The position numbers and the translations under genes were made by a program. A DNA stretch of 64,000 bases from Paracandidimonas soli. GTDB lineage: Bacteria; Pseudomonadota; Gammaproteobacteria; Burkholderiales; Burkholderiaceae_B. How positions within the stretch are numbered: the first letter of the stretch is position 1; each line of letters opens with the position of its first letter. The notes under the pieces are model-generated. The model ran no database searches and was not told the origin of the DNA. It worked only from the letters and a program-made list of their open reading frames with translations. Location of the stretch: contig NZ_SMBX01000004.1 in assembly GCF_004342005.1 (NCBI RefSeq), positions 186,001 through 250,000 on the forward strand, in the 5' to 3' direction. This document shows positions 1 to 64,000 of this stretch, one piece after another.

Positions 1-1370
1 GAGCGGCCTCCTCCACCGAGCTGTCGCCCGCGCTGGAAACCTTGCTGGGCAAGGCCATCATGGAGCAGGGCAGGCGCGACCCCACTTACATCAACGACCC
101 GGATGTTCGCCAGTATCTGGCGGCGATGGGCGCAAAGCTGTCGGGGCAGGCTTCGGGCCTTGGGCAGCCGGTCCAGGTGTTCGGCGTGCGGGATCCGCAG
201 ATCAATGCCTTCGCGCTGCCCGGCGGCTATGTCGGCGTCAACAGCGGCCTGGTCGTGCAGTCGGAGTCCGAATCCGAGCTGGCCTCCGTGGTGGCGCACG
301 AAATCGCGCACGTGGCGCAGCGTCACATTGCCCGAGGCATGACCCAGGGCTCGCAAAGCAACACCATCATGATGGCTTCCATTGCCGCTGCGCTGCTGGC
401 GGCGATGGCCGGCAGCGGCGACCTGGCCATGGGAGTGGCGGCGTTCGGGCAGGCGGCGGCCATAGATCAGCAGTTGGGGTTCTCGCGGCAGGCCGAGCAG
501 GAGGCCGATCGGCTGGGGCTGGAGATGATGCGCAAGGCTGGCTTCGACCCGCGCGGCATGGCGCGCATGTTCGGGCGGCTGTCGAGCGTCTCGCGACTGA
601 ACGAGAGCATGTCGGGCGGCGGCTATCACAGCACGCACCCGCTGTCGGTGCAGCGCATGTCCGATATCGAAAACCGCGTACGCGAACTGCCGCAGCAGTC
701 GCGCGAGGACGGTGGCGATTATCTGTTCGTCAGGGCCAAGCTGCGCGTCATCCAGGCTAAGGATGCGAGGTCGCAGCGCGAAGTGCGCGAGACCTTGCAG
801 CATGAGGCGTCCACGCGCAGCGGCGCCGCGCAGGCCGCAGCATGGTATGGCCTGGCCTATGCGGAACTGGTGCGCGGCGAACTCGATGCCGCGGACAAGG
901 CGCTGGCGCAGGCGTCGGTGGTGAAATCGCCGCACATGGCGCAGATGCGGATACAGCTTGCGCTGCGCCGTGGAGCGGATGCCGTGCAGATGGCCCGCGA
1001 TGCCTGGCGCGACTGGCCGCAGAGCCAGGGCGTCGCCCTGCTGCTGGCCGAAGCCCTGCAGAAGGCCGGCAAGGACGGCGAGGGCGTTGCATTCCTGGAG
1101 GAGCGCGTCGGACAATGGCCGGAGGAGCCCCAATTCCACGAACGACTGGCACAGGGCTATGAGCGGCTGGGCGAGGCCGTGAAGGCCAGGAGCACCATGG
1201 CGACCTACTACGAAATGGTCGGCGCGCTGCCTACCGCCGTCCAGCAATTGCGCCAGGCACGCAATCTGACGGACGACTTTTATCTGCAGTCGGAGCTGGA
1301 TACCCGCATCCGCGAATTGCGCGAGCGGCAGGATATGGAGAGGGAACTGCTCAAGCGGTTCAAGACCTGA
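1..1370 (+). CDS. bepA: M48 zinc metalloprotease with TPR tail, BepA-like (5' truncated)
   Basis: Periplasmic zinc peptidase of the BepA/YfgC type, which in other proteobacteria checks outer-membrane protein assembly. The reading frame is open to the left edge (first full codon at base 3), so the signal peptide and start lie outside the window. The HEIAH zinc motif is at about 295-312, the third ligand sits in QEADRLG near 500, and a conserved His follows in HPLSVQRM near 640. The second half (about 720-1360) is alpha-helical and Ala/Leu-rich with TPR-like spacing, as expected for this family (E. coli BepA is 487 aa). The TTG at 42 is not a credible start because homologous sequence continues upstream. 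Family call strong; BepA orthology likely. Confidence 0.88.
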   Translation, partial: AASSTELSPALETLLGKAIMEQGRRDPTYINDPDVRQYLAAMGAKLSGQASGLGQPVQVFGVRDPQINAFALPGGYVGVNSGLVVQSESESELASVVAHEIAHVAQRHIARGMTQGSQSNTIMMASIAAALLAAMAGSGDLAMGVAAFGQAAAIDQQLGFSRQAEQEADRLGLEMMRKAGFDPRGMARMFGRLSSVSRLNESMSGGGYHSTHPLSVQRMSDIENRVRELPQQSREDGGDYLFVRAKLRVIQAKDARSQREVRETLQHEASTRSGAAQAAAWYGLAYAELVRGELDAADKALAQASVVKSPHMAQMRIQLALRRGADAVQMARDAWRDWPQSQGVALLLAEALQKAGKDGEGVAFLEERVGQWPEEPQFHERLAQGYERLGEAVKARSTMATYYEMVGALPTAVQQLRQARNLTDDFYLQSELDTRIRELRERQDMERELLKRFKT

Positions 1371-1400
1371 CCCGCTGTCGCGCCGCCGATTCCGTGCCGT

Positions 1401-1460
1401 AGGAGCCCTCGTATTGGAGCGGGGAAACCCCCGGCTTCAGGAGGGAGCAGCCAAAAGGCG
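1401..1460. repeat. degenerate Burkholderiales-type intergenic repeat
   Basis: Sits between two convergent genes. It contains GGGGAAACCCCC and then GGGAGCAGCCAAAAGGCGCAGC, which resembles the segment GGGGCAGCAAGCCGAAGGCGCAGC at 19885-19910. Both copies lie between convergent genes, so they may act as a bidirectional transcription end. Similar sequences are, as I recall, scattered through Burkholderiales genomes. Confidence 0.4.
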
Positions 1461-1465
1461 CAGCA

Positions 1466-2557
1466 TTATTGCCCGGACTCGAAAAAGCGCGCGATGCGCT
1501 GCGGCAGCCAGCCCACGTGTCCGGGAAATCCTCCCGTGGTGAACCCCGCATGGCCGCCTTGGGCGGGCTGGTGCAGCAGCACGCTGCCGGAGGCATCGCG
1601 GCTGCCCGGCAGCGAAGGCGCCGGGACGAATGGATCGTTGCGCGCGTTCAGGATGAGCGTGGGAGTCAGGATGGATGGCAGCAGCGGCAGGCTGGAGGCC
1701 TGGGACCAGTAATCGAGCGCATTCAGGTAGCCGTGCAGCGGCGCTGTGTAGCAGTCGTCGAAGTCGCGTATCGTCCTGGCCTGAGAGAGGCGCAAGACAT
1801 CGATGGCGCCGGGAAAGCGCCGGGCCTTTTCCATGACCTTGCTGCGCATGGTGCGCAGGAAGTAGCGGCAATAGATCTGGCGGCCCATCGTTGTGTTGGA
1901 CAGCGCATTGCCGCAGGCGACGAGATCCATGGGAACCGAGACGGCCGCGGCGGCGGCGAGCCATTGCGAGGCTTCGGCGTTTTCTCCGAGGAGGCGCAGC
2001 ATGGCATTGCCGCCCAGCGATACGCCCACGGCATGCCACTTGCCGTTGGGCAGGCGTTCGCGGGCATGGGACAGCATGAAGGCGACATCGGCGGAATCGC
2101 CGGAGTAGTAGGCCCTTGCCATGCGATTGGGAAATCCCGAACAGCTGCGGAAGTGGGCGATGATCACGACCCAGCCGCGCGCGCGGAAATGCTGGGCGAT
2201 GGCCTGGGCGTAGTGGCTGCGGCTGCTGCCTTCCAGTCCGTGGAACAGGATCAGCGCGGGAGTGTCGGCGACCTTGGGCAGGGTGGGCCAGTCTTCTTCC
2301 GTGAACCACCGGTGCGCAGCGGTACCCGACAGGCCGGGATCGAGTTTGGCCAGCTCGCCGGATGCCAGACGGTCGGCGAACAGGCCGGGGCCGGCCCAGT
2401 CGAGGTCGACGAAATCGCCGTCCGGCGTCGTGACCCGTTCGCGCACGAACGCAATACGGTGATGGCGCGCAACCAGCGCACTGTATTGTGTCTGCAGGTG
2501 CCCGCCCGGAAGCCAGAATGGCGCCGGACATGGCGAGGTATCGACTTGCGCGGTCAC
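1466..2557 (-). CDS. alpha/beta hydrolase, YheT family
   Basis: Cytoplasmic serine hydrolase of the YheT/ABHD-type esterase family; natural substrate unknown. Visible are the family N-terminal PGGHLQT motif, the oxyanion region ILFHGLEGSSRSHY, the conserved segment HFRSCSG, and the nucleophile elbow GVSLGGN. The C-terminal PFVP and QGGHAGF segments would supply Asp and His. The start is uncertain. A GTG at 2557, just past the stop of the upstream zinc-finger gene, gives 363 aa; a GTG at 2626 would add 23 residues and overlap that gene by about 50 bases. Neither has a good ribosome binding site, so translation may be coupled to the upstream gene. Confidence 0.85.
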   Translation of the reverse strand: MTAQVDTSPCPAPFWLPGGHLQTQYSALVARHHRIAFVRERVTTPDGDFVDLDWAGPGLFADRLASGELAKLDPGLSGTAAHRWFTEEDWPTLPKVADTPALILFHGLEGSSRSHYAQAIAQHFRARGWVVIIAHFRSCSGFPNRMARAYYSGDSADVAFMLSHARERLPNGKWHAVGVSLGGNAMLRLLGENAEASQWLAAAAAVSVPMDLVACGNALSNTTMGRQIYCRYFLRTMRSKVMEKARRFPGAIDVLRLSQARTIRDFDDCYTAPLHGYLNALDYWSQASSLPLLPSILTPTLILNARNDPFVPAPSLPGSRDASGSVLLHQPAQGGHAGFTTGGFPGHVGWLPQRIARFFESGQ

Positions 2558-2576
2558 GGAAGGCGGCTCTGGTCGC

Positions 2577-2789
2577 TTAGTGGCTGTGCGCTTTGGCGCC
2601 TTCTTCCAGGCGGTATTTTGCGCCACAGTACGGGCAGGCGGCGGAGCCGTCCTTGGACAGGTCGATATAGACGCGGGGATGCATGCTCCAGAGCGGAGCC
2701 TGGGGGCCGGGGCAATACAGCGGCAGGTCGGCGCCTTTCACGGTGATGACTTCGTCCTTTGGGGTTGCAACGTTGGAAACACGGCTCAT
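2577..2789 (-). CDS. zinc-finger domain protein (CHCC type)
   Basis: Protein of 70 aa with a zf-CHCC domain related to the mitochondrial complex I accessory subunit NDUFS6. The ligand set is visible as C near residue 27 (LYCPGP), H in MHPRVYID, and CPYCGAKY near the C-terminus. Its bacterial role is not established. The ATG at 2789 is chosen because AGGA precedes it at good spacing; an upstream in-frame start at 2834 would add a poorly conserved tail. It is followed at once by the YheT-like hydrolase on the same strand, probably as one transcript. Confidence 0.85.
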   Translation of the reverse strand: MSRVSNVATPKDEVITVKGADLPLYCPGPQAPLWSMHPRVYIDLSKDGSAACPYCGAKYRLEEGAKAHSH

Positions 2790-3036
2790 GTTGGATCCTG
2801 AGAAGGAAATGCGGACGGGAAGCGTGCTGCGCAACGGTTTCCAGCCCTGTGCCTTGGCACGCCCGTCGAGGCTGCCTGGAATTTGGCGCTATTGTAGCAA
2901 GCGCGGCGCTGTGAAAGATCGTAGGCGGCAAACCGGGCATTTGCGTACAATTCGCATGCGAAATGGCAATGGGCGGACGGGCTGCGCAATGGTCTGCCGA
3001 TTGCGCATCGCAAGGCTGAAGCAAGGGAGCGGGGAA

Positions 3037-3774
3037 GTGTTCGTGAAAAATTGGCCAGGCTTGCCCGGCCTGCAGGAAAGGCAATGGTTTGCCGATGGGG
3101 CAAAGGCTATTGCGCCGGCGACGGTTGCCGTCGGGCTCTGGGGATTCGTGACCGGCGTGGCCATGGTCAAGGCGGGCTTGACGCAATACGAGGCGATTGT
3201 GATGTCGCTGGTGGTCTATGCGGGTTCCGCGCAGTTGACGGCACTGCCTCTGATCATGAGCGGAACTCCCGTCTGGCTCATCTTTCTCGCCGGAATGATG
3301 GTGAACATCCGCTTCGTCATTTTCGGCGCGGCGATGTTTCCGTATTTCCGCAGCCTGTCCTGGCCTCGCAGGCTGTGGGCGGGCTTCTTCAATGGCGATC
3401 TCGTTTTCGTCATTTTCATGAAGCGCTTCGGCGATGACCCCGTCAAAGGCAGCAGCGAGCAGCGCTGGTTCTATGGCGGAGCGGCCGCCACGACCTGGTT
3501 CGGATGGCAGTTACCTTCGATTGCGGGCATATTCCTGGGCGCCACGGTGCCGGAATCCTGGTCCCTGGATTTCGCCGCCACGCTGGCGCTGCTGGCCATT
3601 GTCGTGCCGCTGGTGACGACGCGGCCAATGGTGATCGCCGTCACGGTGGCCAGCGTCGTGGCATGGTTCGGGCAACTGCTGCCGTTGCGGCTCGGACTGG
3701 TGGCGGCCGTGCTGGCCGCCGTGGCGGCGGGCGTCATGGCGGAGCAATATGGCACGAGGAGAAAATCGCGATGA
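3037..3774 (+). CDS. azlC: AzlC family branched-chain amino acid exporter, large subunit
   Basis: Integral inner-membrane protein of about 245 aa, the larger half of the two-part AzlCD (YgaZH) exporter of branched-chain amino acids. It has about six hydrophobic segments and the family signature VVYAGSAQ near residue 65, followed by NIRFVIFGAA. The GTG at 3037 is preferred because GGGAGCGGGG lies just upstream; a second GTG at 3043 is possible. The frame is open further upstream but that part reads as non-coding. It overlaps the start of azlD by four bases (ATGA), so the two are translationally coupled. No regulator is adjacent. Confidence 0.88.
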   Translation: MFVKNWPGLPGLQERQWFADGAKAIAPATVAVGLWGFVTGVAMVKAGLTQYEAIVMSLVVYAGSAQLTALPLIMSGTPVWLIFLAGMMVNIRFVIFGAAMFPYFRSLSWPRRLWAGFFNGDLVFVIFMKRFGDDPVKGSSEQRWFYGGAAATTWFGWQLPSIAGIFLGATVPESWSLDFAATLALLAIVVPLVTTRPMVIAVTVASVVAWFGQLLPLRLGLVAAVLAAVAAGVMAEQYGTRRKSR

Positions 3775-4121
3775 GCAGCGACGCATTCGATCCCTATATT
3801 CTCGCCGTCATCGCGATGCTGCTGCTATGCAGCGTCCTTACTCGGGTGGGCTTCTTCCTGTTCGGTGATCATGTGCCTCTGAGCGAAGGCGTGCGACGTG
3901 CATTGCGCTACGCGCCCGCCGCCGCGCTGGCGGCCATCATCGTCCCGGGCATGCTGCCGCTGGCGCCGGGCGGCACCATGACCATTGCCGCGGACCAGTT
4001 GTTGGCTTCCCTGGTGGCCATATTCGTCTGCCTGCGTACCAGGAACGCGATTCTGGTCATCGTGGTGGGCATGGCCGTTTTCTGGGGCTTGCGCCTGTTT
4101 TTCAGCGGATTTGGCGGATAA
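3771..4121 (+). CDS. azlD: AzlD domain protein, small subunit of the AzlCD exporter
   Basis: Membrane protein of 116 aa with four hydrophobic stretches, the usual size for AzlD. The family pattern RALRYAPAAALAAIIVP is clear near residues 43-60, and the C-terminal half carries LRTRNAILVIVVGM. It partners AzlC in exporting branched-chain amino acids (valine in E. coli YgaH). The start overlaps the azlC stop (ATGA at 3771). No terminator is seen in the roughly 130 bases before the helicase gene. Confidence 0.86.
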   Translation: MSSDAFDPYILAVIAMLLLCSVLTRVGFFLFGDHVPLSEGVRRALRYAPAAALAAIIVPGMLPLAPGGTMTIAADQLLASLVAIFVCLRTRNAILVIVVGMAVFWGLRLFFSGFGG

Positions 4122-4251
4122 ATCGTGGACTTTTAACGACACTTGGCAGGCGCGGCAAGGGCTTTCACCGTGGCCCGACCGGGCGGTGCGCTAAAATGTA
4201 CGGGTTATCAATGCTCGGCGGGAGACCTCCTGCCAGGGCGCCAACGACTCA

Positions 4252-5640
4252 ATGACTTCTACTACACCAGATACCGCTACCGCCACGACATTCGCTGATT
4301 TCGGTCTGCATCCGAATATTCTGACGGCCATCGCCGAAACAGGCTACACCACGCCAACGCCGATCCAGGCGCAGGCCATTCCGGTCGTCCTCAACGGCCG
4401 CGACGTCATGGGCGCCGCCCAGACAGGCACGGGCAAGACGGCGGCGTTCACGCTGCCCATCCTGCACAGGCTCATGCAGTTCGCCAATACCAGCGCGTCT
4501 CCGGCGCGCCATCCTGTGCGCGCATTGATCCTGACGCCGACTCGCGAATTGGCCGATCAGGTGTCGGACAACGTCATCCGTTACGCCAAGCATATTCCCC
4601 TGCGCTCGGCCGTGGTGTTCGGCGGCGTGGATATCGGGCCTCAAAAAGAAGCCTTGCGCCGCGGCTGCGAGATATTGATCGCGACGCCGGGCCGGCTGCT
4701 GGATCATGTCGAACAGAAAAACGTCAACCTCGGCCAGGTGAACGTGCTGGTCCTCGACGAAGCCGACCGCATGCTCGACATGGGCTTCCTGCCGGATCTG
4801 GATCGCATCGTACGGCTGCTGCCGGCTCAGCGCCAGGGGCTGCTGTTTTCGGCCACCTTCAGCAACGAGATCCGCAAGCTGGCGCGCAGCTTCCTGACGA
4901 ATCCCGTGGAAATCTCCGTGGCGGCCAACAATGCCACGGCGGATACCGTCACGCAGATCGCCTATCCCATGTCCAGCGAGGACAAACGGGCGGCGGTGGT
5001 GCATCTGGTCAAGTCCAAGGGGCTGAACCAGGTCATCGTGTTCTCCAATACCAAGATCGGCACGGGGCGCCTGGCACGCCAACTGATTCAGGACGGCGTC
5101 AAGGCCGAGTCCATCCATGGAGACAAGAGCCAGGCCGACCGCATGAAGGCGCTTGAAGCCTTCAAGGCCGGCGATCTCGAAGTCCTGGTGGCGACCGACG
5201 TGGCCGCCCGCGGGCTGGATGTGGCCGGCGTGCCGTGCGTCATCAACTACGATCTGCCGTTCAACGCCGAGGACTACGTGCACCGCATCGGCCGCACTGG
5301 CCGTGCCGGTGCTTCGGGCGAGGCCATCGCGCTCTACACGCCCGACGAAGAGCGTTTCCTGCTCGATATCGAAAAGCTGATCAAGGCCAAGGTGCCGCGC
5401 GGCACGCTGTCCGTGCCCAAGCTGCCCAGGCAGCGCAGTTCCTCGCATGACCGCGACCGCCGCCACGGATCCTCCCGCTACGAGCCCGCGCCGTCCCGCC
5501 CGGTGGACGACTTCTTCTTCAAGCCCTACGAGCCTTCCAGCGCGCCATCGTCGTCCGCTGGAAAAACTCCGGCGTCCAGGCCGTCCACAGTTGCGCCCAA
5601 GCGCTCGGTCGGCGTTCTGCTGGGCGGCGGACGCGGCTGA
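4252..5640 (+). CDS. rhlE: DEAD-box RNA helicase, RhlE-like
   Basis: ATP-dependent RNA helicase of 462 aa. Motifs in order: Q-motif with TPTPIQ near 34-39, AQTGTGKT (56-63), PTRELADQ near 96, TPGR near 145, DEAD (169-172), SAT (200-202), ATDVAARGLD near 315, and HRIGRTGR (344-351). After residue 390 follows a basic, Ser/Pro/Arg-rich disordered tail, typical of RhlE proteins acting in RNA decay or ribosome assembly. The ATG at 4252 follows a leader with weak Shine-Dalgarno match. It forms its own unit, convergent with the LysR gene 18 bases downstream. RhlE is distinguished from DbpA or SrmB only by overall pattern. Confidence 0.9.
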   Translation: MTSTTPDTATATTFADFGLHPNILTAIAETGYTTPTPIQAQAIPVVLNGRDVMGAAQTGTGKTAAFTLPILHRLMQFANTSASPARHPVRALILTPTRELADQVSDNVIRYAKHIPLRSAVVFGGVDIGPQKEALRRGCEILIATPGRLLDHVEQKNVNLGQVNVLVLDEADRMLDMGFLPDLDRIVRLLPAQRQGLLFSATFSNEIRKLARSFLTNPVEISVAANNATADTVTQIAYPMSSEDKRAAVVHLVKSKGLNQVIVFSNTKIGTGRLARQLIQDGVKAESIHGDKSQADRMKALEAFKAGDLEVLVATDVAARGLDVAGVPCVINYDLPFNAEDYVHRIGRTGRAGASGEAIALYTPDEERFLLDIEKLIKAKVPRGTLSVPKLPRQRSSSHDRDRRHGSSRYEPAPSRPVDDFFFKPYEPSSAPSSSAGKTPASRPSTVAPKRSVGVLLGGGRG

Positions 5641-5658
5641 TCGCGCTGTCCGTTTCCC

Positions 5659-6540
5659 TTAGAAATCCAGCGAAGCGAACAAATCCGCCAATGTCGGTTG
5701 CGACCTGGCGGGCCAGATGGCGCTGAGGTTGAATCCAGGAAGCGTCTGCCCATCGCGCACATCGCAAAAGCGCACACCTTCGAAGTTCATCGTCCGGATC
5801 CAGGTTGGCAGTAGCGCAACGCCTGCGCCGGAGGCGACGCAAGCCAGGATGGTCAGCGTGCGGTTGGCATGCTGATGGACTTCCGTGCGGTAGCCCGCCT
5901 TGCGAATGGCATCCAGTATTCCGGCATTGAAAGCGGGCAGCTGGCTGTCCGGAAACATGACAAGCCCGGAGCTGGAAATGTCCTGGAGCGTGGTCGTTCC
6001 GTCTTCGTCAATATCGAACTCTGCGGGAACCGCCGCCAGAAGACGCTCTTCCTTGATGAGCCGTTCGCGCATGTGGCTGCCTCCGATGGCGACCGGGGTG
6101 TGCATCAACCCCAGGTCTATCGTGCCATCACGCAGTGCCTCGGCTTGTTCCGCATTGCTCATTTCCTTCAGGATAAGTTTGACATTCGGCGCCTGCTCGC
6201 GCAGCGCGCGCATGGCCTTGGGCAGGCAACCGAACAGCGCGGATGACACCAAGCCGATGGTCAATTGGCCCGCATGGCCCCGGGATATCTGGACGGCGCG
6301 CTGTTGCGCCGCGTCCAGGCGCGCCAGGCTGATGCGCACATCATCCAGGATGGCCAGGGCGGCGGGAGTGGGGGCCGCGCCGCGCCTGCTGCGGATGAAA
6401 AGCCGCACGCCAAGGTCTTTTTCCATGCGCGCCAGGGTCTGGCTCAGCGCGGGCTGGGCGATGCCCAACTGATGGGCCGCCGTGGTGATGCTGCCATGGT
6501 CTATGACGGCCAGGAAGTAGCGCAGGTGGCGTGTTTCCAT
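5659..6540 (-). CDS. LysR family transcriptional regulator
   Basis: DNA-binding regulator of 293 aa. The N-terminal winged helix-turn-helix (residues 1-60, containing ITTAAHQLGIAQPALSQTLARME) is followed by a type-2 periplasmic-binding-like effector domain. It diverges from the amidohydrolase/Bug receptor pair at 6698-8668 and is the likely regulator of that cluster, with a carboxylic acid as likely inducer (inference). No Shine-Dalgarno sequence precedes the ATG. The inverted repeat at 6541-6558 abuts the start codon, which suggests a leaderless or very short leader transcript, or autorepression. Confidence 0.88.
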   Translation of the reverse strand: METRHLRYFLAVIDHGSITTAAHQLGIAQPALSQTLARMEKDLGVRLFIRSRRGAAPTPAALAILDDVRISLARLDAAQQRAVQISRGHAGQLTIGLVSSALFGCLPKAMRALREQAPNVKLILKEMSNAEQAEALRDGTIDLGLMHTPVAIGGSHMRERLIKEERLLAAVPAEFDIDEDGTTTLQDISSSGLVMFPDSQLPAFNAGILDAIRKAGYRTEVHQHANRTLTILACVASGAGVALLPTWIRTMNFEGVRFCDVRDGQTLPGFNLSAIWPARSQPTLADLFASLDF

Positions 6541-6558
6541 ATGGAAAAATCCATATTG
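6541..6558. promoter_or_regulatory. inverted repeat in divergent lysR/amidohydrolase promoter region
   Basis: Perfect arms ATATGGA and TCCATAT separated by AAAA, directly against the LysR start codon. The whole 6541-6620 stretch is strongly A+T-rich in a G+C-rich neighbourhood, as expected for back-to-back promoters and a LysR operator. That the regulator binds here is inference. Confidence 0.5.
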
Positions 6559-6697
6559 AATGTATATGAAAGATTATTATTTTTATAATAGATCATTATA
6601 TATCCGCTACCTATAATTTCCAGAAGATGTCGTGCCCCGGCGCAAATGCAGGTACTGAAGCCTGTGGACGGGGCATGCCGGTTCAGGAGCGGACAAA

Positions 6698-7561
6698 GTG
6701 GCGAAGAGCGGTATTTTTCAGATAGCGGGAAGCGTTGATACGCATGCGCATGTTTTCCGCCATGACCTCCCCATGAAGCCGGACCGCAGGCACAGCCCGG
6801 ATTTCGACGCATTGCCGCAGGATTATCTTGCGCATCTCGACAACGCGGGTGTGCAGTTCGGCGTGTTGGTGCAGCCAAGTTTTCTTGGCACCGACAACAG
6901 CTACATGCTTCAGACGCTGGCGTCGCATCCGGAGCGCTTGCGCGGCGTGGCTGTCGTGGATGCCGCATGCACAGAGGACGAACTAGATCGCCTAGCCCTT
7001 GCTGGAGTGGTGGGAATTCGCCTGAATCTCGTAGGACTGCCGCTGCCCGAACTGGGAAATACGCAATGGCGGTCTTTGTTGAGTCGGGTGGCCGCGCGTG
7101 GCTGGCACGTGGAAGTTCACCGCGCAGCCGCGGATCTTCCGCTGCTCATCCCCCATATCTTGAAAACCGGTGGCCATGTGGTGGTCGACCATTTCGGCAG
7201 GCCGGACCCCGTTGCAGGCGAAGAGGATCCTGGTTTTCGTTATCTGCTGTCGCAGGCATCCGAAGGCCGGGTGTGGGTAAAGCTCTCGGCTTCGTACCGT
7301 ACCTGGAAGCCCGAGGATGGAAATGCTGGCCTGCGTTCCACGGCGCTTGCCCGATTGCTGCTGCAGTCTTTCGGTCCGCGGCGCCTGCTTTGGGGAAGTG
7401 ATTGGCCGCATACCGAGAATCGGCAGGTTGCGGGATATGCGCGATCCAGGCAATGGCTGGATGAATGGGTGCCGGAGGCGGAAGACCGCGAGCGGATTCT
7501 GGTCAGCAGCCCGGCGGAATTGTTTGGATTTCAAGCGTTGCCGGAGCGCTCGTCCGGTTGA
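6698..7561 (+). CDS. amidohydrolase, 2-pyrone-4,6-dicarboxylate lactonase-like
   Basis: TIM-barrel metal-dependent hydrolase of 287 aa in the amidohydrolase_2 family, closest by pattern to 2-pyrone-4,6-dicarboxylate hydrolases (LigI) and related lactonases. Metal-site motifs are DTHAH at residues 14-18, VDHFGRPD in the middle, and WGSDWPH near residue 235, giving the expected two N-terminal His, a later His and the final Asp. The GTG at 6698 is supported by AGGAG about nine bases upstream. The adjacent Bug receptor gene suggests import and hydrolysis of one polycarboxylate or lactone substrate. The true substrate cannot be read from sequence. Confidence 0.82.
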   Translation: MAKSGIFQIAGSVDTHAHVFRHDLPMKPDRRHSPDFDALPQDYLAHLDNAGVQFGVLVQPSFLGTDNSYMLQTLASHPERLRGVAVVDAACTEDELDRLALAGVVGIRLNLVGLPLPELGNTQWRSLLSRVAARGWHVEVHRAAADLPLLIPHILKTGGHVVVDHFGRPDPVAGEEDPGFRYLLSQASEGRVWVKLSASYRTWKPEDGNAGLRSTALARLLLQSFGPRRLLWGSDWPHTENRQVAGYARSRQWLDEWVPEAEDRERILVSSPAELFGFQALPERSSG

Positions 7562-7681
7562 TGTTCAGGCCGGATTTCGGCGGGAGCGACGCCCAAGGCT
7601 GTCGCGGAAGAACTCCTGCATGGAGCGTCTCGGAGATTCATGCAGGTATTTTCATAACTACACAGGTGTCAGGAGATTTCG

Positions 7682-8668
7682 ATGAACAAGATGCGAATGC
7701 TGCATTCCATGACGGCCCGCCTGGCGGCGGGGATCCTATTGATGGCAGGCGCAGCGGCGGCTGCCGCTGCTGATTGGCCGACGCGGACCGTTACTTTGGT
7801 GGTTTCTTATCCTCCGGGCGGGACAGTCGATGCCGTGGCGCGCATCATCGCTCCCCGGCTAGGTGAGAAGCTGGGGCAGACCGTAGTGGTGGACAACCGT
7901 GGCGGCGCGGGCGGCATGATCGGAGGCGCAGCGGTAGCGCGCGCCAAGCCGGATGGTTATACATTTCTTCTGGATGCATCAAACCATACGCAGAATCCGG
8001 CGCTGCGCAGCAATATGCAGTTCGATACCCTGGCGGACCTGGATGCGGTGTCTCTGCTGCTGCGTGTGCCGACGGTTGTTGTCGTGACGCCTTCGTATGA
8101 TGAAGTGCAATCCGTCCAGGATCTGGTCAAGCTCGGACGCGAGCGCGACGATATCCATTACGCGTCGAGCGGTCCCGGTTCGTCCACGCATCTGGCGACG
8201 GAACTGTTCAATCTGTCGGCTGGAACCAGGTTGATTCATGTTCCCTACAAGGGAGGCGGTCCGGCCATGGTCGATGTCATGTCCGGGCAGGTGCCGCTCA
8301 TGTTCGCCAGCCTGGGGTCTTCCATTCCCCACATCAAGTCCGGGAAAATGCGGCCAATCGCGTTGGGCGGCAGGACACGTTCCAGCGCGTTGCCGGATAT
8401 CTCCACGCTTGCCGAATCCGGCATCGAGGGCTTCGAGGCCTATGAGTGGAATGCGGTATTCGCGCCCAGCGGCACGTCCAAGGCTATCGTCGATAGGTTT
8501 TCGCAGGTATTGGCGGACGTACTGAAAGATCCTGAAGTGATAAAGACTTTATCCGGGTTGGGGGCGGAAATCATCGGCTCCACGCCGGAGGAGCTGGAGC
8601 AGTTCCGTCGCGACGATATCCGGAAGTGGAGCGAAGTTGCGAAAAAGGCGAATATTTCGCTGGAGTGA
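7682..8668 (+). CDS. Bug family tripartite tricarboxylate receptor (TctC-like)
   Basis: Periplasmic substrate-binding protein of 328 aa with a cleavable signal peptide (hydrophobic core about 12-28, Ala-rich cleavage zone before DWPTRTVTLVV). Family motifs are YPPGGTVD, NRGGAGG, ARAKPDGYT and VPYKGGGPA. Bug proteins bind carboxylates and are very abundant in Bordetella-group bacteria, usually without their own TctAB membrane parts, as here. GGAG precedes the start. It probably forms a transcription unit with the amidohydrolase 120 bases upstream, under the divergent LysR regulator. Confidence 0.9.
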   Translation: MNKMRMLHSMTARLAAGILLMAGAAAAAAADWPTRTVTLVVSYPPGGTVDAVARIIAPRLGEKLGQTVVVDNRGGAGGMIGGAAVARAKPDGYTFLLDASNHTQNPALRSNMQFDTLADLDAVSLLLRVPTVVVVTPSYDEVQSVQDLVKLGRERDDIHYASSGPGSSTHLATELFNLSAGTRLIHVPYKGGGPAMVDVMSGQVPLMFASLGSSIPHIKSGKMRPIALGGRTRSSALPDISTLAESGIEGFEAYEWNAVFAPSGTSKAIVDRFSQVLADVLKDPEVIKTLSGLGAEIIGSTPEELEQFRRDDIRKWSEVAKKANISLE

Positions 8669-8689
8669 TGCATTGTAGATAGCCCGCTC

Positions 8690-8740
8690 CCGTGACCACG
8701 CGCCAACGCGCAAGCCTCGCCGTTCGCGGCGAGGTCAGGC
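8690..8740 (-). repeat. dispersed 50-bp hairpin element, copy A
   Basis: On the minus strand the unit contains a stem-loop (CCTCGCCG at 8715-8722 pairing with CGGCGAGG at 8727-8734, loop TTCG) next to GGCTTGCGCGTTGGCGCGTG. It matches copy B at 15324-15373 at most positions and copy C at 58402-58449 more loosely. This copy lies 22 bases after the Bug stop codon and may serve as a 3'-end structure. Confidence 0.65.
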
Positions 8741-8790
8741 GGGGCGGTTTCCATCTGGAGCCGCAGGCTCCTCCGAATTAGAAGCGGAAA

Positions 8791-8816
8791 AGCTCCGGCC
8801 CGGGGGCCGGGGTTCT
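8791..8816. terminator. GC-rich hairpin, probable bidirectional terminator
   Basis: Six-base-pair core CCGGCC (8795-8800) with GGCCGG (8805-8810), extended by G-T and A-T pairs, lying between two convergent Bug receptor genes. On the plus strand it is followed by TTCTT; on the minus strand by GCTTTTCC. Both suit weak intrinsic termination. Confidence 0.55.
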
Positions 8817-8849
8817 TCACAGGCAGCCGGCGCAGTTGTATCCGGAGAA

Positions 8850-9833
8850 TCAATCAGCCGAGATATTGGCGGTCTTGATGACCTCGGCCCATTTTCGGGT
8901 CTCGCTGTCGATGAACTTGGCGAAGTCTTCCGGAGTTCCGCCGCCCACCTGGCCGCCGGTGGCATCGAATGCCTTGACGACTTCGGGCTTCTTCAGCACG
9001 CGGTTGGTGGCTTCGTTCAGCTTGGCCACGACTTCGGCGGGGATGCCGGCCGGGGCGATGATGCCTTGCCAGTTGTATGACTCGAAGCCGGGCAGGCCGG
9101 ACTCGGCCAGGGTGGGCACGTCTGGCAGCAGAGCCAGGCGCTGGGCGCTGGTGACGGCCAGGGGATGCACCTTGCCCGACTCGATGGCGGGCATGGCGGC
9201 ATAGCCCATTTCGAACATCATGGAGATATGGCCGGCCATCAGGTCGGTGGCTGCGGGAGCGCCGCCCTTGTAGGGCACGTGCGACATCTTGACGCCAGCC
9301 TCGTGGGCGAACAGCTCGCCCGACAGATGGTGCGCGCCGCCCACGCCGGAAGAGCCGAAAGTGATGGAGTCCGGATCCTTCTTGGCCAGTTCGATCAGGT
9401 CCCTGACGGTCTTGACCGGCAGACTGTTGTTCACGTTCAGGATCAGCGGCGCTTCCTCGACCAGGACGATGGGCGTCAGGTCGGTCTTGACGTTGTAGGA
9501 AACCGTCTTGGGCACCAGGGTGGGGTTGACCGCCAGCGGAGCCAGGTGGCCGCTGCCGATGGTGTAGCCGTCGGGCTTGGCCTTGGCGATGTGGGCGGTG
9601 CCGATGACGCCGCCGGCGCCGGCCTTGTTTTCCACCACGATGGTGGCGCCCAGCTCGTCGGCCAGCTCACGGGCGATCAGGCGCATGCGGGTGTCGGCGA
9701 AGCCGCCGGCGGCATAGGGAATGACGAAGGTGATCGGCTTGGAGGGCCAGGCGTCCTGGGCCTGGGCGGCGGGGAAGACGATGCCGAGGGTGCTGGCCAA
9801 TGCCAGGACGCGAAGGGTGCTCGATAGTTTCAT
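8850..9833 (-). CDS. Bug family tripartite tricarboxylate receptor
   Basis: Second Bug/TctC-like periplasmic binding protein, 327 aa. A signal peptide of about 25 residues ends AQAQDAWPSKPITFV. Signature segments are PYAAGGFAD, ENKAGAGGVIGT, AKAKPDGYTIG and VPYKGGAPA. It stands alone: the nearest upstream gene is the nrd cluster about 170 bases away, with an unrelated role. It is only moderately similar to the receptor at 7682, so this is not a recent tandem duplication. Ligand unknown, presumably a carboxylate or amide. Confidence 0.9.
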   Translation of the reverse strand: MKLSSTLRVLALASTLGIVFPAAQAQDAWPSKPITFVIPYAAGGFADTRMRLIARELADELGATIVVENKAGAGGVIGTAHIAKAKPDGYTIGSGHLAPLAVNPTLVPKTVSYNVKTDLTPIVLVEEAPLILNVNNSLPVKTVRDLIELAKKDPDSITFGSSGVGGAHHLSGELFAHEAGVKMSHVPYKGGAPAATDLMAGHISMMFEMGYAAMPAIESGKVHPLAVTSAQRLALLPDVPTLAESGLPGFESYNWQGIIAPAGIPAEVVAKLNEATNRVLKKPEVVKAFDATGGQVGGGTPEDFAKFIDSETRKWAEVIKTANISAD

Positions 9834-9999
9834 GGTGTCTCGCTTGACTTGCTATGGATGATACGGAGGCATCGCGCCGGCCGCCCATGGGGGCGGCAGC
9901 GGGAGTGCGGCAATGGCTATTATGGTGCAATCCCGCGGATTGCTGTGATGGGGATATCCAGGGGAAGGGTTGTTATTGCGGAGGATCCGTCCGCGTGGC

Positions 10000-10323
10000 C
10001 TATGCCTTCGAGGTTGCCTGCAGGTCGAACAGATCGGTCGGGAACAGTTCGCCCTGGCTGTCCAGGTCGGCGCGCAGATGGCAGTCCACGGCTACGGCGC
10101 CATTGAGCTCGCAGCAGCAGGGAAGGATCTCGTTGGGGCCGACGAAAGCCAGCGGAGGCGAGGCATAACTGACCTCGCCGTCCATGAGTTCCAGGCGGCA
10201 CATGCCGCAGTAGCCGCTGCGGCATTGGTATTCGACATCATGCCCCGTGCGTTCGAGGCCTTCGAGCAGCGTTTCCCCGGGCAGCAGATTGAACTGCTTG
10301 TCCCTGGTGATGACGACGCTCAT
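10000..10323 (-). CDS. yfaE: 2Fe-2S ferredoxin, YfaE-like maintenance protein for class Ia RNR
   Basis: Small ferredoxin of 107 aa with plant-type cluster ligands C34, C39 and C42 ([12 protein letters not shown]) and a further Cys cluster LPCCC at 69-71. In E. coli YfaE helps reload the diferric-tyrosyl cofactor of NrdB and is encoded right after nrdB. The same order is seen here, with start and nrdB stop overlapping (ATGA). It is longer than the 84-residue E. coli protein because of an acidic C-terminal extension of about 25 residues. Context makes the assignment firm. Confidence 0.88.
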
Positions 10324-11453
10324 AGTTCAAAGTCGTTCAGGTCGTCGGCAGAGACTTCGGCGTCGATCTGGCCGACGAGATAGGAGCTGAGCTCCACTTC
10401 CTGGGGGGCGACCTGCACGGTGTCCGATGCGAGCCAGGTGTTCATCCACGGCAGCGGATTGTGCTTGGCGTCGGGGAAGGCGGGCTGCAGGCCTACGGCT
10501 GCCATGCGGATATTGGTGATGTACTCCACGTACTGGCACAGGATGTCCTTGTTCATGCCTATCATGGAGCCGTCGCGGAACAGGTAGTCCGCCCAGCGCT
10601 TTTCCTGCTCGGCCGCGTCGCGGAACATGTCGAAGCATTCCTGATGGACCTCGGCGGCGATCCCGGCGAAGTCGGGGTCGTCGGCGCCGGAGCGCAGGAT
10701 GTTGAGAATATGCTGCGTGCCGGTCAGGTGCAGCGCCTCGTCGCGCGCGATCAGGCGGATGATCTTGGCATTGCCTTCCATCAGCTTGCGTTCCGCGAAG
10801 GCGAACGAGCAGGCGAAGCTGATGTAGAAACGGATCGCTTCCAGGATGTTGACGCTCATCAGGCACAGGTAGAGCAGCTTCTTCAGGTTGCGCAGGTCGA
10901 CGACGACGGTCTTGCCGTTGATCTCGTGGGTGCCCGGGCCGAGCTGAGAATACAGCATGGTCTGCTCGATGAGATCATCGTAGTACGAGGCGATGTCGTT
11001 GGCGCGCAGCTTGATGTTCTCGTTCTTGACGATGTCGTCGAAGATGACGGATGGATCGTTGACGATGTTGCGCAGGATGTGCGTGTACGAGCGCGAGTGG
11101 ATGGTTTCCGAGAACGCCCAGGTTTCCACCCAGGTCTCGAGCTCGGGAATGGAAACCAGCGGCAGCAGCGCGACATTGGGGCTGCGTCCCTGGATGGAGT
11201 CCAGCAGCGTCTGGTACTTGAGGTTGCTGATGAAGATGTGCTTTTCGTGATCCGGCAGGTTCTGGTAGTCGATGCGGTCCTGCGAGATGTCGATTTCTTC
11301 CGGGCGCCAGAAGAATGACAGCTGTTTTTCGATCAGCTTCTCGAAGATGGGATATTTCTGCTGGTCATAGCGTGCGACGTTGACGGGCTGCCCGAAGAAC
11401 ATGGGTTCCTTGAGCTGGTCGTTGTCGTTCCGGGAAAAGATGCTGTATGACAT
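10320..11453 (-). CDS. nrdB: ribonucleoside-diphosphate reductase class Ia beta subunit
   Basis: Small subunit of aerobic ribonucleotide reductase, 377 aa, carrying the diiron-tyrosyl radical cofactor. Visible features are [10 protein letters not shown], the iron-ligand helices around [13 protein letters not shown] and [13 protein letters not shown], and the C-terminal tail [21 protein letters not shown]-type peptide that docks onto NrdA. The sequence follows E. coli NrdB closely along its whole length, including [19 protein letters not shown] at the N-terminus. It lies 90 bases after nrdA and overlaps yfaE, forming an nrdA-nrdB-yfaE operon as in enterobacteria. Confidence 0.95.
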
Positions 11454-11543
11454 AGTGGGTTGCCGTCAGATGTTACGTTGGCGCCGCTTGCCTGCCGATC
11501 GGGCCCGGCAAGCGGCTGGGAAGCATGATCCGCGCGTATGGCG

Positions 11544-13823
11544 TCAGATCTTGCATGCGCCGCCGGCGCAGCCGTCATCCTCCGCTTCGGCACTGGCGTC
11601 TTCCGCACCGTCGCGCGTGTTGTGGTAGTACAGCGTCTTGACGCCGTACTTGTAGGCCTGCAGCAGGTCCTTGAGCAGTTGCTTCATCGGAACGCGGCCG
11701 CCCTCGAAGCGCTGCGGGTCGTAGTTTGTGTTGGCCGAGATGGACTGGTCCACGAACTTCTGCATGACGCCGACCAGCTTGAGGTAGCCGTCGTTGTTGG
11801 GCATTTTCCAGAGCAGTTCGTACTGGTCCTTCAGGCGCTCGAACTCGGGCACCACCTGGCGCAGGATGCCGTCCTTGGACTGCTTGACCGACACCAGGCC
11901 GCGCGGCGGCTCGATGCCGTTGGTGGCGTTGGCGATCTGGCTGGAGGTTTCGGAGGGCATCAGCGCGGTCAGCGTGGAGTTGCGCAGGCCGTACTGCTGG
12001 ATGTCGCGGCGCAGGGACTCCCAGTCCAGGTGCAGGGGCTCCTTGCAGTACGCGTCGATATCCTTCTTGTAGGTGTCGATCGGCAGGATGCCCTTGGCAT
12101 ACGTGGTTTCGTCGAAGGCCTTGCAGGAGCCGTATTCGCGCGACAGCTGCATGGAAGCCTTCAGCAGGTAGTACTGGATGGCTTCGAAGGTGCGGTGCGT
12201 CAGGCCGATGGCGGCGTCGTCGGAATAGCGCGTGCCGTTCTTGGCCAGGTAGTAGGCGTAGTTGATGACGCCTACGCCCAGCGAACGGCGCTTCTCCGTG
12301 GCGTTGAAGGCGGCGCGGACGGGGTAGTCCTGGTAGTCGAGCAGGGCGTCGAGCGCGCGCACGGCCAGGTCGGCCAGGCCTTCGAGCTCGTCCAGCGATT
12401 CCAGCGCGCCCAGGTTGATGGCGGACAGCGTGCAGAGCGCGATTTCGCCGTCGGGGTCGTTGACGTCGTTCAGCGGCTTGGTGGGCAGCGCGATTTCCAT
12501 GCACAGGTTCGACTGGCGCACGGGGGCGACGGCCGGATCGAAGGGGCTGTGCGTGTTGCAGTGGTCCACGTTCTGGATGTAGATGCGGCCCGTGCCGGCG
12601 CGCTCCTGCATGACCAGCGAGAACAGTTCGGTGGCGGGCAGGGTGCGCTTGCGGATGGACGGATCGCTTTCGTACTGCACGTACAGGCGCTCGAACTCGT
12701 CCTGGTCGGCGAAGAAGGCATCGTACAGGCCGGGCACGTCGTGCGGCGAGAACAGCGTGATCTGCTGGCCCTTGATCAGGCGCTGGTACAGCAGGCGGTT
12801 GATCTGCACGCCGTAGTCCAGGTGGCGGATGCGGTTTTCCTCGACGCCGCGGTTGTTCTTGAGCACCAGCAGCGATTCGACTTCCAGGTGCCACAAGGGG
12901 TAGAACAGCGTGGCCGCACCGCCGCGTACGCCGCCTTGCGAGCACGATTTCACGGCGGCCTGGAACATCTTGTAGAACGGGATGCAGCCGGTGTGCTGCG
13001 CCTCGCCGCCGCGGATTTCGCTGCCCAGGGCGCGGATGCGGCCGCCGTTGATGCCGATGCCGGCGCGCTGCGATACGTACTTGACGATGGCGCTGGTGGT
13101 GGCGTTGATGCTGTCCAGGCTGTCGCCGCACTCGATCAGCACGCACGAGCTGAACTGGCGCGTGGGCGTGCGCACGCCCGACATGATGGGCGTGGGCAGG
13201 GAGATCTTGAACTGCGAGACGGCGTCATAGAAGCGCTTGATGTAGCCCAGGCGGGTATCGGCCGGGTACTTCGAGAACAGGCTCATGGCCACCAGGATGT
13301 ACAGGAACTGGGGGCTTTCGAAGATCTGCTTGGTGACGCGGTTCTGCACCAGGTACTTGCCTTCCAGCTGCTTGACGGCGGCGTACGAGAAGTTCATGTC
13401 GCGCCAGTGGTCGATGTAGCCGTTGATCTCGTCGTATTCGGCTTCGGAATAGTCGGCCAGCAGGTGCTCGTCGTACTTGCCCATGGCGGTCAGCTTGCGC
13501 ACGTGCTCGCGCAGGTGCGGCGGCTCGAAATCGCCGTAGGCGATCTTGCGCAGGTGGAAGATCGCGAGGCGGGCGGCCAGGTACTGGTAGTCGGGCGTTT
13601 CCTCGGAAATGAGGTCGGCAGCCGACTTGATGATGGTTTCGTGGATGTCGTCCGTACGGATGCCGTCGTAGAACTGGATGTGCGAGCGCAGTTCGACCTG
13701 CGACACGGACACATTGTTCAGGCCTTTGGCAGCCCAGTCGATCACGCGGTGGATCTTGTCCAGGTTGATCGGCTCCAGGCGGCCGTCGCGCTTGGTGACT
13801 TTCATTTGTTCGTATTTCGTCAT
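11544..13823 (-). CDS. nrdA: ribonucleoside-diphosphate reductase class Ia alpha subunit
   Basis: Catalytic subunit of class Ia ribonucleotide reductase, 759 aa (E. coli 761). An N-terminal ATP-cone (about 8-95, VTKRDGRLEPINLDKIHRV) precedes the ten-stranded barrel. Active-site and radical-path signatures are FSSCVLIECGDSLDSI, NLCMEIALPTKPL and ALMPSETSSQIANATNGIEP, and the C-terminal redox Cys pair is in GCAGGACKI. The ATG at 13823 has AAGGA at the right distance; the frame is open for another 250 bases upstream, but that part contains the regulatory region. Similarity to the enterobacterial protein is strikingly high for a betaproteobacterium. Confidence 0.96.
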   Translation of the reverse strand: MTKYEQMKVTKRDGRLEPINLDKIHRVIDWAAKGLNNVSVSQVELRSHIQFYDGIRTDDIHETIIKSAADLISEETPDYQYLAARLAIFHLRKIAYGDFEPPHLREHVRKLTAMGKYDEHLLADYSEAEYDEINGYIDHWRDMNFSYAAVKQLEGKYLVQNRVTKQIFESPQFLYILVAMSLFSKYPADTRLGYIKRFYDAVSQFKISLPTPIMSGVRTPTRQFSSCVLIECGDSLDSINATTSAIVKYVSQRAGIGINGGRIRALGSEIRGGEAQHTGCIPFYKMFQAAVKSCSQGGVRGGAATLFYPLWHLEVESLLVLKNNRGVEENRIRHLDYGVQINRLLYQRLIKGQQITLFSPHDVPGLYDAFFADQDEFERLYVQYESDPSIRKRTLPATELFSLVMQERAGTGRIYIQNVDHCNTHSPFDPAVAPVRQSNLCMEIALPTKPLNDVNDPDGEIALCTLSAINLGALESLDELEGLADLAVRALDALLDYQDYPVRAAFNATEKRRSLGVGVINYAYYLAKNGTRYSDDAAIGLTHRTFEAIQYYLLKASMQLSREYGSCKAFDETTYAKGILPIDTYKKDIDAYCKEPLHLDWESLRRDIQQYGLRNSTLTALMPSETSSQIANATNGIEPPRGLVSVKQSKDGILRQVVPEFERLKDQYELLWKMPNNDGYLKLVGVMQKFVDQSISANTNYDPQRFEGGRVPMKQLLKDLLQAYKYGVKTLYYHNTRDGAEDASAEAEDDGCAGGACKI

Positions 13824-14040
13824 GAAACGTCCTTGCGGGTGGTTCTGTACGGCGCAGCCGCGCCCGTGGCGCGGCTGGCTTCGATGAAACGGGCGGGTGG
13901 CAGCGCGCGGTTGTTGCGGCACATTTGCGACGATGCGCACCATGAAAACAGTGTTTGCCGATAGGCGAGTGTCCGGCGGTTTTCCTGAAAAATGAACGAC
14001 ATAGCGTAGTTCGATGCAAGATAAGCGGATTAGGAAAACC

Positions 14041-14088
14041 AACAATATACAGCGGTTGGTGATGTGGCCGGACACTATATGTTGATAA
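14041..14088 (-). promoter_or_regulatory. two NrdR-like boxes upstream of nrdA
   Basis: Two 16-base elements, CAACAATATACAGCGG (14041-14056) and ACACTATATGTTGATA (14073-14088), each resemble the NrdR consensus with a C-A/T-ATATA-core-G. They are exactly 32 bases apart, the three-helical-turn spacing typical of NrdR tandem sites. They lie about 220-265 bases upstream of the nrdA start. The 13824-14293 gap otherwise holds the divergent promoters of nrdA and the metal-binding protein gene. Confidence 0.6.
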
Positions 14089-14172
14089 TCGGCATAGACG
14101 CTATCTTACCAAGACTGGAGAAAAACGGGGAGAAAAATACACAAGAATTTGCCTTTCCGGAGGCTGCCTGAG

Positions 14173-14188
14173 TTGCATCCAAATGCAA
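14173..14188. promoter_or_regulatory. short inverted repeat upstream of metal-binding protein gene
   Basis: TTGCAT and ATGCAA arms separated by CCAA, about 35 bases upstream of the 20-bp palindrome. It could be a second regulator site (for example a Fur-family Mur/Zur type) or chance. Confidence 0.3.
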
Positions 14189-14220
14189 CTTGATCGCATT
14201 TCCATCAAAAGGATTGGAAA

Positions 14221-14240
14221 AATATAGCAATTGCTATATT
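14221..14240. promoter_or_regulatory. perfect 20-bp palindrome, MntR-like operator
   Basis: AATATAGCAATTGCTATATT is a perfect palindrome. The ATAGC...GCTAT core matches the layout of enterobacterial MntR boxes as I remember them. It ends 53 bases before the start codon of the metal-binding protein gene, and a TATATT that could act as a -10 element lies inside its right arm, so a bound repressor would block transcription. Manganese control is inference. Confidence 0.6.
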
Positions 14241-14293
14241 CTTTGGGCTTCACGCCCTCCAATCCTCCATTCGAGACAAAACACAGGAAAGCT

Positions 14294-15241
14294 ATGATGA
14301 CGACTCGACGATCTTTTCATGCCTGGCTTGGTCGTTCCGCGGCGGCCGCGCTTCTGCTGGCGGCGGGTTTCGGCACTGCCGCCTCGGCGCAGGACAAAAC
14401 GCTGAATGTCGTGGCGACCACAGGCATGCTCGGCGATACGGTCCGGCAGGTCGGAGGGGAGCGCGTCAAGGTCACGACCCTGATGGGAGTCGGAGTGGAT
14501 CCGCATACCTACCGGCAGACGCGCAGTGATATCGCCAGGCTGACGCGCGCGGATCTCGTCGTCTGGCACGGCCTGCGTCTGGAGGCGCAGCTGGAGTCGC
14601 TGTTCCATGACCTGGCCCGCCGCAAGCGTGTCGAGGCCCTGGCGGAAGCCATCCCGAAGGACAGGCTGCTCGGCGACGAGGATGACAAGGCGCTGTCCGA
14701 TCCGCACGTATGGATGGATCCTGCGCTCTGGCAGTTCGTCATCGCCCGGGCGCGCGATACGCTGATCGAAGCCGATCCCGAGGGCAGGGAGGTCTACGAA
14801 GCCAACGCAAAGCGCTATTCCGAAGAGGTATCGGCGCTGGAGGGGCGGGTCAAGACGCTGCTGCAGTCCGTCCCGGAAAAGGATCGCGTCCTGGTGACGG
14901 CGCACGACGCCTTCCGCTATTTCGGCCGGGCCAACGGCTACGAGGTCCTGGGGATCCAGGGTATTTCCACCGAGAGCGAGGCCAGCCTGCATCGCGTGGA
15001 GGCGCTGGTGAAGCTGCTGGTCGAGCGCAGGATCAAGGCCATTTTCGTGGAGTCTTCCGTGTCGGACCAGAACATCCGGGCGCTGATCGAGGGCGCTGCC
15101 GCGCGCGGGCACAAGGTGGTGATAGGCGGCGAGCTGTTTTCCGACGCCATGGGAGAGCCGGGTACGGTGGAGGGTACCTACATCGGCATGATCGAGCACA
15201 ACGCAAAGACTGTGGCCAGGGCGCTGAAAGGCGATGAATGA
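14294..15241 (+). CDS. metal ABC transporter substrate-binding protein, manganese/zinc type (orphan)
   Basis: Periplasmic cluster-A-I (ZnuA/SitA/MntC) binding protein, 315 aa, with signal peptide (ATG at 14294, AGGAAA just upstream; cleavage near ASAQDKTLNV). The expected four metal ligands are visible: His in VDPHTYRQT, His in SDPHVWMDP, Glu in VFVESSVSD and Asp in ELFSDAMGE. There is no His-rich loop of the zinc ZnuA kind, which together with the MntR-like palindrome favours manganese or iron. No permease or ATPase gene is adjacent, which is unusual; the downstream neighbour is a convergent MFS gene. Confidence 0.88.
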   Translation: MMTTRRSFHAWLGRSAAAALLLAAGFGTAASAQDKTLNVVATTGMLGDTVRQVGGERVKVTTLMGVGVDPHTYRQTRSDIARLTRADLVVWHGLRLEAQLESLFHDLARRKRVEALAEAIPKDRLLGDEDDKALSDPHVWMDPALWQFVIARARDTLIEADPEGREVYEANAKRYSEEVSALEGRVKTLLQSVPEKDRVLVTAHDAFRYFGRANGYEVLGIQGISTESEASLHRVEALVKLLVERRIKAIFVESSVSDQNIRALIEGAAARGHKVVIGGELFSDAMGEPGTVEGTYIGMIEHNAKTVARALKGDE

Positions 15242-15323
15242 GGCGTGGACCGCCCCCGCCTGAGGCCGGGAGATTCCTCGCCGCGATACGGGGGGGTCTG
15301 AGGCGCCGCATGAACACTGCCTC

Positions 15324-15373
15324 GCTTGACCTCGGCCTGAAGGCCGGGGCTTGCGCGTGGGCGCGTGTTCAGG
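15324..15373 (+). repeat. dispersed 50-bp hairpin element, copy B
   Basis: Starts GCTTGACCTCGG, forms a nine-pair stem (15330-15338 with 15341-15349) and continues GGCTTGCGCGTGGGCGCGTG. It is nearly the same as copy A read on its minus strand. The stop codon of the MFS gene (15369-15371) lies within its end, so in the gene's direction the element begins at the stop. Confidence 0.65.
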
Positions 15374-16628
15374 CCGGCGCTCGCGTGTCCCTGGTTTTCA
15401 GCGCAAGCAGCATGCCGAGCATGGTCAGCGCCGCCGTCATGGCGACGACGGCGACCCAGCCTCCGTGCTCCCATACCCAGCCGCCGGCGGAGCCGATGAT
15501 GCTGGATCCCAGGTAGTAGAAGAGCAGATACAGGGAGGCGGCATGCCCCTTGTTGCCGCCCGCCTGCGGGCCGACCGCGCTGCTGGCGACGGCGTGGGCG
15601 ATGAAGAACCCCGTAGTCAGCACGGCGATGCCGCCCACGATGGCGGGCCACGGGCCCAGCAGGGTCAGCAGGACGCCGCCGAGCATCAGGGCCAGGCCGG
15701 CCATCAGCAGGCGCCGCCGTCCGTAGCGGTCGGCCAGCGTGCCGGCCACGGAAGATGAAACGACGCCGAACCCGTACACCAGGAAGATCAGGCTGATGAC
15801 GGTCTGGCTGAAATGGTAGGGAGCGCCCGACAACAGGAAAGTCGCGTAGTTGAACAGTGCGACGAAAACGCTCATGATCAGGAAGCCGATGGCGTAGATG
15901 CGCAGCAGGCCGCGATTGCGCAGGTGCTGCTTCCAGGCGCGCAGGTGGAACTCCAGGCTGAAGCCGGGCCGCAGGATGAAGTTGCGTGATGGAGGCAGCA
16001 GCTTCCAGAATGCGATGGCGCATGCCAGGCACATGATGCCCAGCAGGAACATGGCGATGCGCCAGGATGTGATTTCTGCCACCAGCCCCATGCCCACCCG
16101 TCCGGCCATGCCGCCGAAGGCCGTGCCGGCCACGTACAGTCCCATGCTGCGGCCCAGGTGGGAGGGATGTATCTCCTCGGCCAGCCAGGCCATGGAGATG
16201 GCGGGCACGCCGCCCAGCACCAGGCCTTCGAGGGCGCGGGCGGCCAGCAGGCCGTGCCAGCTGGGCAGCAGGGAAGCAATGATGTTCAGGACGGCGGCCA
16301 TCAGCATGGATCCGAAAATCATGCCGCGCCGTCCCAGGGCCTGCGAGAATGCGCCCGCCAGGACGATGGAAATGGCGAGCAGGCCGGTGGTCAGCGACAG
16401 CGCCAGCGAACTGGATGCGGGGCTGACGTTGAAACTGGCGGCAAACGCCGGCAACAGGGGCTGGACACAATAGATCAGCGCGAAAGACGAGAACCCCACG
16501 AGGAACAGCGCCAGTCCGGCCTGCCGGTATTCGGCGTTTCCGGGGCTCAGGCCCTCGAAGCCGCCGGCTTGCGGCATGTGCGTGGAGGAGGATTGCTGGG
16601 AAGCGGTATTGCCGGCAGGGGCTGTCAT
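15369..16628 (-). CDS. MFS transporter, YnfM-like drug/metabolite efflux
   Basis: Twelve-helix major facilitator protein of about 419 aa. The first helix begins near LALFLVGFSSFALIYC, and the motif-A-like loop between helices 2 and 3 reads GAFSQALGRRGMIFG. The conserved GLVLGGVPAISMAWLAEEI and the repeated motif-A-like AGTLADRYGRRRLL in the second half fit the YnfM/arabinose-efflux subgroup. The ATG at 16628 is chosen because the frame further upstream runs into the trpB promoter region; its ribosome binding site is weak. It diverges from trpB and converges on the metal-binding protein gene. Substrate unknown. Confidence 0.85.
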   Translation of the reverse strand: MTAPAGNTASQQSSSTHMPQAGGFEGLSPGNAEYRQAGLALFLVGFSSFALIYCVQPLLPAFAASFNVSPASSSLALSLTTGLLAISIVLAGAFSQALGRRGMIFGSMLMAAVLNIIASLLPSWHGLLAARALEGLVLGGVPAISMAWLAEEIHPSHLGRSMGLYVAGTAFGGMAGRVGMGLVAEITSWRIAMFLLGIMCLACAIAFWKLLPPSRNFILRPGFSLEFHLRAWKQHLRNRGLLRIYAIGFLIMSVFVALFNYATFLLSGAPYHFSQTVISLIFLVYGFGVVSSSVAGTLADRYGRRRLLMAGLALMLGGVLLTLLGPWPAIVGGIAVLTTGFFIAHAVASSAVGPQAGGNKGHAASLYLLFYYLGSSIIGSAGGWVWEHGGWVAVVAMTAALTMLGMLLALKTRDTRAPA

Positions 16629-16707
16629 GATGCGCGCGGATGGGGTCTTAACCGGCAATTTAGTGGCGTCCGGCGAATTTGTCCAATGAGGGAAGGCCGG
16701 GACGGCA

Positions 16708-16736
16708 CTGCCAAGATAGCCGCACACTGGTAAAAT
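16708..16736 (+). promoter_or_regulatory. predicted promoter of trpB-trpA-accD
   Basis: CTGCCA (16708-16713), 17-base spacer, extended -10 TGG-TAAAAT (16728-16736), 33 bases before the trpB start. Confidence 0.5.
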
Positions 16737-16768
16737 GCCTGATTATTCCGAACGTTTGTGTCTGTATC

Positions 16769-17998
16769 ATGGCATCGGACGTATCATTCGAGGCAATCTT
16801 GGAAACTTACAATCTGCCCGATAAGCAGGGCCATTTCGGCCGTTATGGCGGTTCTTTCGCCGCCGAAACGCTCGTCCACGCGCTGGACGAACTGCGCGAC
16901 GCCTACGAGAAATACCGCAACGATCCTGAGTTCCTGCGCGAGTTCACGTACGAGCTGAAGCATTTCGTTGGTCGTCCCAGCCCCGTATACCACGCGCGCC
17001 GCTGGTCGGAGCAACTGGGCGGGGCGCAGATCTGGTTCAAGCGCGAAGACCTGAACCACACAGGGGCGCACAAGGTCAACAACTGTATCGGACAGATCCT
17101 GCTGGCGCGCCGCATGGGCAAGCCGCGCATCATCGCCGAAACCGGCGCGGGCCAGCACGGCGTGGCAAGCGCCACGGTGGCCGCGCGCTACGGGCTCGAG
17201 TGCATCGTCTATATGGGCAGCGAAGACGTTCGGCGCCAGGCGGCGAACGTCTACCGCATGAAGCTGCTGGGCGCCACGGTCGTGCCGGTCGATTCCGGTT
17301 CACGCACCCTCAAGGACGCCCTGAACGAAGCCATGCGCGACTGGGTTACGAACGTGGACAATACGTTTTATATCATCGGCACGGCGGCGGGCCCGCACCC
17401 GTATCCGATGATGGTGCGCGATTTCCAGAGCATCATTGGCAAGGAATGCCTCACGCAGATGCCCGAGGCCGCGGGGCGGCAGCCCGACGTGATCGTGGCC
17501 GCGGTGGGTGGCGGATCCAACGCCATCGGCATTTTCCACCCCTATATCGATCATGCGGATGTCCGCCTGATCGGCATCGAAGCTGCCGGCGAAGGGCTGG
17601 ACAGCGGCAGGCATTCGGCCTCGCTGACCCGTGGCGCCGTGGGCGTGCTGCATGGCAACCGTACCTACGTGCTGCAGGACGACAACGGCCAGATCCAGGA
17701 AACCCACTCCATTTCCGCCGGCCTGGATTATCCCGGCGTCGGGCCGGAACATGCGTGGCTCAAGGATTCGGGCAGGGTCGCCTACGAAGGCATTACCGAC
17801 CAGGAAGCGCTGGACGCATTCCATACCTGCTGCCGCACCGAAGGCATCATGCCCGCGCTGGAGTCCTCGCACGCACTGGCCTACGCGGCCAAGCTGGCTC
17901 CTACGTTGCCGGCCGACAAGATCATCCTGGTCAATCTGTCGGGCCGCGGAGACAAGGACATGCATACGGTCGCCGATTTCAGCGGCATCACCCTGTAA
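16769..17998 (+). CDS. trpB: tryptophan synthase beta subunit
   Basis: PLP enzyme of 409 aa that condenses indole with serine to give tryptophan, in complex with TrpA. The family opening [18 protein letters not shown] is present, the PLP Schiff-base lysine is K102 in GAHKVNN, and the phosphate-binding glycine run is in [20 protein letters not shown] carries the catalytic glutamate. The ATG at 16769 fits family N-termini. It is followed by trpA after 17 bases. The usual upstream trpF is absent; the neighbour is instead a divergent MFS gene. Confidence 0.97.
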
Positions 17999-18015
17999 GG
18001 ACGCAAGGAAACATC

Positions 18016-18858
18016 ATGAGTTCTTCGAATCCGCGCCTGCAGGCCGCCTTTGCAGGATTGCAGGGGCGCACCGCTCTCATCCCCTATGTCGCGGCGGGAG
18101 ATCCTTCCCTGACCGCTACTGTACCGCTGATGCATGCCATGGTGCGCGCCGGGGCCGATGTCATCGAGCTGGGCGTGCCGTTTTCCGACCCTATGGCCGA
18201 CGGTCCAGTCATCCAGAAGGCCGCCGAACGCGCCATCGCCAACGGAACCGGCCTGGCGCAGGTCCTGGAAATCGTCGCCGACTTCCGCCGCGACAACCAG
18301 ACGACGCCCGTCGTCCTCATGGGCTATGCCAATCCCATCGAGCGCATGGGTCAGGAAGCCTTCGTCGGCCGCGCGCAGCAGGCCGGCGTCGACGGCCTGC
18401 TGGTCGTCGATTATCCCCCCGAGGAAAGCGTCGAGTTCGCCGCGCTTCTGGGCAAGGCCGGCATTGACCCGATCTTCCTGCTGGCGCCCACGTCCACGGA
18501 CGATCGCATCCGCCAGGTGGCGCGGATGGCCCGGGGCTATGTATATTATGTATCCCTGCGCGGCGTTACCGGCGCGGGCAATCTGGATACCGACGAGGTG
18601 GCCGGACGTCTGCAGGCCATCCGCCGACATGTCTCGATTCCGGTAGGCGTCGGCTTCGGCATCCGGGACGCCGAAAGCGCGCGCAGGCTGGCGAGCGTGG
18701 CCGATGCCGTCGTCATCGGCAGCAAGCTGATCCAGGTCATGGAAGAAGCGGTTGGCAGTATCCCGGGAGACGATCAGGCCGCAAAGGATGCGGCTGCGGC
18801 GCAGGCTGCCGCGTCATGGCTGGGCGGAATCCGGGCAGCCTTGGATCAGACCTGCTGA
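18016..18858 (+). CDS. trpA: tryptophan synthase alpha subunit
   Basis: TIM-barrel enzyme of 280 aa that cleaves indole-3-glycerol phosphate to indole and glyceraldehyde-3-phosphate. The catalytic Glu and Asp lie in [16 protein letters not shown]; other signatures are [21 protein letters not shown], and the phosphate-binding GVGFGI near residue 215. AAGGAAA precedes the ATG. It is cotranscribed with trpB and, after 49 bases, accD. The C-terminus is Ala-rich but otherwise of normal length. Confidence 0.97.
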
Positions 18859-18907
18859 ATCATTGAACGTACCGCATGATGCGCATGCGACTGACGGAAA
18901 CAGAATT

Positions 18908-19783
18908 ATGAGCTGGATTGAAAAACTACTCCCTCCGCGTATCAATCGCACGGACAATGGCTCCCGCAGGGTGCCGGAGGGGCTGTGGGTCAAGTGCCCC
19001 GCCTGCGAAGAGGTCCTCTACAAGGAAGATCTCAAGGCCACGCTGAATGTCTGCCCGAAATGCAGCCATCATATGCGTATCGGAGCGAGGGCTCGCATCG
19101 ATGCGTTGCTCGACGAAGAGGGCCGCGTGGAAATCGGCGCCACGACCCGTCCGGTAGACCCGCTGAAATTCCGGGATTCGCGCAAGTACCCGGAACGTGT
19201 TTCCGAAGCGGTCAAGCAGACCGGCGAAACCGAAGCGCTGGTGGTGGTCAGCGGACGCATTTTGTCCGTGCCCGCCGTGCTGGCCTGCTTCGAGTTCGAA
19301 TTCATGGGCGGTTCCATGGGCTCCGTCGTGGGCGAGCGCTTTGCGCGCGGCGTCCAGGAAGCCATCGATAACCGCACGCCGTTCATCTGCGTTTCGGCGT
19401 CCGGCGGCGCGCGCATGCAGGAAAGCCTGCTCTCGCTCATGCAGATGGCCAAGACCAATGCCATGCTGACCCGCCTGTCGGCGGCCGGGCTTCCTTTCAT
19501 CAGCGTGCTGACCGATCCCACCATGGGGGGCGTGTCCGCCAGCTTCGCCTTCATGGGCGATGTGGTCATGGCCGAGCCCAAGGCGCTGATCGGTTTTGCC
19601 GGTCCGCGCGTGATCGAGCAGACGGTGCGCGAAAAACTGCCGCCCGGCTTCCAGCGTTCCGAGTTCCTGCTGGAGAAGGGGGCGATCGATATGGTGGTGG
19701 ATCGCCGCCAGATGCGCAAAGAGCTTGCCCATCTTATGGCATTGCTGACGCGGCAGTCCGCGGAGTCCGTAGCGACCGTCTGA
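18908..19783 (+). CDS. accD: acetyl-CoA carboxylase carboxyltransferase beta subunit
   Basis: Subunit of the malonyl-CoA-forming carboxyltransferase, 291 aa. It has an N-terminal four-Cys zinc ribbon (C30, C33, C49, C52) and then the crotonase-like carboxyltransferase domain with [22 protein letters not shown] and [14 protein letters not shown]. The trpBA-accD order is common in Burkholderiales, but folC, which often follows, is absent. A strong terminator is found 33 bases after the stop. Confidence 0.97.
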
Positions 19784-19815
19784 TTCATTGTCGTTGCCGC
19801 CTGAGTTGTTTCGAT

Positions 19816-19839
19816 GGCCTGCGCAATGCAGGCCTTTTT
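19816..19839 (+). terminator. rho-independent terminator of trpBA-accD
   Basis: Seven-pair stem GGCCTGC (19816-19822) with GCAGGCC (19828-19834), loop GCAAT, followed by five T residues. Confidence 0.88.
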
Positions 19840-19844
19840 GCCGC

Positions 19845-19915
19845 CGGGCCGCTCCCTAGGCAAAAAGCGCCCCCTTGGGGGGGCAGCAAGCCGAAGGCGC
19901 AGCGTGGGGGTATTT
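19845..19915. repeat. Burkholderiales-type intergenic repeat
   Basis: Region containing GCGCCCCCTTGGGGGGGCAGC, then AAGCCGAAGGCGCAGC and GTGGGGGTATTTTTT, between the convergent accD and hxlR-type genes. Its 3' half resembles the element at 1401-1460. The run of T at the end suggests it can also terminate plus-strand transcripts. Confidence 0.5.
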
Positions 19916-19946
19916 TTTGGCAGTGCATTGGCGGCCGCCTTGTCCT

Positions 19947-20366
19947 TCAGGAGTCGGAAGCGATGTCGCGGGCCTGCCTGCGGGACTGGCGGATCTGCGC
20001 ATGATGCGTGTCGGCCCATTCCACCAGCGCCTGCATGGGCGACAGGAATGACCGGCCGAGTTCCGTCAATGTGTATTCCACGCGCGGCGGTACTTCGGCG
20101 AACAGTGTCCTGCGCACAAAGCCGTCCGTCTCCAGCCGCTTGAGCGTACGTGAAAGCATTTGCCGGGAGATGTCATCGATCTCGCGGCTGAGCTGGTTGA
20201 AGCGCAGCGTGCGCTGCGCGAGCGCCTGAAGGATCAGCAAACTCCATTGATCGCCAATGCGGTCCAGCACATCCCGGATCGGGCAAGGCTGGTCCTGCAT
20301 TTCCATGTCTTCATCGATGCGTGATGCGCCGGGTTTCGGTGGGGGAACAAGGCTGGTATTGGTCAT
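19947..20366 (-). CDS. HxlR family winged-helix regulator
   Basis: Transcription factor of 139 aa in the HxlR/DUF24 group, which often senses quinones, aldehydes or redox stress. The core PCPIRDVLDRIGDQWSLLIL is family-typical and includes the conserved Cys used by several members as a redox sensor. The wing region reads RTLFAEVPPRVEYTLTELG. The ATG at 20366 keeps the gene clear of the divergent oxidoreductase; the frame is open further but would cross that gene's promoter. It probably controls the divergent oxidoreductase gene (inference). Confidence 0.88.
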   Translation of the reverse strand: MTNTSLVPPPKPGASRIDEDMEMQDQPCPIRDVLDRIGDQWSLLILQALAQRTLRFNQLSREIDDISRQMLSRTLKRLETDGFVRRTLFAEVPPRVEYTLTELGRSFLSPMQALVEWADTHHAQIRQSRRQARDIASDS

Positions 20367-20417
20367 CTCGGTGTGACTGAGTAAGTGTGGCGTGACTTCT
20401 TGGCAGAGTCGCGAAAT

Positions 20418-20439
20418 CTGTATAGCATTTGTTTTACAG
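20418..20439. promoter_or_regulatory. possible HxlR operator (CTGTA...TACAG)
   Basis: Inverted arms CTGTA (20418-20422) and TACAG (20435-20439) inside the 119-base A+T-rich divergent promoter region. Short arms; treated as a weak candidate. Confidence 0.35.
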
Positions 20440-20485
20440 TCTATTTTTATGACTTGGTCTTGATTTAACCACACAAGGAATTGAT

Positions 20486-21097
20486 ATGTCTCGCATTGCA
20501 TTGATAGGTGCCTCTGGCGCAGTGGGCTCGCGCCTTCTGAAAGAACTCTCGGATCGCGGCCATACGGTCACTGCGATTGCCCGTCATCCTGAAAAAATCG
20601 CCGGCTTTCCAGGCGTGGCTGCCATTCAGGGCGATGCGGCTGATCAGGGCGGCCTGGCCCGGCTGCTTGCCGGGCATGATGTCGTGATAAGCGCGGTCAG
20701 ATTTGCGGGGATCGAGCCGAGCGCACTGATCGAGGCTGTGCGCGCCTCCGGGGTCAAACGCTATCTGGTGGTCGGCGGCGCCGGCAGCCTGGAAATCGCA
20801 CCGGGCAAGCGCCTGGTCGATCAGCCGGACTTCCCCGAAGCCTATCGCGAGGAAGCCTTGCGCGGCGCGGCGTTCCTGGATGAGCTAAGAAAGGAAAGCG
20901 AGCTGGATTGGGTGTTTATTTCGCCATCGGCCATGTTCGGACCTGGCGAGCGTACAGGCAACTTCCGCCTGGGGCAGGATGCGCTGCTGAGCACGGAGCA
21001 GGGCAGCCATATTTCCTATGAGGATTATGCCGTTGCCCTGGTCGATGAGATCGAGCATCCGGCGCATTCCCGTCAACGGTTCACGGTCGGCTACTGA
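20486..21097 (+). CDS. NAD(P)-dependent oxidoreductase, NAD(P)H-binding (NmrA/SDR-like)
   Basis: Atypical short-chain dehydrogenase of 203 aa. The N-terminal Rossmann motif GASGAVGSRLL and the conserved VVGGAGSLEIAPG define the NAD(P)H-binding subfamily related to YwnB and flavin reductase B. A catalytic Tyr-Lys pair is not obvious, so it may be a redox sensor or quinone-type reductase rather than a classical SDR. AAGGA sits just before the ATG. The divergent HxlR regulator is the expected controller; such pairs often respond to electrophiles. Confidence 0.85.
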   Translation: MSRIALIGASGAVGSRLLKELSDRGHTVTAIARHPEKIAGFPGVAAIQGDAADQGGLARLLAGHDVVISAVRFAGIEPSALIEAVRASGVKRYLVVGGAGSLEIAPGKRLVDQPDFPEAYREEALRGAAFLDELRKESELDWVFISPSAMFGPGERTGNFRLGQDALLSTEQGSHISYEDYAVALVDEIEHPAHSRQRFTVGY

Positions 21098-21138
21098 GAA
21101 CGCGGTTCGCCAGAATATGGCGTGGCATCTGGTGTTTC

Positions 21139-21177
21139 AATGCAACGGGGGCGCATATGATGCGCCCCCGTTGCATT
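21139..21177. terminator. 18-bp perfect stem between convergent genes
   Basis: Arms 21139-21156 and 21160-21177 are exact reverse complements, with loop ATG; the core is CGGGGGCGCAT. It lies between the oxidoreductase gene and the end of rne, which converge. There is no long T run on either side, so if it terminates it does so by stem strength or by blocking exonucleases. Confidence 0.6.
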
Positions 21178-21191
21178 GCACAACTTGCTGA

Positions 21192-24100
21192 TTACAGATT
21201 GGTGGTTTCCACCTGCTGCATGGGCTGATCGGCAGTCGAGGCTACCGGTTTGCGCGCGCGCCCCAGCTTGGGGGTGGGAGCTGCCGGCGTGGAGACAGCC
21301 GCGCCAGCCCGCGTTTCCACCAGTTCGATACCTGCGGAAGCCAGCATCGCGGCGAGAGGCGCATTGTCGGCGAGCGGGGCTGTGGACACAGGTGCCGGGG
21401 CAGCGGCAGGCGCTGGCTGTTCCGGCGTTTGCACGTCTGCCTCTGTTGCGTTTTCCGCAGCGACAGCGGACTCGGTCACGCTGCTTGCGGCAACCCCGAC
21501 AGGGTGCGCGGCAACAGCTTCGGAGACTGTCTCGACGGCTTCGGCTTCGATGGCAGCCGGCGCTTCCGGAGTGAAAGCGTTGGCATCGACTGCCGCGGGC
21601 GTTGGCTCGACGGGTTCCGCAACAACAGGTGCAGGCGCTGGCGCGGCCTCGGCGACCGGTGACAGTTGCTCTTCTGCGTCAGCAGTCTGCAGGCTGTCTG
21701 CAGACGCAGATGCTGTGGCTTCAGGCTGGCTGGACTCGGTGGCGGGCACGGTTTCCGGTGCTTGCGCGGCCTCGATGACAGGGCTGGCCGAGGTATCGAT
21801 TGCCGCTTCAGTTGCAGGAGTTGCCTGGAGATCCGTCTGGCCCATGGTCCAGGCCTGCTCCACGGGGATGCGCGGCGCTGGTGCTGCCGGGATATCTTCC
21901 GCGCCCTCGTCGGAGGATTCGGCAGTATCGTCGCCGGCGTCCAGTTCCGTACTGCTTCCGTCAGCGGCGATGGTTGCGCCATCGCCGGAACGGCGGCCGC
22001 GGCGGCTGCGACGGCGGCGGCGCTTGCGCTCGGTATCCTGCGTATCGGCCTCGCCTTCGACAGCTTGAATCTCATCGCCGGAGAAGGATGCCTGATCGAT
22101 GGCTGCGGGCGCGGGCTCGGCGACCAATGCTTCCACGGCAACGGCTGCGGGCAGCAGCGTGGTATCTTCGACCGCGACGGATTCCGTCACTTGGTTTTCG
22201 TCGCGCCGGTTGCGTCCGCGTCCGCGGCGGCTGCGGGGATTGCGGGCTTCGCCGTTGTCCGCGCCAGCCTCAGCGGCAGGCAATTGGGCCTCGACACGCT
22301 TGTCGGCATGCGCCGGCATATCGGCAACGGGAGCGGCGGCATTGCCACGGCGGCGCTGTTGCTGGCGGCCTGCCTGCGGGGCGTCGGCTGTTTTGGCTGC
22401 GGTTTCGCCGCGGTTATCGGCACGGCCATCGCCGGTGCGCGCTTCATTGCGGCGTCCGCGTCCGCGCTCGCCCTGGGGGCGTTGCTCGCGCTTGTCGCCC
22501 GGCTGGCCGCTGCGTCCGCGATTGCGGTTCTGCTGGCGCGACTTGGCGGCGGCGCCTGCGCTGGTGGCTTCGGCGGCGGCGTTGCCGGCGCCCGTCAGCC
22601 ATTGCCACAGGCGTGCGAGCAGACCTGTCTCGGCCTTTGCCGATGCGGCGGCCTTGCGGGGAGCCGGAGTCGAGGAGATGGGAGCAGGCTGCGCGGGGGT
22701 GATGCCCTTGACGAGGGCTTCGGGGCGCGGCTTGGCTTCCGTTTCCTTGTTTGGTTTCCAGGCGGCCTGGGTTTCGGGGTGCTGGATCAGCTGGAAACTG
22801 TTCTTCAGGTCTTCCAGGCGCGGATCGTCGTAGCGCAGGCGCTCGATGTGGTGATGCGGCGTTTCCAGGTTCTTGTTCGGGATGAGAACCAGGTTGACCT
22901 TCAGGCGGGATTCCAGCTTGGTGATGTCGCTGCGCTTTTCATTCAACAGGTAGGTGGCGACGTCCACGGGGACCTGGGCGTACAGGGCGGCCGTGTTTTC
23001 CTTCATGGCTTCTTCCTGCAGCAGGCGCAGGACGTGCAGGGCGCTGGACTCGGAATCGCGGATGACGCCGGTGCCGGTGCAGCGCGGGCAGGTGACGTGC
23101 GAACCTTCGCTCAAGGCCGGGCGCAGGCGCTGGCGGGAAAGTTCCATCAGGCCGAAGCGGGAGATCTTGCCCATCTGCACGCGCGCGCGGTCCAGATGCA
23201 GCGAGTCGCGCAGGCGCTGTTCGACGGCGCGCTGGTTCTTGCTTTCTTCCATGTCGATGAAGTCGATCACGATCAGGCCGCCGAGGTCGCGCAGGCGCAA
23301 CTGGCGAGCGGCCTCATCGGCGGCTTCCAGGTTGGTGCGCAGGGCGGTTTCCTCGATGTCGGCGCCGCGCGTGGAACGGGCGGAGTTGACATCGATGGCG
23401 ACCAGGGCCTCGGTGTGATCGATGACGATGGAGCCGCCGGACGGCAACTGCACGGTGCGCGCGTAGGCGGTCTCGATCTGGTGTTCGATCTGGAAGCGCG
23501 AGAACAGAGGGACGTCGTCGCGGTAGAGCTTCACGCGCTGGACGTTGTCCGGCATGACCACGCTCATGAAGGCCTTGGCCTGCTCGGCGATGTCGTCGGT
23601 GTCGATCAGGATTTCGCCGATGTCGGGCGAGAAGTAGTCGCGGATGGCGCGGATGACCAGGCTGGATTCCAGGTAGATCAGGATCGGAGCCTTGTTTTCG
23701 CGCGCGGCGGTATCGATGGCGGTCCAGAGCTGCATCAGGTAGGACAGGTCCCACTGGAGCTCTTCGACGCTGCGGCCGATGCCGGCGGTGCGCGCGATGA
23801 TGCTCATGCCGGAGGGCACTTGCAACTGGTCCATGGTCTCGCGCAGTTCCTGGCGGTCCTCGCCTTCGACACGGCGCGATACGCCGCCGCCGCGCGGATT
23901 GTTGGGCATCAGCACCAGGTAGCGGCCCGCGAGCGAGATAAAGGTGGTCAGCGCGGCGCCTTTATTGCCGCGCTCTTCCTTTTCGACCTGGATGATGAGT
24001 TCCTGGCCTTCGTGCAGCGCATCCTGGATGCGGGCGGTGCGGACGTCGACACCTTCCTTGAAGTAGCTGCGGGCAACTTCCTTGAAGGGAAGAAAGCCGT

Positions 24101-24293
24101 GGCGCTCTTCGCCGTAGCTGACGAAGCAGGCTTCCAGGCCGGGTTCGATGCGAGTGATGACGCCTTTGTAGATATTGCCTTTGCGCTGTTCGCGCCCGGC
24201 GGTTTCGATGTCGAGGTCGATCAGCTTCTGACCGTCGACAATGGCGACGCGTAATTCTTCTTGGTGCGTCGCGTTGAACAACATGCGTTTCAT
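21192..24293 (-). CDS. rne: ribonuclease E
   Basis: Essential endoribonuclease and degradosome scaffold, 1033 aa. The N-terminal catalytic half has the [20 protein letters not shown] opening, an S1 domain (about 37-120), the RNase H/DNase I-like part with catalytic Asp residues in VAIDVNSAR and [11 protein letters not shown], and the zinc-link CPRCTGTG. From about residue 520 the sequence becomes low-complexity, first basic (Arg/Gln/Gly blocks) and then Ala/Pro/Glu-rich to the end, with no recognisable fold. The ATG at 24293 matches E. coli; an in-frame TTG two codons upstream is unlikely. It diverges from rluC, the usual proteobacterial arrangement. Confidence 0.97.
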
Positions 24294-24797
24294 GAGCAAG
24301 ATTCTCCGTAGTCATGGCGCACCGTTCATCGGTACGCGACCTTGGATCACTTGGTGTGCAACGCTTGGTCTGGCAGGGGGGCGGGTTGCGGCCGGCAGGC
24401 CAGGCGAAACCCGCCCGGTATTTCAGGCAGGCACGCTGCGCCGGTGGGCGCGAGGTTCAGTCAGCAGGATGGTCAGGTTCACGGTAGGTGTGGTTAGACG
24501 GTAGATTGCTGTTTTCTGGAACGGCAGACGCGCGGATGAGGGCGCGGCTGGTGCATATGCGATGACAATAACGTTGCTAGACTTTCGGCGTCGCACGCGG
24601 TTGGCAAATGTAGGGACGTGTTAGCGGGCCGAATGTGCCACACCTCTAACCGTATCAGCCTGGATTGCACCGGCGACCTCGTGACCCGGAAACTGGAAAT
24701 GGAACGGTACAATGTGCCTTTTTCGACCAGACGGAGACGCATCCATTGCATCTCTACGCTTGGGTGTTTTCCAGTATCCACAGGCTGCCGCAATTAT
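24294..24797. promoter_or_regulatory. divergent rne/rluC leader region with hairpin
   Basis: Gap of 504 bases. In the rne leader (minus strand) lies a hairpin: GGGCGGGTT (24379-24387) pairs with AACCCGCCC (24408-24416), enclosing GGCC-GGCA-GGCC. E. coli rne autoregulates through structured leader elements, so this may be the counterpart, though sequence similarity cannot be judged. No gene was found in the rest. Confidence 0.4.
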
Positions 24798-25769
24798 ATG
24801 CCGCTTTTCCCGTCGCGCAAAGCAATATCCCCCGAACCGCGCTCCCCTGCGGCCAGTATTGTCCAGGTAGGCCCGGAGCATGCCGGGCAGCGCCTGGATA
24901 ATTTCCTGCTGCGCCTGTGCAAGGGAGTGCCGAAAAGCCATCTTTACAAGGCGATTCGCGGCGGGCAGGTAAGGGTCAACAAGGGCAGGACGTCCGCCGA
25001 CTACCGGCTGGAGGAGGGCGATGCCGTGCGCATACCGCCGCTGCGCCTGCCGAGCCCGGGCGAAAAGCCGCCCGTGCCCAAGGCGGCGTTCCCTATTGTC
25101 TACGAGGACGATGCGCTGCTGGTCATAGACAAGCCGTCCGGAGTGGCTGTGCACGGCGGCAGCGGCGTGTCGTTCGGCGTCATCGAGCAGCTCCGGGCAT
25201 CTCGGCCCCAGGGCGCATTCCTTGAGCTGGCGCACCGGCTGGACCGCGAAACCTCGGGCCTGCTGCTGGTGGGCAAGACCCGCAAGGCCTTGCTGGCATT
25301 GCACGATATGTTCCGCGAAGGCGCGGGGCGCAAGCACTATCTGGCGCTGGTCGAGGGCGACTGGGTGAACGACCGGCAGCACATACGCCGCCCCCTGCTG
25401 AAGTGGCTGACGGCATCAGGGGAGCGCCGCGTCAAAGTGGATCCGCAGGGCAAGCCGGCGCACACCATTGTTACATTGCGGCAACGCTACGGGCGCTACA
25501 GCCTGGTCGATGCGGAATTGCGCACGGGACGCACCCACCAGATCCGCGTGCATCTGCGGTCGGAAGGGTTTCCCATCGTCGGCGACGACAAGTACGGGAA
25601 CGATGCGACGCGCGAATATTTCGCGCGGCGGGGCTTCGGGCGCATGTTCCTGCATGCTTGGCGGCTGGATATCCCGCATCCATCGACGGGGGGATTGCTC
25701 GAATTGCGCGCGGAACTGCCGCAGGACTGCGAGCGTCTGCTGGCGCAACTCGGGGAGGGAGATAAATGA
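24798..25769 (+). CDS. rluC: 23S rRNA pseudouridine synthase RluC-like
   Basis: RluA-family enzyme of 323 aa converting uridines of 23S rRNA to pseudouridine. An S4 RNA-binding domain (about 28-85: QRLDNFLLRLCKGVPKSHLYKAIR) precedes the catalytic domain with HRLDRETSGLLLV, whose Asp is the nucleophile, then RTGRTHQIRVH near residue 245. The ATG at 24798 (MPLFPSRK) is preferred; longer frames run through the divergent promoter region. Its stop overlaps the phosphatase start (ATGA). Divergent rne supports RluC rather than RluD. Confidence 0.92.
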   Translation: MPLFPSRKAISPEPRSPAASIVQVGPEHAGQRLDNFLLRLCKGVPKSHLYKAIRGGQVRVNKGRTSADYRLEEGDAVRIPPLRLPSPGEKPPVPKAAFPIVYEDDALLVIDKPSGVAVHGGSGVSFGVIEQLRASRPQGAFLELAHRLDRETSGLLLVGKTRKALLALHDMFREGAGRKHYLALVEGDWVNDRQHIRRPLLKWLTASGERRVKVDPQGKPAHTIVTLRQRYGRYSLVDAELRTGRTHQIRVHLRSEGFPIVGDDKYGNDATREYFARRGFGRMFLHAWRLDIPHPSTGGLLELRAELPQDCERLLAQLGEGDK

Positions 25770-26425
25770 AGCGGTACAGCGCGGTTGTGTTCGATTGGGA
25801 CGGCACGGTCATGGACTCGACGCATTCCATCGTGGTATCCATACAGGATGCGTGCGCCGACATCGGCCTGCCCGTGCCGCCCGTGGAGCAGGCCCGGTGG
25901 GTGATCGGCTTGTCGCTGGAAAGCGCGCTCTACAGGGCCGTGCCCGATCTCACTGCGGCGCAGTTGCCACTGTTTGTTGAGCGTTTTCGTACGCATTACC
26001 TGCAAAAAGATGGTGAATTGCATCTATTTGACGGTATTACGGACGTATTTTCGGAAATTCGGCTGCGTCGGGCGGATCTGGCGGTGGCTACGGGCAAGAG
26101 CCGCAAGGGGCTGGATCGCGCACTGGACCGCTTGCAATTGAGAGACTGTTTCCGCGTCACGCGATGCGCGGACGAAACGGCCAGCAAGCCGGATCCCGCC
26201 ATGCTGCTGGAAATCATGGATGCCTTGTCGCTGCCGCCCGAGCGCGTGCTGATGATAGGCGACACGACGCACGATATCGAAATGGCCAGCCGTGCCGGGG
26301 TGGACAGCGTGGCGGTCACCTATGGCGCGCACGATCGAGCCACGCTGCTGTCGGCCTCGCCGACAGCCATGGTTTCCGATGTGGCGCAGCTGCGTTCATG
26401 GCTGCTGCCCCGGCTGGAGGAGTAG
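25766..26425 (+). CDS. HAD family phosphatase, Gph-like
   Basis: HAD-superfamily hydrolase of 219 aa. Motif I is VFDWDGTVMDST with the nucleophilic Asp, motif II is AVATGKS, motif III the Lys in ASKPDPAML, and motif IV GDTTHDIEMA. Similar proteins next to rluC are annotated as phosphoglycolate phosphatase-like enzymes; the actual substrate is unknown. Translationally coupled to rluC by the four-base overlap at 25766. Confidence 0.87.
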   Translation: MKRYSAVVFDWDGTVMDSTHSIVVSIQDACADIGLPVPPVEQARWVIGLSLESALYRAVPDLTAAQLPLFVERFRTHYLQKDGELHLFDGITDVFSEIRLRRADLAVATGKSRKGLDRALDRLQLRDCFRVTRCADETASKPDPAMLLEIMDALSLPPERVLMIGDTTHDIEMASRAGVDSVAVTYGAHDRATLLSASPTAMVSDVAQLRSWLLPRLEE

Positions 26426-26497
26426 GGCGGGAGCAGTTTTTTTTCAGTGGGACGCGGCCCGGCAGTAGAATACATAAAGCGTCCAGGAGGCACTCCC

Positions 26498-27457
26498 ATG
26501 GCAAACCTGAATCCTTCCCCGCCCATTCTTCCGTCCGCCATTACGCCCGAGCCTGTCTGGCGCTCGCGCAGGCAGTTGCTGGCCGCGGCCGGGCTTGCGG
26601 CAACGGGACTAGGCTGGAGCGGCGCATCGCGGGCGCAGTCCCAGCCGGACAAGCCCGCCCTGGCGGGCAAGCGCAATGCGGCCCTGAGCGTGTCCGAAGA
26701 CCTGACGCCCGAGCGCGATATCACGACCTACAACAATTTTTATGAATTCGGCCTGGACAAGGAGGATCCCTTCCTGTTCTCCGGACCCATGAAGACGGAG
26801 CCCTGGACCATCGAGGTCGAGGGAGAGGTGGCCAGGCCCAAGGTGTTCGGCCTGGACGAACTGCTGAAACTGGCGCCCATGGAAGAGCGCATCTATCGCC
26901 TGCGCTGCGTCGAGGCCTGGTCCATGGTGATCCCCTGGATGGGATATTCGCTCTCGGCGCTGTTGCGCAAGGTGGAGCCCACGGGCAATGCCAAGTACGT
27001 GGAATTCGTCACGGACATGCAGCCCGAAGCCATGCCCGGGCTGCGCAGCCGCATCCTGCGCTGGCCGTACCGGGAGTCGCTGCGCATGGACGAGGCCATG
27101 CATCCGCTGACCATGCTGGTCTATGGCCTGTACGGCAAGCAACTGCCCAATCAGAACGGGGCGCCCGTGCGGCTGGCAGTGCCCTGGAAATACGGCTTCA
27201 AGTCGGCCAAGTCCATTGTGCGCATCCGTGTCGTGGAGCATTTGCCGATGTCGAGCTGGATGGAAGTGGCGCCGCACGAGTACGGGTTCTACGCCAATGT
27301 GAACCCCGACGTGCCGCATCCGCGCTGGAGCCAGGCCATGGAGCGCCGCATCGGCGGCTCCGTGTTCGCTCCCAGGGTGCGGACGCAATTGTTCAATGGC
27401 TATGCGGACCAGGTGGCTTCCCTGTATGCGGGGCTGGACCTGCGCCAGAATTATTGA
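26498..27457 (+). CDS. msrP: protein-methionine-sulfoxide reductase catalytic subunit MsrP
   Basis: Periplasmic molybdopterin enzyme of 319 aa (YedY family) that repairs oxidised methionines in envelope proteins. The Tat signal has the twin-arginine [11 protein letters not shown] (22-32) and ends near SRAQSQ. The molybdenum-ligating Cys is C137 in [10 protein letters not shown]. The C-terminal block [22 protein letters not shown] is family-typical. CCAGGAGG lies just ahead of the ATG. MsrQ, its membrane haem partner, follows directly. Confidence 0.95.
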
Positions 27458-27482
27458 GCCGGGCGGCATGAAGGAAGCTGGA

Positions 27483-28121
27483 ATGGGGGGAGGGTCCAGA
27501 CGGGGAGCGCGTGCGGACACGAGCGGCCGGGCTGCCGGGCGCTACACCTTTTCCCTGCAATGGTGCCTGGTGTTCCTGGCGTGCCTGTTTCCGGCATGGC
27601 GCTGGGTGTGGCTGGGCTATGCCGGGCAACTGGGCGTCAATCCGCCCGAGTTCCTGATACGCTCGTCCGGCATCTGGAGCCTGGTCGCCCTGGGGGCGGT
27701 GCTGGCGGTATCTCCGATGCGGCGCTGGGCGGGCTGGACGGCCCCGCTGCGCTACAGGCGCATGCTGGGGCTGTTCGCCTTCTTCTATGCCACCCTGCAT
27801 GTGCTGGGCTGGGCGCTGTGGGAATGGGGTTTTGCCCTGGCGCCGATGTGGCAGGACATATTGCAGCGCACGTTCCTGCAGGTCGGCGCCTTGGCGTATG
27901 TGCCGCTGATCTGGATGGCGCTGACTTCCACCAGGGGCTGGCGCTTGCGCCTGGGGGCGTGGTGGCAGCGGCTGCACTACGCCATCTATCCGGTCGCGGC
28001 GCTTTCGCTCTGGCATTTTTGGCTGATGCGTTCCGGCAAGACGGACTACGCCGACGTCTGGTGGGCGATCGCGGCCGCGCTGGTCCTGGGGCTGGCCCGC
28101 TTGCGGCGCGGTGCGAAGTAG
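27483..28121 (+). CDS. msrQ: MsrQ, haem-binding membrane subunit of the MsrPQ system
   Basis: Inner-membrane b-type haem protein of the ferric-reductase-like family that passes electrons from the quinone pool to MsrP. About six transmembrane segments; candidate haem His residues are in FYATLHVLGW, QRLHYAIYPV and LSLWHFWLM. The ATG at 27483 is chosen because AAGGA lies seven bases upstream and the product (212 aa) equals the normal length; an ATG at 27468 is possible. The N-terminal 20 residues are Gly/Arg-rich. Confidence 0.92.
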   Translation: MGGGSRRGARADTSGRAAGRYTFSLQWCLVFLACLFPAWRWVWLGYAGQLGVNPPEFLIRSSGIWSLVALGAVLAVSPMRRWAGWTAPLRYRRMLGLFAFFYATLHVLGWALWEWGFALAPMWQDILQRTFLQVGALAYVPLIWMALTSTRGWRLRLGAWWQRLHYAIYPVAALSLWHFWLMRSGKTDYADVWWAIAAALVLGLARLRRGAK

Positions 28122-28130
28122 GGATCCGGA

Positions 28131-28874
28131 CTACGTCGCCAGGAACAGGAAGACCGTCGGTATCTTCGACAGGTCGGGGTGTGCGGCGTTCTTCCATTCC
28201 GCCACGCTCAGCGTGCGGATGAACTCATCGGGCGTGGTCAGGCCGCGCGCTATGCACAGGCGGGTCGTACCCTTGAGCGCCTGCAGCAGGGTCTGCAGCA
28301 TGGCCGTGTTGCGATAGGGCGTTTCGATGAATATCTGGGTCTGGTTGTGCTTGCGCGATTCGTTTTCCCAGGTGCGCAACTGCGCGGCCCTGGCGTTGGG
28401 CTCGACAGGCGCATAGCCGTGGAATGCAAAGCGCTGTCCGTCCAGGCCGCTTGCCATCAGGCCCAGCAGGATGGAAGAGGGGCCCGTCCATGGGCGAACC
28501 GGCAGGCCCAGCGCATGCGCGACGGATACGACTTTTGCACCGGGATCGGCCACCGCAGGGCAGCCCGCCTCCGAGACCAGGCCTATGTCCGCGCCCTGGC
28601 GCAAGGGTTGCAGCCATTCCCGGATTTCCCGGGCATCGGTCCTGGCGTCGAGCGTGTGTATGGTGATCTCGCGCAGCGGCGTCGCGGCCTGGATGGACTT
28701 CAGGAATGCGCGGGCGGTCTTGGCGTTTTCCGCGATGTAGATCGTGAGCCCGGCAGCCAGCCGGCGCACGTCTTCGGGCAGCCAAAGGCTGGAGGGCGCT
28801 TCGCCCAGGGAGACGGGGATCAGGTGCAGGGAGCCGGAGGATCCGGCGGGTTTGGCTTGTGTCTGGTCGTTCAT
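28131..28874 (-). CDS. SAM-dependent methyltransferase, tetrapyrrole-methylase fold (RsmI-like)
   Basis: Protein of 247 aa with the SAM/corrin methylase fold. The GLVSEAGCPAVADPGAKVV segment and the PWTGPSSILLGLMASGLDGQRFAFHGY segment match the RsmI/YraL group, which 2'-O-methylates C1402 of 16S rRNA. It is shorter at the C-terminus than E. coli RsmI (286 aa) and belongs to a paralogous branch, so the target may differ. The ATG at 28874 has only a weak ribosome binding site. It lies downstream of yceF on the same strand, about 70 bases away. Confidence 0.82.
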   Translation of the reverse strand: MNDQTQAKPAGSSGSLHLIPVSLGEAPSSLWLPEDVRRLAAGLTIYIAENAKTARAFLKSIQAATPLREITIHTLDARTDAREIREWLQPLRQGADIGLVSEAGCPAVADPGAKVVSVAHALGLPVRPWTGPSSILLGLMASGLDGQRFAFHGYAPVEPNARAAQLRTWENESRKHNQTQIFIETPYRNTAMLQTLLQALKGTTRLCIARGLTTPDEFIRTLSVAEWKNAAHPDLSKIPTVFLFLAT

Positions 28875-28945
28875 GTCAGGTTTTGTGAGTATCGATACAT
28901 CCGGGAGAGCCGGGGCGCATAGGCGGATGAGGCGTCGCCGCTTCC

Positions 28946-29542
28946 TCAGCCTTCCGCCGGCACGCTGCCCGGAATCAGCGGGTCGATGCCGAACTGGCGC
29001 AGCATCTGCGACAAGGCGATGAGAGGCAGGCCGATGATGGCGGTGGGGTCGTCGGACTGCATGCTGTCCATCAGGGTGATGCCCAGGCTTTCCGCCTTGG
29101 CGCTGCCCGCCGTGTCGTAGGGCTGCTCCAGGCGCAGGTAGGTTTCGATCGCTTCTTCCGACAACTGGCGGAAGCGGCAGAATGTCACCACGTCGCGTGT
29201 TTCCTGGCGCCGTCCATCGGTGACGCACAGCGCACTGTGGAATTCGACAGTCTGGCCGCTGAACGACAGCAACTGCTCGCGCGCCTTCTCGAAGCCGCCC
29301 GGCTTGCCGATCTTGCGGCCCTGGAACGTGGCGACCTGGTCGGAGCCGATCACGACGGCGCCCGGATTCCGTTCGGCGACCGTCAGCGCCTTGGCGACGG
29401 ACAGTCTCAGCGCCATGGCGGCGGGAGTTTCGCCTTCGCGCGGGGATTCGTCCACGTCGGGGGATATGGTACGGAACGGCAGGCGCAGGCGCGCGAGCAT
29501 GGCTTTGCGGTAGGGGGAGCCGGAGGCGAGAATCAGGGACAT
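28946..29542 (-). CDS. yceF: Maf family nucleotide pyrophosphatase, YceF type
   Basis: House-cleaning nucleotide pyrophosphatase of 198 aa; the YceF subgroup hydrolyses 7-methyl-GTP in E. coli. It opens LILASGSPYRKAML, followed by DVDESPREGE and IGSDQVATFQGRKIGKP, and ends with the family pattern DPTAIIGLPLIALSQMLR. The ATG at 29542 matches E. coli YceF; 25 extra upstream codons are open but lack similarity. It diverges from yceD, the same arrangement as in enterobacteria. Confidence 0.92.
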   Translation of the reverse strand: MSLILASGSPYRKAMLARLRLPFRTISPDVDESPREGETPAAMALRLSVAKALTVAERNPGAVVIGSDQVATFQGRKIGKPGGFEKAREQLLSFSGQTVEFHSALCVTDGRRQETRDVVTFCRFRQLSEEAIETYLRLEQPYDTAGSAKAESLGITLMDSMQSDDPTAIIGLPLIALSQMLRQFGIDPLIPGSVPAEG

Positions 29543-29640
29543 GGCGGGCGCCCGCTGCGGGGCAAGTGGAACAAAAGCGGTATTATCGACGATAGTGGTG
29601 CGCGAAGGCCACGCCATGTCGGTTTTGTCGCAGTCTTTAT

Positions 29641-29670
29641 TTGACTGATGAGGGTCGAGTGGTACATAAT
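29641..29670 (+). promoter_or_regulatory. predicted sigma-70 promoter of yceD-rpmF-plsX-fab
   Basis: TTGACT (29641-29646), 18-base spacer and CATAAT (29665-29670) in the yceF/yceD gap, about 70 bases ahead of the yceD start. Confidence 0.55.
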
Positions 29671-29739
29671 CGAATGTTTTCTTCTGTCTGTGATTTCACC
29701 TATGGGTGCGGCGCAGCCAGACGGCAGGTGGACAGAATC

Positions 29740-30261
29740 ATGCATATCGATACATTCGCGCTTGCGCGCTCCGGCGAAGATCGCCAGGGGGATGTCTCGC
29801 TGTCCGGATTCGAACGCCTGCTCGACGGATTGCCCGGGCAGCCGGAAGGCAGTCGTGTCGCATGGAAGGTTTCCGGCGAAAGCGATGCCGGCGGGCGCAT
29901 GTTCATGCGCCTGCAAGTGCAGGCGGTCGTCATGCTGGAGTGCCAGCGCTGCATGGAGCCGATGCTTCATCCGGTGCAGGTTGATACGAGACTGGAGATC
30001 GTGCCGTCCGAGTCCGCCCTGGCGGACGAAAGCGACGCCGATGCCATGGCGGACGACGATGCTCCCGACCAGATTGTCGGGTCGCATCGGTTCGACATTC
30101 TGGAACTTGTCGAGGACGAGCTCATCATGGCCGTCCCCTACGCTCCAAGGCACGACGTCTGCATCGCATTGCCGGGTCAGGATGACGGCGATGCGCCGGA
30201 CGACACGCAAAACGCCAGGCCTTCGCCGTTCGCGGCGCTGGCCGGGTTGAAGAAAATTTGA
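29740..30261 (+). CDS. yceD: YceD family protein (DUF177)
   Basis: Protein of 173 aa found upstream of rpmF in most bacteria; plants use the homologue in 23S rRNA accumulation, while the bacterial role is not settled. The characteristic two-Cys segment [13 protein letters not shown] is at about 64-76, and the acidic middle ([19 protein letters not shown]) is family-typical. The ATG at 29740 is chosen; the frame is open 99 bases further but covers the promoter. rpmF follows after 62 bases. Confidence 0.88.
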
Positions 30262-30323
30262 TTTCAAGCAACTTAATTCGCAGGGCCGCGCTTACAATAG
30301 CGCCTTGCATTCAGGAGTCCATC

Positions 30324-30506
30324 ATGGCCGTTCAGCAAAACAAGAAAAGCCCGTCGCGTCGCGGCATGCACCGTTCGCACGATGCCATCTCGGCGCCGGC
30401 AACCGCAATCGAGCCGACGACCGGCGAACTGCACCTGCGTCACCACATCAGCCCCAACGGCATCTACCGCGGCCGCAAGGTTCTGAAGACCAAGAACGAC
30501 GAGTAA
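30324..30506 (+). CDS. rpmF: 50S ribosomal protein L32
   Basis: Ribosomal protein of 60 aa, beginning [20 protein letters not shown] and ending in a basic KVLKTKNDE tail; the YRGRKV motif is present. The Cys pairs of zinc-binding L32 variants are absent, as in other betaproteobacteria. CAGGAG precedes the ATG. It heads the lipid-synthesis run, and plsX starts 56 bases later. Confidence 0.97.
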
Positions 30507-30562
30507 TATCCATCCCGCCCGGCAACGGGCGCCGATGCGCTACCACACATAACACGTCACAC

Positions 30563-31630
30563 ATGCCACACAATCCAATTTGCATCGCCATCGATTGCAT
30601 GGGTGGCGATGCCGGCTTGCCGGTGACGGTGCCTGCCGCGCTGCAGTTTGCCAGGCGCAATCCAGATACAAAACTCCTGCTGGTAGGCGACTCCACCGCG
30701 ATTCGGGCGGCCCTGAAGGACCAGGGCGGCCTGGGCCGCGACTGGTACGAGATCATTCATGCCTCCGAGGTCGTCGCCATGGACGACCCGGTCGAAGTCG
30801 CCCTGCGTCGCAAGAAAGACTCATCCATGCGCGTAGCCGTCCAGTCCGTCAAGGACGGACGAGCGCAGGCCTTCGTGTCCGCCGGCAATACCGGCGCGCT
30901 CATGGCCATTTCGCGCTACGTGCTCAAGACGCTGGATGGCATCGACCGCCCGGCGATCGCCACCGTCATCCCCAACCAGAAGGGCGGCGGCACCACCGTG
31001 CTCGACCTGGGCGCCAATGTGGACTGCACCGCCGAACACCTGCTGCAATTCGCCATCATGGGAACGGCGCTGGTGTCTGCCGTCGAGCAGCGCAACCGGC
31101 CGTCGGTCGGCCTGCTCAATATCGGCGAAGAGGTCATCAAGGGCAACGAGGTGGTCAAGCGCGCGGCCGAGCTGCTGCGCAGCAGCGGCCTCAATTTCCA
31201 CGGCAATGTCGAGGGCGACGATATCTGCAAGGGTACCGTCGACGTCGTGGTCTGCGACGGATTCGTGGGCAATGTCGTGCTGAAGTCCATCGAGGGCCTG
31301 GCGCGCATGGTGTCCAGCATGATGCGCGAAGAGTTCCAGCGTTCGGCTCTGTCGAAGCTGGCCGGGCTCGTCGCCATGCCCGTCCTGCGCCGCTTCCGTG
31401 GCAGGGTGGATAATCGGCGCTACAATGGCGCGGCCCTGTTGGGCCTGCGCGGCATCGTCATCAAGAGCCACGGCTCCGCCGATGCCTATGCGTTCGGCTG
31501 CGCCCTGCAGCGCGCGCACGAAGCCGTGCAGAACGGCCTGCTCGACGACACCGCCCGTACGGTGGACAGCCTGCGGCAATACATGCAGGCGGCCAAGGAA
31601 CAGCAGGACTCCCCTCAACCAGCGGTATAA
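30563..31630 (+). CDS. plsX: phosphate acyltransferase PlsX
   Basis: Peripheral membrane enzyme of 355 aa making acyl-phosphate from acyl-ACP for phospholipid synthesis. The opening [20 protein letters not shown] and the segments [27 protein letters not shown] and [12 protein letters not shown] are diagnostic. No ribosome binding site is visible before the ATG at 30563, but family N-termini start here. fabH follows after 38 bases. Confidence 0.95.
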
Positions 31631-31668
31631 CAGTCCGCGCTCCAGACGCGGGCATCAGGAAGTCGATC

Positions 31669-32643
31669 ATGTCCCATGCCAGGATAATCGGTTCGGGCAG
31701 TTATCTGCCGCCTCGTATTGTTACCAATGACCAGTTGGCGGCCGATCTGGCGCAGCGCCAGATCGAAACCTCCGATGCCTGGATCACGGAGCGCACGGGC
31801 ATCCGGCAGCGGCACCTGGCCGACGACGGCGTGACCTCCAGCGAGCTTGCCGCCGAAGCGGGCCGCGCCGCGCTGGAAAACGCGGGCGTCGGCCCGCAGG
31901 ACATCGATCTCATCATCGTGGCCACCTCCACGCCGGACTTCATCTTCCCGAGCACGGCTTGCCTGGTGCAATCCAAACTGGGCATCAAGGGCGGCCCCGC
32001 ATTCGACGTGCAAGCGGTCTGCAGCGGATTCGTCTATGCGCTGACCACGGCCGAAGCGCTGATCCGCGCGGGGCGCGCACGCACGGCGCTGGTCATTGGC
32101 GCCGAAGTCTTTTCCCGCATCCTGGACTGGAACGATCGCAGCACCTGCGTGCTGTTCGGCGACGGAGCGGGCGCCGTGGTGCTGCAGGCCAGCGAAGAGC
32201 CGGGCATTGTGGGCGCCAAGCTCCATGCCGACGGCAGCTATGCCGGCATCCTGAACACGGCGGGCAGCGTATCGCATGGCTGCGTGGTCGGCGACCCGTT
32301 CCTGCGCATGGACGGCCAGGCCGTATTCAAGCTGGCCGTGACGGCGCTCACCAAATCGGCCGCCGAAGTCTGCGCGCAGGCCGGCGTGCCTGTCGAATCC
32401 ATCGACTGGCTGGTGCCTCACCAGGCCAATGTCCGCATTCTAAGCGCCATCAGCCGCCGTCTCGGCGTGCCCGACGAGAAAGTCATCGTCACGCTGGACA
32501 AGCATGCCAATACGTCGGCCGCCAGCGTGCCGCTGGCGTTCGATGCCGCGCGCCGAGACGGGCGCATCAAGGCCGGCGACCTAGTCCTGATGCAGGGCGT
32601 GGGCGGCGGCTTCACCTGGGGCAGCGTGCTCGTCCGCATGTAG
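31669..32643 (+). CDS. fabH: beta-ketoacyl-ACP synthase III
   Basis: Condenses acetyl-CoA with malonyl-ACP to start fatty-acid synthesis; 324 aa. The catalytic triad is C118 (QAVCSGF), H251 (VPHQAN) and N281 (KHANTSAAS). The C-terminal [13 protein letters not shown] ending is typical. It lies in the plsX-fabH-fabD-fabG-acpP-fabF order. Confidence 0.97.
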
Positions 32644-32793
32644 GCAGAGCCGGCCGTGGCGCGGGCGCTGCCGGGGTTTTCCCTTGTCCCGGCATGACGG
32701 CGGTCCGGCCCGGTTATCATCTGAATTCCTCCGGGCATGGCGGCGCCGGTGCCCGTATCCCTCTGAATCCTCTGAATCAACCGAACTGACACA

Positions 32794-33726
32794 ATGAAAG
32801 TTGCCTTTGTATTTCCCGGCCAGGGTTCGCAATCCGTCGGCATGCTCGACGCATGGAGCGGAAATGCCGCCGTGGCGTCCACGCTGGCCGAAGCCTCCGA
32901 CGCACTGGGCCAGGACCTGGCCGCGCTGATCTCGGGCGGCCCTGCCGAAGACCTGAACCTGACGACGAATACGCAGCCTGTCATGCTGGCGGCGGCGGTG
33001 GCGGTGTACCGCGCCTGGATCGATGCCGGCGGCAAGGAGCCGGCGTTGGTGGCGGGCCACAGCCTGGGCGAGTATTCCGCGCTGACGGCGGCAGGTTCGC
33101 TGGCGCTGGCCGATGCCGTGCGCATCGTGCGCGTGCGCGCCGATGCCATGCAGACAGCCGTTCCTGTCGGAACCGGCGGCATGGCTGCCGTCCTGGGCCT
33201 GGATGACGCCGCTGTGCTGTCCGTCTGCGAGCAGGCGGCGCAGGGCGAAGTGGTCGAGGCCGTCAACTTCAATGCTCCCGCGCAGGTCGTCATCGCGGGG
33301 CACAAATCCGCCGTCGAACGCGCCTGCGAACTGGCCAAGCAGGCTGGCGCCAAGCGCGCGCTGCCGCTGCCGGTATCCGCGCCGTTCCACTCCAGCCTGC
33401 TGCGGCCGGCCGCCGAGGTGTTGCAGCGGGCCCTGGCGGGTGTGACGCTGTCCAGTCCGTCCATCCCCCTGATCAACAACGTGGACGTCGCCAGCCCCTC
33501 GGATCCGGAAGGCATCCGCGACGCCCTCGTGCGCCAGGCATGGCGTCCGGTGCGCTGGGTCGAAGTCGTCCAGGCCATGAAGGCGCAGGGCGTGACGCAT
33601 GTGGTCGAGTGCGGCCCAGGCAAGGTCCTGACCGGCCTGACCAAGCGCATCGACGGTGATCTGACCGGGCTTGCGATCACGGACCCGGCCTCCATGCAGG
33701 CCGCTTTGGAAACACTACAGGGATGA
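32794..33726 (+). CDS. fabD: malonyl-CoA:ACP transacylase
   Basis: Transfers malonyl from CoA to ACP; 310 aa. The nucleophile is S90 in GHSLGEYSAL with H199 in SAPFHSSLL; FPGQGSQ at 7-13 and the TNTQPVML segment are diagnostic. It starts 150 bases after fabH, a gap without a gene. The stop overlaps the first possible fabG start (ATGA). Confidence 0.97.
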   Translation: MKVAFVFPGQGSQSVGMLDAWSGNAAVASTLAEASDALGQDLAALISGGPAEDLNLTTNTQPVMLAAAVAVYRAWIDAGGKEPALVAGHSLGEYSALTAAGSLALADAVRIVRVRADAMQTAVPVGTGGMAAVLGLDDAAVLSVCEQAAQGEVVEAVNFNAPAQVVIAGHKSAVERACELAKQAGAKRALPLPVSAPFHSSLLRPAAEVLQRALAGVTLSSPSIPLINNVDVASPSDPEGIRDALVRQAWRPVRWVEVVQAMKAQGVTHVVECGPGKVLTGLTKRIDGDLTGLAITDPASMQAALETLQG

Positions 33727-34475
33727 CAAGCATGCAAAAGACACTGGAAGGCAAGACCGCGCTGGTAACCGGCGCTACGCGCGGCATCGGCAAGGCCATT
33801 GCCCAGGAACTGGCGCAGCAGGGCGCGCGCGTCGTCGGCACGGCGACCAGCGAATCCGGGGCAGCCGGCATTTCCGAGGCCCTGGCTCCGCTTGGCGGCA
33901 AGGGCGTCGTGCTGAACGTCAATGACGCCGCAGCGGTCGAGGCCCTGGTGGCGCAACTGGCGGCGGAGGACGGCGGCCCCCATATCCTGGTGAACAATGC
34001 AGGCATCACTCGCGACGGCCTGTTCATGCGCATGAAGGACGAAGACTGGTCGGCCGTCATCGACACCAATCTGAATGCGGTATTCCGCCTGTCGCGCGCT
34101 GTGACCAAGCCCATGATGAAGGCTCGCTGGGGCCGCATCGTCCACATCACGTCCGTCATCGGCAGCAGCGGCAACGCGGGCCAGGCCAATTACGCGGCAT
34201 CCAAGGCGGGCGTGGCCGGCCTCGCCCGCGCCCTGGCCAAGGAGCTCGGCAGCCGCAACATTACGGTCAACTGCGTGGCCCCGGGCTTCATCGAAACCGA
34301 CATGACGCGCGTGCTCAGCGAAGACCAGACCTCGGCCATCCTGACTCAGGTGCCCCTGGGACGCCTTGGCAGGGCCGAAGACGTGGCGCATGCGGTCGGC
34401 TTCCTGGCTTCGCCGAATGCCGCTTATGTCACGGGCGTTACATTGCACGTCAATGGCGGCATGTATATGGAATGA
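33723..34475 (+). CDS. fabG: 3-oxoacyl-ACP reductase
   Basis: NADPH-dependent reductase of the elongation cycle; 250 aa from the ATG that overlaps the fabD stop, or 247 aa from an ATG at 33732. The cofactor motif is TGATRGIG, NNAG is at 91-94, and the active site is S144, Y157, K161 (NYAASKAG). The C-terminal SPNAAYVTGVTLHVNGGMYM is typical. Confidence 0.96.
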   Translation: MTSMQKTLEGKTALVTGATRGIGKAIAQELAQQGARVVGTATSESGAAGISEALAPLGGKGVVLNVNDAAAVEALVAQLAAEDGGPHILVNNAGITRDGLFMRMKDEDWSAVIDTNLNAVFRLSRAVTKPMMKARWGRIVHITSVIGSSGNAGQANYAASKAGVAGLARALAKELGSRNITVNCVAPGFIETDMTRVLSEDQTSAILTQVPLGRLGRAEDVAHAVGFLASPNAAYVTGVTLHVNGGMYME

Positions 34476-34603
34476 CGGGTCATAGTAAAATCCGTCTTGT
34501 GTAGTTGGCAGCATGGGTGGCGGATGTCCAGAAAAACCCTGACCTTCGCCTCTGTTTTGCCGTTTTTTTGTCGTGGCCAGCACCAATAATTTTTTCGTTT
34601 GGC

Positions 34604-34609
34604 TATAAT
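34604..34609 (+). promoter_or_regulatory. probable -10 box upstream of acpP
   Basis: A consensus TATAAT 33 bases before the acpP start in an A+T-rich stretch. No convincing -35 element at 16-18 bases. acpP is often given extra transcripts from such an internal promoter, which fits the 166-base gap after fabG. Confidence 0.45.
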
Positions 34610-34641
34610 TCGCGGGAATTTTTCCCTAATTGGAGATCTGC

Positions 34642-34878
34642 ATGGAAAGCATCGAACAGCGCGTCAAGAAGATCGTCGCTGAACAACTTGGCGTCAACGA
34701 AGCCGAGATCAAAAACGAATCTTCTTTTCTTGACGACCTCGGTGCCGATTCGCTCGACATGGTCGAGCTCGTGATGGCACTCGAAGACGAATTCGAAACT
34801 GAAATCCCGGATGAAGAAGCCGAGAAGATCACGACGGTGCAACAGGCTGTTGACTACATCGAATCGCACAAGCAGTAA
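34642..34878 (+). CDS. acpP: acyl carrier protein
   Basis: Acidic four-helix carrier of 78 aa, equal in length to E. coli AcpP. The phosphopantetheine site is S37 in [15 protein letters not shown]; the ending [15 protein letters not shown] is conserved. TGGAG precedes the ATG at 34642; an in-frame ATG four codons upstream overlaps that site and is rejected. fabF follows. Confidence 0.97.
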
Positions 34879-35035
34879 TCCGATTCTCGATGGCAGGCTC
34901 TGCCGTCATGAAGACAGAGCCGTGTTATCCGTACGGCATCCTGCCGGATGCCGTGTCATGCCAGATCATGAACTGGTTTGGGGGCGGCAGTGTGTTAATT
35001 CACTTCTTGCCGCCTTTTCATTTTAGGAGTCATCC

Positions 35036-36265
35036 GTGAAGCGACGCGTCGTCATTACCGGTCTCGGTATAGTCTCGCCGGTAGGCAACGATATCGATAG
35101 CGCCTGGAACAATATCGTCAATGGCCGTTCCGGCATCGGGCGCATTACGCGCTTTGATCCTTCCGCCTTGAATTCGCATATCGCGGGTGAAGTCAAAGAT
35201 TTCGATATCACGCAGTACATTTCCGGCAAGGAAGCCAAGCAGATGGATACTTTCATCCATTACGGCCTGGCTGCCGGCCTGCAGGCATGGCGCGATTCCG
35301 GCCTGGAGTCCACGGACGCCACGGCCGACCGCATGGGCACCATCATCGGTTCCGGCATCGGCGGCCTGCCCCGCATCGAGGAAATGCAGAAGGAATACCT
35401 CGAACGCGGCGCGCGCCGTATTTCCCCGTTCTTCGTTCCCGCATCGCTGATCAACCTGATTTCCGGCCAGTTGTCCATCCTGCTGAACCTGAAGGGCCCC
35501 AGCTATGCCGTGGTATCCGCCTGCACCACGGGCCTGCACTCCATCGGCGACGCGGCGCGCCTGATCGAATACGGCGATGCCGACGTCATGGTCGCCGGAG
35601 GCGCCGAGGGCACGGTATCTCCGCTGGGCGTGGGCGGCTTCGCCGCCATGCGCGCGCTGTCCACGCGCAACGACGATCCCGAAACCGCATCGCGTCCCTG
35701 GGACCGCGATCGCGACGGCTTCGTGCTGGGCGAAGGTGCAGGCGCCGTCGTACTGGAAGAATACGAGCACGCCCGCAAGCGCGGCGCGCGCATCTACGGC
35801 GAATTCGTCGGCTACGGCATGAGCTCCGATGCGCATCACATCACGACGCCGGACAGCGACGGCCCCCGCCGCGGCATGGTGCATGCCATGCGCAGCGCCG
35901 GCATCAATCCGGACCAGATCCAGTACGTCAACGCGCACGGCACGTCCACGCCGCTGGGCGACAAGAACGAAACCAACGCCCTGAAGCTGGCTCTGGGGGA
36001 TCACGCCTACAAGACGGTCGTCAATTCGACCAAGTCCATGACCGGCCACTTGCTGGGCGCGGCTGGCGGCATCGAGGCCGTGTTCACCACGCTGGCGGTA
36101 TATCACCAGGTGGCGCCTCCCACCATCAATATCTTCAATCAGGACCCCGAGTGCGACCTCGATTACAACGCCAACCAGGCGCGGGATCTGCAGATTGAAT
36201 ACGCCCTGTCCAACTCCTTCGGTTTCGGCGGAACCAACGGTTCCATGATCGTGAAGCGGGTGTAA
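35036..36265 (+). CDS. fabF: beta-ketoacyl-ACP synthase II
   Basis: Elongating condensing enzyme, 409 aa. The catalytic residues are C163 (VVSACTTGLHS), His in VNAHGTSTPLGD and His in KSMTGHLLGAAGG. It begins with GTG (MKRRVVITGLG) preceded by TTAGGAGT at ideal distance. It closes the fatty-acid run; the 161-base gap to rpoE contains no clear terminator. Confidence 0.97.
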   Translation: MKRRVVITGLGIVSPVGNDIDSAWNNIVNGRSGIGRITRFDPSALNSHIAGEVKDFDITQYISGKEAKQMDTFIHYGLAAGLQAWRDSGLESTDATADRMGTIIGSGIGGLPRIEEMQKEYLERGARRISPFFVPASLINLISGQLSILLNLKGPSYAVVSACTTGLHSIGDAARLIEYGDADVMVAGGAEGTVSPLGVGGFAAMRALSTRNDDPETASRPWDRDRDGFVLGEGAGAVVLEEYEHARKRGARIYGEFVGYGMSSDAHHITTPDSDGPRRGMVHAMRSAGINPDQIQYVNAHGTSTPLGDKNETNALKLALGDHAYKTVVNSTKSMTGHLLGAAGGIEAVFTTLAVYHQVAPPTINIFNQDPECDLDYNANQARDLQIEYALSNSFGFGGTNGSMIVKRV

Positions 36266-36426
36266 GCGGGAAGCCGCGTGAGGGAACTACCATCGTACCG
36301 CCGCCCGGCAGCCCTGGCGGAGATACGCTGCGATGATCCGGTTCCGGCCTGGGGGCGCATGCCCCGGCCGGGCGCCCGGGTCGGCATGATCGTTTCAGTG
36401 CGGCCAGCCTGCACGAAGGAATGCGC

Positions 36427-37026
36427 ATGAGCGAGCGCGATGTCGATGCCGAACTGGTAGCCAGGGTGCAGCGCGGCGACAAGCGCGCATTCGATCTCCT
36501 GGTGCTGAAGTACCAGCGCAAGATCATGCGGCTGCTGTCGCGGATGATCCGCGATCCGGCGGAAATCGAGGACGTTGCCCAGGAAACCTTCATCAAGGCC
36601 TACAGGGCCCTGCCGCAATTCCGCGGGGAAAGCGCTTTTTATACCTGGCTGTACCGCATCGCCATCAATTCGGCGCGCAACTGGCAGCAGGCCAGCGGCA
36701 GGCGTCCGGTGAGCCTGTCCGCGCTCGAAAACGAGGACGGTGAAACTTTTAGCCAGATCGACACACTAAGCGATATCGGCACTCCTGAATCCATGATGGT
36801 AAGCCAGCAGGTGGTTCAGGCTGTCAATGATGCAATCAAGGATTTGCCCGAAGACCTGCGCACGGCCATCGTGCTGCGCGAGATCGAAGGCATGAGTTAC
36901 GACGATATTGCCCAGACCATGGGGTGTCCCATCGGAACGGTGCGTTCGCGCATTTTCAGGGCGCGGGAGGCCATTGCGTCCCGTCTGCGCCCCGTCATGG
37001 ATACCGACATGGACCGTCGCGGTTAA
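36427..37026 (+). CDS. rpoE: RNA polymerase sigma-E factor (ECF)
   Basis: Envelope-stress sigma factor of 199 aa. Region 2 (QRKIMRLLSRMIRDPAEIEDVAQETFIKAYR) and region 4 (EDLRTAIVLREIEGMSYDDIAQTMGCPIGTVRSRIFRARE) are complete. The ATG at 36427 is chosen because AAGGA ends six bases before it; the ATG at 36421 touches that site. rseA, rseB and degP follow, the standard sigma-E module. I found no convincing sigma-E-type promoter upstream of it. Confidence 0.95.
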   Translation: MSERDVDAELVARVQRGDKRAFDLLVLKYQRKIMRLLSRMIRDPAEIEDVAQETFIKAYRALPQFRGESAFYTWLYRIAINSARNWQQASGRRPVSLSALENEDGETFSQIDTLSDIGTPESMMVSQQVVQAVNDAIKDLPEDLRTAIVLREIEGMSYDDIAQTMGCPIGTVRSRIFRAREAIASRLRPVMDTDMDRRG

Positions 37027-37040
37027 GGAGCAACCAAAGC

Positions 37041-37562
37041 ATGGAAGCAGCCCGTCAGACAATGCAGCAAGCAGATCCCGAAGTTCCCGCTTCGCTCGAG
37101 GCGGCTGTCTCTGCCTGGGTCGATGGCGAAGAGGATATCCGTACGGAAGACACGGAGACCCCTTATGGCCGCCATCTTTGGGAAACCTACCATCTCATCG
37201 GCGATGTCATGCGCAACGAGAGCCTGGCCATCCGTCCCAGCGAATTCTTCTACGCCCGCCTGTCGCACGCCATCGATGAAGAACCCTCCATCGTCGCGCC
37301 GATCGCCTGGCACAGGCGGCGCCAGACCGTACGCCTGGGGCTGTCCGGCGTCGCGGTGGCCGCGGCCGTGGCCGCGGTGGCATGGGTGGCCCTGCCTTAC
37401 CTGTCCGGCGCGGGCTCCCAGCCCGCCGCGGACATGCCTCCCATGCTGGCGACGGCAGGCGAGGAAACGCGCATGCAGGATTACCTCGAGGCGCATCGCG
37501 AACTGACCGGCTCGGGTTCCGTCATGCGCGCTTCGTTCAGCGCAGGGGAAGCCCGGCCATGA
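37041..37562 (+). CDS. rseA: anti-sigma-E factor RseA
   Basis: Single-pass inner-membrane protein of 173 aa that holds sigma-E inactive. The cytoplasmic N-terminal domain (SAWVDGEEDIRTEDT, then WETYHLIGDVMR) is followed by one transmembrane helix (about 99-117: LSGVAVAAAVAAVAWVALPY) and a short periplasmic part. AAGGAG precedes the ATG. Fourteen bases after rpoE and overlapping rseB by four bases. Confidence 0.92.
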   Translation: MEAARQTMQQADPEVPASLEAAVSAWVDGEEDIRTEDTETPYGRHLWETYHLIGDVMRNESLAIRPSEFFYARLSHAIDEEPSIVAPIAWHRRRQTVRLGLSGVAVAAAVAAVAWVALPYLSGAGSQPAADMPPMLATAGEETRMQDYLEAHRELTGSGSVMRASFSAGEARP

Positions 37563-38626
37563 GCGTAATGGCGGTGCGGGCGCGCCAGGGAGCGTCCTTC
37601 AAAAGAGCGCTGGCGGCCCTGTGGATGGGGCTGGCGGCCTGTGCCGGCCAGGCCTGGGCGCAGGCTCCGGCCGCGGACGCGTCCGAGCAGGGACGCGCCG
37701 TGGTGGAATTGCTGACACGCATCCAGGACGCGGCGCGCGAGCTTGATTACGCAGGCGTATTCGCGCACCAGCAGGGCAGCGCCCTGATGTCCTCGCGCAT
37801 CGTGCACGTCGTCGATGGTACGGGCGAGCGCGAGCGGCTGGAACTGCTGGACGGCGAGCCGCGCGAATTCCTGCGCCACAACGAGACCGTGCAGTGCCTC
37901 ATCCCGGAACAGAAGATCATCATCCGCGAACGCAGCCGCGGCGACCGCTTCCCCGCCATCATGCTGGGAGACGGGCAGGACCTGGACCAGTATTATCGCG
38001 TGCGCTCCCATGAGGCTGTGGGCAGGGTGGCCGGGCACGAATGCCATGTCCACGAGCTGATTCCCGTGGACAGCCTGCGCTATGGCTACAGGCTGTGCAC
38101 TGATGCGAAGACGCACCTGCTGCTGAAGCTGCAGGTGCTCAGCCCGGAGCATGGCGTGCTGGACCAGATCGCCTTCACCAGCCTGCAATTGGGCAAGGAC
38201 GTCACGCCGGACCAACTGGAGCCCTCCTGGGATACTGCCGGCTGGCAGGTGCTGGAGCCGCGCAAGACGCATGCCGATTTCGCGCGCAAGGGCTGGCGCA
38301 TTTCCGTTCCGGCCGGATTCAGAACTATTACACAGCTCTCCCGTCCAATGTCGGAAAGCCGGCGGGTGGAGCAACTCGTCCTGTCCGACGGGCTGGCCGC
38401 CATTTCGGTCTTCATCGAGCCTTTCGGCGACGGAGAGCCGGGACGGTCCGCCGGTTCGGTCAGCAAGGGTTCATTGAATATCCAGAAGCTGCGCATCGGC
38501 GATTTCTGGATGACGGCGGTCGGCGACGTTCCCTCCGCCGCCCTTCAGGATCTGATCGAGCGCACACAGTTCGTTCCGCCCGCGGGCAACCAGACGCCCG
38601 GCGAGCGCACAGGTTCAACCGAGTAA
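37559..38626 (+). CDS. rseB: sigma-E regulatory protein RseB (MucB)
   Basis: Periplasmic protein of 355 aa that protects RseA from proteolysis and senses lipopolysaccharide or lipoprotein stress. A signal peptide (about 1-35, ending AWAQAPAADA) precedes the MucB/RseB N-terminal lipid-pocket domain (LDYAGVFAHQQGSALMSSRIVH) and the smaller C-terminal domain (GWRISVPAGFRTI). The start overlaps rseA (ATGA). Confidence 0.93.
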   Translation: MSVMAVRARQGASFKRALAALWMGLAACAGQAWAQAPAADASEQGRAVVELLTRIQDAARELDYAGVFAHQQGSALMSSRIVHVVDGTGERERLELLDGEPREFLRHNETVQCLIPEQKIIIRERSRGDRFPAIMLGDGQDLDQYYRVRSHEAVGRVAGHECHVHELIPVDSLRYGYRLCTDAKTHLLLKLQVLSPEHGVLDQIAFTSLQLGKDVTPDQLEPSWDTAGWQVLEPRKTHADFARKGWRISVPAGFRTITQLSRPMSESRRVEQLVLSDGLAAISVFIEPFGDGEPGRSAGSVSKGSLNIQKLRIGDFWMTAVGDVPSAALQDLIERTQFVPPAGNQTPGERTGSTE

Positions 38627-38641
38627 TTGAAGGAGTCCTAT

Positions 38642-40129
38642 ATGCAATCCTCACACAAGGCACAGTATCGTGTCCGGAGCATGCTTGCTCGCGTGATGCT
38701 GGGGGCGGCGCTGGTACTGCCCGCGGCAGTGCCCGCGCAAGGCAGTGCGGCGGAGCCTACCCTGGCGCTGCCCGACTTCACGGAGGTCGTCGCCAGGACC
38801 GAGGCGTCCGTGGTCAATATCCGCACGACGGAAACCGTCCGCATCCGCAATTCCGGATTCGGACGAGGAGGCTCCGGGGACCCCTATGAACTCTTTCGCT
38901 GGTTCTTCGGCCCCGATTTCGCGCCGCCCGGCTTCGAGGGGCCGCAGGGCCGCGGCGCGCCGCAGCAGCCAGCACCCGAGGAACGCACCGTTCCGCGCGG
39001 CGTCGGTTCCGGCTTCTTCATTTCCGACGATGGCTACGTGCTGACCAACAACCACGTGGTCGACCGCGCCAGCGATATTTTCGTCACGCTGACGTCGGGC
39101 AAGGAGTACAAGGCGACCGTGGTCGGCACGGATCCCCGCACCGACGTGGCCCTGCTGAAGATCGACGCCAAGAACCTTTCTCCGCTGCCGATCGGCGACT
39201 CCACCAAGCTGCGCAAGGGGCAGTGGGTGCTGGCCATCGGCTCCCCGTTCGGCCTGGACTCCACGGTAACTTCCGGCATCATCAGCGCCATCAACCGGGA
39301 GACGGGCGACTACCTGCCGTTCATCCAGACCGACGTGGCGGTCAACCCGGGCAATTCCGGCGGTCCGCTGATCAACCTGGCGGGCGAGGTCGTGGGCATC
39401 AACTCGCAGATCGTTTCCCGCAGCGGCGGCTTCATGGGCATTTCCCTGGCCATCCCCATCGACGAAGTCATGCGCATCGTCGAGCAGCTCAAGGCCGACG
39501 GCAAGGTGACGCGCGGACGCATCGGCGTGCAGATTGGCCAGGTGTCCGAAGACGTGGCCAAGGCGCTTGGCCTGGAAAAGGCGCAGGGCGCGCTGGTCAG
39601 CATGGTCGAGCGTGACGGTCCAGCCGCCAAGGCAGGGGTTCAGTCGGGCGACGTCATTACGCATTTCGATGGCAAGCCGATCGCGCAGATGACCGATTTG
39701 CCCAGGATGGTGGGAAGCACCAGGCCCGGCACCAAGTCCGCGCTGGAAGTCTGGCGCAAGGGCAAGACAGTCAAGCTGGATGTCGTCGTAGGCGAAATGC
39801 CGAACGAAGCACCGGCGGCCGGCAGCGGAAGCCAGGCGCCTGAGGCCATGAAGACGGATGCCCTGGGCCTGCAGGTTGCCGACATCGATGCGGAAACGCG
39901 CAAGAATCAGCGTATTTCGGGCGGCGTACAGGTCATGGCGGTCGAGGAGCCCGCGGCGTCCGCTGGGCTGGCGCCGGGCGACATCATCCTGACGGTCAAC
40001 AATGTCGATATCAAGGATGCGGCGCAGTTCGCCAAGGTGGTTTCCGGCCTGGACAAGTCCCGTGCGTCGGCGCTGCTTGTCATGCGCGGCGACCAGTCGC
40101 AGTGGGTGACGGTCGTTCCCAGAAAATAA
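38642..40129 (+). CDS. degP: periplasmic serine endoprotease DegP/MucD-like
   Basis: HtrA-family protease and chaperone, 495 aa, with signal peptide (about 1-36). The catalytic triad is H138 (TNNHVV), D168 (PRTDVALLK) and S239 (NPGNSGGPL). Two PDZ domains follow (about 290-375 and 410-490). The Q-linker after residue 70 carries a Gly/Pro-rich insert. GAAGGAG precedes the ATG at 38642. As last gene of the rpoE-rseA-rseB-degP set it ends at a strong terminator. Confidence 0.95.
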
Positions 40130-40166
40130 TGGCTGGAAACGGCTAAAATGGCGCCAGCCGCATAAA

Positions 40167-40194
40167 GGGGGCACCCCGGGTGCCCCCTTTTTTT
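40167..40194 (+). terminator. rho-independent terminator after degP
   Basis: Nine-pair stem GGGGGCACC (40167-40175) with GGTGCCCCC (40179-40187), three-base loop and seven T residues. Confidence 0.93.
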
Positions 40195-40250
40195 CCCGCC
40201 ATATGGTTTGGCCCGCACTGCGCGACAGGCAGTGTCTCTTGATACGTTTT

Positions 40251-42044
40251 ATGGATCACATTCGCAATTTTTCCATCATTGCCCATATTGACCACGGCAA
40301 GTCCACGCTTGCCGACCGACTGATCCAACGGTGCGGGGGGCTCGCCGACCGCGAAATGTCGACGCAAGTGCTTGATTCCATGGATATCGAGCGTGAGCGC
40401 GGCATCACCATCAAGGCGCAGACGGCTGCGCTCAAGTATACGGCGCGCGATGGCAAGACCTATGCGCTGAATCTCATCGACACCCCGGGGCACGTCGACT
40501 TCTCCTACGAGGTCAGCCGCTCTCTCTCGGCCTGCGAAGGCGCGCTGCTCGTCGTCGACGCCACGCAGGGCGTCGAAGCCCAGACGGTGGCCAACTGCTA
40601 TACGGCAATCGATCTCGGCGTGGAAGTCCTGCCCGTGCTGAACAAGATGGATCTGCCGTCGGCCGATCCCGAAGGCGCGCGACAGGAAGTCGAGGATGTC
40701 ATCGGCATCGACGCGGGCGAGGCCGTCCTGGCCAGCGCCAAGACAGGCGTCGGCATTGAAGAAATACTGGAAATGGTGGTGGCCAAGGTGCCGCCGCCCA
40801 AGGGCGATCCGGAAGCGCCGCTGCAGGCGCTCATCATCGATTCCTGGTTCGACAACTACGTCGGCGTGGTGATGCTGGTGCGCATCGTCAACGGCACATT
40901 GCGCGCCAAGGACAAGATTCGCCTGATGGCGACCGGCGCCACGCATTTCAGCGAGCATATCGGCGTGTTCACGCCCAAGTCGGAGCCGCGCGACGTGCTG
41001 TCCGCGGGCGAGGTGGGCTTCATCATCGCCGGCATCAAGGAGTTGGCGAACGCCAAGGTAGGGGACACCGTCACCCTGGCGGGCAAGCCCGCCGAAAAGG
41101 CGTTGCCGGGATTCAAGGAGGTCAAGCCCCAGGTATTCGCCGGCCTTTACCCGGTGGAAAGCAGCGAATACGATCAGTTGCGCGATTCGCTGGAAAAACT
41201 GCGGCTGAACGATTCCTCGCTGATGTTCGAGCCCGAGGTGTCGCAGGCGCTTGGTTTCGGTTTCCGCTGCGGCTTTCTCGGACTGCTGCACATGGAAATC
41301 GTGCAGGAGCGCCTAGAGCGCGAGTTCGACATGGACATCATCACCACCGCGCCCTCGGTGGTCTACGAAGTCGAACTGCGAGACGGTACCGTGCTGCCCA
41401 TCGAAAGCCCTTCGCGCATGCCGGAAGTGGCGCAGATCAATGAAATCCGAGAGCCTGTCGTCAACGTCACGCTGTTCATGCCCCAGGAATACGTCGGCGC
41501 CGTCATGTCGCTATGCGTGGCCAAGCGCGGCATCCAGCAGAACATGGCTTATCATGGCCGGCAGGTGCATCTCAGCTACGAGATGCCGCTGGCGGAAATC
41601 GTGCTGGACTTCTTCGACAAGCTCAAGTCGGTGTCGCGCGGCTATGCCTCGATGGACTATGAGTTCAAGGAATACCGCGCCGCCGATGTGGTGCGCGTCG
41701 ATCTGCTGATCAACGGCGACAAGGTCGATGCCTTGTCCATGATCGTGCATCGCTCCAATGCCCGCTATCGCGGCCGCGAGGTCGTGACCAAGATGCGCGG
41801 CCTGATTCCCCGCCAGATGTTCGACATTGCCATCCAGGCCGCCATCGGCGCCGAAGTCATTGCGCGTGAAAACGTCAAGGCCCTGCGCAAGAACGTGCTG
41901 GCCAAGTGCTATGGCGGGGACATCTCGCGCAAGAAGAAGCTGCTGGAAAAGCAGAAGGCCGGCAAGAAGCGCATGAAGCAGGTCGGCAACGTCGAGATTC
42001 CTCAGGAGGCCTTCCTGGCGATCCTTCAGGTGGAAGACAAGTAA
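40251..42044 (+). CDS. lepA: elongation factor 4
   Basis: Ribosome-associated GTPase, 597 aa. G1 is [14 protein letters not shown]3 DTPGHVDF, G4 NKMD. The LepA-specific C-terminal domain ([46 protein letters not shown]) is complete. ATG at 40251. It heads the unit lepA-lepB-rnc-era-recO, as in most proteobacteria. Confidence 0.97.
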
Positions 42045-42087
42045 CAATGTGCAGGCCCCAGGCCTGGCGCTCTAGCAAGGTGTATAC

Positions 42088-42975
42088 ATGAGTTGGGATT
42101 TTGCCCTCATCCTCTTGATTCTGTTCATCATTACCGGGATCGTCTGGTGCATGGACGTTCTGGTGTTCAGAAAACGCCGCAGGCTGGCGGGCGAGGCGGC
42201 AAGCGCGGCGATCGAGCCGTCGCTGGCGGGGCTGTCTCTGGAAGAGCGCACGCAGCGCCGCCAGCAGGCGTACGACGAGGCAGCCAAGGCGCCGTGGTGG
42301 GTCGAGTACTGTGCCAGCTTCTTTCCCGTCATCCTGTTCGTCTTCGCGCTGCGTTCGTTTCTGGTCGAGCCCTTCCGTATTCCGTCCGGCTCGATGCTGC
42401 CGACGCTGCAGAACGGCGACCTGATCCTGGTCAACAAGTACGAATACGGCATCCGCCTGCCGGTGATCGATCGCAAGATCATCCCGCTTGGCACGCCGGA
42501 ACGCGGCGATGTCGTGGTCTTCCGCTATCCGGTGGAGCCGGGCATCGACTATATCAAGCGCATCGTGGGGCTTCCGGGTGACGAGATCGTCTATCGCAAC
42601 AAGACGCTGTTCATCAATGGGCAGGAGGTGCGGCAGGTCCGCGACGGAGACTTCTTCGAGCCGGACAACAGCACCTACATCGGACGCTACAACGAGACGC
42701 TGGGCAAGGTGGATCACCAGATCCTGGTGAACAAGCGCGCCAGCCAGGGCCTGATGGCCATTGCCAACTATCCTTTCCGGGAGAATTGTCAGTATGCATC
42801 CAACGGGGTGCAGTGCAAGGTGCCTGAAGGCCACTATTTCGTGATGGGCGACAATCGGGACAACAGTCTTGACAGCCGGTTCTGGGGCTTCGTGCCCGAT
42901 CGCAATATCGTTGGCCGTGCGTTCTTCATCTGGATGAACTTCAGCGAACCAGGACGTATCGGACGATTCCACTGA
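42088..42975 (+). CDS. lepB: signal peptidase I
   Basis: Inner-membrane protease that removes signal peptides, 295 aa. Two transmembrane segments (about 4-24 and 77-92) precede the Ser-Lys dyad S102 ([11 protein letters not shown]) and K157 ([12 protein letters not shown]). Other boxes, GDLILVNK and [11 protein letters not shown], are present. AAGGTG precedes the ATG. The stop overlaps the rnc start. Confidence 0.96.
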
Positions 42976-43733
42976 TGACAGCACACGCATCCCTAGAACG
43001 CGCACTGGGCTATACCTTTCAATCGGCTGCGCTGCTGGAGCAGGCGCTGACGCATCGCAGCCACAGCGGGCGGCACAACGAGCGCCTGGAGTTCCTGGGC
43101 GATGCCGTGTTGAACTTCGTCGTGGCGGCGCTGCTGTTCAAGCGTTTTGCCCGCCTCGACGAGGGCGATCTTTCGCGCCTGCGCGCGAACCTGGTGAAGC
43201 AGGCCGCGCTGGCGGACATTGCGTCTCGCCTGACGTTGTCGAACTATCTGCGTCTTGGCGAGGGTGAGCTCAAGAGCGGCGGTTTCCGCAGGCCCTCCAT
43301 CCTGGCGGATGCGCTGGAGGCGATTTTCGGCGCAATCTATCTGGATGGCGGCTTTGCCGCGGCGGAAGATGTCATCTCCCGGCTGTACGAGCCGGTGCTG
43401 CGCAATGTCGATCCACAGACGCTGGGCAAGGATCCCAAGACGCTGTTGCAGGAATTGCTGCAGGGGCGCAAACTGGGTTTGCCGGTATATAACGTGATTG
43501 CCACGCATGGTGCGGCCCACAATCAGACGTTCGAGGTCGAGTGTTTCATCGCCGAGCTGGACATCCGTGTCGGGGCAGGAGGCGCCAGCCGCCGTGCCGC
43601 CGAGCAGTCGGCTGCCATTCAGGCCATCGCCGCGGTGGAAAGCAAGGCGCCGCAAAAGGGCGGGCGCAAGTCCAAGGCGCGCAAGTCCGCGCAGTTGTCG
43701 TTGCCCGTGGCTGTGGCCCAGGAAAGCAAATGA
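42975..43733 (+). CDS. rnc: ribonuclease III
   Basis: Double-strand-specific endoribonuclease, 252 aa. The signature [14 protein letters not shown] at about 36-49 includes the catalytic acidic residues; [16 protein letters not shown] supplies the second cluster. A dsRNA-binding domain covers about 155-225. The last 25 residues form a basic tail ([11 protein letters not shown]). It overlaps lepB and era by a few bases. Confidence 0.96.
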
Positions 43734-44626
43734 ATACAGAAAAACCATTCCGTTGCGGTTTCGTCGCCGTGGTCGGCAGGCCCAATGTCGGCAAGTCCAC
43801 GCTGACCAATGCCCTGATCGGCGGAAAAATCTCCATTGTGTCGCGCAAGGCGCAAACCACGCGCCATCGGATCAATGGCGTGCTGACAAAGGACGATGCG
43901 CAATTCGTGTTCGTGGATACGCCCGGATTCCAGACGCGCCATGGCGGCGCCATGAACCGCATGATGAATCGCGTGGTGACGCAGACGCTGGCCGAGGTCG
44001 ATGTCGTGGTGCACGTGGTCGAGGCGGGCAAGTGGTCGGCCGGCGACGAGCAGTTGCTGCCGCTGCTGCCCGGGAATCCGGCCAATACGATTCTGGTGGT
44101 CAACAAGGTCGACCTGCTGAAGAACAAGAACGATCTGTTCGCCTATGTGCAGAAGCGCATGGAGCAATACGCCTATGGGGCCGTGGTGCCGGTGAGCGCG
44201 GTCAAGGACACGCAGCTGGATGTGCTGCTGTCGGAAATCGCGGCCAGGCTGCCGGAAGGCGAGCCCATGTTCGAGCCGGACGCGCTGACGGACCGTCCCA
44301 TGCGCTTCCTGGTGTCCGAGCTGCTGCGCGAGAAGATCTTCCGCCTGGTCGGCGACGAGCTGCCCTATGGCTGCACGGTGGTGATCGAGCAGTGGGAAGA
44401 GGACGACCGCATGGCGCGTATCGCCGCCTGCATCGTGATCGAGCGCGAGAGCCACAGGCCCATCCTGCTGGGCGCCAAGGGCGAGCATATGAAGCGCATC
44501 GCTTCCGAGGCCCGCCAGGACATCATGAAGCTCATGGACAAGCCTGTGCACCTGGAGGTGTACATCAAGGTGCGCAAGGGCTGGTCCGATAAAGCCAGCG
44601 CGTTGCGCGAACTGGGGTATGAGTAG
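43730..44626 (+). CDS. era: GTPase Era
   Basis: 16S rRNA-binding GTPase needed for 30S maturation, 298 aa. G1 is [10 protein letters not shown]3 DTPGF, G4 NKVD. The C-terminal KH domain has [20 protein letters not shown]. The start overlaps rnc (ATGA at 43730) and the stop overlaps recO by eight bases. Confidence 0.97.
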
Positions 44627-45206
44627 TCTGCGTTCCGTGCGCATACAGGAGGCCGCGGGCTACCTGCTGCATGCCAGCAGCTGGCGCGAGACGTCTCTGG
44701 TCGTGCAGGCGTTCACGCGGGATCACGGGCATGTGGCCCTGGTGGCCAAGGGCGCGAAGCGCCCGCATTCGGAGCTGCGGCCGGCCTTGTCCGTCTTCCA
44801 GCCGCTCAGTCTGTCATGGAGCGGCAGGGCCGAGGTGAAGACGCTGACGCGCGCGGAGTGCGCGGGCATACGCGCCATGAACGGCAGGGCGCTGATGTCG
44901 GCCTGGTACATGAACGAACTGTTGCTGCGGCTGCTTCCGCGCGAAGACCCGCATCCTGTTCTCTACGACGCCTACGAGGCTGCCCTGGTGCAGTTGTCGC
45001 AGGGCGGCGGGGCGGCTGGTGCGCTGCGACGCTTCGAGTGGGTGCTGCTTCAGGAAACGGGTTACGGGACTGACGAAGCGCTGCCGGATTTCGAGGATGC
45101 GGGCCTGGAGCCGGAGTTGCGGAGGCAGTTGCGGATGCGGCTGGACGAGCTGCTGGGGCGGCCGCTGGCTACCCGCAAGGTGCTGATGGAGCTGCAGCGC
45201 TACTGA
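44619..45206 (+). CDS. recO: DNA repair protein RecO, compact form
   Basis: RecFOR-pathway mediator that loads RecA. The OB-fold N-terminal part (AGYLLHASSWRETSLVVQAFTR, VAKGAKRPHSELRPALSVFQPL, GRAEVKTLTRAE) is normal. The protein is only 195 aa against about 240 in E. coli: after GYGTDEALPDF the sequence jumps to the C-terminal helices (LRRQLRMRLDELLGRPLATRKVLMELQRY), so the central Cys-containing segment is missing. The end of the gene overlaps an acyl-CoA ligase remnant on the other strand by seven bases. The short form may be usual in this family. Confidence 0.9.
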   Translation: MSSLRSVRIQEAAGYLLHASSWRETSLVVQAFTRDHGHVALVAKGAKRPHSELRPALSVFQPLSLSWSGRAEVKTLTRAECAGIRAMNGRALMSAWYMNELLLRLLPREDPHPVLYDAYEAALVQLSQGGGAAGALRRFEWVLLQETGYGTDEALPDFEDAGLEPELRRQLRMRLDELLGRPLATRKVLMELQRY

Positions 45207-45677
45207 GTGACGCCGGCTTCGCGGGCGTAGTCCGGTTGCAAACGCGCCCTTGCCTCTAGCCGCAACGCTTGCCGGTCTATCTTGTTGGTGGCGGCCAGGG
45301 GCAAGGCCGGCATCAGCCATATGCGGCGCGGATGCTGATAGGCGGCCGCGTGCTCCAGGGAAAACGCCTTCAGTTCCGCTTCCACCACCGAAGCGCCGGG
45401 GCGCGGAACCACAAACGCGATGGGCTTGTATCCCTTGATATCGTCTTCGACAGGCACGACGCAGGCCTGCTGAACCGCTGGATGGCGTTCCAGCACTTTT
45501 TCCACCTCGCCCGGATAGATGTTTTCTCCGCCGCAGACGAACATGTCGTCGCAACGGCCCACAAAGGTATAGAAACCTTGTGCATCCCGGCGGAACACAT
45601 CGCCCGTCACATAAAAGCCATCCGGGGTGAATGGAGATGCCAGGTCAGGGCGGTTATGGTAGCCGGACATCAGACCA
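45200..45677 (-). pseudogene. 3' remnant of an AMP-dependent acyl-CoA ligase gene
   Basis: Only the C-terminal domain of an ANL-family acid-CoA ligase is left (about 155 codons). Clear family motifs are GLMSGYHNRPDLASPF, GFYVTGDVFRRD, GRCDDMFVCGGENIYPGEVE and the catalytic lysine region NKIDRQALR, and the natural C-terminus is intact. The adenylation domain is missing. Upstream of about 45677 the frame loses similarity, and the DNA there belongs to an ABC-transporter ATPase gene in another frame. Probably not translated into a working protein. Substrate could have been an aromatic or fatty acid. Confidence 0.85.
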
Positions 45678-45680
45678 GCC
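45660..45680. other. deletion junction between ABC ATPase and acyl-CoA ligase genes
   Basis: On the minus strand, ATPase similarity runs up to GFSGWSD (about 45669) and ligase similarity starts at GLMSGYHN (about 45677) in a different frame. The two gene pieces therefore meet within about ten bases, consistent with one deletion that removed everything between. Confidence 0.7.
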
Positions 45681-45905
45681 CGAGAATCCGCGAGCCTGTT
45701 GACCATACAGCCGCAGGCTGCCGGCATCGGGTTCCAGCAGTCCGGACAGAATGTTGAGCAGAGTGCTCTTGCCGCACCCGGACGTTCCCAGCAAGGCAAG
45801 GATTTCGCCTTGCGCGACAGTGAGGGATACATCGCGCAGCACTTCCAGGGAGCCGAAGTGCTTGCTGATACCTGTCAGGTCAATTGCCTGCGCTGCCGCC
45901 GTCAT
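45669..45905 (-). pseudogene. 5' remnant of an ABC transporter ATPase gene (nitrate/sulfonate/taurine type)
   Basis: N-terminal 79 codons of an ABC ATPase: ISKHFGSLEVLRDVSLTVAQGE, then Walker A GTSGCGKSTLLNILSGL and LEPDAGSLRLYG. The signature motif, Walker B and the rest are gone; after GFSGWSD the frame enters the ligase remnant and stops at 45654. The ATG at 45905 overlaps the stop of the GntR gene (ATGA), so it was the second gene of an operon. The type is that of importers for organic acids, sulfonates or nitrate-like solutes. Confidence 0.85.
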
Positions 45906-46624
45906 CCGAACCGTCCCGCAAGCAGTGGCAGAGGAGCACCTGTCTCGCTCAGGCTGGCATAAACTTTCTCCATCGTCATCGACTGAAAGGTTTCTATGTG
46001 GCGGCGGGCGATCAGTTCGGCTTTCTTGCTGTCCCCATCTTCGAAAGCGGCGATCATTGCGTTGTGGTCGTGCTTGATTTCCGGTTTGATCCCCTGTGCG
46101 TTGAACCCCAGGGCCACCAGGCGGCTCATTTCGTCAAGCAGCCCGGTCAATGTGTGCAACAGCCTTTCGTTGCCGGATGCCCTGGCAATTTCCAGATGAA
46201 ACGCCTTATTGGCATCCATGAAGCGGTCTATCTGGTCCGGCAGCGGCGCCGGATGCCTGACCCGGCAGGCCGCTTCCAGTTCGCGCAGCCGGGCGATGCT
46301 CACCCGGCCGACCGTCAGACGGGCCGCCAGAGGCTCGAGTTGCACGCGCAACGTGAAAATTTCCTCGACATCCTTCACCATGACAGGAGCGATCTGGTAG
46401 CCTTTGCGAGGTCTGGAGACAACGAAATTCTCATGCCCGAGGCGGGTCAGGGCGATGAGGCAACTGCTTTTGCCGATGCCGTAGCCTGCCATCAGCTCAG
46501 GCTCAGTCACGATCACGCCCGGCAGCAGCCGGCATGCCAGAATATCGCGGCGTATGCGCTGATAGGCTTGTTCTCCCTGGTTCGGGCGGGAGGCATTCTC
46601 GGCGGGCAGCGACTCAGGATGCAT
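45902..46624 (-). CDS. GntR family regulator, FCD domain
   Basis: FadR-subfamily regulator of 240 aa: an N-terminal winged helix (YQRIRRDILACRLLPGVIVTEPELMAGYG) and an all-helical FCD ligand domain (IFTLRVQLEPLAARLTV, AFHLEIARASGN, DHNAMIAAFEDGD). The DNA-recognition helix is odd: KSSCLIALTRL stands where most members have an Arg-Glu pair (xPVREALxRL). Its operon partner is truncated by the adjacent deletion, so the gene may be a decaying leftover. Start at 46624 has a weak ribosome binding site. Confidence 0.82.
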   Translation of the reverse strand: MHPESLPAENASRPNQGEQAYQRIRRDILACRLLPGVIVTEPELMAGYGIGKSSCLIALTRLGHENFVVSRPRKGYQIAPVMVKDVEEIFTLRVQLEPLAARLTVGRVSIARLRELEAACRVRHPAPLPDQIDRFMDANKAFHLEIARASGNERLLHTLTGLLDEMSRLVALGFNAQGIKPEIKHDHNAMIAAFEDGDSKKAELIARRHIETFQSMTMEKVYASLSETGAPLPLLAGRFG

Positions 46625-46844
46625 AGGATGGCAGCATTGGGAAAACCTATGGGCGGCTCACAGAGGTTTTCTGCGAGGCTTAGATGTCCCATAAGTTAGG
46701 CCATGCGCATGCAAATGCGAACGAATTCTTTGCGCTAAGAATATGCGCAAAAAAAGATAAGCTGGGCTGCTCAGACGCCGGCCCAGGCATCTCCTTCCCG
46801 GCAGGAAGCGGGAGAGAATGGTCTTGGCGTATAGCCTGGGCGGC

Positions 46845-47225
46845 TCAGTTGATCGTGCGGGAAGCGCCGCCGTGCTGGGCCTGGGCCTGCAGGATCAGGC
46901 TCTCGAGGTGTTCGGAGGTTTCCAGCGCCAGCACGGGCGTGCCGCCGTTGTCTTCGTCGCCGGGATCGAGGCGCAGGTGGATGCTCTGGCCTTCGAACGC
47001 CTGCGGATTGGCCTGGATCTGGACGTATTGCTTCAGAAGGCGGTCGACCGCCTTCTGGGCTTCGTGCAGGCGAGTGGCCAGGCTGGATTCCGCGTGCAGC
47101 TTGAACTGTTCTTCGATGGCGCGGGCAAGATCCCAGCTGAAGAACAGCAGGGCGTTCTGTCCGTGGCATTCGGGGTGCAGAAAGCCCCATGGCTGGGGCG
47201 TTTGGCTAGGGATGGATTCGGTCAA
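46845..47225 (-). CDS. unknown protein, 126 aa
   Basis: I do not recognise this gene. A soluble, acidic product with WGFLHPECHGQNALLFFSWDLAR near the N-terminus and a helical, Gln-rich middle (HEAQKAVDRLLKQYVQIQ). The TTG at 47225 is chosen because AGAGG lies seven bases upstream and it begins just after the upstream gene stops (47239). A frame open to 47282 would overlap that gene. No signal peptide or membrane segment. It may be cotranscribed with the secreted unknown protein before it. Confidence 0.6.
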   Translation of the reverse strand: MTESIPSQTPQPWGFLHPECHGQNALLFFSWDLARAIEEQFKLHAESSLATRLHEAQKAVDRLLKQYVQIQANPQAFEGQSIHLRLDPGDEDNGGTPVLALETSEHLESLILQAQAQHGGASRTIN

Positions 47226-47238
47226 GCGTCGCCTCTGG

Positions 47239-47751
47239 TCAGGGATCGATGGTGCTGTAGCTGATGGTGGAACCGCCATCATAGGAGTAGACGTCTATTT
47301 TAGCGGCATCGACTCTGTTTGGTGTTTCGATGTTCAATGTCTCGCCTTCGGCCGACACGCGGATTTTCTCCGAGCATGAGCCGAATTCCGGGGAGATCAG
47401 GTGGCTGCCGCGCCTCAGCAGCACCCAGCGATAGCTGAACGGGCACGCGTCGTTGCCCCGGTTGATGGAGACCAGGGCGGCCTGCGCGTCGGGCATCTGG
47501 AAGGCGTAGGTGATGTTCAGCAGCCCCCGGATTTCCGGCTGGGTGGGCCGACTGTCGATTTGCAGCGTGGACTCGTGCACATATTCGTTGAGGGCGATGT
47601 GCAGCGTGCCGTATTCGGAAGGCAGGATCAGGAGGGAAGGAACGGCCGGCCACGAGGCTTTTCCCGGCGCCTGCGCGACGGCGCAGGCGCACGCAAGCAC
47701 GCCGGGGATGGCAAGCAGGTGTTTCTTCAGGCTGTGGCGGATGTAGCGCAT
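47239..47751 (-). CDS. unknown secreted protein, 170 aa
   Basis: No family recognised. The N-terminus MRYIRHSLKKHLLAIPGVLACACAVAQA is a clear signal peptide, possibly with a lipoprotein-like Cys but without a good lipobox. The mature part is beta-rich, with a Cys pair (NDACPFSYRW and EFGSCSEKIRV) that could form a disulfide, and ends YSYDGGSTISYSTIDP. The ATG at 47751 is chosen because it starts the signal peptide. Likely periplasmic. Part of a run of three small unknown minus-strand genes. Confidence 0.65.
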   Translation of the reverse strand: MRYIRHSLKKHLLAIPGVLACACAVAQAPGKASWPAVPSLLILPSEYGTLHIALNEYVHESTLQIDSRPTQPEIRGLLNITYAFQMPDAQAALVSINRGNDACPFSYRWVLLRRGSHLISPEFGSCSEKIRVSAEGETLNIETPNRVDAAKIDVYSYDGGSTISYSTIDP

Positions 47752-47816
47752 GGTGCGGAAAGCCCGTTGTGTTCCAGGGAGACTGCTGGGGGGCTGGATA
47801 GGTTCCAGCCAAGCCT

Positions 47817-48014
47817 TTACCGTGATGCGAGAGCCAGGTAGACGAGCGCGCTCAGGGTCAGGACGACATAGACGCCGATGCCGATGGCCAGGCCTTTGAC
47901 GAAGCCATGAAACCGCAGGGCACTCTTGCGCCGCGTTTCGTCGGGGGTTCGGGTGATCCACCACCATGTGGCGGCAGCCGCCAACAGACTGAGAAGAATG
48001 ACTCCTGCTTTCAT
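47817..48014 (-). CDS. small membrane protein, 65 aa
   Basis: Two predicted transmembrane segments (about 3-19 and 40-62) separated by a basic loop with RTPDETRRKSALRFHGF. No recognised family and no clear ribosome binding site, so the call rests on length, composition and its position ahead of the secreted unknown gene. Confidence 0.5.
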   Translation of the reverse strand: MKAGVILLSLLAAAATWWWITRTPDETRRKSALRFHGFVKGLAIGIGVYVVLTLSALVYLALASR

Positions 48015-48188
48015 TTCAATATTTTAGCGTTTTTATCTGAGAAATAACATGTAGTTGGGGCCAAACGGATCCGCTGTTGCATTTTCTTTGCAGGAGTTTG
48101 CCTGTGTTACGCCATGGTTTTTTCGCGCGCGGCTTATGCGTTAAGCTGGTGGCTGCTGTCCCGCTCACGGAATCACAGAGGAGGGAGC

Positions 48189-48752
48189 ATGGCTTCCAAT
48201 CCGCAAATGGACAAAAACATGGCTCTGGCGCAAGAAGTTGCCTCTTTCTGGCGCGAGGCCGGCCCGCAACGCTGGTTTGCCAAGGACGAAGCGTTCGACC
48301 GGGAATTCTCGAACCGCTTTCTTCAGGCGCACTACGCGGCGGCGCGGCGAGAGTACGAAGACTGGCTGCAGCTTCCGGAAGGCGCGCTGGCCCTGATGGT
48401 GCTGCTCGATCAGTTTCCGCGCAACGCATTCCGCGGCACGGCGCATATGTTTGCAACCGATCCGCTGGCGCAGTATTACGCCAGGCAACTGCTGGAACAG
48501 GGCATGGATGCCAGGGTGGACGAGACGGTGCGCTTGTTCCTTTATCTGCCGTTCATGCACTCCGAGTCGCTGGAGGACCAGAAGCGCTGCGTGGAACTTT
48601 GTAATGCGCTTGGGCAGTCGCAGGACTATGCGCAGGAACATATGGAAATCATCGAGAAATTCGGCCGCTTCCCGCACCGCAACCCGATGCTGGGACGCGT
48701 GACGACCACGGATGAATGGGCGTTTCTCGACGCGGGAGGCTTTGCGGGTTGA
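48189..48752 (+). CDS. DUF924 family protein
   Basis: Helical, TPR-like protein of 187 aa widely distributed in proteobacteria and eukaryotes, function not established. The family core is plain: FWREAGPQRWFAKDEAFDREFSNRF, LALMVLLDQFPRNAFRGTAHMFATD, and EIIEKFGRFPHRNPMLGR near the end. AGGAGG precedes the ATG at 48189. The stop overlaps the likely TTG start of the acyltransferase gene. Confidence 0.88.
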   Translation: MASNPQMDKNMALAQEVASFWREAGPQRWFAKDEAFDREFSNRFLQAHYAAARREYEDWLQLPEGALALMVLLDQFPRNAFRGTAHMFATDPLAQYYARQLLEQGMDARVDETVRLFLYLPFMHSESLEDQKRCVELCNALGQSQDYAQEHMEIIEKFGRFPHRNPMLGRVTTTDEWAFLDAGGFAG

Positions 48753-49819
48753 CGGATCTGGCTTCAAAAGCGCGGATGGATGCCGGTATCGAGTTCATCC
48801 GTGTCGTTGCTTGTTTCATGGTGGTGCTGTTGCATGTGGCGGCCTCGGGATTCAGCGAGTTCGGCGATGCCTGGTGGCCCAGCAACTTCCTCGATGCGTT
48901 CACGCGCGTCTGCGTGCCGCTGTTCCTGATGGTGACGGGGGCGTTGCTGCTGGGGCGGCGAGAGCCGCTGCGGCTGCTGCTGCGCGGGCGCGTGCTGCGC
49001 CTGCTGCCGCCCTTGCTGTTCTGGTCGCTGTTCTACGTGGGCTGGCGGGCCTGGCGCAGCGACGAGCCGTTTGTCCTGCCGCAGGCGCTGGCAAGCCTGC
49101 CGGCGCAGCCATCGTCCTACCATCTCTGGTATCTGTATGCGCTGGTCGGCATTACCTTGTTCCTGCCGTTCCTGCGCCTGCTGTGGCAGCATGCCGGCGA
49201 AACGGAGAAACGCTTCTACCTGGCGATGTGGCTGGCGGTGTCGGGCTTGCCGCTATGGCAGGACATGCTGGGCTGGGAAGCGGATCCGGTCATCGCCTAT
49301 GAGCTGTCCAACTTCTTCGGCCTGGCGGGCTATCTGTTCCTGGGGGCGTGGCTGCAGGAAATGCGCTGTGGAATCGCCGGCGGGGGCCGGACGGGCAAGG
49401 CATATGCAGGCAGCCTGCTGCTGTTCGTGCTGGCAAGCGCCGCCACCATGCTGGCGACAGCATGGCTGTCGCAGTCGCGCGGTTCGCCGGATGTCCTGTT
49501 CTACGACTACCTCTCGCCATTCGTCATCGTCGCGGCAGCCGGCTCTTACCTGTTCCTTGCCTGGAGCGCGGACCGGCTGTTCATGCACGGCGCGAGGGAA
49601 GGCTTGCGCAAAGGCGTGCTGACGCTGTCCGCATTGACGCTTGGCATCTATTGCATCCATATCAGCTGGCTGGAATGGGTCATGGACCGTGTCGACTGGG
49701 ACGCGCATGGCATGGCGGCGTGGTGGATGATGCCGGGTCTTGCCCTACTGCTGTTCACCCTGTCCGGCGTATCGATCGCCTTGCTGCGCAAGGTGCGCCC
49801 GCTGCGCTATGTGATGTAG
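48749..49819 (+). CDS. acyltransferase family 3 membrane protein
   Basis: Integral membrane acyltransferase (OafA/WecH-like) of about 356 aa with about ten transmembrane helices. The family opening AGIEFIRVVACFMVVLLHVAASG contains the conserved His; VCVPLFLMVTGALLLGRR follows. Such enzymes O-acetylate surface polysaccharides or peptidoglycan; acceptor unknown. The TTG at 48749, with GGAGG about ten bases upstream and overlapping the previous stop, is preferred; an ATG at 48776 lacks a ribosome binding site. Confidence 0.82.
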   Translation: MTDLASKARMDAGIEFIRVVACFMVVLLHVAASGFSEFGDAWWPSNFLDAFTRVCVPLFLMVTGALLLGRREPLRLLLRGRVLRLLPPLLFWSLFYVGWRAWRSDEPFVLPQALASLPAQPSSYHLWYLYALVGITLFLPFLRLLWQHAGETEKRFYLAMWLAVSGLPLWQDMLGWEADPVIAYELSNFFGLAGYLFLGAWLQEMRCGIAGGGRTGKAYAGSLLLFVLASAATMLATAWLSQSRGSPDVLFYDYLSPFVIVAAAGSYLFLAWSADRLFMHGAREGLRKGVLTLSALTLGIYCIHISWLEWVMDRVDWDAHGMAAWWMMPGLALLLFTLSGVSIALLRKVRPLRYVM

Positions 49820-49826
49820 CGTGGCC

Positions 49827-50591
49827 TTACAGCTCAGTGATCAGCATGTGCAGGCCGAGCAGCAGCAGGCTGCCCAGGAACAGGCGCCGGAACAGGGGAG
49901 GCGCTATTCTGACGCGCAGCCATTGCCCCAGCTGCATTCCCAGGATGGCGGGAACCAGCATCAGCAGGGACGCGCCCGCGGTAGCCATGGGATAGGCCTG
50001 GTTCAGGACGAGCCCGGCCGCCAGGAAAATGGTGGAAACCGTGAAGGAAAGGCCCATGGCCTGGATCAGTTCATCGCGGGACAGTCCAAGGGATTGCAGG
50101 TAGGGAACGGACGGCAGGACGAATACGCCTGTCGCGGCGGTGACAAGGCCCGTTGCGCCGCCCGCCGCCAGGCCGAACGAGGTTTCGCGCGCAGCGGGGA
50201 CATGCCCCTGCCTGCCCATGAGCGTCCACACAGCATAAAGCGCCAGGATCGATCCCAGCGCCATGCGCGCCCACGAGCCCGCGGGGGCGCCGATCAGCCA
50301 TGCGCCGGTCAGCGTGCCGGCGGCGGTGCTAAGCAGAAGCGGGGCAAGGCGGCGCAGCAGCGGCAGCGCCGTGCGCAGCGGCCCCGCCTGCCATAGGTTC
50401 GTCAAAAACGAAGGCAGGATTAGAAGCGCGGCCGCCTGCGCGGGCGTCATGGAAAGCGCAAGCAATGCCATGGCCACCGTGGGAAGGCCCATCCCTATCA
50501 CTCCCTTCACCAGTCCAGCCAGCAGGAAGATGGCTGCCGGAACAGCCAGCAAATGCAGATTTTCCGGTAAGAGCAACGATAGGTCCGGCAT
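49827..50591 (-). CDS. TSUP (TauE/SafE) family permease
   Basis: Membrane protein of 254 aa with about eight helices and the two inverted half-repeats of the sulfite/organosulfonate exporter family (LAGLVKGVIGMGLPTVAMALLAL and GLAAGGATGLVTAATGVFVLPSVPYLQ). Substrate unknown. AGGA precedes the ATG. It diverges from the LysR gene at 50814, which may regulate it, and converges on the acyltransferase gene. Confidence 0.87.
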   Translation of the reverse strand: MPDLSLLLPENLHLLAVPAAIFLLAGLVKGVIGMGLPTVAMALLALSMTPAQAAALLILPSFLTNLWQAGPLRTALPLLRRLAPLLLSTAAGTLTGAWLIGAPAGSWARMALGSILALYAVWTLMGRQGHVPAARETSFGLAAGGATGLVTAATGVFVLPSVPYLQSLGLSRDELIQAMGLSFTVSTIFLAAGLVLNQAYPMATAGASLLMLVPAILGMQLGQWLRVRIAPPLFRRLFLGSLLLLGLHMLITEL

Positions 50592-50813
50592 GGCTGTCTT
50601 CCTGTTTCAGGGGTTGCGAATGATAGTCGAGATGTCTCGTCTGGCAGTATTCTGTCCGTGAATCATGCTTCCGGCCAGCTGGATCTGCCTTATTCTGGCT
50701 ATGGATTTTCCTTAGTCATTCATGGTCGAATGAGAATGGCCGGGTTCGATATGTCCCGGCGCAGGCCGGGCGGGGCAGGCCGGCTTCGATGCTTACGGAA
50801 TGGAGGAACCGCG

Positions 50814-51707
50814 ATGGCGCCGTTCGATCTGGTGGATCTGAAGTTGTTCGTGCATGTCTGCGAAAGCGGCACCATCACTGCGGGGGCGCAGGCGATGCCC
50901 ATGGCGCTGCCTTCGGCCAGCGAGCGCATACGCGCCATGGAAGCGCGCATGCGGCTGCAATTGCTGGAGCGTGACAGGCGGGGCGTCGCGCCGACTGCGG
51001 CCGGGCGCAGCCTGCTGCAGCATGCGCGCCAGATGCTGCGCCAGGTGGACAGTTTGCAGGACGAGCTGAATGCCTTCGGCGCCGGGCTCAAAGGACATGT
51101 GCGCCTGTTCTGCAATACCTCCGCCATGAGCGAGCATCTGCCAGACCGCATCGGCGCGTTTCTGCTTGATCATGCCGGCATTTCCGTGAGCCTGGAAGAG
51201 CGCCGCAGCGAGGATAGCGTGGCGGCTCTGCGCGACGGCATCGGCGATCTGGCCGTGATATCGGGCAGCGTCGATTGCGATGCCCTGCAGATGATCCGGT
51301 TCGTGCCGGATCCTCTCGTCCTGATCGTTCCGCAGGGACATGCGCTGGACGGCGGCGGGCGCCTTTCGCTTTCACTGGGCGACGCCGCCGCATATCCTTT
51401 CGTCGGCATGGAGGACGGCAGCGCATTGCAGGCCCATGTCGGGCAGTTTGCCGGCCGGCAGGGCAAGCGGCTGGACTACCGCATACGGCTAGGCAGCTTC
51501 GAGGCTGTCTGCCGGCTGGTGGGCAGGGGAGTCGGGATCGCCATCGTGCCACGGGTGGTGGCCGTGCGCCATGCCCGCCGCACCGGCATTCGCCATATTC
51601 CCCTTTCGGATGCCTGGGCGCGGCGGGAATTGCTGTTCTGCGCAAGGGACTTCGGGGAATTGCCCAGGCATGCGCAGTTGCTGCTGGCGCATTTGCGGCA
51701 GGGCTGA
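50814..51707 (+). CDS. LysR family transcriptional regulator
   Basis: Regulator of 297 aa. The winged helix covers residues 1-62 (DLVDLKLFVHVCESGTITAGAQ), followed by an effector domain with the usual GVGIAIVPRVVAV turn near residue 240. GGAGG precedes the ATG at 50814. It probably controls the divergent TSUP permease across the 222-base gap; this is inference from arrangement. It converges on the L36 paralogue gene. Confidence 0.88.
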   Translation: MAPFDLVDLKLFVHVCESGTITAGAQAMPMALPSASERIRAMEARMRLQLLERDRRGVAPTAAGRSLLQHARQMLRQVDSLQDELNAFGAGLKGHVRLFCNTSAMSEHLPDRIGAFLLDHAGISVSLEERRSEDSVAALRDGIGDLAVISGSVDCDALQMIRFVPDPLVLIVPQGHALDGGGRLSLSLGDAAAYPFVGMEDGSALQAHVGQFAGRQGKRLDYRIRLGSFEAVCRLVGRGVGIAIVPRVVAVRHARRTGIRHIPLSDAWARRELLFCARDFGELPRHAQLLLAHLRQG

Positions 51708-51764
51708 GCATCCGCAGCGGTATCCGCCGTGCCCGGGATGCCGTCGCCGAAGCCTGGTACGGCC

Positions 51765-51890
51765 TTAGCCCTGGCGGGCCTTGAACCTTGGATTCGATTT
51801 GCAGATCACATAGATTCTGCCGCGTCGCCTGACGACCCGGCAGTCCCGGTGGCGGTTCTTGGCATCCTTGAGCGAGGCCAGGACTTTCAT
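51765..51890 (-). CDS. ykgO: 50S ribosomal protein L36, zinc-independent paralogue (YkgO type)
   Basis: Protein of 41 aa: it starts [20 protein letters not shown] and ends [16 protein letters not shown], matching E. coli YkgO closely. The four-ligand zinc ribbon of ordinary L36 (RpmJ) is broken, leaving only two Cys, so this form can replace the zinc-binding protein during zinc shortage. AAGGAG lies eight bases before the ATG at 51890. The gene reads away from a perfect palindrome shared with the cobW gene. Confidence 0.92.
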
Positions 51891-52032
51891 GAGGGTTTCT
51901 CCTTGTGCTGGTGATGGCGCCCGCGTCATTCAGCCGCGACGGGCGCAGGTACAGGACGGGCGCGTCGTCTCGTGTCCAGGGCAGCATGCGATGCGAAGGC
52001 GCAGTATCATGCGAGTGTCTCGTTCTTCATTA

Positions 52033-52053
52033 AAATGATATGTTATATCATTT
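52033..52053. promoter_or_regulatory. Zur-box-like palindrome between L36 paralogue and cobW
   Basis: Perfect arms AAATGATAT (52033-52041) and ATATCATTT (52045-52053) with spacer GTT, lying 22 bases before the cobW start and 143 bases before the ykgO-type start. It resembles the A+T-rich palindromes bound by the zinc repressor Zur in gammaproteobacteria. Both flanking genes are typical Zur targets, which supports the call. Confidence 0.75.
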
Positions 52054-52074
52054 CTATAGCGGCTGCCTTCCCTC

Positions 52075-53202
52075 ATGACGAAAATTCCCGTGACGCTGCT
52101 GACCGGTTTTCTCGGTAGCGGCAAGACGACCGTGCTCAATACGCTGGTGAAACAGCCCGCCATGTCGGGCGCGCTCGTCATCATCAATGAGTTCGGCGAT
52201 GTCGGGCTGGACCATCTGCTGGTGGCGCACAGCAGGATCGAGGGCGTCGTCGAACTGAGCAGCGGCTGCCTGTGCTGCACGATACGCGGAGACCTGGCGC
52301 GCACGCTGAAGGACGCCGTGTGGCGCTTTTCCCGCAATGGACGGCGGCAGTTCGACCGGGTCATGATCGAAAGCACGGGGCTGGCCGATCCCGCGCCCAT
52401 TCTGCAGACCTTGCTCGATGACCCAGCTCTGACGAAGCATTATTTCCTGGACGGCATCGTGACGACGGTGGACCTGGCCAATGGCTGGCAGACGCTGGAC
52501 AGGCACCCGGAAGCGCTCAGGCAGTCCGCGGTCGCGGACGTCCTGCTGCTGACCAAGGCGGACATGGCGGGCGAGGAGAGCAGGCAGGCGCTGGCTGAGC
52601 GGCTGCGCAGGATCAATCCCGGCGCCCGGCAGATCGAAGCAAACCCGGGAAGTGTGCGGGCGCGGGATCTGATCGACCTGGGTGTCGCGCAGGCGAATGC
52701 CCGCGGTATCGACATACAGGCGTGGCTGCACACGCGGGCGTTTGCCGGAGCGGGCCACGCGCACGAACATGCGCATGCGCACGGCTGCGCCCACGACGAA
52801 GATATGCAGGCCTGCTGCGGTTCCGGGGAGCCGGGGCATGAGCACCGGGAGCATGGCCACAGCCATGCGAGCAATCACGACGATGGCATCCGTTCCTGCA
52901 GCTTCGTGCTGGACCAGCCGCTGGAGCCGGAAGCGTTCAGGGAGTGGCGCGAGATCCTCATGGCGTTCCTGGGAGACCGCATGCTGCGCCTCAAGGGCAT
53001 CCTGAACATCCGCGGGGAGTCTCGCCCGCTGGTCATCCATGGCGTTCAGCACGTGTTCCATGAGCCAGTTCATCTCGATGCATGGCCGGGGGAGGATCGC
53101 AGTTCCCGCCTGGTGTTCATTGTCCAGGATCTGGATCGCAGCGTGCTGGAGCAGACCCTGGGAATCCTGAAACGCCGCAACGCAAGCGGCGCCAAAACAT
53201 AG
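52075..53202 (+). CDS. CobW/COG0523 family GTPase, probable zinc metallochaperone (ZigA/YeiR-like)
   Basis: G3E GTPase of 375 aa. Walker A is GFLGSGKT (11-18), the metal-binding CLCC is at C65-C68 within SSGCLCCTIR, and the guanine motif is LTKAD. A His-rich stretch (about 225-272, many HxH repeats with CC and HDD) would bind zinc. The C-terminal CobW_C domain includes RLKGILNIRGE. Such proteins deliver zinc to client enzymes during starvation. The Zur-like palindrome upstream supports zinc rather than cobalt. Thirteen bases separate it from the NadQ-like gene. Confidence 0.88.
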   Translation: MTKIPVTLLTGFLGSGKTTVLNTLVKQPAMSGALVIINEFGDVGLDHLLVAHSRIEGVVELSSGCLCCTIRGDLARTLKDAVWRFSRNGRRQFDRVMIESTGLADPAPILQTLLDDPALTKHYFLDGIVTTVDLANGWQTLDRHPEALRQSAVADVLLLTKADMAGEESRQALAERLRRINPGARQIEANPGSVRARDLIDLGVAQANARGIDIQAWLHTRAFAGAGHAHEHAHAHGCAHDEDMQACCGSGEPGHEHREHGHSHASNHDDGIRSCSFVLDQPLEPEAFREWREILMAFLGDRMLRLKGILNIRGESRPLVIHGVQHVFHEPVHLDAWPGEDRSSRLVFIVQDLDRSVLEQTLGILKRRNASGAKT

Positions 53203-53215
53203 GCCTTCCACTGTC

Positions 53216-54166
53216 ATGTCGTTCATGCCGCAATCGGATTTCCGGGAATCGCCGGTCAATGCCGTCGCCACAGAGCTGGTGGCGGTCCTGGTGTCCGTCA
53301 CGGACGGGCAGCCGCGCGTACTGACGCGGGAAAACGCCGAGGCTCTGCCCGCCGGGCCTTTCGAGTCGGGGCACAGATCGCTGCAGGCGGGCCTGCGCGC
53401 CTGGGTCGAAGCGCAGACGCATCATCCCCTGGGCTATGTGGAGCAGCTCTATACGTTCGCCGACGGCGATCGGGCCAACCAGCAGGGACAGCATGTCATT
53501 TCGGTCAGCTATCTCGGATTGACGCGAGAGCTGCAAAGTCCGGAGATCGCCACGGTTGGCTGGCAGGACTGGTATCGCTATTTCCCATGGGAGGACTGGC
53601 GCGCAGGGACGCCGGAGATCGTCGATGCATTGATCCGGCCCGAGCTGTTGCGCTGGTGCGCCAAGGGCGATGCCGCGCTGCGGCGCCGGCGGCGCCAGCG
53701 CGTCGACTATACCTTCGGCACGGATGAGGGCGGCTGGAACGAGGATATGGTCCTGCAGCGCTACGAGCTGCTGTTCGAGGCCGGTCTTGCGCCAGAGGCC
53801 TTGCGCCGGATGGGAAAAGAGACGGAAGCAGTGCTGCCCGGCGCCGCCATGCGGCACGATCATCGCCGTATCCTGGCGACCGCCATGGCCAGGCTGCGCG
53901 CAAAGATACGCTACCGGCCCGTCGTATTTGAGCTGATGCCGCCCGCCTTCACTCTGCTGCAATTGCAGCAGGCCTTCGAGGCGGTTGCCGGCCGCCGGCT
54001 GCACAAGCAGAATTTCCGCCGCTTCATCGAGCAGCAGGAACTGGTGGAGGAAACCGGCGAGATGACGCATGGCGCAGCCGGCCGTCCCGCCAAGCTGTTC
54101 CAGTTCCGCGGCGACGTCATGCTGGAGCGCGCCATCGCGGGGAGCAAGCTGCCCCTGGCCCGATAG
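53216..54166 (+). CDS. NrtR/NadQ-like NAD metabolism regulator (degenerate Nudix plus winged helix)
   Basis: Protein of 316 aa. The N-terminal half has a Nudix-like fold (TELVAVLVSVTDGQPRVLT, HHPLGYVEQLYTFADGDR) but the catalytic Nudix box is lost (AGLRAWVEAQTHH instead of the REUxEE core), pointing to ligand sensing. The second half has HDHRRILATAMARLRAKIRYRP and a winged helix (FTLLQLQQAFEAVAGRRLHKQNFRRF, GRPAKLF). This layout matches NrtR or NadQ regulators of NAD synthesis. No nad gene is near. It probably shares the cobW transcript. Start at 53216 or 53225. Confidence 0.78.
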   Translation: MSFMPQSDFRESPVNAVATELVAVLVSVTDGQPRVLTRENAEALPAGPFESGHRSLQAGLRAWVEAQTHHPLGYVEQLYTFADGDRANQQGQHVISVSYLGLTRELQSPEIATVGWQDWYRYFPWEDWRAGTPEIVDALIRPELLRWCAKGDAALRRRRRQRVDYTFGTDEGGWNEDMVLQRYELLFEAGLAPEALRRMGKETEAVLPGAAMRHDHRRILATAMARLRAKIRYRPVVFELMPPAFTLLQLQQAFEAVAGRRLHKQNFRRFIEQQELVEETGEMTHGAAGRPAKLFQFRGDVMLERAIAGSKLPLAR

Positions 54167-54169
54167 GTG

Positions 54170-54213
54170 GCGCCTGGGGCGGTGGGCCGGGTTTCCCGCG
54201 GTTTCCCAGGCGC
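54170..54213 (+). terminator. hairpin after cobW-nadQ-like unit
   Basis: GCGCCTGGG (54170-54178) pairs with CCCAGGCGC (54205-54213) around a G+C-rich loop, immediately after the stop. No proper T run follows (AAGTCTT), so termination strength is uncertain. Confidence 0.45.
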
Positions 54214-54437
54214 AAGTCTTGATGTCGTTTTGTATGCGGATGCATAGCGGATACTGTTCCGGCGCCGCTCCGGCTGCCTCCTTGTCTCCCGCAGCGCAAG
54301 GGGATGCGGGCCGCATGGTCCCTCGTCACATCCTGAATGATCCGTGTCATGCCGACACACAGACATACATAGGGAAACTTGTCTCCTCCGGGGCGGGTCG
54401 TCATCATGGAGGTTCATTGACGTAAAGGAGTATGTCC

Positions 54438-54830
54438 ATGCAGCCATCACTGAAAGCGTTCCTCTCGGCAGCAGCCGTCGCCTTTGGCCTTTCCACGACA
54501 GCCGTGTGGGCCCAGGCCGTTCCGACCGAGACCGCGCCCGCGCAGGCTCCCCAGGCCATACAGCCGAGCGAGGCGCAGATACAGCAGTACGTCAGCGCGG
54601 CGAGAAAGGTCGAAGCCGTCGTTCAGGATTACCAGCCGCGCCTGCAGGCGGCCCAGGACGAAGTCGCCCGCAAGGCCATCCTCCAGGAGGCGGATGAGAA
54701 AATGGTGACAGCAGTGCAGAGCGATGGCCTGACCGTCGATCAGTACAACGGCATCAGCATCGCGGTCCAGCAGGATCCCCAACTGCGTGAGCGCATCACT
54801 ACGCTGTTCAACAATAGCAAGGGGCAGTGA
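54438..54830 (+). CDS. DUF4168 domain secreted protein
   Basis: Periplasmic or secreted protein of 130 aa; signal peptide of about 25 residues (LKAFLSAAAVAFGLSTTAVWAQA). The mature part is acidic and Gln-rich with the DUF4168 pattern of a helical core (QIQQYVSAARKVEAVVQDYQPRL, then VDQYNGISIAVQQDPQLRERI). Function not known. AAGGAG lies seven bases before the ATG at 54438; the ATG at 54432 is too close to it. SlyX follows after 30 bases. Confidence 0.83.
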   Translation: MQPSLKAFLSAAAVAFGLSTTAVWAQAVPTETAPAQAPQAIQPSEAQIQQYVSAARKVEAVVQDYQPRLQAAQDEVARKAILQEADEKMVTAVQSDGLTVDQYNGISIAVQQDPQLRERITTLFNNSKGQ

Positions 54831-54860
54831 TTCCTGGCGCCAAGCCACTATAATTCCGGC

Positions 54861-55088
54861 ATGAGCGACCACAACCCGACCTTGCTGGAACAGCGCATCA
54901 CCGACCTGGAAGTCAAGCTTGCCTTCTCGGAGGATCTGCTTGATCAATTGAACCAGACAGTCTTCCGGCAGCAGCAGGCCATCGAGCGCCTGGCCCGCCT
55001 GGTGGCCGATCTGCGCGACCAGGCGGCTGCGCAAGGCGTTGCCCGTCCTGTGGGAGATCCGCGGGACGAACAGCCGCCGCATTACTGA
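54861..55088 (+). CDS. slyX: SlyX family protein
   Basis: Coiled-coil protein of 75 aa. It shows the SlyX pattern LEQRITDLEVKLAFSEDLLDQLNQTVFRQQQAIERL with heptad spacing and a Pro-ended tail (PRDEQPPHY). Function is poorly defined. A strong terminator follows. Confidence 0.9.
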   Translation: MSDHNPTLLEQRITDLEVKLAFSEDLLDQLNQTVFRQQQAIERLARLVADLRDQAAAQGVARPVGDPRDEQPPHY

Positions 55089-55106
55089 TAATTGCGCGGT
55101 TCATGC

Positions 55107-55147
55107 GACGAGGCCCTGCTGTGCAAAACAGCAGGGCCTCGTCTTTT
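55107..55147 (+). terminator. rho-independent terminator after slyX
   Basis: Sixteen perfect pairs: GACGAGGCCCTGCTGT (55107-55122) with ACAGCAGGGCCTCGTC (55128-55143), loop GCAAA, then four T residues. Confidence 0.92.
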
Positions 55148-55168
55148 CCAGGAGCGGGGGGTGTTCGT

Positions 55169-56653
55169 TCAGTTCACATACCAGATGGTCTTGGTCTGCT
55201 GGTACTGGTCGAATGCCTCCAGGCCGTTGTCCCTGCCGCCGAAGCCGGATTGCTTGTATCCGCCGAACGGCGTGGTGATGTCGCCTTCGGAAAATCCATT
55301 GACGGATACGGTTCCCGCGCGCAGGGCGCTGGAGACGCGCTGTGCGCGCTTCAGATTCTGCGTGTAGATGGATGCGGCCAAGCCGTAGACACTGTCGTTG
55401 GCCAGGCGGACGGCTTCCTGCTCGTCCTCGAACGTGGTGACGGCGAGCACGGGGCCGAAGACTTCGTTGCGGAACAGGCGCATGTCGGGCGTGACGCCGT
55501 CGAAAATGGTGGGCTCCACATACCAGCCGCTGCCCAGCTCGTCATGTATCTTGCCGCCATGCGCCAGGCGCGCGCCGGCCTCCAGAGTGTCGTCGATGAA
55601 ACTCTTCACCTTGTCGAAATGCGCCTTTTCCACCATGGGACCGATGCTGGTGGCCGGATCGGTGGGCAGGCCGACTTTCCAGTCGGCCAGTCCGGCGCGC
55701 AACTGCTCCAGCAGCCGATCCTTGATGGAGGCATGGACGATGAGGCGCGAGCCGCAGCTGCAGTTCTCGCTCATGTTCCAGAAGGCGGCCGCCAGGATGT
55801 GCGGCGTGATGCCGTCCAGATCGGCGTCCTCGAAGACGACCTGCGGGCTCTTGCCGCCGCACTCGAGCACGATTTCCTTCAGGTTGCTTTCCGCCGAATA
55901 GCGCAGGAACAGGCGGCCCACTTCGGTGGATCCGGTGAACGATACGATGTCCACATCCATGTGCCGGCCCAGCGCTTCGCCGGCCTCTTCGCCCAGGCCC
56001 GTGACCAGGGTCAGCGCGCCTTCGGGAACACCCGCCTCATAGGCCAGCTGTGTCATGCGGTAGGCGCTGAGCGAAGTCAGCTCGGCCGGCTTGACGACGA
56101 CGGCATTGCCGGCAGCCAGCGCGGGAGCGACTTTCCATGCGTACATCTGCGCGGGGAAGTTCCAGGGCAGCACGGCGCCGACCACGCCGATGGGTTCCTT
56201 GACGATCAGGCCGAGGGCGTCGCTTCCGGTGGGGGAGATTTTTCCGAACACTTTGTCGATCGCTTCCGCATACCAGCGGAACGTGTCGATGGTAGCGGGC
56301 ATGTCGGTATTCAGGCATTCGGTGATGGGCTTGCCGGCGTCGATGCAGTCCAGCGCGGCCAGTTCCTCCGTGTGCGCTTCCAGCAGATCGGCCCAGCGCA
56401 GCAGGACGGCCTTGCGTTGCGCGGGCGACAGGCCGGACCATTCGCCCGACTCGAAGCTGGCGCGCGCGGCGCGAACCGCCTTGTCGACGTCTTCGGCGTT
56501 GCCCGCCTCGATCCAGCCGATAGGCGTGTCGTCGATCGGCGTGCGGTTTTCCAGGCGCCCGGCCTGGGACGGCCGATGCCCAGGGATGAGATGACCGGCG
56601 AAAAGCCTGGCTTCGCGGGCCTGTGCAAATACTTGATCGGTCGAAATAGGCAT
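55169..56653 (-). CDS. NAD(P)-dependent aldehyde dehydrogenase, PuuC-like
   Basis: Aldehyde dehydrogenase of 494 aa. The catalytic Glu lies in LECGGKSPQ and the nucleophilic Cys in SENCSCGSRL; the cofactor motif is SFTGSTEVGR. The ending FGGYKQSGFGGRDNGLEAFDQY is typical of the gamma-glutamyl-aminobutyraldehyde/betaine aldehyde branch. AGAGAG precedes the ATG. It lies 77 bases after the GntR gene and probably ends the TRAP/lyase operon, where it would oxidise a semialdehyde made by the pathway (inference). Confidence 0.9.
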   Translation of the reverse strand: MPISTDQVFAQAREARLFAGHLIPGHRPSQAGRLENRTPIDDTPIGWIEAGNAEDVDKAVRAARASFESGEWSGLSPAQRKAVLLRWADLLEAHTEELAALDCIDAGKPITECLNTDMPATIDTFRWYAEAIDKVFGKISPTGSDALGLIVKEPIGVVGAVLPWNFPAQMYAWKVAPALAAGNAVVVKPAELTSLSAYRMTQLAYEAGVPEGALTLVTGLGEEAGEALGRHMDVDIVSFTGSTEVGRLFLRYSAESNLKEIVLECGGKSPQVVFEDADLDGITPHILAAAFWNMSENCSCGSRLIVHASIKDRLLEQLRAGLADWKVGLPTDPATSIGPMVEKAHFDKVKSFIDDTLEAGARLAHGGKIHDELGSGWYVEPTIFDGVTPDMRLFRNEVFGPVLAVTTFEDEQEAVRLANDSVYGLAASIYTQNLKRAQRVSSALRAGTVSVNGFSEGDITTPFGGYKQSGFGGRDNGLEAFDQYQQTKTIWYVN

Positions 56654-56730
56654 GATGTCTCTCTTCTGTAGGCCTGACGGCCGTTATTCCGGATGTGGGG
56701 CATCACCTGTCGCCGGCGGCGCGTCCTGTG

Positions 56731-57420
56731 TCAGGAGCTTGCCGCCTGGCCCTGTTTTTCCCGCAGATTCCTGAGCAGCTTGTCGCGCGTTGCGTCGATG
56801 TGATGGGTCAGCAGCCGGACGGCGGCTTCGATGTCCCCGGCGCGACAGAGCCGGCAGAGCTCCTGGTGTTCTTCGGAGGCCTGGCGGATGTCGTGGTCCA
56901 GGACCAGCTGGAGCCGGATGTAGCGGTCCACCTGGTTGTTGAGCTTCTGGATCATGCCGAGCCAAAGGTCTTTTCCCGCGGGCTGGTACAGGCTGAGGTG
57001 AAACTCCGTATTCAGAGCGCCCCATTGCTTGATGTCATTGTTTTCGTATGACTGCGTCAACTGTTCCGCAAGCGCCTCCGAGCGCGCCAGGCTGGCGCTG
57101 GTCATGTGCGGCATGGCATAGCGCAACAACTCGACCTCCAGCACGGTGCGCAGCCGGAAGACTTCGTCGATCTCATCGATGGAGCAGTCCGTGACCAGTG
57201 CGCTGCGCGAAACCTGCATGATGATCAGGCCTTCGGCCTCCAGATTGCGAAGCGCTTCGCGTATCGGCATGCGCGAGACGCCGAACGTCTCGGCAAGGAC
57301 TTCCTGGCGCAGCAGACTGCCTTTTGGGTAGTCTCCATTCAGGATCCGTTCGCGGATGGCATCCGTGACAGCGGCGGCGATATTCTGGCGCCGGATGATG
57401 GAAGTCGGTTGTTTTTGCAT
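56731..57420 (-). CDS. GntR family regulator, FCD domain
   Basis: FadR-type regulator of 229 aa. A normal winged helix (LLRQEVLAETFGVSRMPIREALRNLEAEGL) with the Arg-Glu pair is followed by an FCD domain (IDEVFRLRTVLEVELLRYAMP, LNTEFHLSLYQPAG, EEHQELCRLCRAGD). The ATG at 57420 is chosen; a longer frame runs into the lyase gene end. Placed inside the TRAP transporter/lyase/aldehyde dehydrogenase operon, it is the likely ligand-responsive repressor of the operator at 61277-61291. Confidence 0.88.
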   Translation of the reverse strand: MQKQPTSIIRRQNIAAAVTDAIRERILNGDYPKGSLLRQEVLAETFGVSRMPIREALRNLEAEGLIIMQVSRSALVTDCSIDEIDEVFRLRTVLEVELLRYAMPHMTSASLARSEALAEQLTQSYENNDIKQWGALNTEFHLSLYQPAGKDLWLGMIQKLNNQVDRYIRLQLVLDHDIRQASEEHQELCRLCRAGDIEAAVRLLTHHIDATRDKLLRNLREKQGQAASS

Positions 57421-57490
57421 TGCGTGAATCGCGGGGAAGAATGAAGTATTCGAACCCTGCAGTATAACAATTAGCAGTCCTATCAATAAC

Positions 57491-58369
57491 TTACTTGCGA
57501 TGGCTCAGGATGGGGGCGATGGCGCTCTTGAGTTCCGCCATCTGGTCGCCATCCAGCGGCATGACGGGCTTGCGGCAGTCGCCGACATTGCCGGTCAGAA
57601 TGTTGGTTGCCGCCTTGACCGCCGGGTTGTAAGGGCTGCGCCAGAAAAAGAGATTGGCGGGCAGAATGCGGTTCCACACGGCCAGTGCCTGCGCCAGCTT
57701 GCCTTCCTGGACGAGGTTGTACATCTCCACAGCCTCTGGGGCGATGGCGTTGACCGCGCCCCAGAAGCAGCCGTTGCAGCCCGCCAGCAGGGCATGGAAT
57801 GCGAAGGGATCCGAGCCGTTGAAAACGGTGGCGCCGCTGGCCAGCAGTTCCTGGACGCGGTTGAAATCGCCGCTGGTGTCCTTGATGTACTTGATGTTGT
57901 CGATGGCGGACAGGCGCTTGAAGAATTCGGGGGTTATATCGAAGCCCGAGTGCATGGGTACGTTGTAGACCATCATGGGCGTACTGACTTTTTCGGCGAT
58001 GCGCTCGTAGTGGTAATACACGCCGTCCGGAACCGGACCTTCGAAGTAGGGCGGAAGAACCAGCAGCGCATCGGCGCCGATGCCTTCGGCATGCAGGGAA
58101 GCTTCGATGCTGTCCTCCGTGCGGATGGCGGACGTCTGGACGATCAGCTTTGCCCTGCCGTCGATGTGGGAAGCGGCCGTTTCGGCGATCCTGCGCTTTT
58201 CTTCGGTGGTCAGGAAAGCGAACTCGCCCGTGCCGCCGTTGACGGCGATGATGTGGACGCCGGCCCCGATCAGGCTGTCCAGGTGGGAACGGAATGCATC
58301 GTAGTCGACTGCGCCGTCGTCGCGCATGGGGGTGCATGATGCGGCGCAAATGCCTTTCAGAGTACTCAT
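57491..58369 (-). CDS. dihydrodipicolinate synthase family lyase/dehydratase
   Basis: Class I aldolase-fold enzyme of 292 aa. The Schiff-base lysine is in KYIKDTSGD, the conserved Tyr in MMVYNVPM, and the substrate-carboxylate loop is VNGGTGEFAFLT. It is not the biosynthetic DapA: the neighbours are a TRAP importer and an aldehyde dehydrogenase, the setting of catabolic members such as 5-dehydro-4-deoxyglucarate dehydratase or hydroxyproline-pathway deaminase. Which one cannot be decided from sequence alone. AAGGA precedes the ATG. Confidence 0.87.
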   Translation of the reverse strand: MSTLKGICAASCTPMRDDGAVDYDAFRSHLDSLIGAGVHIIAVNGGTGEFAFLTTEEKRRIAETAASHIDGRAKLIVQTSAIRTEDSIEASLHAEGIGADALLVLPPYFEGPVPDGVYYHYERIAEKVSTPMMVYNVPMHSGFDITPEFFKRLSAIDNIKYIKDTSGDFNRVQELLASGATVFNGSDPFAFHALLAGCNGCFWGAVNAIAPEAVEMYNLVQEGKLAQALAVWNRILPANLFFWRSPYNPAVKAATNILTGNVGDCRKPVMPLDGDQMAELKSAIAPILSHRK

Positions 58370-58401
58370 ACAGCTATCCTTTTGAAGGTAATGGAATGAT
58401 G

Positions 58402-58449
58402 GGTTGCCTCGGACTGCAAGCCGAGGCTCGCGCTTGAGCGCGTGATCAG
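58402..58449 (+). repeat. dispersed hairpin element, copy C
   Basis: Two adjacent hairpins: GCCTCGG (58406-58412) with CCGAGGC (58421-58427), then CGCGCT (58429-58434) with AGCGCG (58437-58442). It aligns with copies A and B over its whole length. In the direction of the dctP gene it begins at the stop codon (58446-58448), as copy B does for the MFS gene. Confidence 0.6.
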
Positions 58450-59417
58450 TTGGCTGCGGCCCTTGCGGCTTCCAGATTCTTCTGGCCGTCGGGGATGTCT
58501 TTCAGCAGGGGGGCGTAGATCTTTTCGGTGGCGGCGCGGAATCCGGCCAGCTCGGGTTCCACGATTTCCACGCTGGCGGCCTGCATGGCTTCTATGCCTT
58601 CCTGGTAGTTTTTCTCATAGACTGCGATGGCATGCTTGACTGCAATGTCGGTTGCTTCGCGCAGGATGTCCTGGTGCTCCTTGGACAGCGAGTCGAAGCG
58701 GGATTTCGACATGATGATCACCGCGGGCATGTAGTGGATCTTGATCTTGTTGTAGAACTTGGTGACTTCGATGAATTTGTCCTGGATGATCTGGTCGGGA
58801 GACGCCTCGCCCGCATCGACGACGCCGGTCTGCAGCGCCATGAAGACCTCGGAATAGGCCATGGGCGTGGGTTGGGCGCCCAGCGATTCATAGGCGCGCA
58901 CATAGCCGGGGGACTGGATGACGCGGACCTTCGTTCCTTTCATATCATCGACAGTGCTGACTTTCTTGGTGCCGTACAGGTTGCGCTCCAGAGTGGAAAT
59001 CCATCCGAGGCCGACCAGGCCATAACGGTCCATATAGCCGAGCATGTGCTTGCCGAACGGGCTTTGCAGCGCCTGGTTGGCGTGCTGCAGGTCTTTGAAC
59101 AGGTAGGGCAGCGAGAACAGGCCGTACTCTTTGATGGTGTTCTCCAGCGGCGGTTCGCCGGTGACGACCAGCGGCAGCGTGCCTGTGCGAGCGGACTGGA
59201 TCATGCGGACTTCGCCGCCCAGTTGGCCCGAAGGGAAAATATTGATGGTCAGTGTGCCGTTCGATTTCTCCGCCGCGACTTCGGCCAGCTTGACGGCGGC
59301 GGCATGATAGTGGCTGTCCGTGGTGAGCACGTGGCCGAGATCCAGCGTGACTTTCTGCTGGGCGTGGGTGTGCAGCGAGGCAAAGGCCAGGGCGGATGCG
59401 AGTAGCAGGCGTTTCAT
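58446..59417 (-). CDS. dctP: TRAP transporter substrate-binding protein (DctP family)
   Basis: Periplasmic binding protein of 323 aa with a signal peptide (LLASALAFASLHTHAQ). The family core is visible: FPSGQLGGEVRMIQSARTG, then GLGWISTLERNLYG, and the carboxylate-binding Arg region KGTKVRVIQSPGYVRAYESLGAQPTPMAYSEVFMALQTGVVDAGE. Ligands are usually organic acids. GAGGAG precedes the ATG. Third gene of the dctQ-dctM-dctP set. Confidence 0.93.
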   Translation of the reverse strand: MKRLLLASALAFASLHTHAQQKVTLDLGHVLTTDSHYHAAAVKLAEVAAEKSNGTLTINIFPSGQLGGEVRMIQSARTGTLPLVVTGEPPLENTIKEYGLFSLPYLFKDLQHANQALQSPFGKHMLGYMDRYGLVGLGWISTLERNLYGTKKVSTVDDMKGTKVRVIQSPGYVRAYESLGAQPTPMAYSEVFMALQTGVVDAGEASPDQIIQDKFIEVTKFYNKIKIHYMPAVIIMSKSRFDSLSKEHQDILREATDIAVKHAIAVYEKNYQEGIEAMQAASVEIVEPELAGFRAATEKIYAPLLKDIPDGQKNLEAARAAAN

Positions 59418-59447
59418 GATGTCTCCTCGTTTATCGGGTTTTGCGGT

Positions 59448-60716
59448 CTATAGAAGCGCCAGGGAAATGGCGGGAACGTAGCTGACGATCATGAGGTTCA
59501 TGATCAGGACAGCCAGGAAAATCAGCAGCGGACGGATCAGCTGTTCGAGCGACAGGCCGGAAATCTGGCAGGCGATGAAGAGATTCACGCCGACCGGAGG
59601 CGTCACCATGCCGATGGCGACGTTGAAAATGATCACCATGCCGAAATGGATGGGATCGATACCGTAGCTGGCGGCAATCGGCGCCAGCATCGGTCCCAGG
59701 ATGACGATGCAGGCCAGCGCCTCCATGAACATGCCGATGACCAGAAGCAGCACGTTCGCCAGCAGCAGGAACATGAAGGCATTGGACGCGACGCTGCCGA
59801 TCAGCGCGGACAGGTGCTGCGAGACGTTGTTGATCGCCAGCAGATAGGCGAACAGCGAGGCGAAACCTACGATCAGCATGATGGTGCCGGTCAGGATGGC
59901 GGTTTCGGCGAAGATGCGCCTAAGGTCGTGGATCCGGATTTCCTTGTAGACGAACATGCCGACGAGCAGGCCGTATACCACGGCGACCACGGAGGCCTCG
60001 GTGGCAGTGAAAATGCCGGAGTAAATGCCGCCCAGGATGATGACGGGCATCATCAGGGCAAAGCCGGAATGCAGGAGCGCTCGCCATACATTGACAATCC
60101 AGGCTTTTGGGGTGATGGGCGTGATGTCATCGAAGTTCTTGAGCTTGGCGACGATGGCGATGGTGACGATCAGCGAGACGCCCAGCATCAGGCCGGGGAA
60201 TATGCCGGCAAGGAACATGCTGCCGACCGAAACGTTGGCGACCAGCGCATAGATGATCATCGGCAGAGAGGGCGGGATGATGGCGCCAAGTTCGCCGGCC
60301 ACGGCGATGCCGGCCGCCGCGAAATTCCTCGGGTAGCCCTTCTTTTCCATGGCCGGGATCATGATGCCGCCCACGGCGGCCGTCGTTGCGGAGGAAGAGC
60401 CGGACATCGTGGAGAAGAACATGGATGTCAGGACCGAGGCCGATCCCAGGCCGCCGCGTATCCATCCGACGATGGCGTTGGCCAGGTCCATCAGGCGGCG
60501 GGAGATGCCGCCGTTCTGCATCAGGCTGCCCGCCAGTACGTAGAACGGAATGGCCATCAGGGGAAAGGCATCGAGCGCTTCGAACAGGTTCTGCGGAACG
60601 CTCAGCAGGCTGATGTCCTTCTGGACCAGCACCAGTCCGGCAGCGATGCCCAGTGCGGCGAATATGGGTATGCCGATGGCGAAGCAGAGGATCAGGCTTC
60701 CGAACAGTAGCAGCAT
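59448..60716 (-). CDS. dctM: TRAP transporter large permease (DctM family)
   Basis: Membrane protein of 422 aa with about twelve hydrophobic segments. Diagnostic stretches are FPLMAIPFYVLAGSLMQNGGIS, SGSSSATTAAVGGIMIPAMEKKGY and GMVTPPVGVNLFIA. It couples substrate import to a sodium gradient together with DctQ and DctP. GGAG precedes the ATG; 27 bases after dctQ. Confidence 0.94.
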   Translation of the reverse strand: MLLLFGSLILCFAIGIPIFAALGIAAGLVLVQKDISLLSVPQNLFEALDAFPLMAIPFYVLAGSLMQNGGISRRLMDLANAIVGWIRGGLGSASVLTSMFFSTMSGSSSATTAAVGGIMIPAMEKKGYPRNFAAAGIAVAGELGAIIPPSLPMIIYALVANVSVGSMFLAGIFPGLMLGVSLIVTIAIVAKLKNFDDITPITPKAWIVNVWRALLHSGFALMMPVIILGGIYSGIFTATEASVVAVVYGLLVGMFVYKEIRIHDLRRIFAETAILTGTIMLIVGFASLFAYLLAINNVSQHLSALIGSVASNAFMFLLLANVLLLVIGMFMEALACIVILGPMLAPIAASYGIDPIHFGMVIIFNVAIGMVTPPVGVNLFIACQISGLSLEQLIRPLLIFLAVLIMNLMIVSYVPAISLALL

Positions 60717-60743
60717 GAGTTGTCTCCGGTAGGGATATTGGTC

Positions 60744-61259
60744 TTATTGGTGCGATTCCGCTTGTCGGGCGGGCTGGAGGGCGATGCGGATCAGGACGGA
60801 CAGAAGATTCAGGAGCATGAGGGCGGTGCCGACGGGCATGGCCAGGTACAGCCAGCGCTTCGAAATGGTGAGGACGGGAGATGTCTCCACTGCGCCGAAT
60901 TCCGACCAGACCCAGCCATACCAGGTCAGGACGGCCAGGAATGCGATGGTGCAGGACAGGGCCAGCAAACGCGTGTATCGGGCGGCATGGGCCGGGAGCG
61001 CATCGATCAGGGCGTTGACGGCGATCAGAAGGCCCTTGCTGGCGGCCACGGAGCCGCCCAGGAATATGCTCCAGATCATCAAGTAGCGCGCCGCCTCTTC
61101 CGTCCAGGGGGCCGAGACAATGATGCCCAGGGGAGGCAGCGCGAACCGGACGGCGACTTGCCAGAACACGATCGCGACCATGGCGGCCAGCATCAGGAAA
61201 AGCAGGGTATAGGTCAGTGAGTTGATGCGATCCAGACCGCGGGCGAGCAAGGAGGCCAT
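60744..61259 (-). CDS. dctQ: TRAP transporter small permease (DctQ family)
   Basis: Four-helix membrane protein of 171 aa. FWQVAVRFALPPL and PWTEEAARYLMIWSIFLGGSVAASKG are typical for DctQ. The ATG at 61259 (MASLLARGLDRINSL) is chosen; a longer frame would read through the operator palindrome at 61277. First gene of the operon behind the promoter at 61310-61338. Confidence 0.9.
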   Translation of the reverse strand: MASLLARGLDRINSLTYTLLFLMLAAMVAIVFWQVAVRFALPPLGIIVSAPWTEEAARYLMIWSIFLGGSVAASKGLLIAVNALIDALPAHAARYTRLLALSCTIAFLAVLTWYGWVWSEFGAVETSPVLTISKRWLYLAMPVGTALMLLNLLSVLIRIALQPARQAESHQ

Positions 61260-61276
61260 GGCTTGTCTTTTAAAAT

Positions 61277-61291
61277 TGGATCCAGGATCCA
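61277..61291. promoter_or_regulatory. operator-like palindrome upstream of dctQ
   Basis: TGGATCC and GGATCCA arms around a central A, 18 bases ahead of the dctQ start and just downstream of the predicted promoter. Position suits a repressor that blocks elongation, presumably the FCD-type GntR protein of the same operon. Confidence 0.55.
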
Positions 61292-61309
61292 GGATTATGG
61301 ATACGAGCA

Positions 61310-61338
61310 ATATTAAGGATGTCGGATAGACGCGTCAA
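61310..61338 (-). promoter_or_regulatory. predicted sigma-70 promoter of the TRAP operon
   Basis: On the minus strand TTGACG (61333-61338), exact 17-base spacer and TAATAT (61310-61315). The rest of the 343-base gap (61260-61602) holds no gene that I can support. Confidence 0.7.
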
Positions 61339-61602
61339 TAAAGCTAGGGAAAACACCAACTGCCGGCGCAGGAATGGCGGCAGCCAGCGTAGAGGCAAGG
61401 CGGGGGAGGAATGGAAGCGCGGGGAAAGAGAGCGCATCCAGGCCGGGCCGGATGCGCAAGGCTTGCTATTTGTGGAACGCGCAGTGGGGTAGCGCTGGCG
61501 TGGCGCCGGGGCGGGCGGACATGAAGGCCGGCGCCGCCTGCTCAGTGACAGCGGAAATCCGGCCCTGGAAAAAGCGCGGTGTCTGGCGCTTGTGCGGGCT
61601 TC

Positions 61603-62796
61603 TTACGTGCCGATGTCGTCCGGCACGTAGACCCAGCCTTCCATCAGCACGCGGGCGCTGCGGCTCATGCTGGCGCTGGCGATGGTCCATCCCTCTTCCT
61701 TCCTGACGGCGCGCGCGCCGACGCGCAGCGTACCCGACGGATGGCCGAAGCGGATATCGTCACGCTCGCCGCCTCCGGCCGCCAGGTTGACCAACGTTCC
61801 GGGAATGGCTGCGGCAGAGGCGATGGCCACGGCCGCGGTGCCCATCATGGCGTGATGCAGCTTGCCCATGGACAGGGCGCGCACCAGCAGGTCGATGTCG
61901 CCGGCGGCGACCGCCTTTCCGCTGGAGGCGGTGTAGCCGGAAGGAGGGGCGACGAATGCCACTTTCGGGGTGTGCTGGCGCGCAGCAGCCTCATCGATGT
62001 TTCCGATCAGGCCCATGCGCACGGCGCCCATGGCGCGGATCTGCTCGAACAAGGCAAGCGCGCGCGCATCTCCGTTGATGTCGTCCTGCCGTTCCGTCCC
62101 TAGGTATCCCAGTGCGGCCGCCTCGACGAAGACGGTGGGAATGCCCGCGTTGATGAGCGTGGCCTTCAGGCGGCCGATGCCGGGTACGTCCAGTTCGTCC
62201 ACGACATTGCCGGTGGGGAACATGGCGCCGCCGCCGTCGCCGTCATCCGCCGCGGGATCCATGAATTCCAGCCGGATCTCGGCCGCGGGGAACGTGACGC
62301 CGTCCAGTTCGAAGTCCCCGGTTTCCTGCACGGCGCCATTGCACATGGGAACATGTGCGATGATGGTCTTGCCGATGTTGGCCTGCCAGATGCGGACGAC
62401 GGCGGTGCCGTTTTCTGGAAGGCGCGACGCGTCCACCAGCCCGCTGCGGATGGCGAACGGCCCTACGGCGGCAGAGAGATTGCCGCAGTTGCCGCTCCAG
62501 TCCACGAACGGCCGGTCGATGGAGACCTGGCCGAACAGGTAATCGACGTCGTGGCCCTCGCGGGTGCTGGGACTGAGAATGACGGTCTTGCTGGTGCTGG
62601 AGGTCGCGCCCCCCATGCCGTCGATCTGCTTGCCGTAGGGATCCGGGCTGCCGATGACGCGCAGCAGCAGGGCATCGCGCGCGGGGCCTGGTTTGCGTGC
62701 TGCTTCAGGCAGATCCTGCAGGCGGAAGAAGACCCCTTTGCTGGTGCCGCCGCGCATATAGGTGGCGGGGATGAAGATCTGTGCGGGATGAGTCAT
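61603..62796 (-). CDS. prpF: PrpF family isomerase (2-methylaconitate/4-oxalomesaconate type)
   Basis: Diaminopimelate-epimerase-fold isomerase of 397 aa. The opening IPATYMRGGTSKGVFF is diagnostic, with the catalytic-Lys-bearing RGGTSKG; the second half has CGNLSAAVGPFAI and GDIDLLVRALSMGKLHHAMMGT. PrpF moves the double bond of 2-methyl-trans-aconitate so that the product of AcnD can re-enter the methylcitrate cycle. The ATG at 62796 gives the usual length; a TTG at 62808 is possible. It follows the acnD-type gene after 30 bases, the standard acnD-prpF pair. Confidence 0.88.
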   Translation of the reverse strand: MTHPAQIFIPATYMRGGTSKGVFFRLQDLPEAARKPGPARDALLLRVIGSPDPYGKQIDGMGGATSSTSKTVILSPSTREGHDVDYLFGQVSIDRPFVDWSGNCGNLSAAVGPFAIRSGLVDASRLPENGTAVVRIWQANIGKTIIAHVPMCNGAVQETGDFELDGVTFPAAEIRLEFMDPAADDGDGGGAMFPTGNVVDELDVPGIGRLKATLINAGIPTVFVEAAALGYLGTERQDDINGDARALALFEQIRAMGAVRMGLIGNIDEAAARQHTPKVAFVAPPSGYTASSGKAVAAGDIDLLVRALSMGKLHHAMMGTAAVAIASAAAIPGTLVNLAAGGGERDDIRFGHPSGTLRVGARAVRKEEGWTIASASMSRSARVLMEGWVYVPDDIGT

Positions 62797-62826
62797 GATG
62801 TTTGCCAATGCGGCTCTGTATGAGAA

Positions 62827-64000
62827 TTATGTATTCGCCGAAGCTTCGAGGAAGTCCTGTGCGAAACGCTGCAGTACGCCGCCGGCTTCATAGATGGATA
62901 CCTCTTCAGCCGTGTCCAGCCGGCATGTGACGGGAACCTCCACATGTTCGCCGTTGCGGCGGTGGATGACCAACGTCAGCGTGGCGCGCGGCGTGCGTTC
63001 GCCGATGACGTCATAGGTCTCGGTGCCGTCGATGGCCAGCGTCTTGCGGTTCGTGCCGGGCCTGAATTCCAGCGGCAGCACGCCCATGCCGATCAGGTTG
63101 GTGCGGTGGATGCGCTCGAAGCCTTCCGCCGCAATGGCTTCGACGCCGGCCAGGCGCACGCCTTTGGCGGCCCAGTCGCGCGACGAGCCCTGGCCGTAGT
63201 CGGCCCCGGCGATGATGATGAGCGGCTGGCCGCGTTGCATATAGGTTTCTATCGCTTCCCACATGCGCGTGACCTTGCCTTCGGGCTCGATGCGGGCCAG
63301 CGATCCCTGCTTGACCTTGCCGTCCTCCATCACCATTTCGTTCAGCAGCTTGGGGTTGGCGAAGGTGGCGCGCTGCGCGGTCAGGTGGTCGCCGCGGTGC
63401 GTGGCATAGGAGTTGAAGTCTTCCTCAGGCAGGCCCATCTTCGCCAGGTATTCTCCGGCGGCGCTGTCGGGCAGGATGGCGTTGGACGGCGACAGATGGT
63501 CAGTGGTGATGTTGTCGCCCAGCACGGCCAGCGGACGCATGCCGCGCAGCGTGCGTTCGCCCGCCAGGGCGCCCTCCCAGTACGGAGGACGGCGGATATA
63601 GGTGCTTTGAGGCCGCCAGGCATACAGCGGGCTGTCGGACGAGACCCGTCCCTGGCGCGTGGCGAACATGGGCTCGTAGACTTTGCGGAACTGCTCGGGC
63701 TTGACGCAGCGCTGGATGATGGCGTCGATTTCCTCGTCGGCGGGCCAGATGTCCTTGAGCGTTACGGGCCTGCCCTGGGCGTCGTATCCCAGCGGATCCT
63801 TTTCGATGTCGAAGCGTATGGTGCCGGCGATGGCATAGGCCACGACCAGCGGCGGTGAAGCCAGGAATGCCTGCTTGGCATAGGGGTGGATGCGCCCGTC
63901 GAAGTTCCGGTTGCCCGACAGGACTGCGGTCGCGTACAGGTCGCGCTCGACGATTTCCCGCTGGATGGCGGGATCGAGCGCACCGCTCATGCCGTTGCAG
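62827..64000 (-). CDS. acnD: Fe/S-dependent 2-methylcitrate dehydratase AcnD (5' part cut by window)
   Basis: C-terminal part (391 codons) of an aconitase-superfamily enzyme; the frame runs off the right edge. The first visible residues, CNGMSGALDP, contain a cluster Cys (63997-63999) in the AcnD-specific context. Further landmarks are LSGNRNFDGRIHPY, the DPLGYDAQGRPVTLKDIWPADEEID segment typical of AcnD rather than AcnA, and the swivel domain with GADYGQGSSRDWAAKG. The internal ATG at 63990 is not the start. It dehydrates 2-methylcitrate to 2-methyl-trans-aconitate in propionate breakdown, with PrpF as partner; prpB and prpC are not in the window. Confidence 0.88.
   Translation of the reverse strand, partial: CNGMSGALDPAIQREIVERDLYATAVLSGNRNFDGRIHPYAKQAFLASPPLVVAYAIAGTIRFDIEKDPLGYDAQGRPVTLKDIWPADEEIDAIIQRCVKPEQFRKVYEPMFATRQGRVSSDSPLYAWRPQSTYIRRPPYWEGALAGERTLRGMRPLAVLGDNITTDHLSPSNAILPDSAAGEYLAKMGLPEEDFNSYATHRGDHLTAQRATFANPKLLNEMVMEDGKVKQGSLARIEPEGKVTRMWEAIETYMQRGQPLIIIAGADYGQGSSRDWAAKGVRLAGVEAIAAEGFERIHRTNLIGMGVLPLEFRPGTNRKTLAIDGTETYDVIGERTPRATLTLVIHRRNGEHVEVPVTCRLDTAEEVSIYEAGGVLQRFAQDFLEASANT

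Follow-up and report, generated by a model that had tools for sequence, protein, structure and literature searches.

Repression by Zur of YkgO-type L36 and of COG0523 genes, on which the preliminary description of this locus drew, is well known in other bacteria, according to the papers cited here (PMC6103462, PMC2770081, PMC11340326). In E. coli, the Zur regulon is given as znuABC, zinT, the L31p and L36p spares, and pliG (PMC4219657, PMC6103462), and the element of one Zur dimer as RNNNYxxxRNNNY (PMC4219657). Zur sites are reported to precede many COG0523 genes (PMC2770081). In N. gonorrhoeae, the spare L31 is reported to have slowed translation, and growth in low zinc was better in cells that lacked both spares (PMC13343924); hence, a growth benefit of the swap discussed below is not to be assumed.

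The window is the whole stretch of DNA analyzed here, 64,000 nucleotides of the Paracandidimonas soli genome (C4:186001-250000; 3.89 Mb in 23 contigs). In this window, a gene coding for a type B L36 (rpmJ2) and a gene coding for a COG0523 GTPase (cobW1) diverge from a short palindrome (Table 1), and with good confidence the locus can be read, from its sequence, as a putative Zur-repressed zinc-starvation unit. The computed support consists of the parts themselves, the operator match, a Zur regulon around the operator, and linkage in relatives. The Zur reading of the preliminary description thus gains from the motif scan, the zur gene, the motif before the relatives' rpmJ2, and the linkage between cobW1 and rpmJ2.

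Table 1. Features of the rpmJ2-cobW1 locus and the three best genomic places of the Zur motif
Feature	Position in window	Strand	Basis or remark
rpmJ2, 41-aa ribosomal protein L36 of type B (zinc-site-less)	51765-51890	minus	profile matches and alignment to paralogue
Stretch from palindrome to rpmJ2 start, 142 nt	51891-52032	minus	AAGGAG site and 26-codon Cys-rich upstream ORF
Zur-type candidate operator	52031-52055	strandless	motif match; perfect palindrome 52033-52053 inside
CobW1, COG0523 (CobW/YjiA-like) GTPase, 375 aa	52075-53202	plus	PF02492, PF07683, motifs
CLCC metal motif of CobW1, residues 65-68	52267-52278	plus	
His-rich loop of CobW1, residues 223-275	52741-52899	plus	12 His
NrtR-type regulator gene	53216-54166	plus	start 13 nt after cobW1
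Zur-motif place 1, promoter of znuD-like receptor			0 mismatches
Zur-motif place 2, window site	52033-52053		1 mismatch
Zur-motif place 3, promoter of decayed third COG0523 gene			1 mismatch; 2 with the stricter TGW form (PMC4219657)

The rpmJ2 product matches Pfam Ribosomal_L36 and scores 92.4 bits against the NCBIfam model "type B 50S ribosomal protein L36" (NF002021), above its cut-off of 70, and the other L36 of the genome scores 40.3 bits. An in-frame upstream ATG would give a 54-aa alternative; the AAGGAG ribosome site favors the 41-aa start. The alignment of the two proteins opposes HRDC..C..F in the rpmJ2 product to CRNC..C..H in the other L36, at four positions that we take to be the zinc ligands. 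The first Cys is changed to His14 and the last His to Phe36, and Cys17 and Cys30 are kept (two of the four ligand positions), so the four-ligand site is broken and not fully erased. The 41-residue variant had been described as lacking this site, which holds for the site as a four-ligand unit (His14, Phe36) and not for the two cysteines that remain. The L36 with the zinc ligands (CRNC..C..H) is encoded elsewhere, at C1:189596, in the order secY-infA-rpmJ-rpsM-rpsK-rpsD (neighbors named by eye), and rpmJ2 is therefore the spare. The sole L31 found in the genome is already of type B, with 116 bits against an NCBIfam cut-off of 86; hence, of L31 and L36, L36 alone is left for exchange. There is no Zur motif within 1.5 kb of the type B L31 gene, the best match there having 6 mismatches.

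The 26-codon ORF of the rpmJ2 leader, MILRLRIACCPGHETTRPSCTCARRG, shows CC-x2-H and CxC patterns, and its stop codon is immediately adjacent to an ATG in the L36 reading frame, which could be chance. RNA structure was considered for the same leader and rejected, the fold being at the level of shuffled sequences (z -0.36; 66 of 200 shuffles as good).

CobW1 has the hallmarks of COG0523: a Walker A motif (GFLGSGKT, at residue 11), a CxCC motif (CLCC, at residue 65), and the CobW nucleotide-binding (PF02492) and C-terminal (PF07683) domains; TKAD is found at residue 160. The GTPase with CLCC and a long His-rich loop that had been recognized from the letters alone is therefore there as claimed. 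Its scores lie below the NCBIfam equivalog cut-offs for ZigA (120.9 bits, cut-off 600), PRK11537 (YjiA-type; 190.1, cut-off 361), and CobW (134.3, cut-off 332.1), so CobW1 is assigned to neither ZigA, the YjiA-type GTPases, nor true CobW. YjiA is the only solved structure related to it by sequence (1nij, 4ixm, 4ixn), and its closest named relatives include Alcaligenaceae and Paraburkholderia. The NrtR-type gene that follows may be co-transcribed with cobW1 and is probably outside the zinc unit. Its membership was considered and thought unlikely: among five relatives viewed (L221, L222, L223, L226, L229), the next gene after NrtR is nadC in three (one called by NCBIfam, two by eye), with none listed in the other two. 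This order suggests that an NAD-type regulator may here have come under a zinc promoter.

The palindrome between the two genes reads AAATGATAT-GTT-ATATCATTT (in full, AAATGATATGTTATATCATTT) and is exactly the perfect 9+9 inverted repeat with spacer GTT that had been reported. Its middle, GATAT-GTT-ATATC, fits RNNNYxxxRNNNY exactly; around this core, GATATGTTATATC, there are two registers of lower symmetry, offset by 5 bp in each direction, and the same 13 core bases are present upstream of the znuD-like gene. Symmetry alone is weak evidence, and the rarity of the site rests on its sequence. Besides this site, 14 perfect palindromes (arms of at least 9, spacer 0-7) occur in the window, so symmetry as such is not rare, and base composition predicts about 0.4 palindromes with a 3-nt spacer per 64 kb. 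The pattern of this one at up to 3 mismatches is absent from 100 shuffles of the window and has one further place in the whole genome, the reversed control giving none. A chance palindrome is thus rejected by the shuffles and the genome motif scan, not by symmetry. The longest palindrome found in the window is another one, a perfect 19-3-19 repeat at 21138-21178, perhaps a terminator.

A published Zur motif, TRWNAYRWTATAWYRTNWCA (PMC6103462), was derived from E. coli and scanned here in a Burkholderiales genome, where at up to 1 mismatch it has three distinct places, against 0.08 expected under a dinucleotide model (Table 1). The preliminary description had proposed scanning the genome for similar sites before znu genes or zinc-free paralogs, and the two best sister sites are in the promoters of a znuD-like receptor (711 bits against NCBIfam ZnuD, missing the cut-off of 950) and of a COG0523 remnant. 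At exactly 2 mismatches the scan adds five places (7 rows, where about 2 are expected at up to 2 mismatches), with no zinc gene recognized by eye within 1.5 kb on either side. At 3 mismatches the scan gives 63 rows versus 45 in the reversed control, mostly chance; a site between zur and an ABC importer has 3 mismatches, is weak, and rests on its position. A looser pattern has 46 places versus 13 in the control, and its only perfect matches are the window site and the znuD-like site. The decayed COG0523 gene (C8, approximately 152300-152887; L154) keeps its N-terminal part with CICC and has lost its middle, its C-terminal remnant lies in another frame (recognized by eye), and the Zur-type operator in front of it remains close to perfect.

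The genome has three Fur-family genes: Fur (C6), a low scorer (C13), and a Zur candidate (C1:379067-379576). The last scores 115.7 bits against NCBIfam Zur, which misses the cut-off of 167 but leads every other family by 65 bits. Aligned to E. coli Zur (4mtd), the candidate retains each of the eight zinc ligands as well as Asp49 and Arg65, with Lys in place of Arg52; three of the eight are cysteines of site A other than Cys103. The remaining five are His77, Cys88, His96, Glu111, and Cys103 (PMC4219657). The genome thus contains the zur gene that the proposed control presupposes, with its eight ligands intact. The candidate adjoins a second COG0523 gene, a one-Cys DksA, and a divergent zinc-type ABC importer, the binding protein of which is nearest AztC (291 bits, missing the cut-off of 350). 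The one-Cys DksA gene (C1:377245-377691; L009) lies beside the second COG0523 gene and zur, and of 15 loci of relatives (L183-L197), all place DksA, and 13 place Zur, next to the second COG0523 gene. The third Fur-family protein (C13:363-782; L010), 139 aa long, low-scoring, and encoded near a contig end, seems by eye to lack the usual metal ligands.

Counting the window's genome, 12 of the 101 genomes of the family (13 copies) and 21 of 349 genomes sampled from the order have type B L36. The motif (at most 2 mismatches) lies no more than 250 nt upstream of rpmJ2 in nine of the 13 family copies: the window's, L093, L095, L096, L098, L101, L102, L103, and L157. The four copies without it (L094, L097, L099, L100) lie inside same-strand clusters, and three of them, viewed with wider flanks (L158, L156, L155; all but that of G023), show an exact motif immediately ahead of a Zur-like gene. 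Seven rpmJ2 loci of other families were scanned over 1.5 kb on either side, and none has the motif with 2 mismatches or fewer; in the wider cluster of G230, a Zur-like gene is preceded by an exact motif. The Zur-site scoring left out L142-L150 and L137, the last being represented by its wider cluster, L166.

The CobW1 ortholog is the recognized gene before rpmJ2 in G049 and G060 (at approximately 175 and 270 nt, with room for a short ORF) and in G058 and G023, two genomes of one genus, it is found approximately 1.8 kb ahead of rpmJ2. The six top CobW1 scores belong to G000 (the window's genome), G049, G023, G058, G060, and G061, five of which have type B L36. When G071 is counted (a split match, as similar as G061), the proportion is five of seven versus 12 of 101 overall, G061 and G071 having CobW1 without type B L36. 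In G267, a genome of another family, a different COG0523 gene follows rpmJ2.

Other observations concern the leaders and the second copy of G060. An element resembling TCCTGTTGATTCT is conserved in L093, L096, L097, L099, and L101, with variants in L094, L100, and L095; it mostly lies 35-40 nt from the rpmJ2 start, immediately upstream of the ribosome site, and in five loci can be read as a mini-ORF, ATG...TGT-TGA. The sequence TCCTGTTGATTC occurs three times in the 12 rpmJ2-bearing genomes, every time in an rpmJ2 leader. The element is absent from the window's genome, and no Rfam family matches the relatives' leaders; on nine rpmJ2 loci Rfam gives 2 tRNAs only, both outside leaders. A search of the 101 genomes at fixed spacing, which missed the rpmJ2 leaders, gave 2 exact matches, a base rate only. 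The second rpmJ2 of G060 (G060:C32; L157:5160-6101) is divergent from a zinc-binding-protein-like gene across one common motif, the same architecture as in the window with a different partner.

Under Zur control, Zn-Zur on the candidate operator would block both promoters when zinc is present. When zinc falls, Zur would leave the operator, rpmJ2 and cobW1 would come up, the rpmJ2 product could take the place of the zinc-containing L36 as new ribosomes are made, and CobW1 would handle or deliver the scarce zinc. Of these steps, we infer Zur binding, repression in both directions, and the L36 exchange; that zinc from L36 passes to CobW1 is only a guess. An alternative, unlikely on present evidence, is that the site controls cobW1 only and that rpmJ2 has a separate promoter nearer its own start. 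The palindrome ends 21 bases from the cobW1 ATG and lies 142 nt from that of rpmJ2, and a consensus scan finds no sigma-70-like promoter on either side, so that overlap of palindrome and promoter is only putative. However, in the eight copies of relatives with the motif, the distance from its end to the rpmJ2 start is 18 to 209 nt, a range that includes the spacing of approximately 140 nt seen here, and the second rpmJ2 of G060 faces its partner across one common motif.

A stronger version of joint control by Zur holds that the coupling of the two genes through the symmetric operator serves a purpose, namely that zinc released from L36 is taken by CobW1 and delivered to clients. This we regard as improbable. 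If it were true, CobW1 would act as a zinc chaperone linked to the ribosome, with the repeated linkage of cobW1 and rpmJ2 in relatives as its signature; in any case, the recurring linkage provides a concrete pair for asking whether COG0523 proteins take zinc released by ribosomes.

That the site belongs to Fur, and hence to iron, is very improbable. Its central 15 bases agree with a 7-1-7 Fur consensus at 10 of 14 positions, and the Fur of this genome scores above its NCBIfam cut-off. Yet the window site has 1 mismatch to the Zur motif versus 4 to Fur, the sites of the decayed cobW and of zur and the importer are 6 mismatches from Fur and the znuD-like site 4, and the three best Zur-motif places all precede genes of zinc-linked families; a Fur site is rejected on these mismatch counts. 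Least probable of all is a chance meeting of a spare L36 and a COG0523 gene without joint regulation, since, although the head-to-head order is found in the window's genome alone among the 13 family copies and no L36 gene appears near cobW in the best 80 of 563 confirmed stretches from other taxa (narrow text pattern; 43-55% identity), cobW1 precedes rpmJ2 on the same strand in G049 and G060, another COG0523 gene follows rpmJ2 in G267, and a candidate operator is common to both genes.

Read as a Zur-repressed unit, the locus is a good example of a zinc-saving response that is already known, ordinary biology that is cleanly predicted. A divergent rpmJ-cobW pair is not described in the titles and abstract beginnings searched, a weak negative. 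With the E. coli Zur regulon the locus shares the operator grammar RNNNYxxxRNNNY, with two dimers, and a spare L36, there under Zur and here putatively so; in E. coli the L31 and L36 spares go together, whereas here a spare L36 stands alone, paired with a COG0523 gene. The rpmE2-rpmJ2 operon of N. gonorrhoeae likewise provides a betaproteobacterial spare L36 that is derepressed through Zur in low zinc, but it is an operon with a spare L31, and a COG0523 partner goes unmentioned in the part of the report cited (PMC13343924). In Cupriavidus metallidurans, another betaproteobacterium, the Zur regulon (zur, zupT, cobW1, cobW2, cobW3) contains Zur-controlled COG0523 GTPases (PMC11340326); that a gene is labeled cobW1 in both cases is coincidental and implies no orthology. 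There, in contrast, the COG0523 genes are arranged otherwise, and the entry for ribosomal proteins in the Zur regulon is "No" in a review table (PMC6103462). The Zur-linked COG0523 subgroup (ZigA, ZagA/YciC) and YjiA resemble CobW1 in Walker A, CxCC, and the His-rich loop, although CobW1 stays below each cut-off given above for ZigA, the YjiA-type, and true CobW. Compared with these systems, the locus would extend the zinc-sparing response to a lineage in which, of the two ribosomal proteins checked (L31 and L36), only L36 can be swapped, and would pair that swap with a zinc-type GTPase at one candidate operator.
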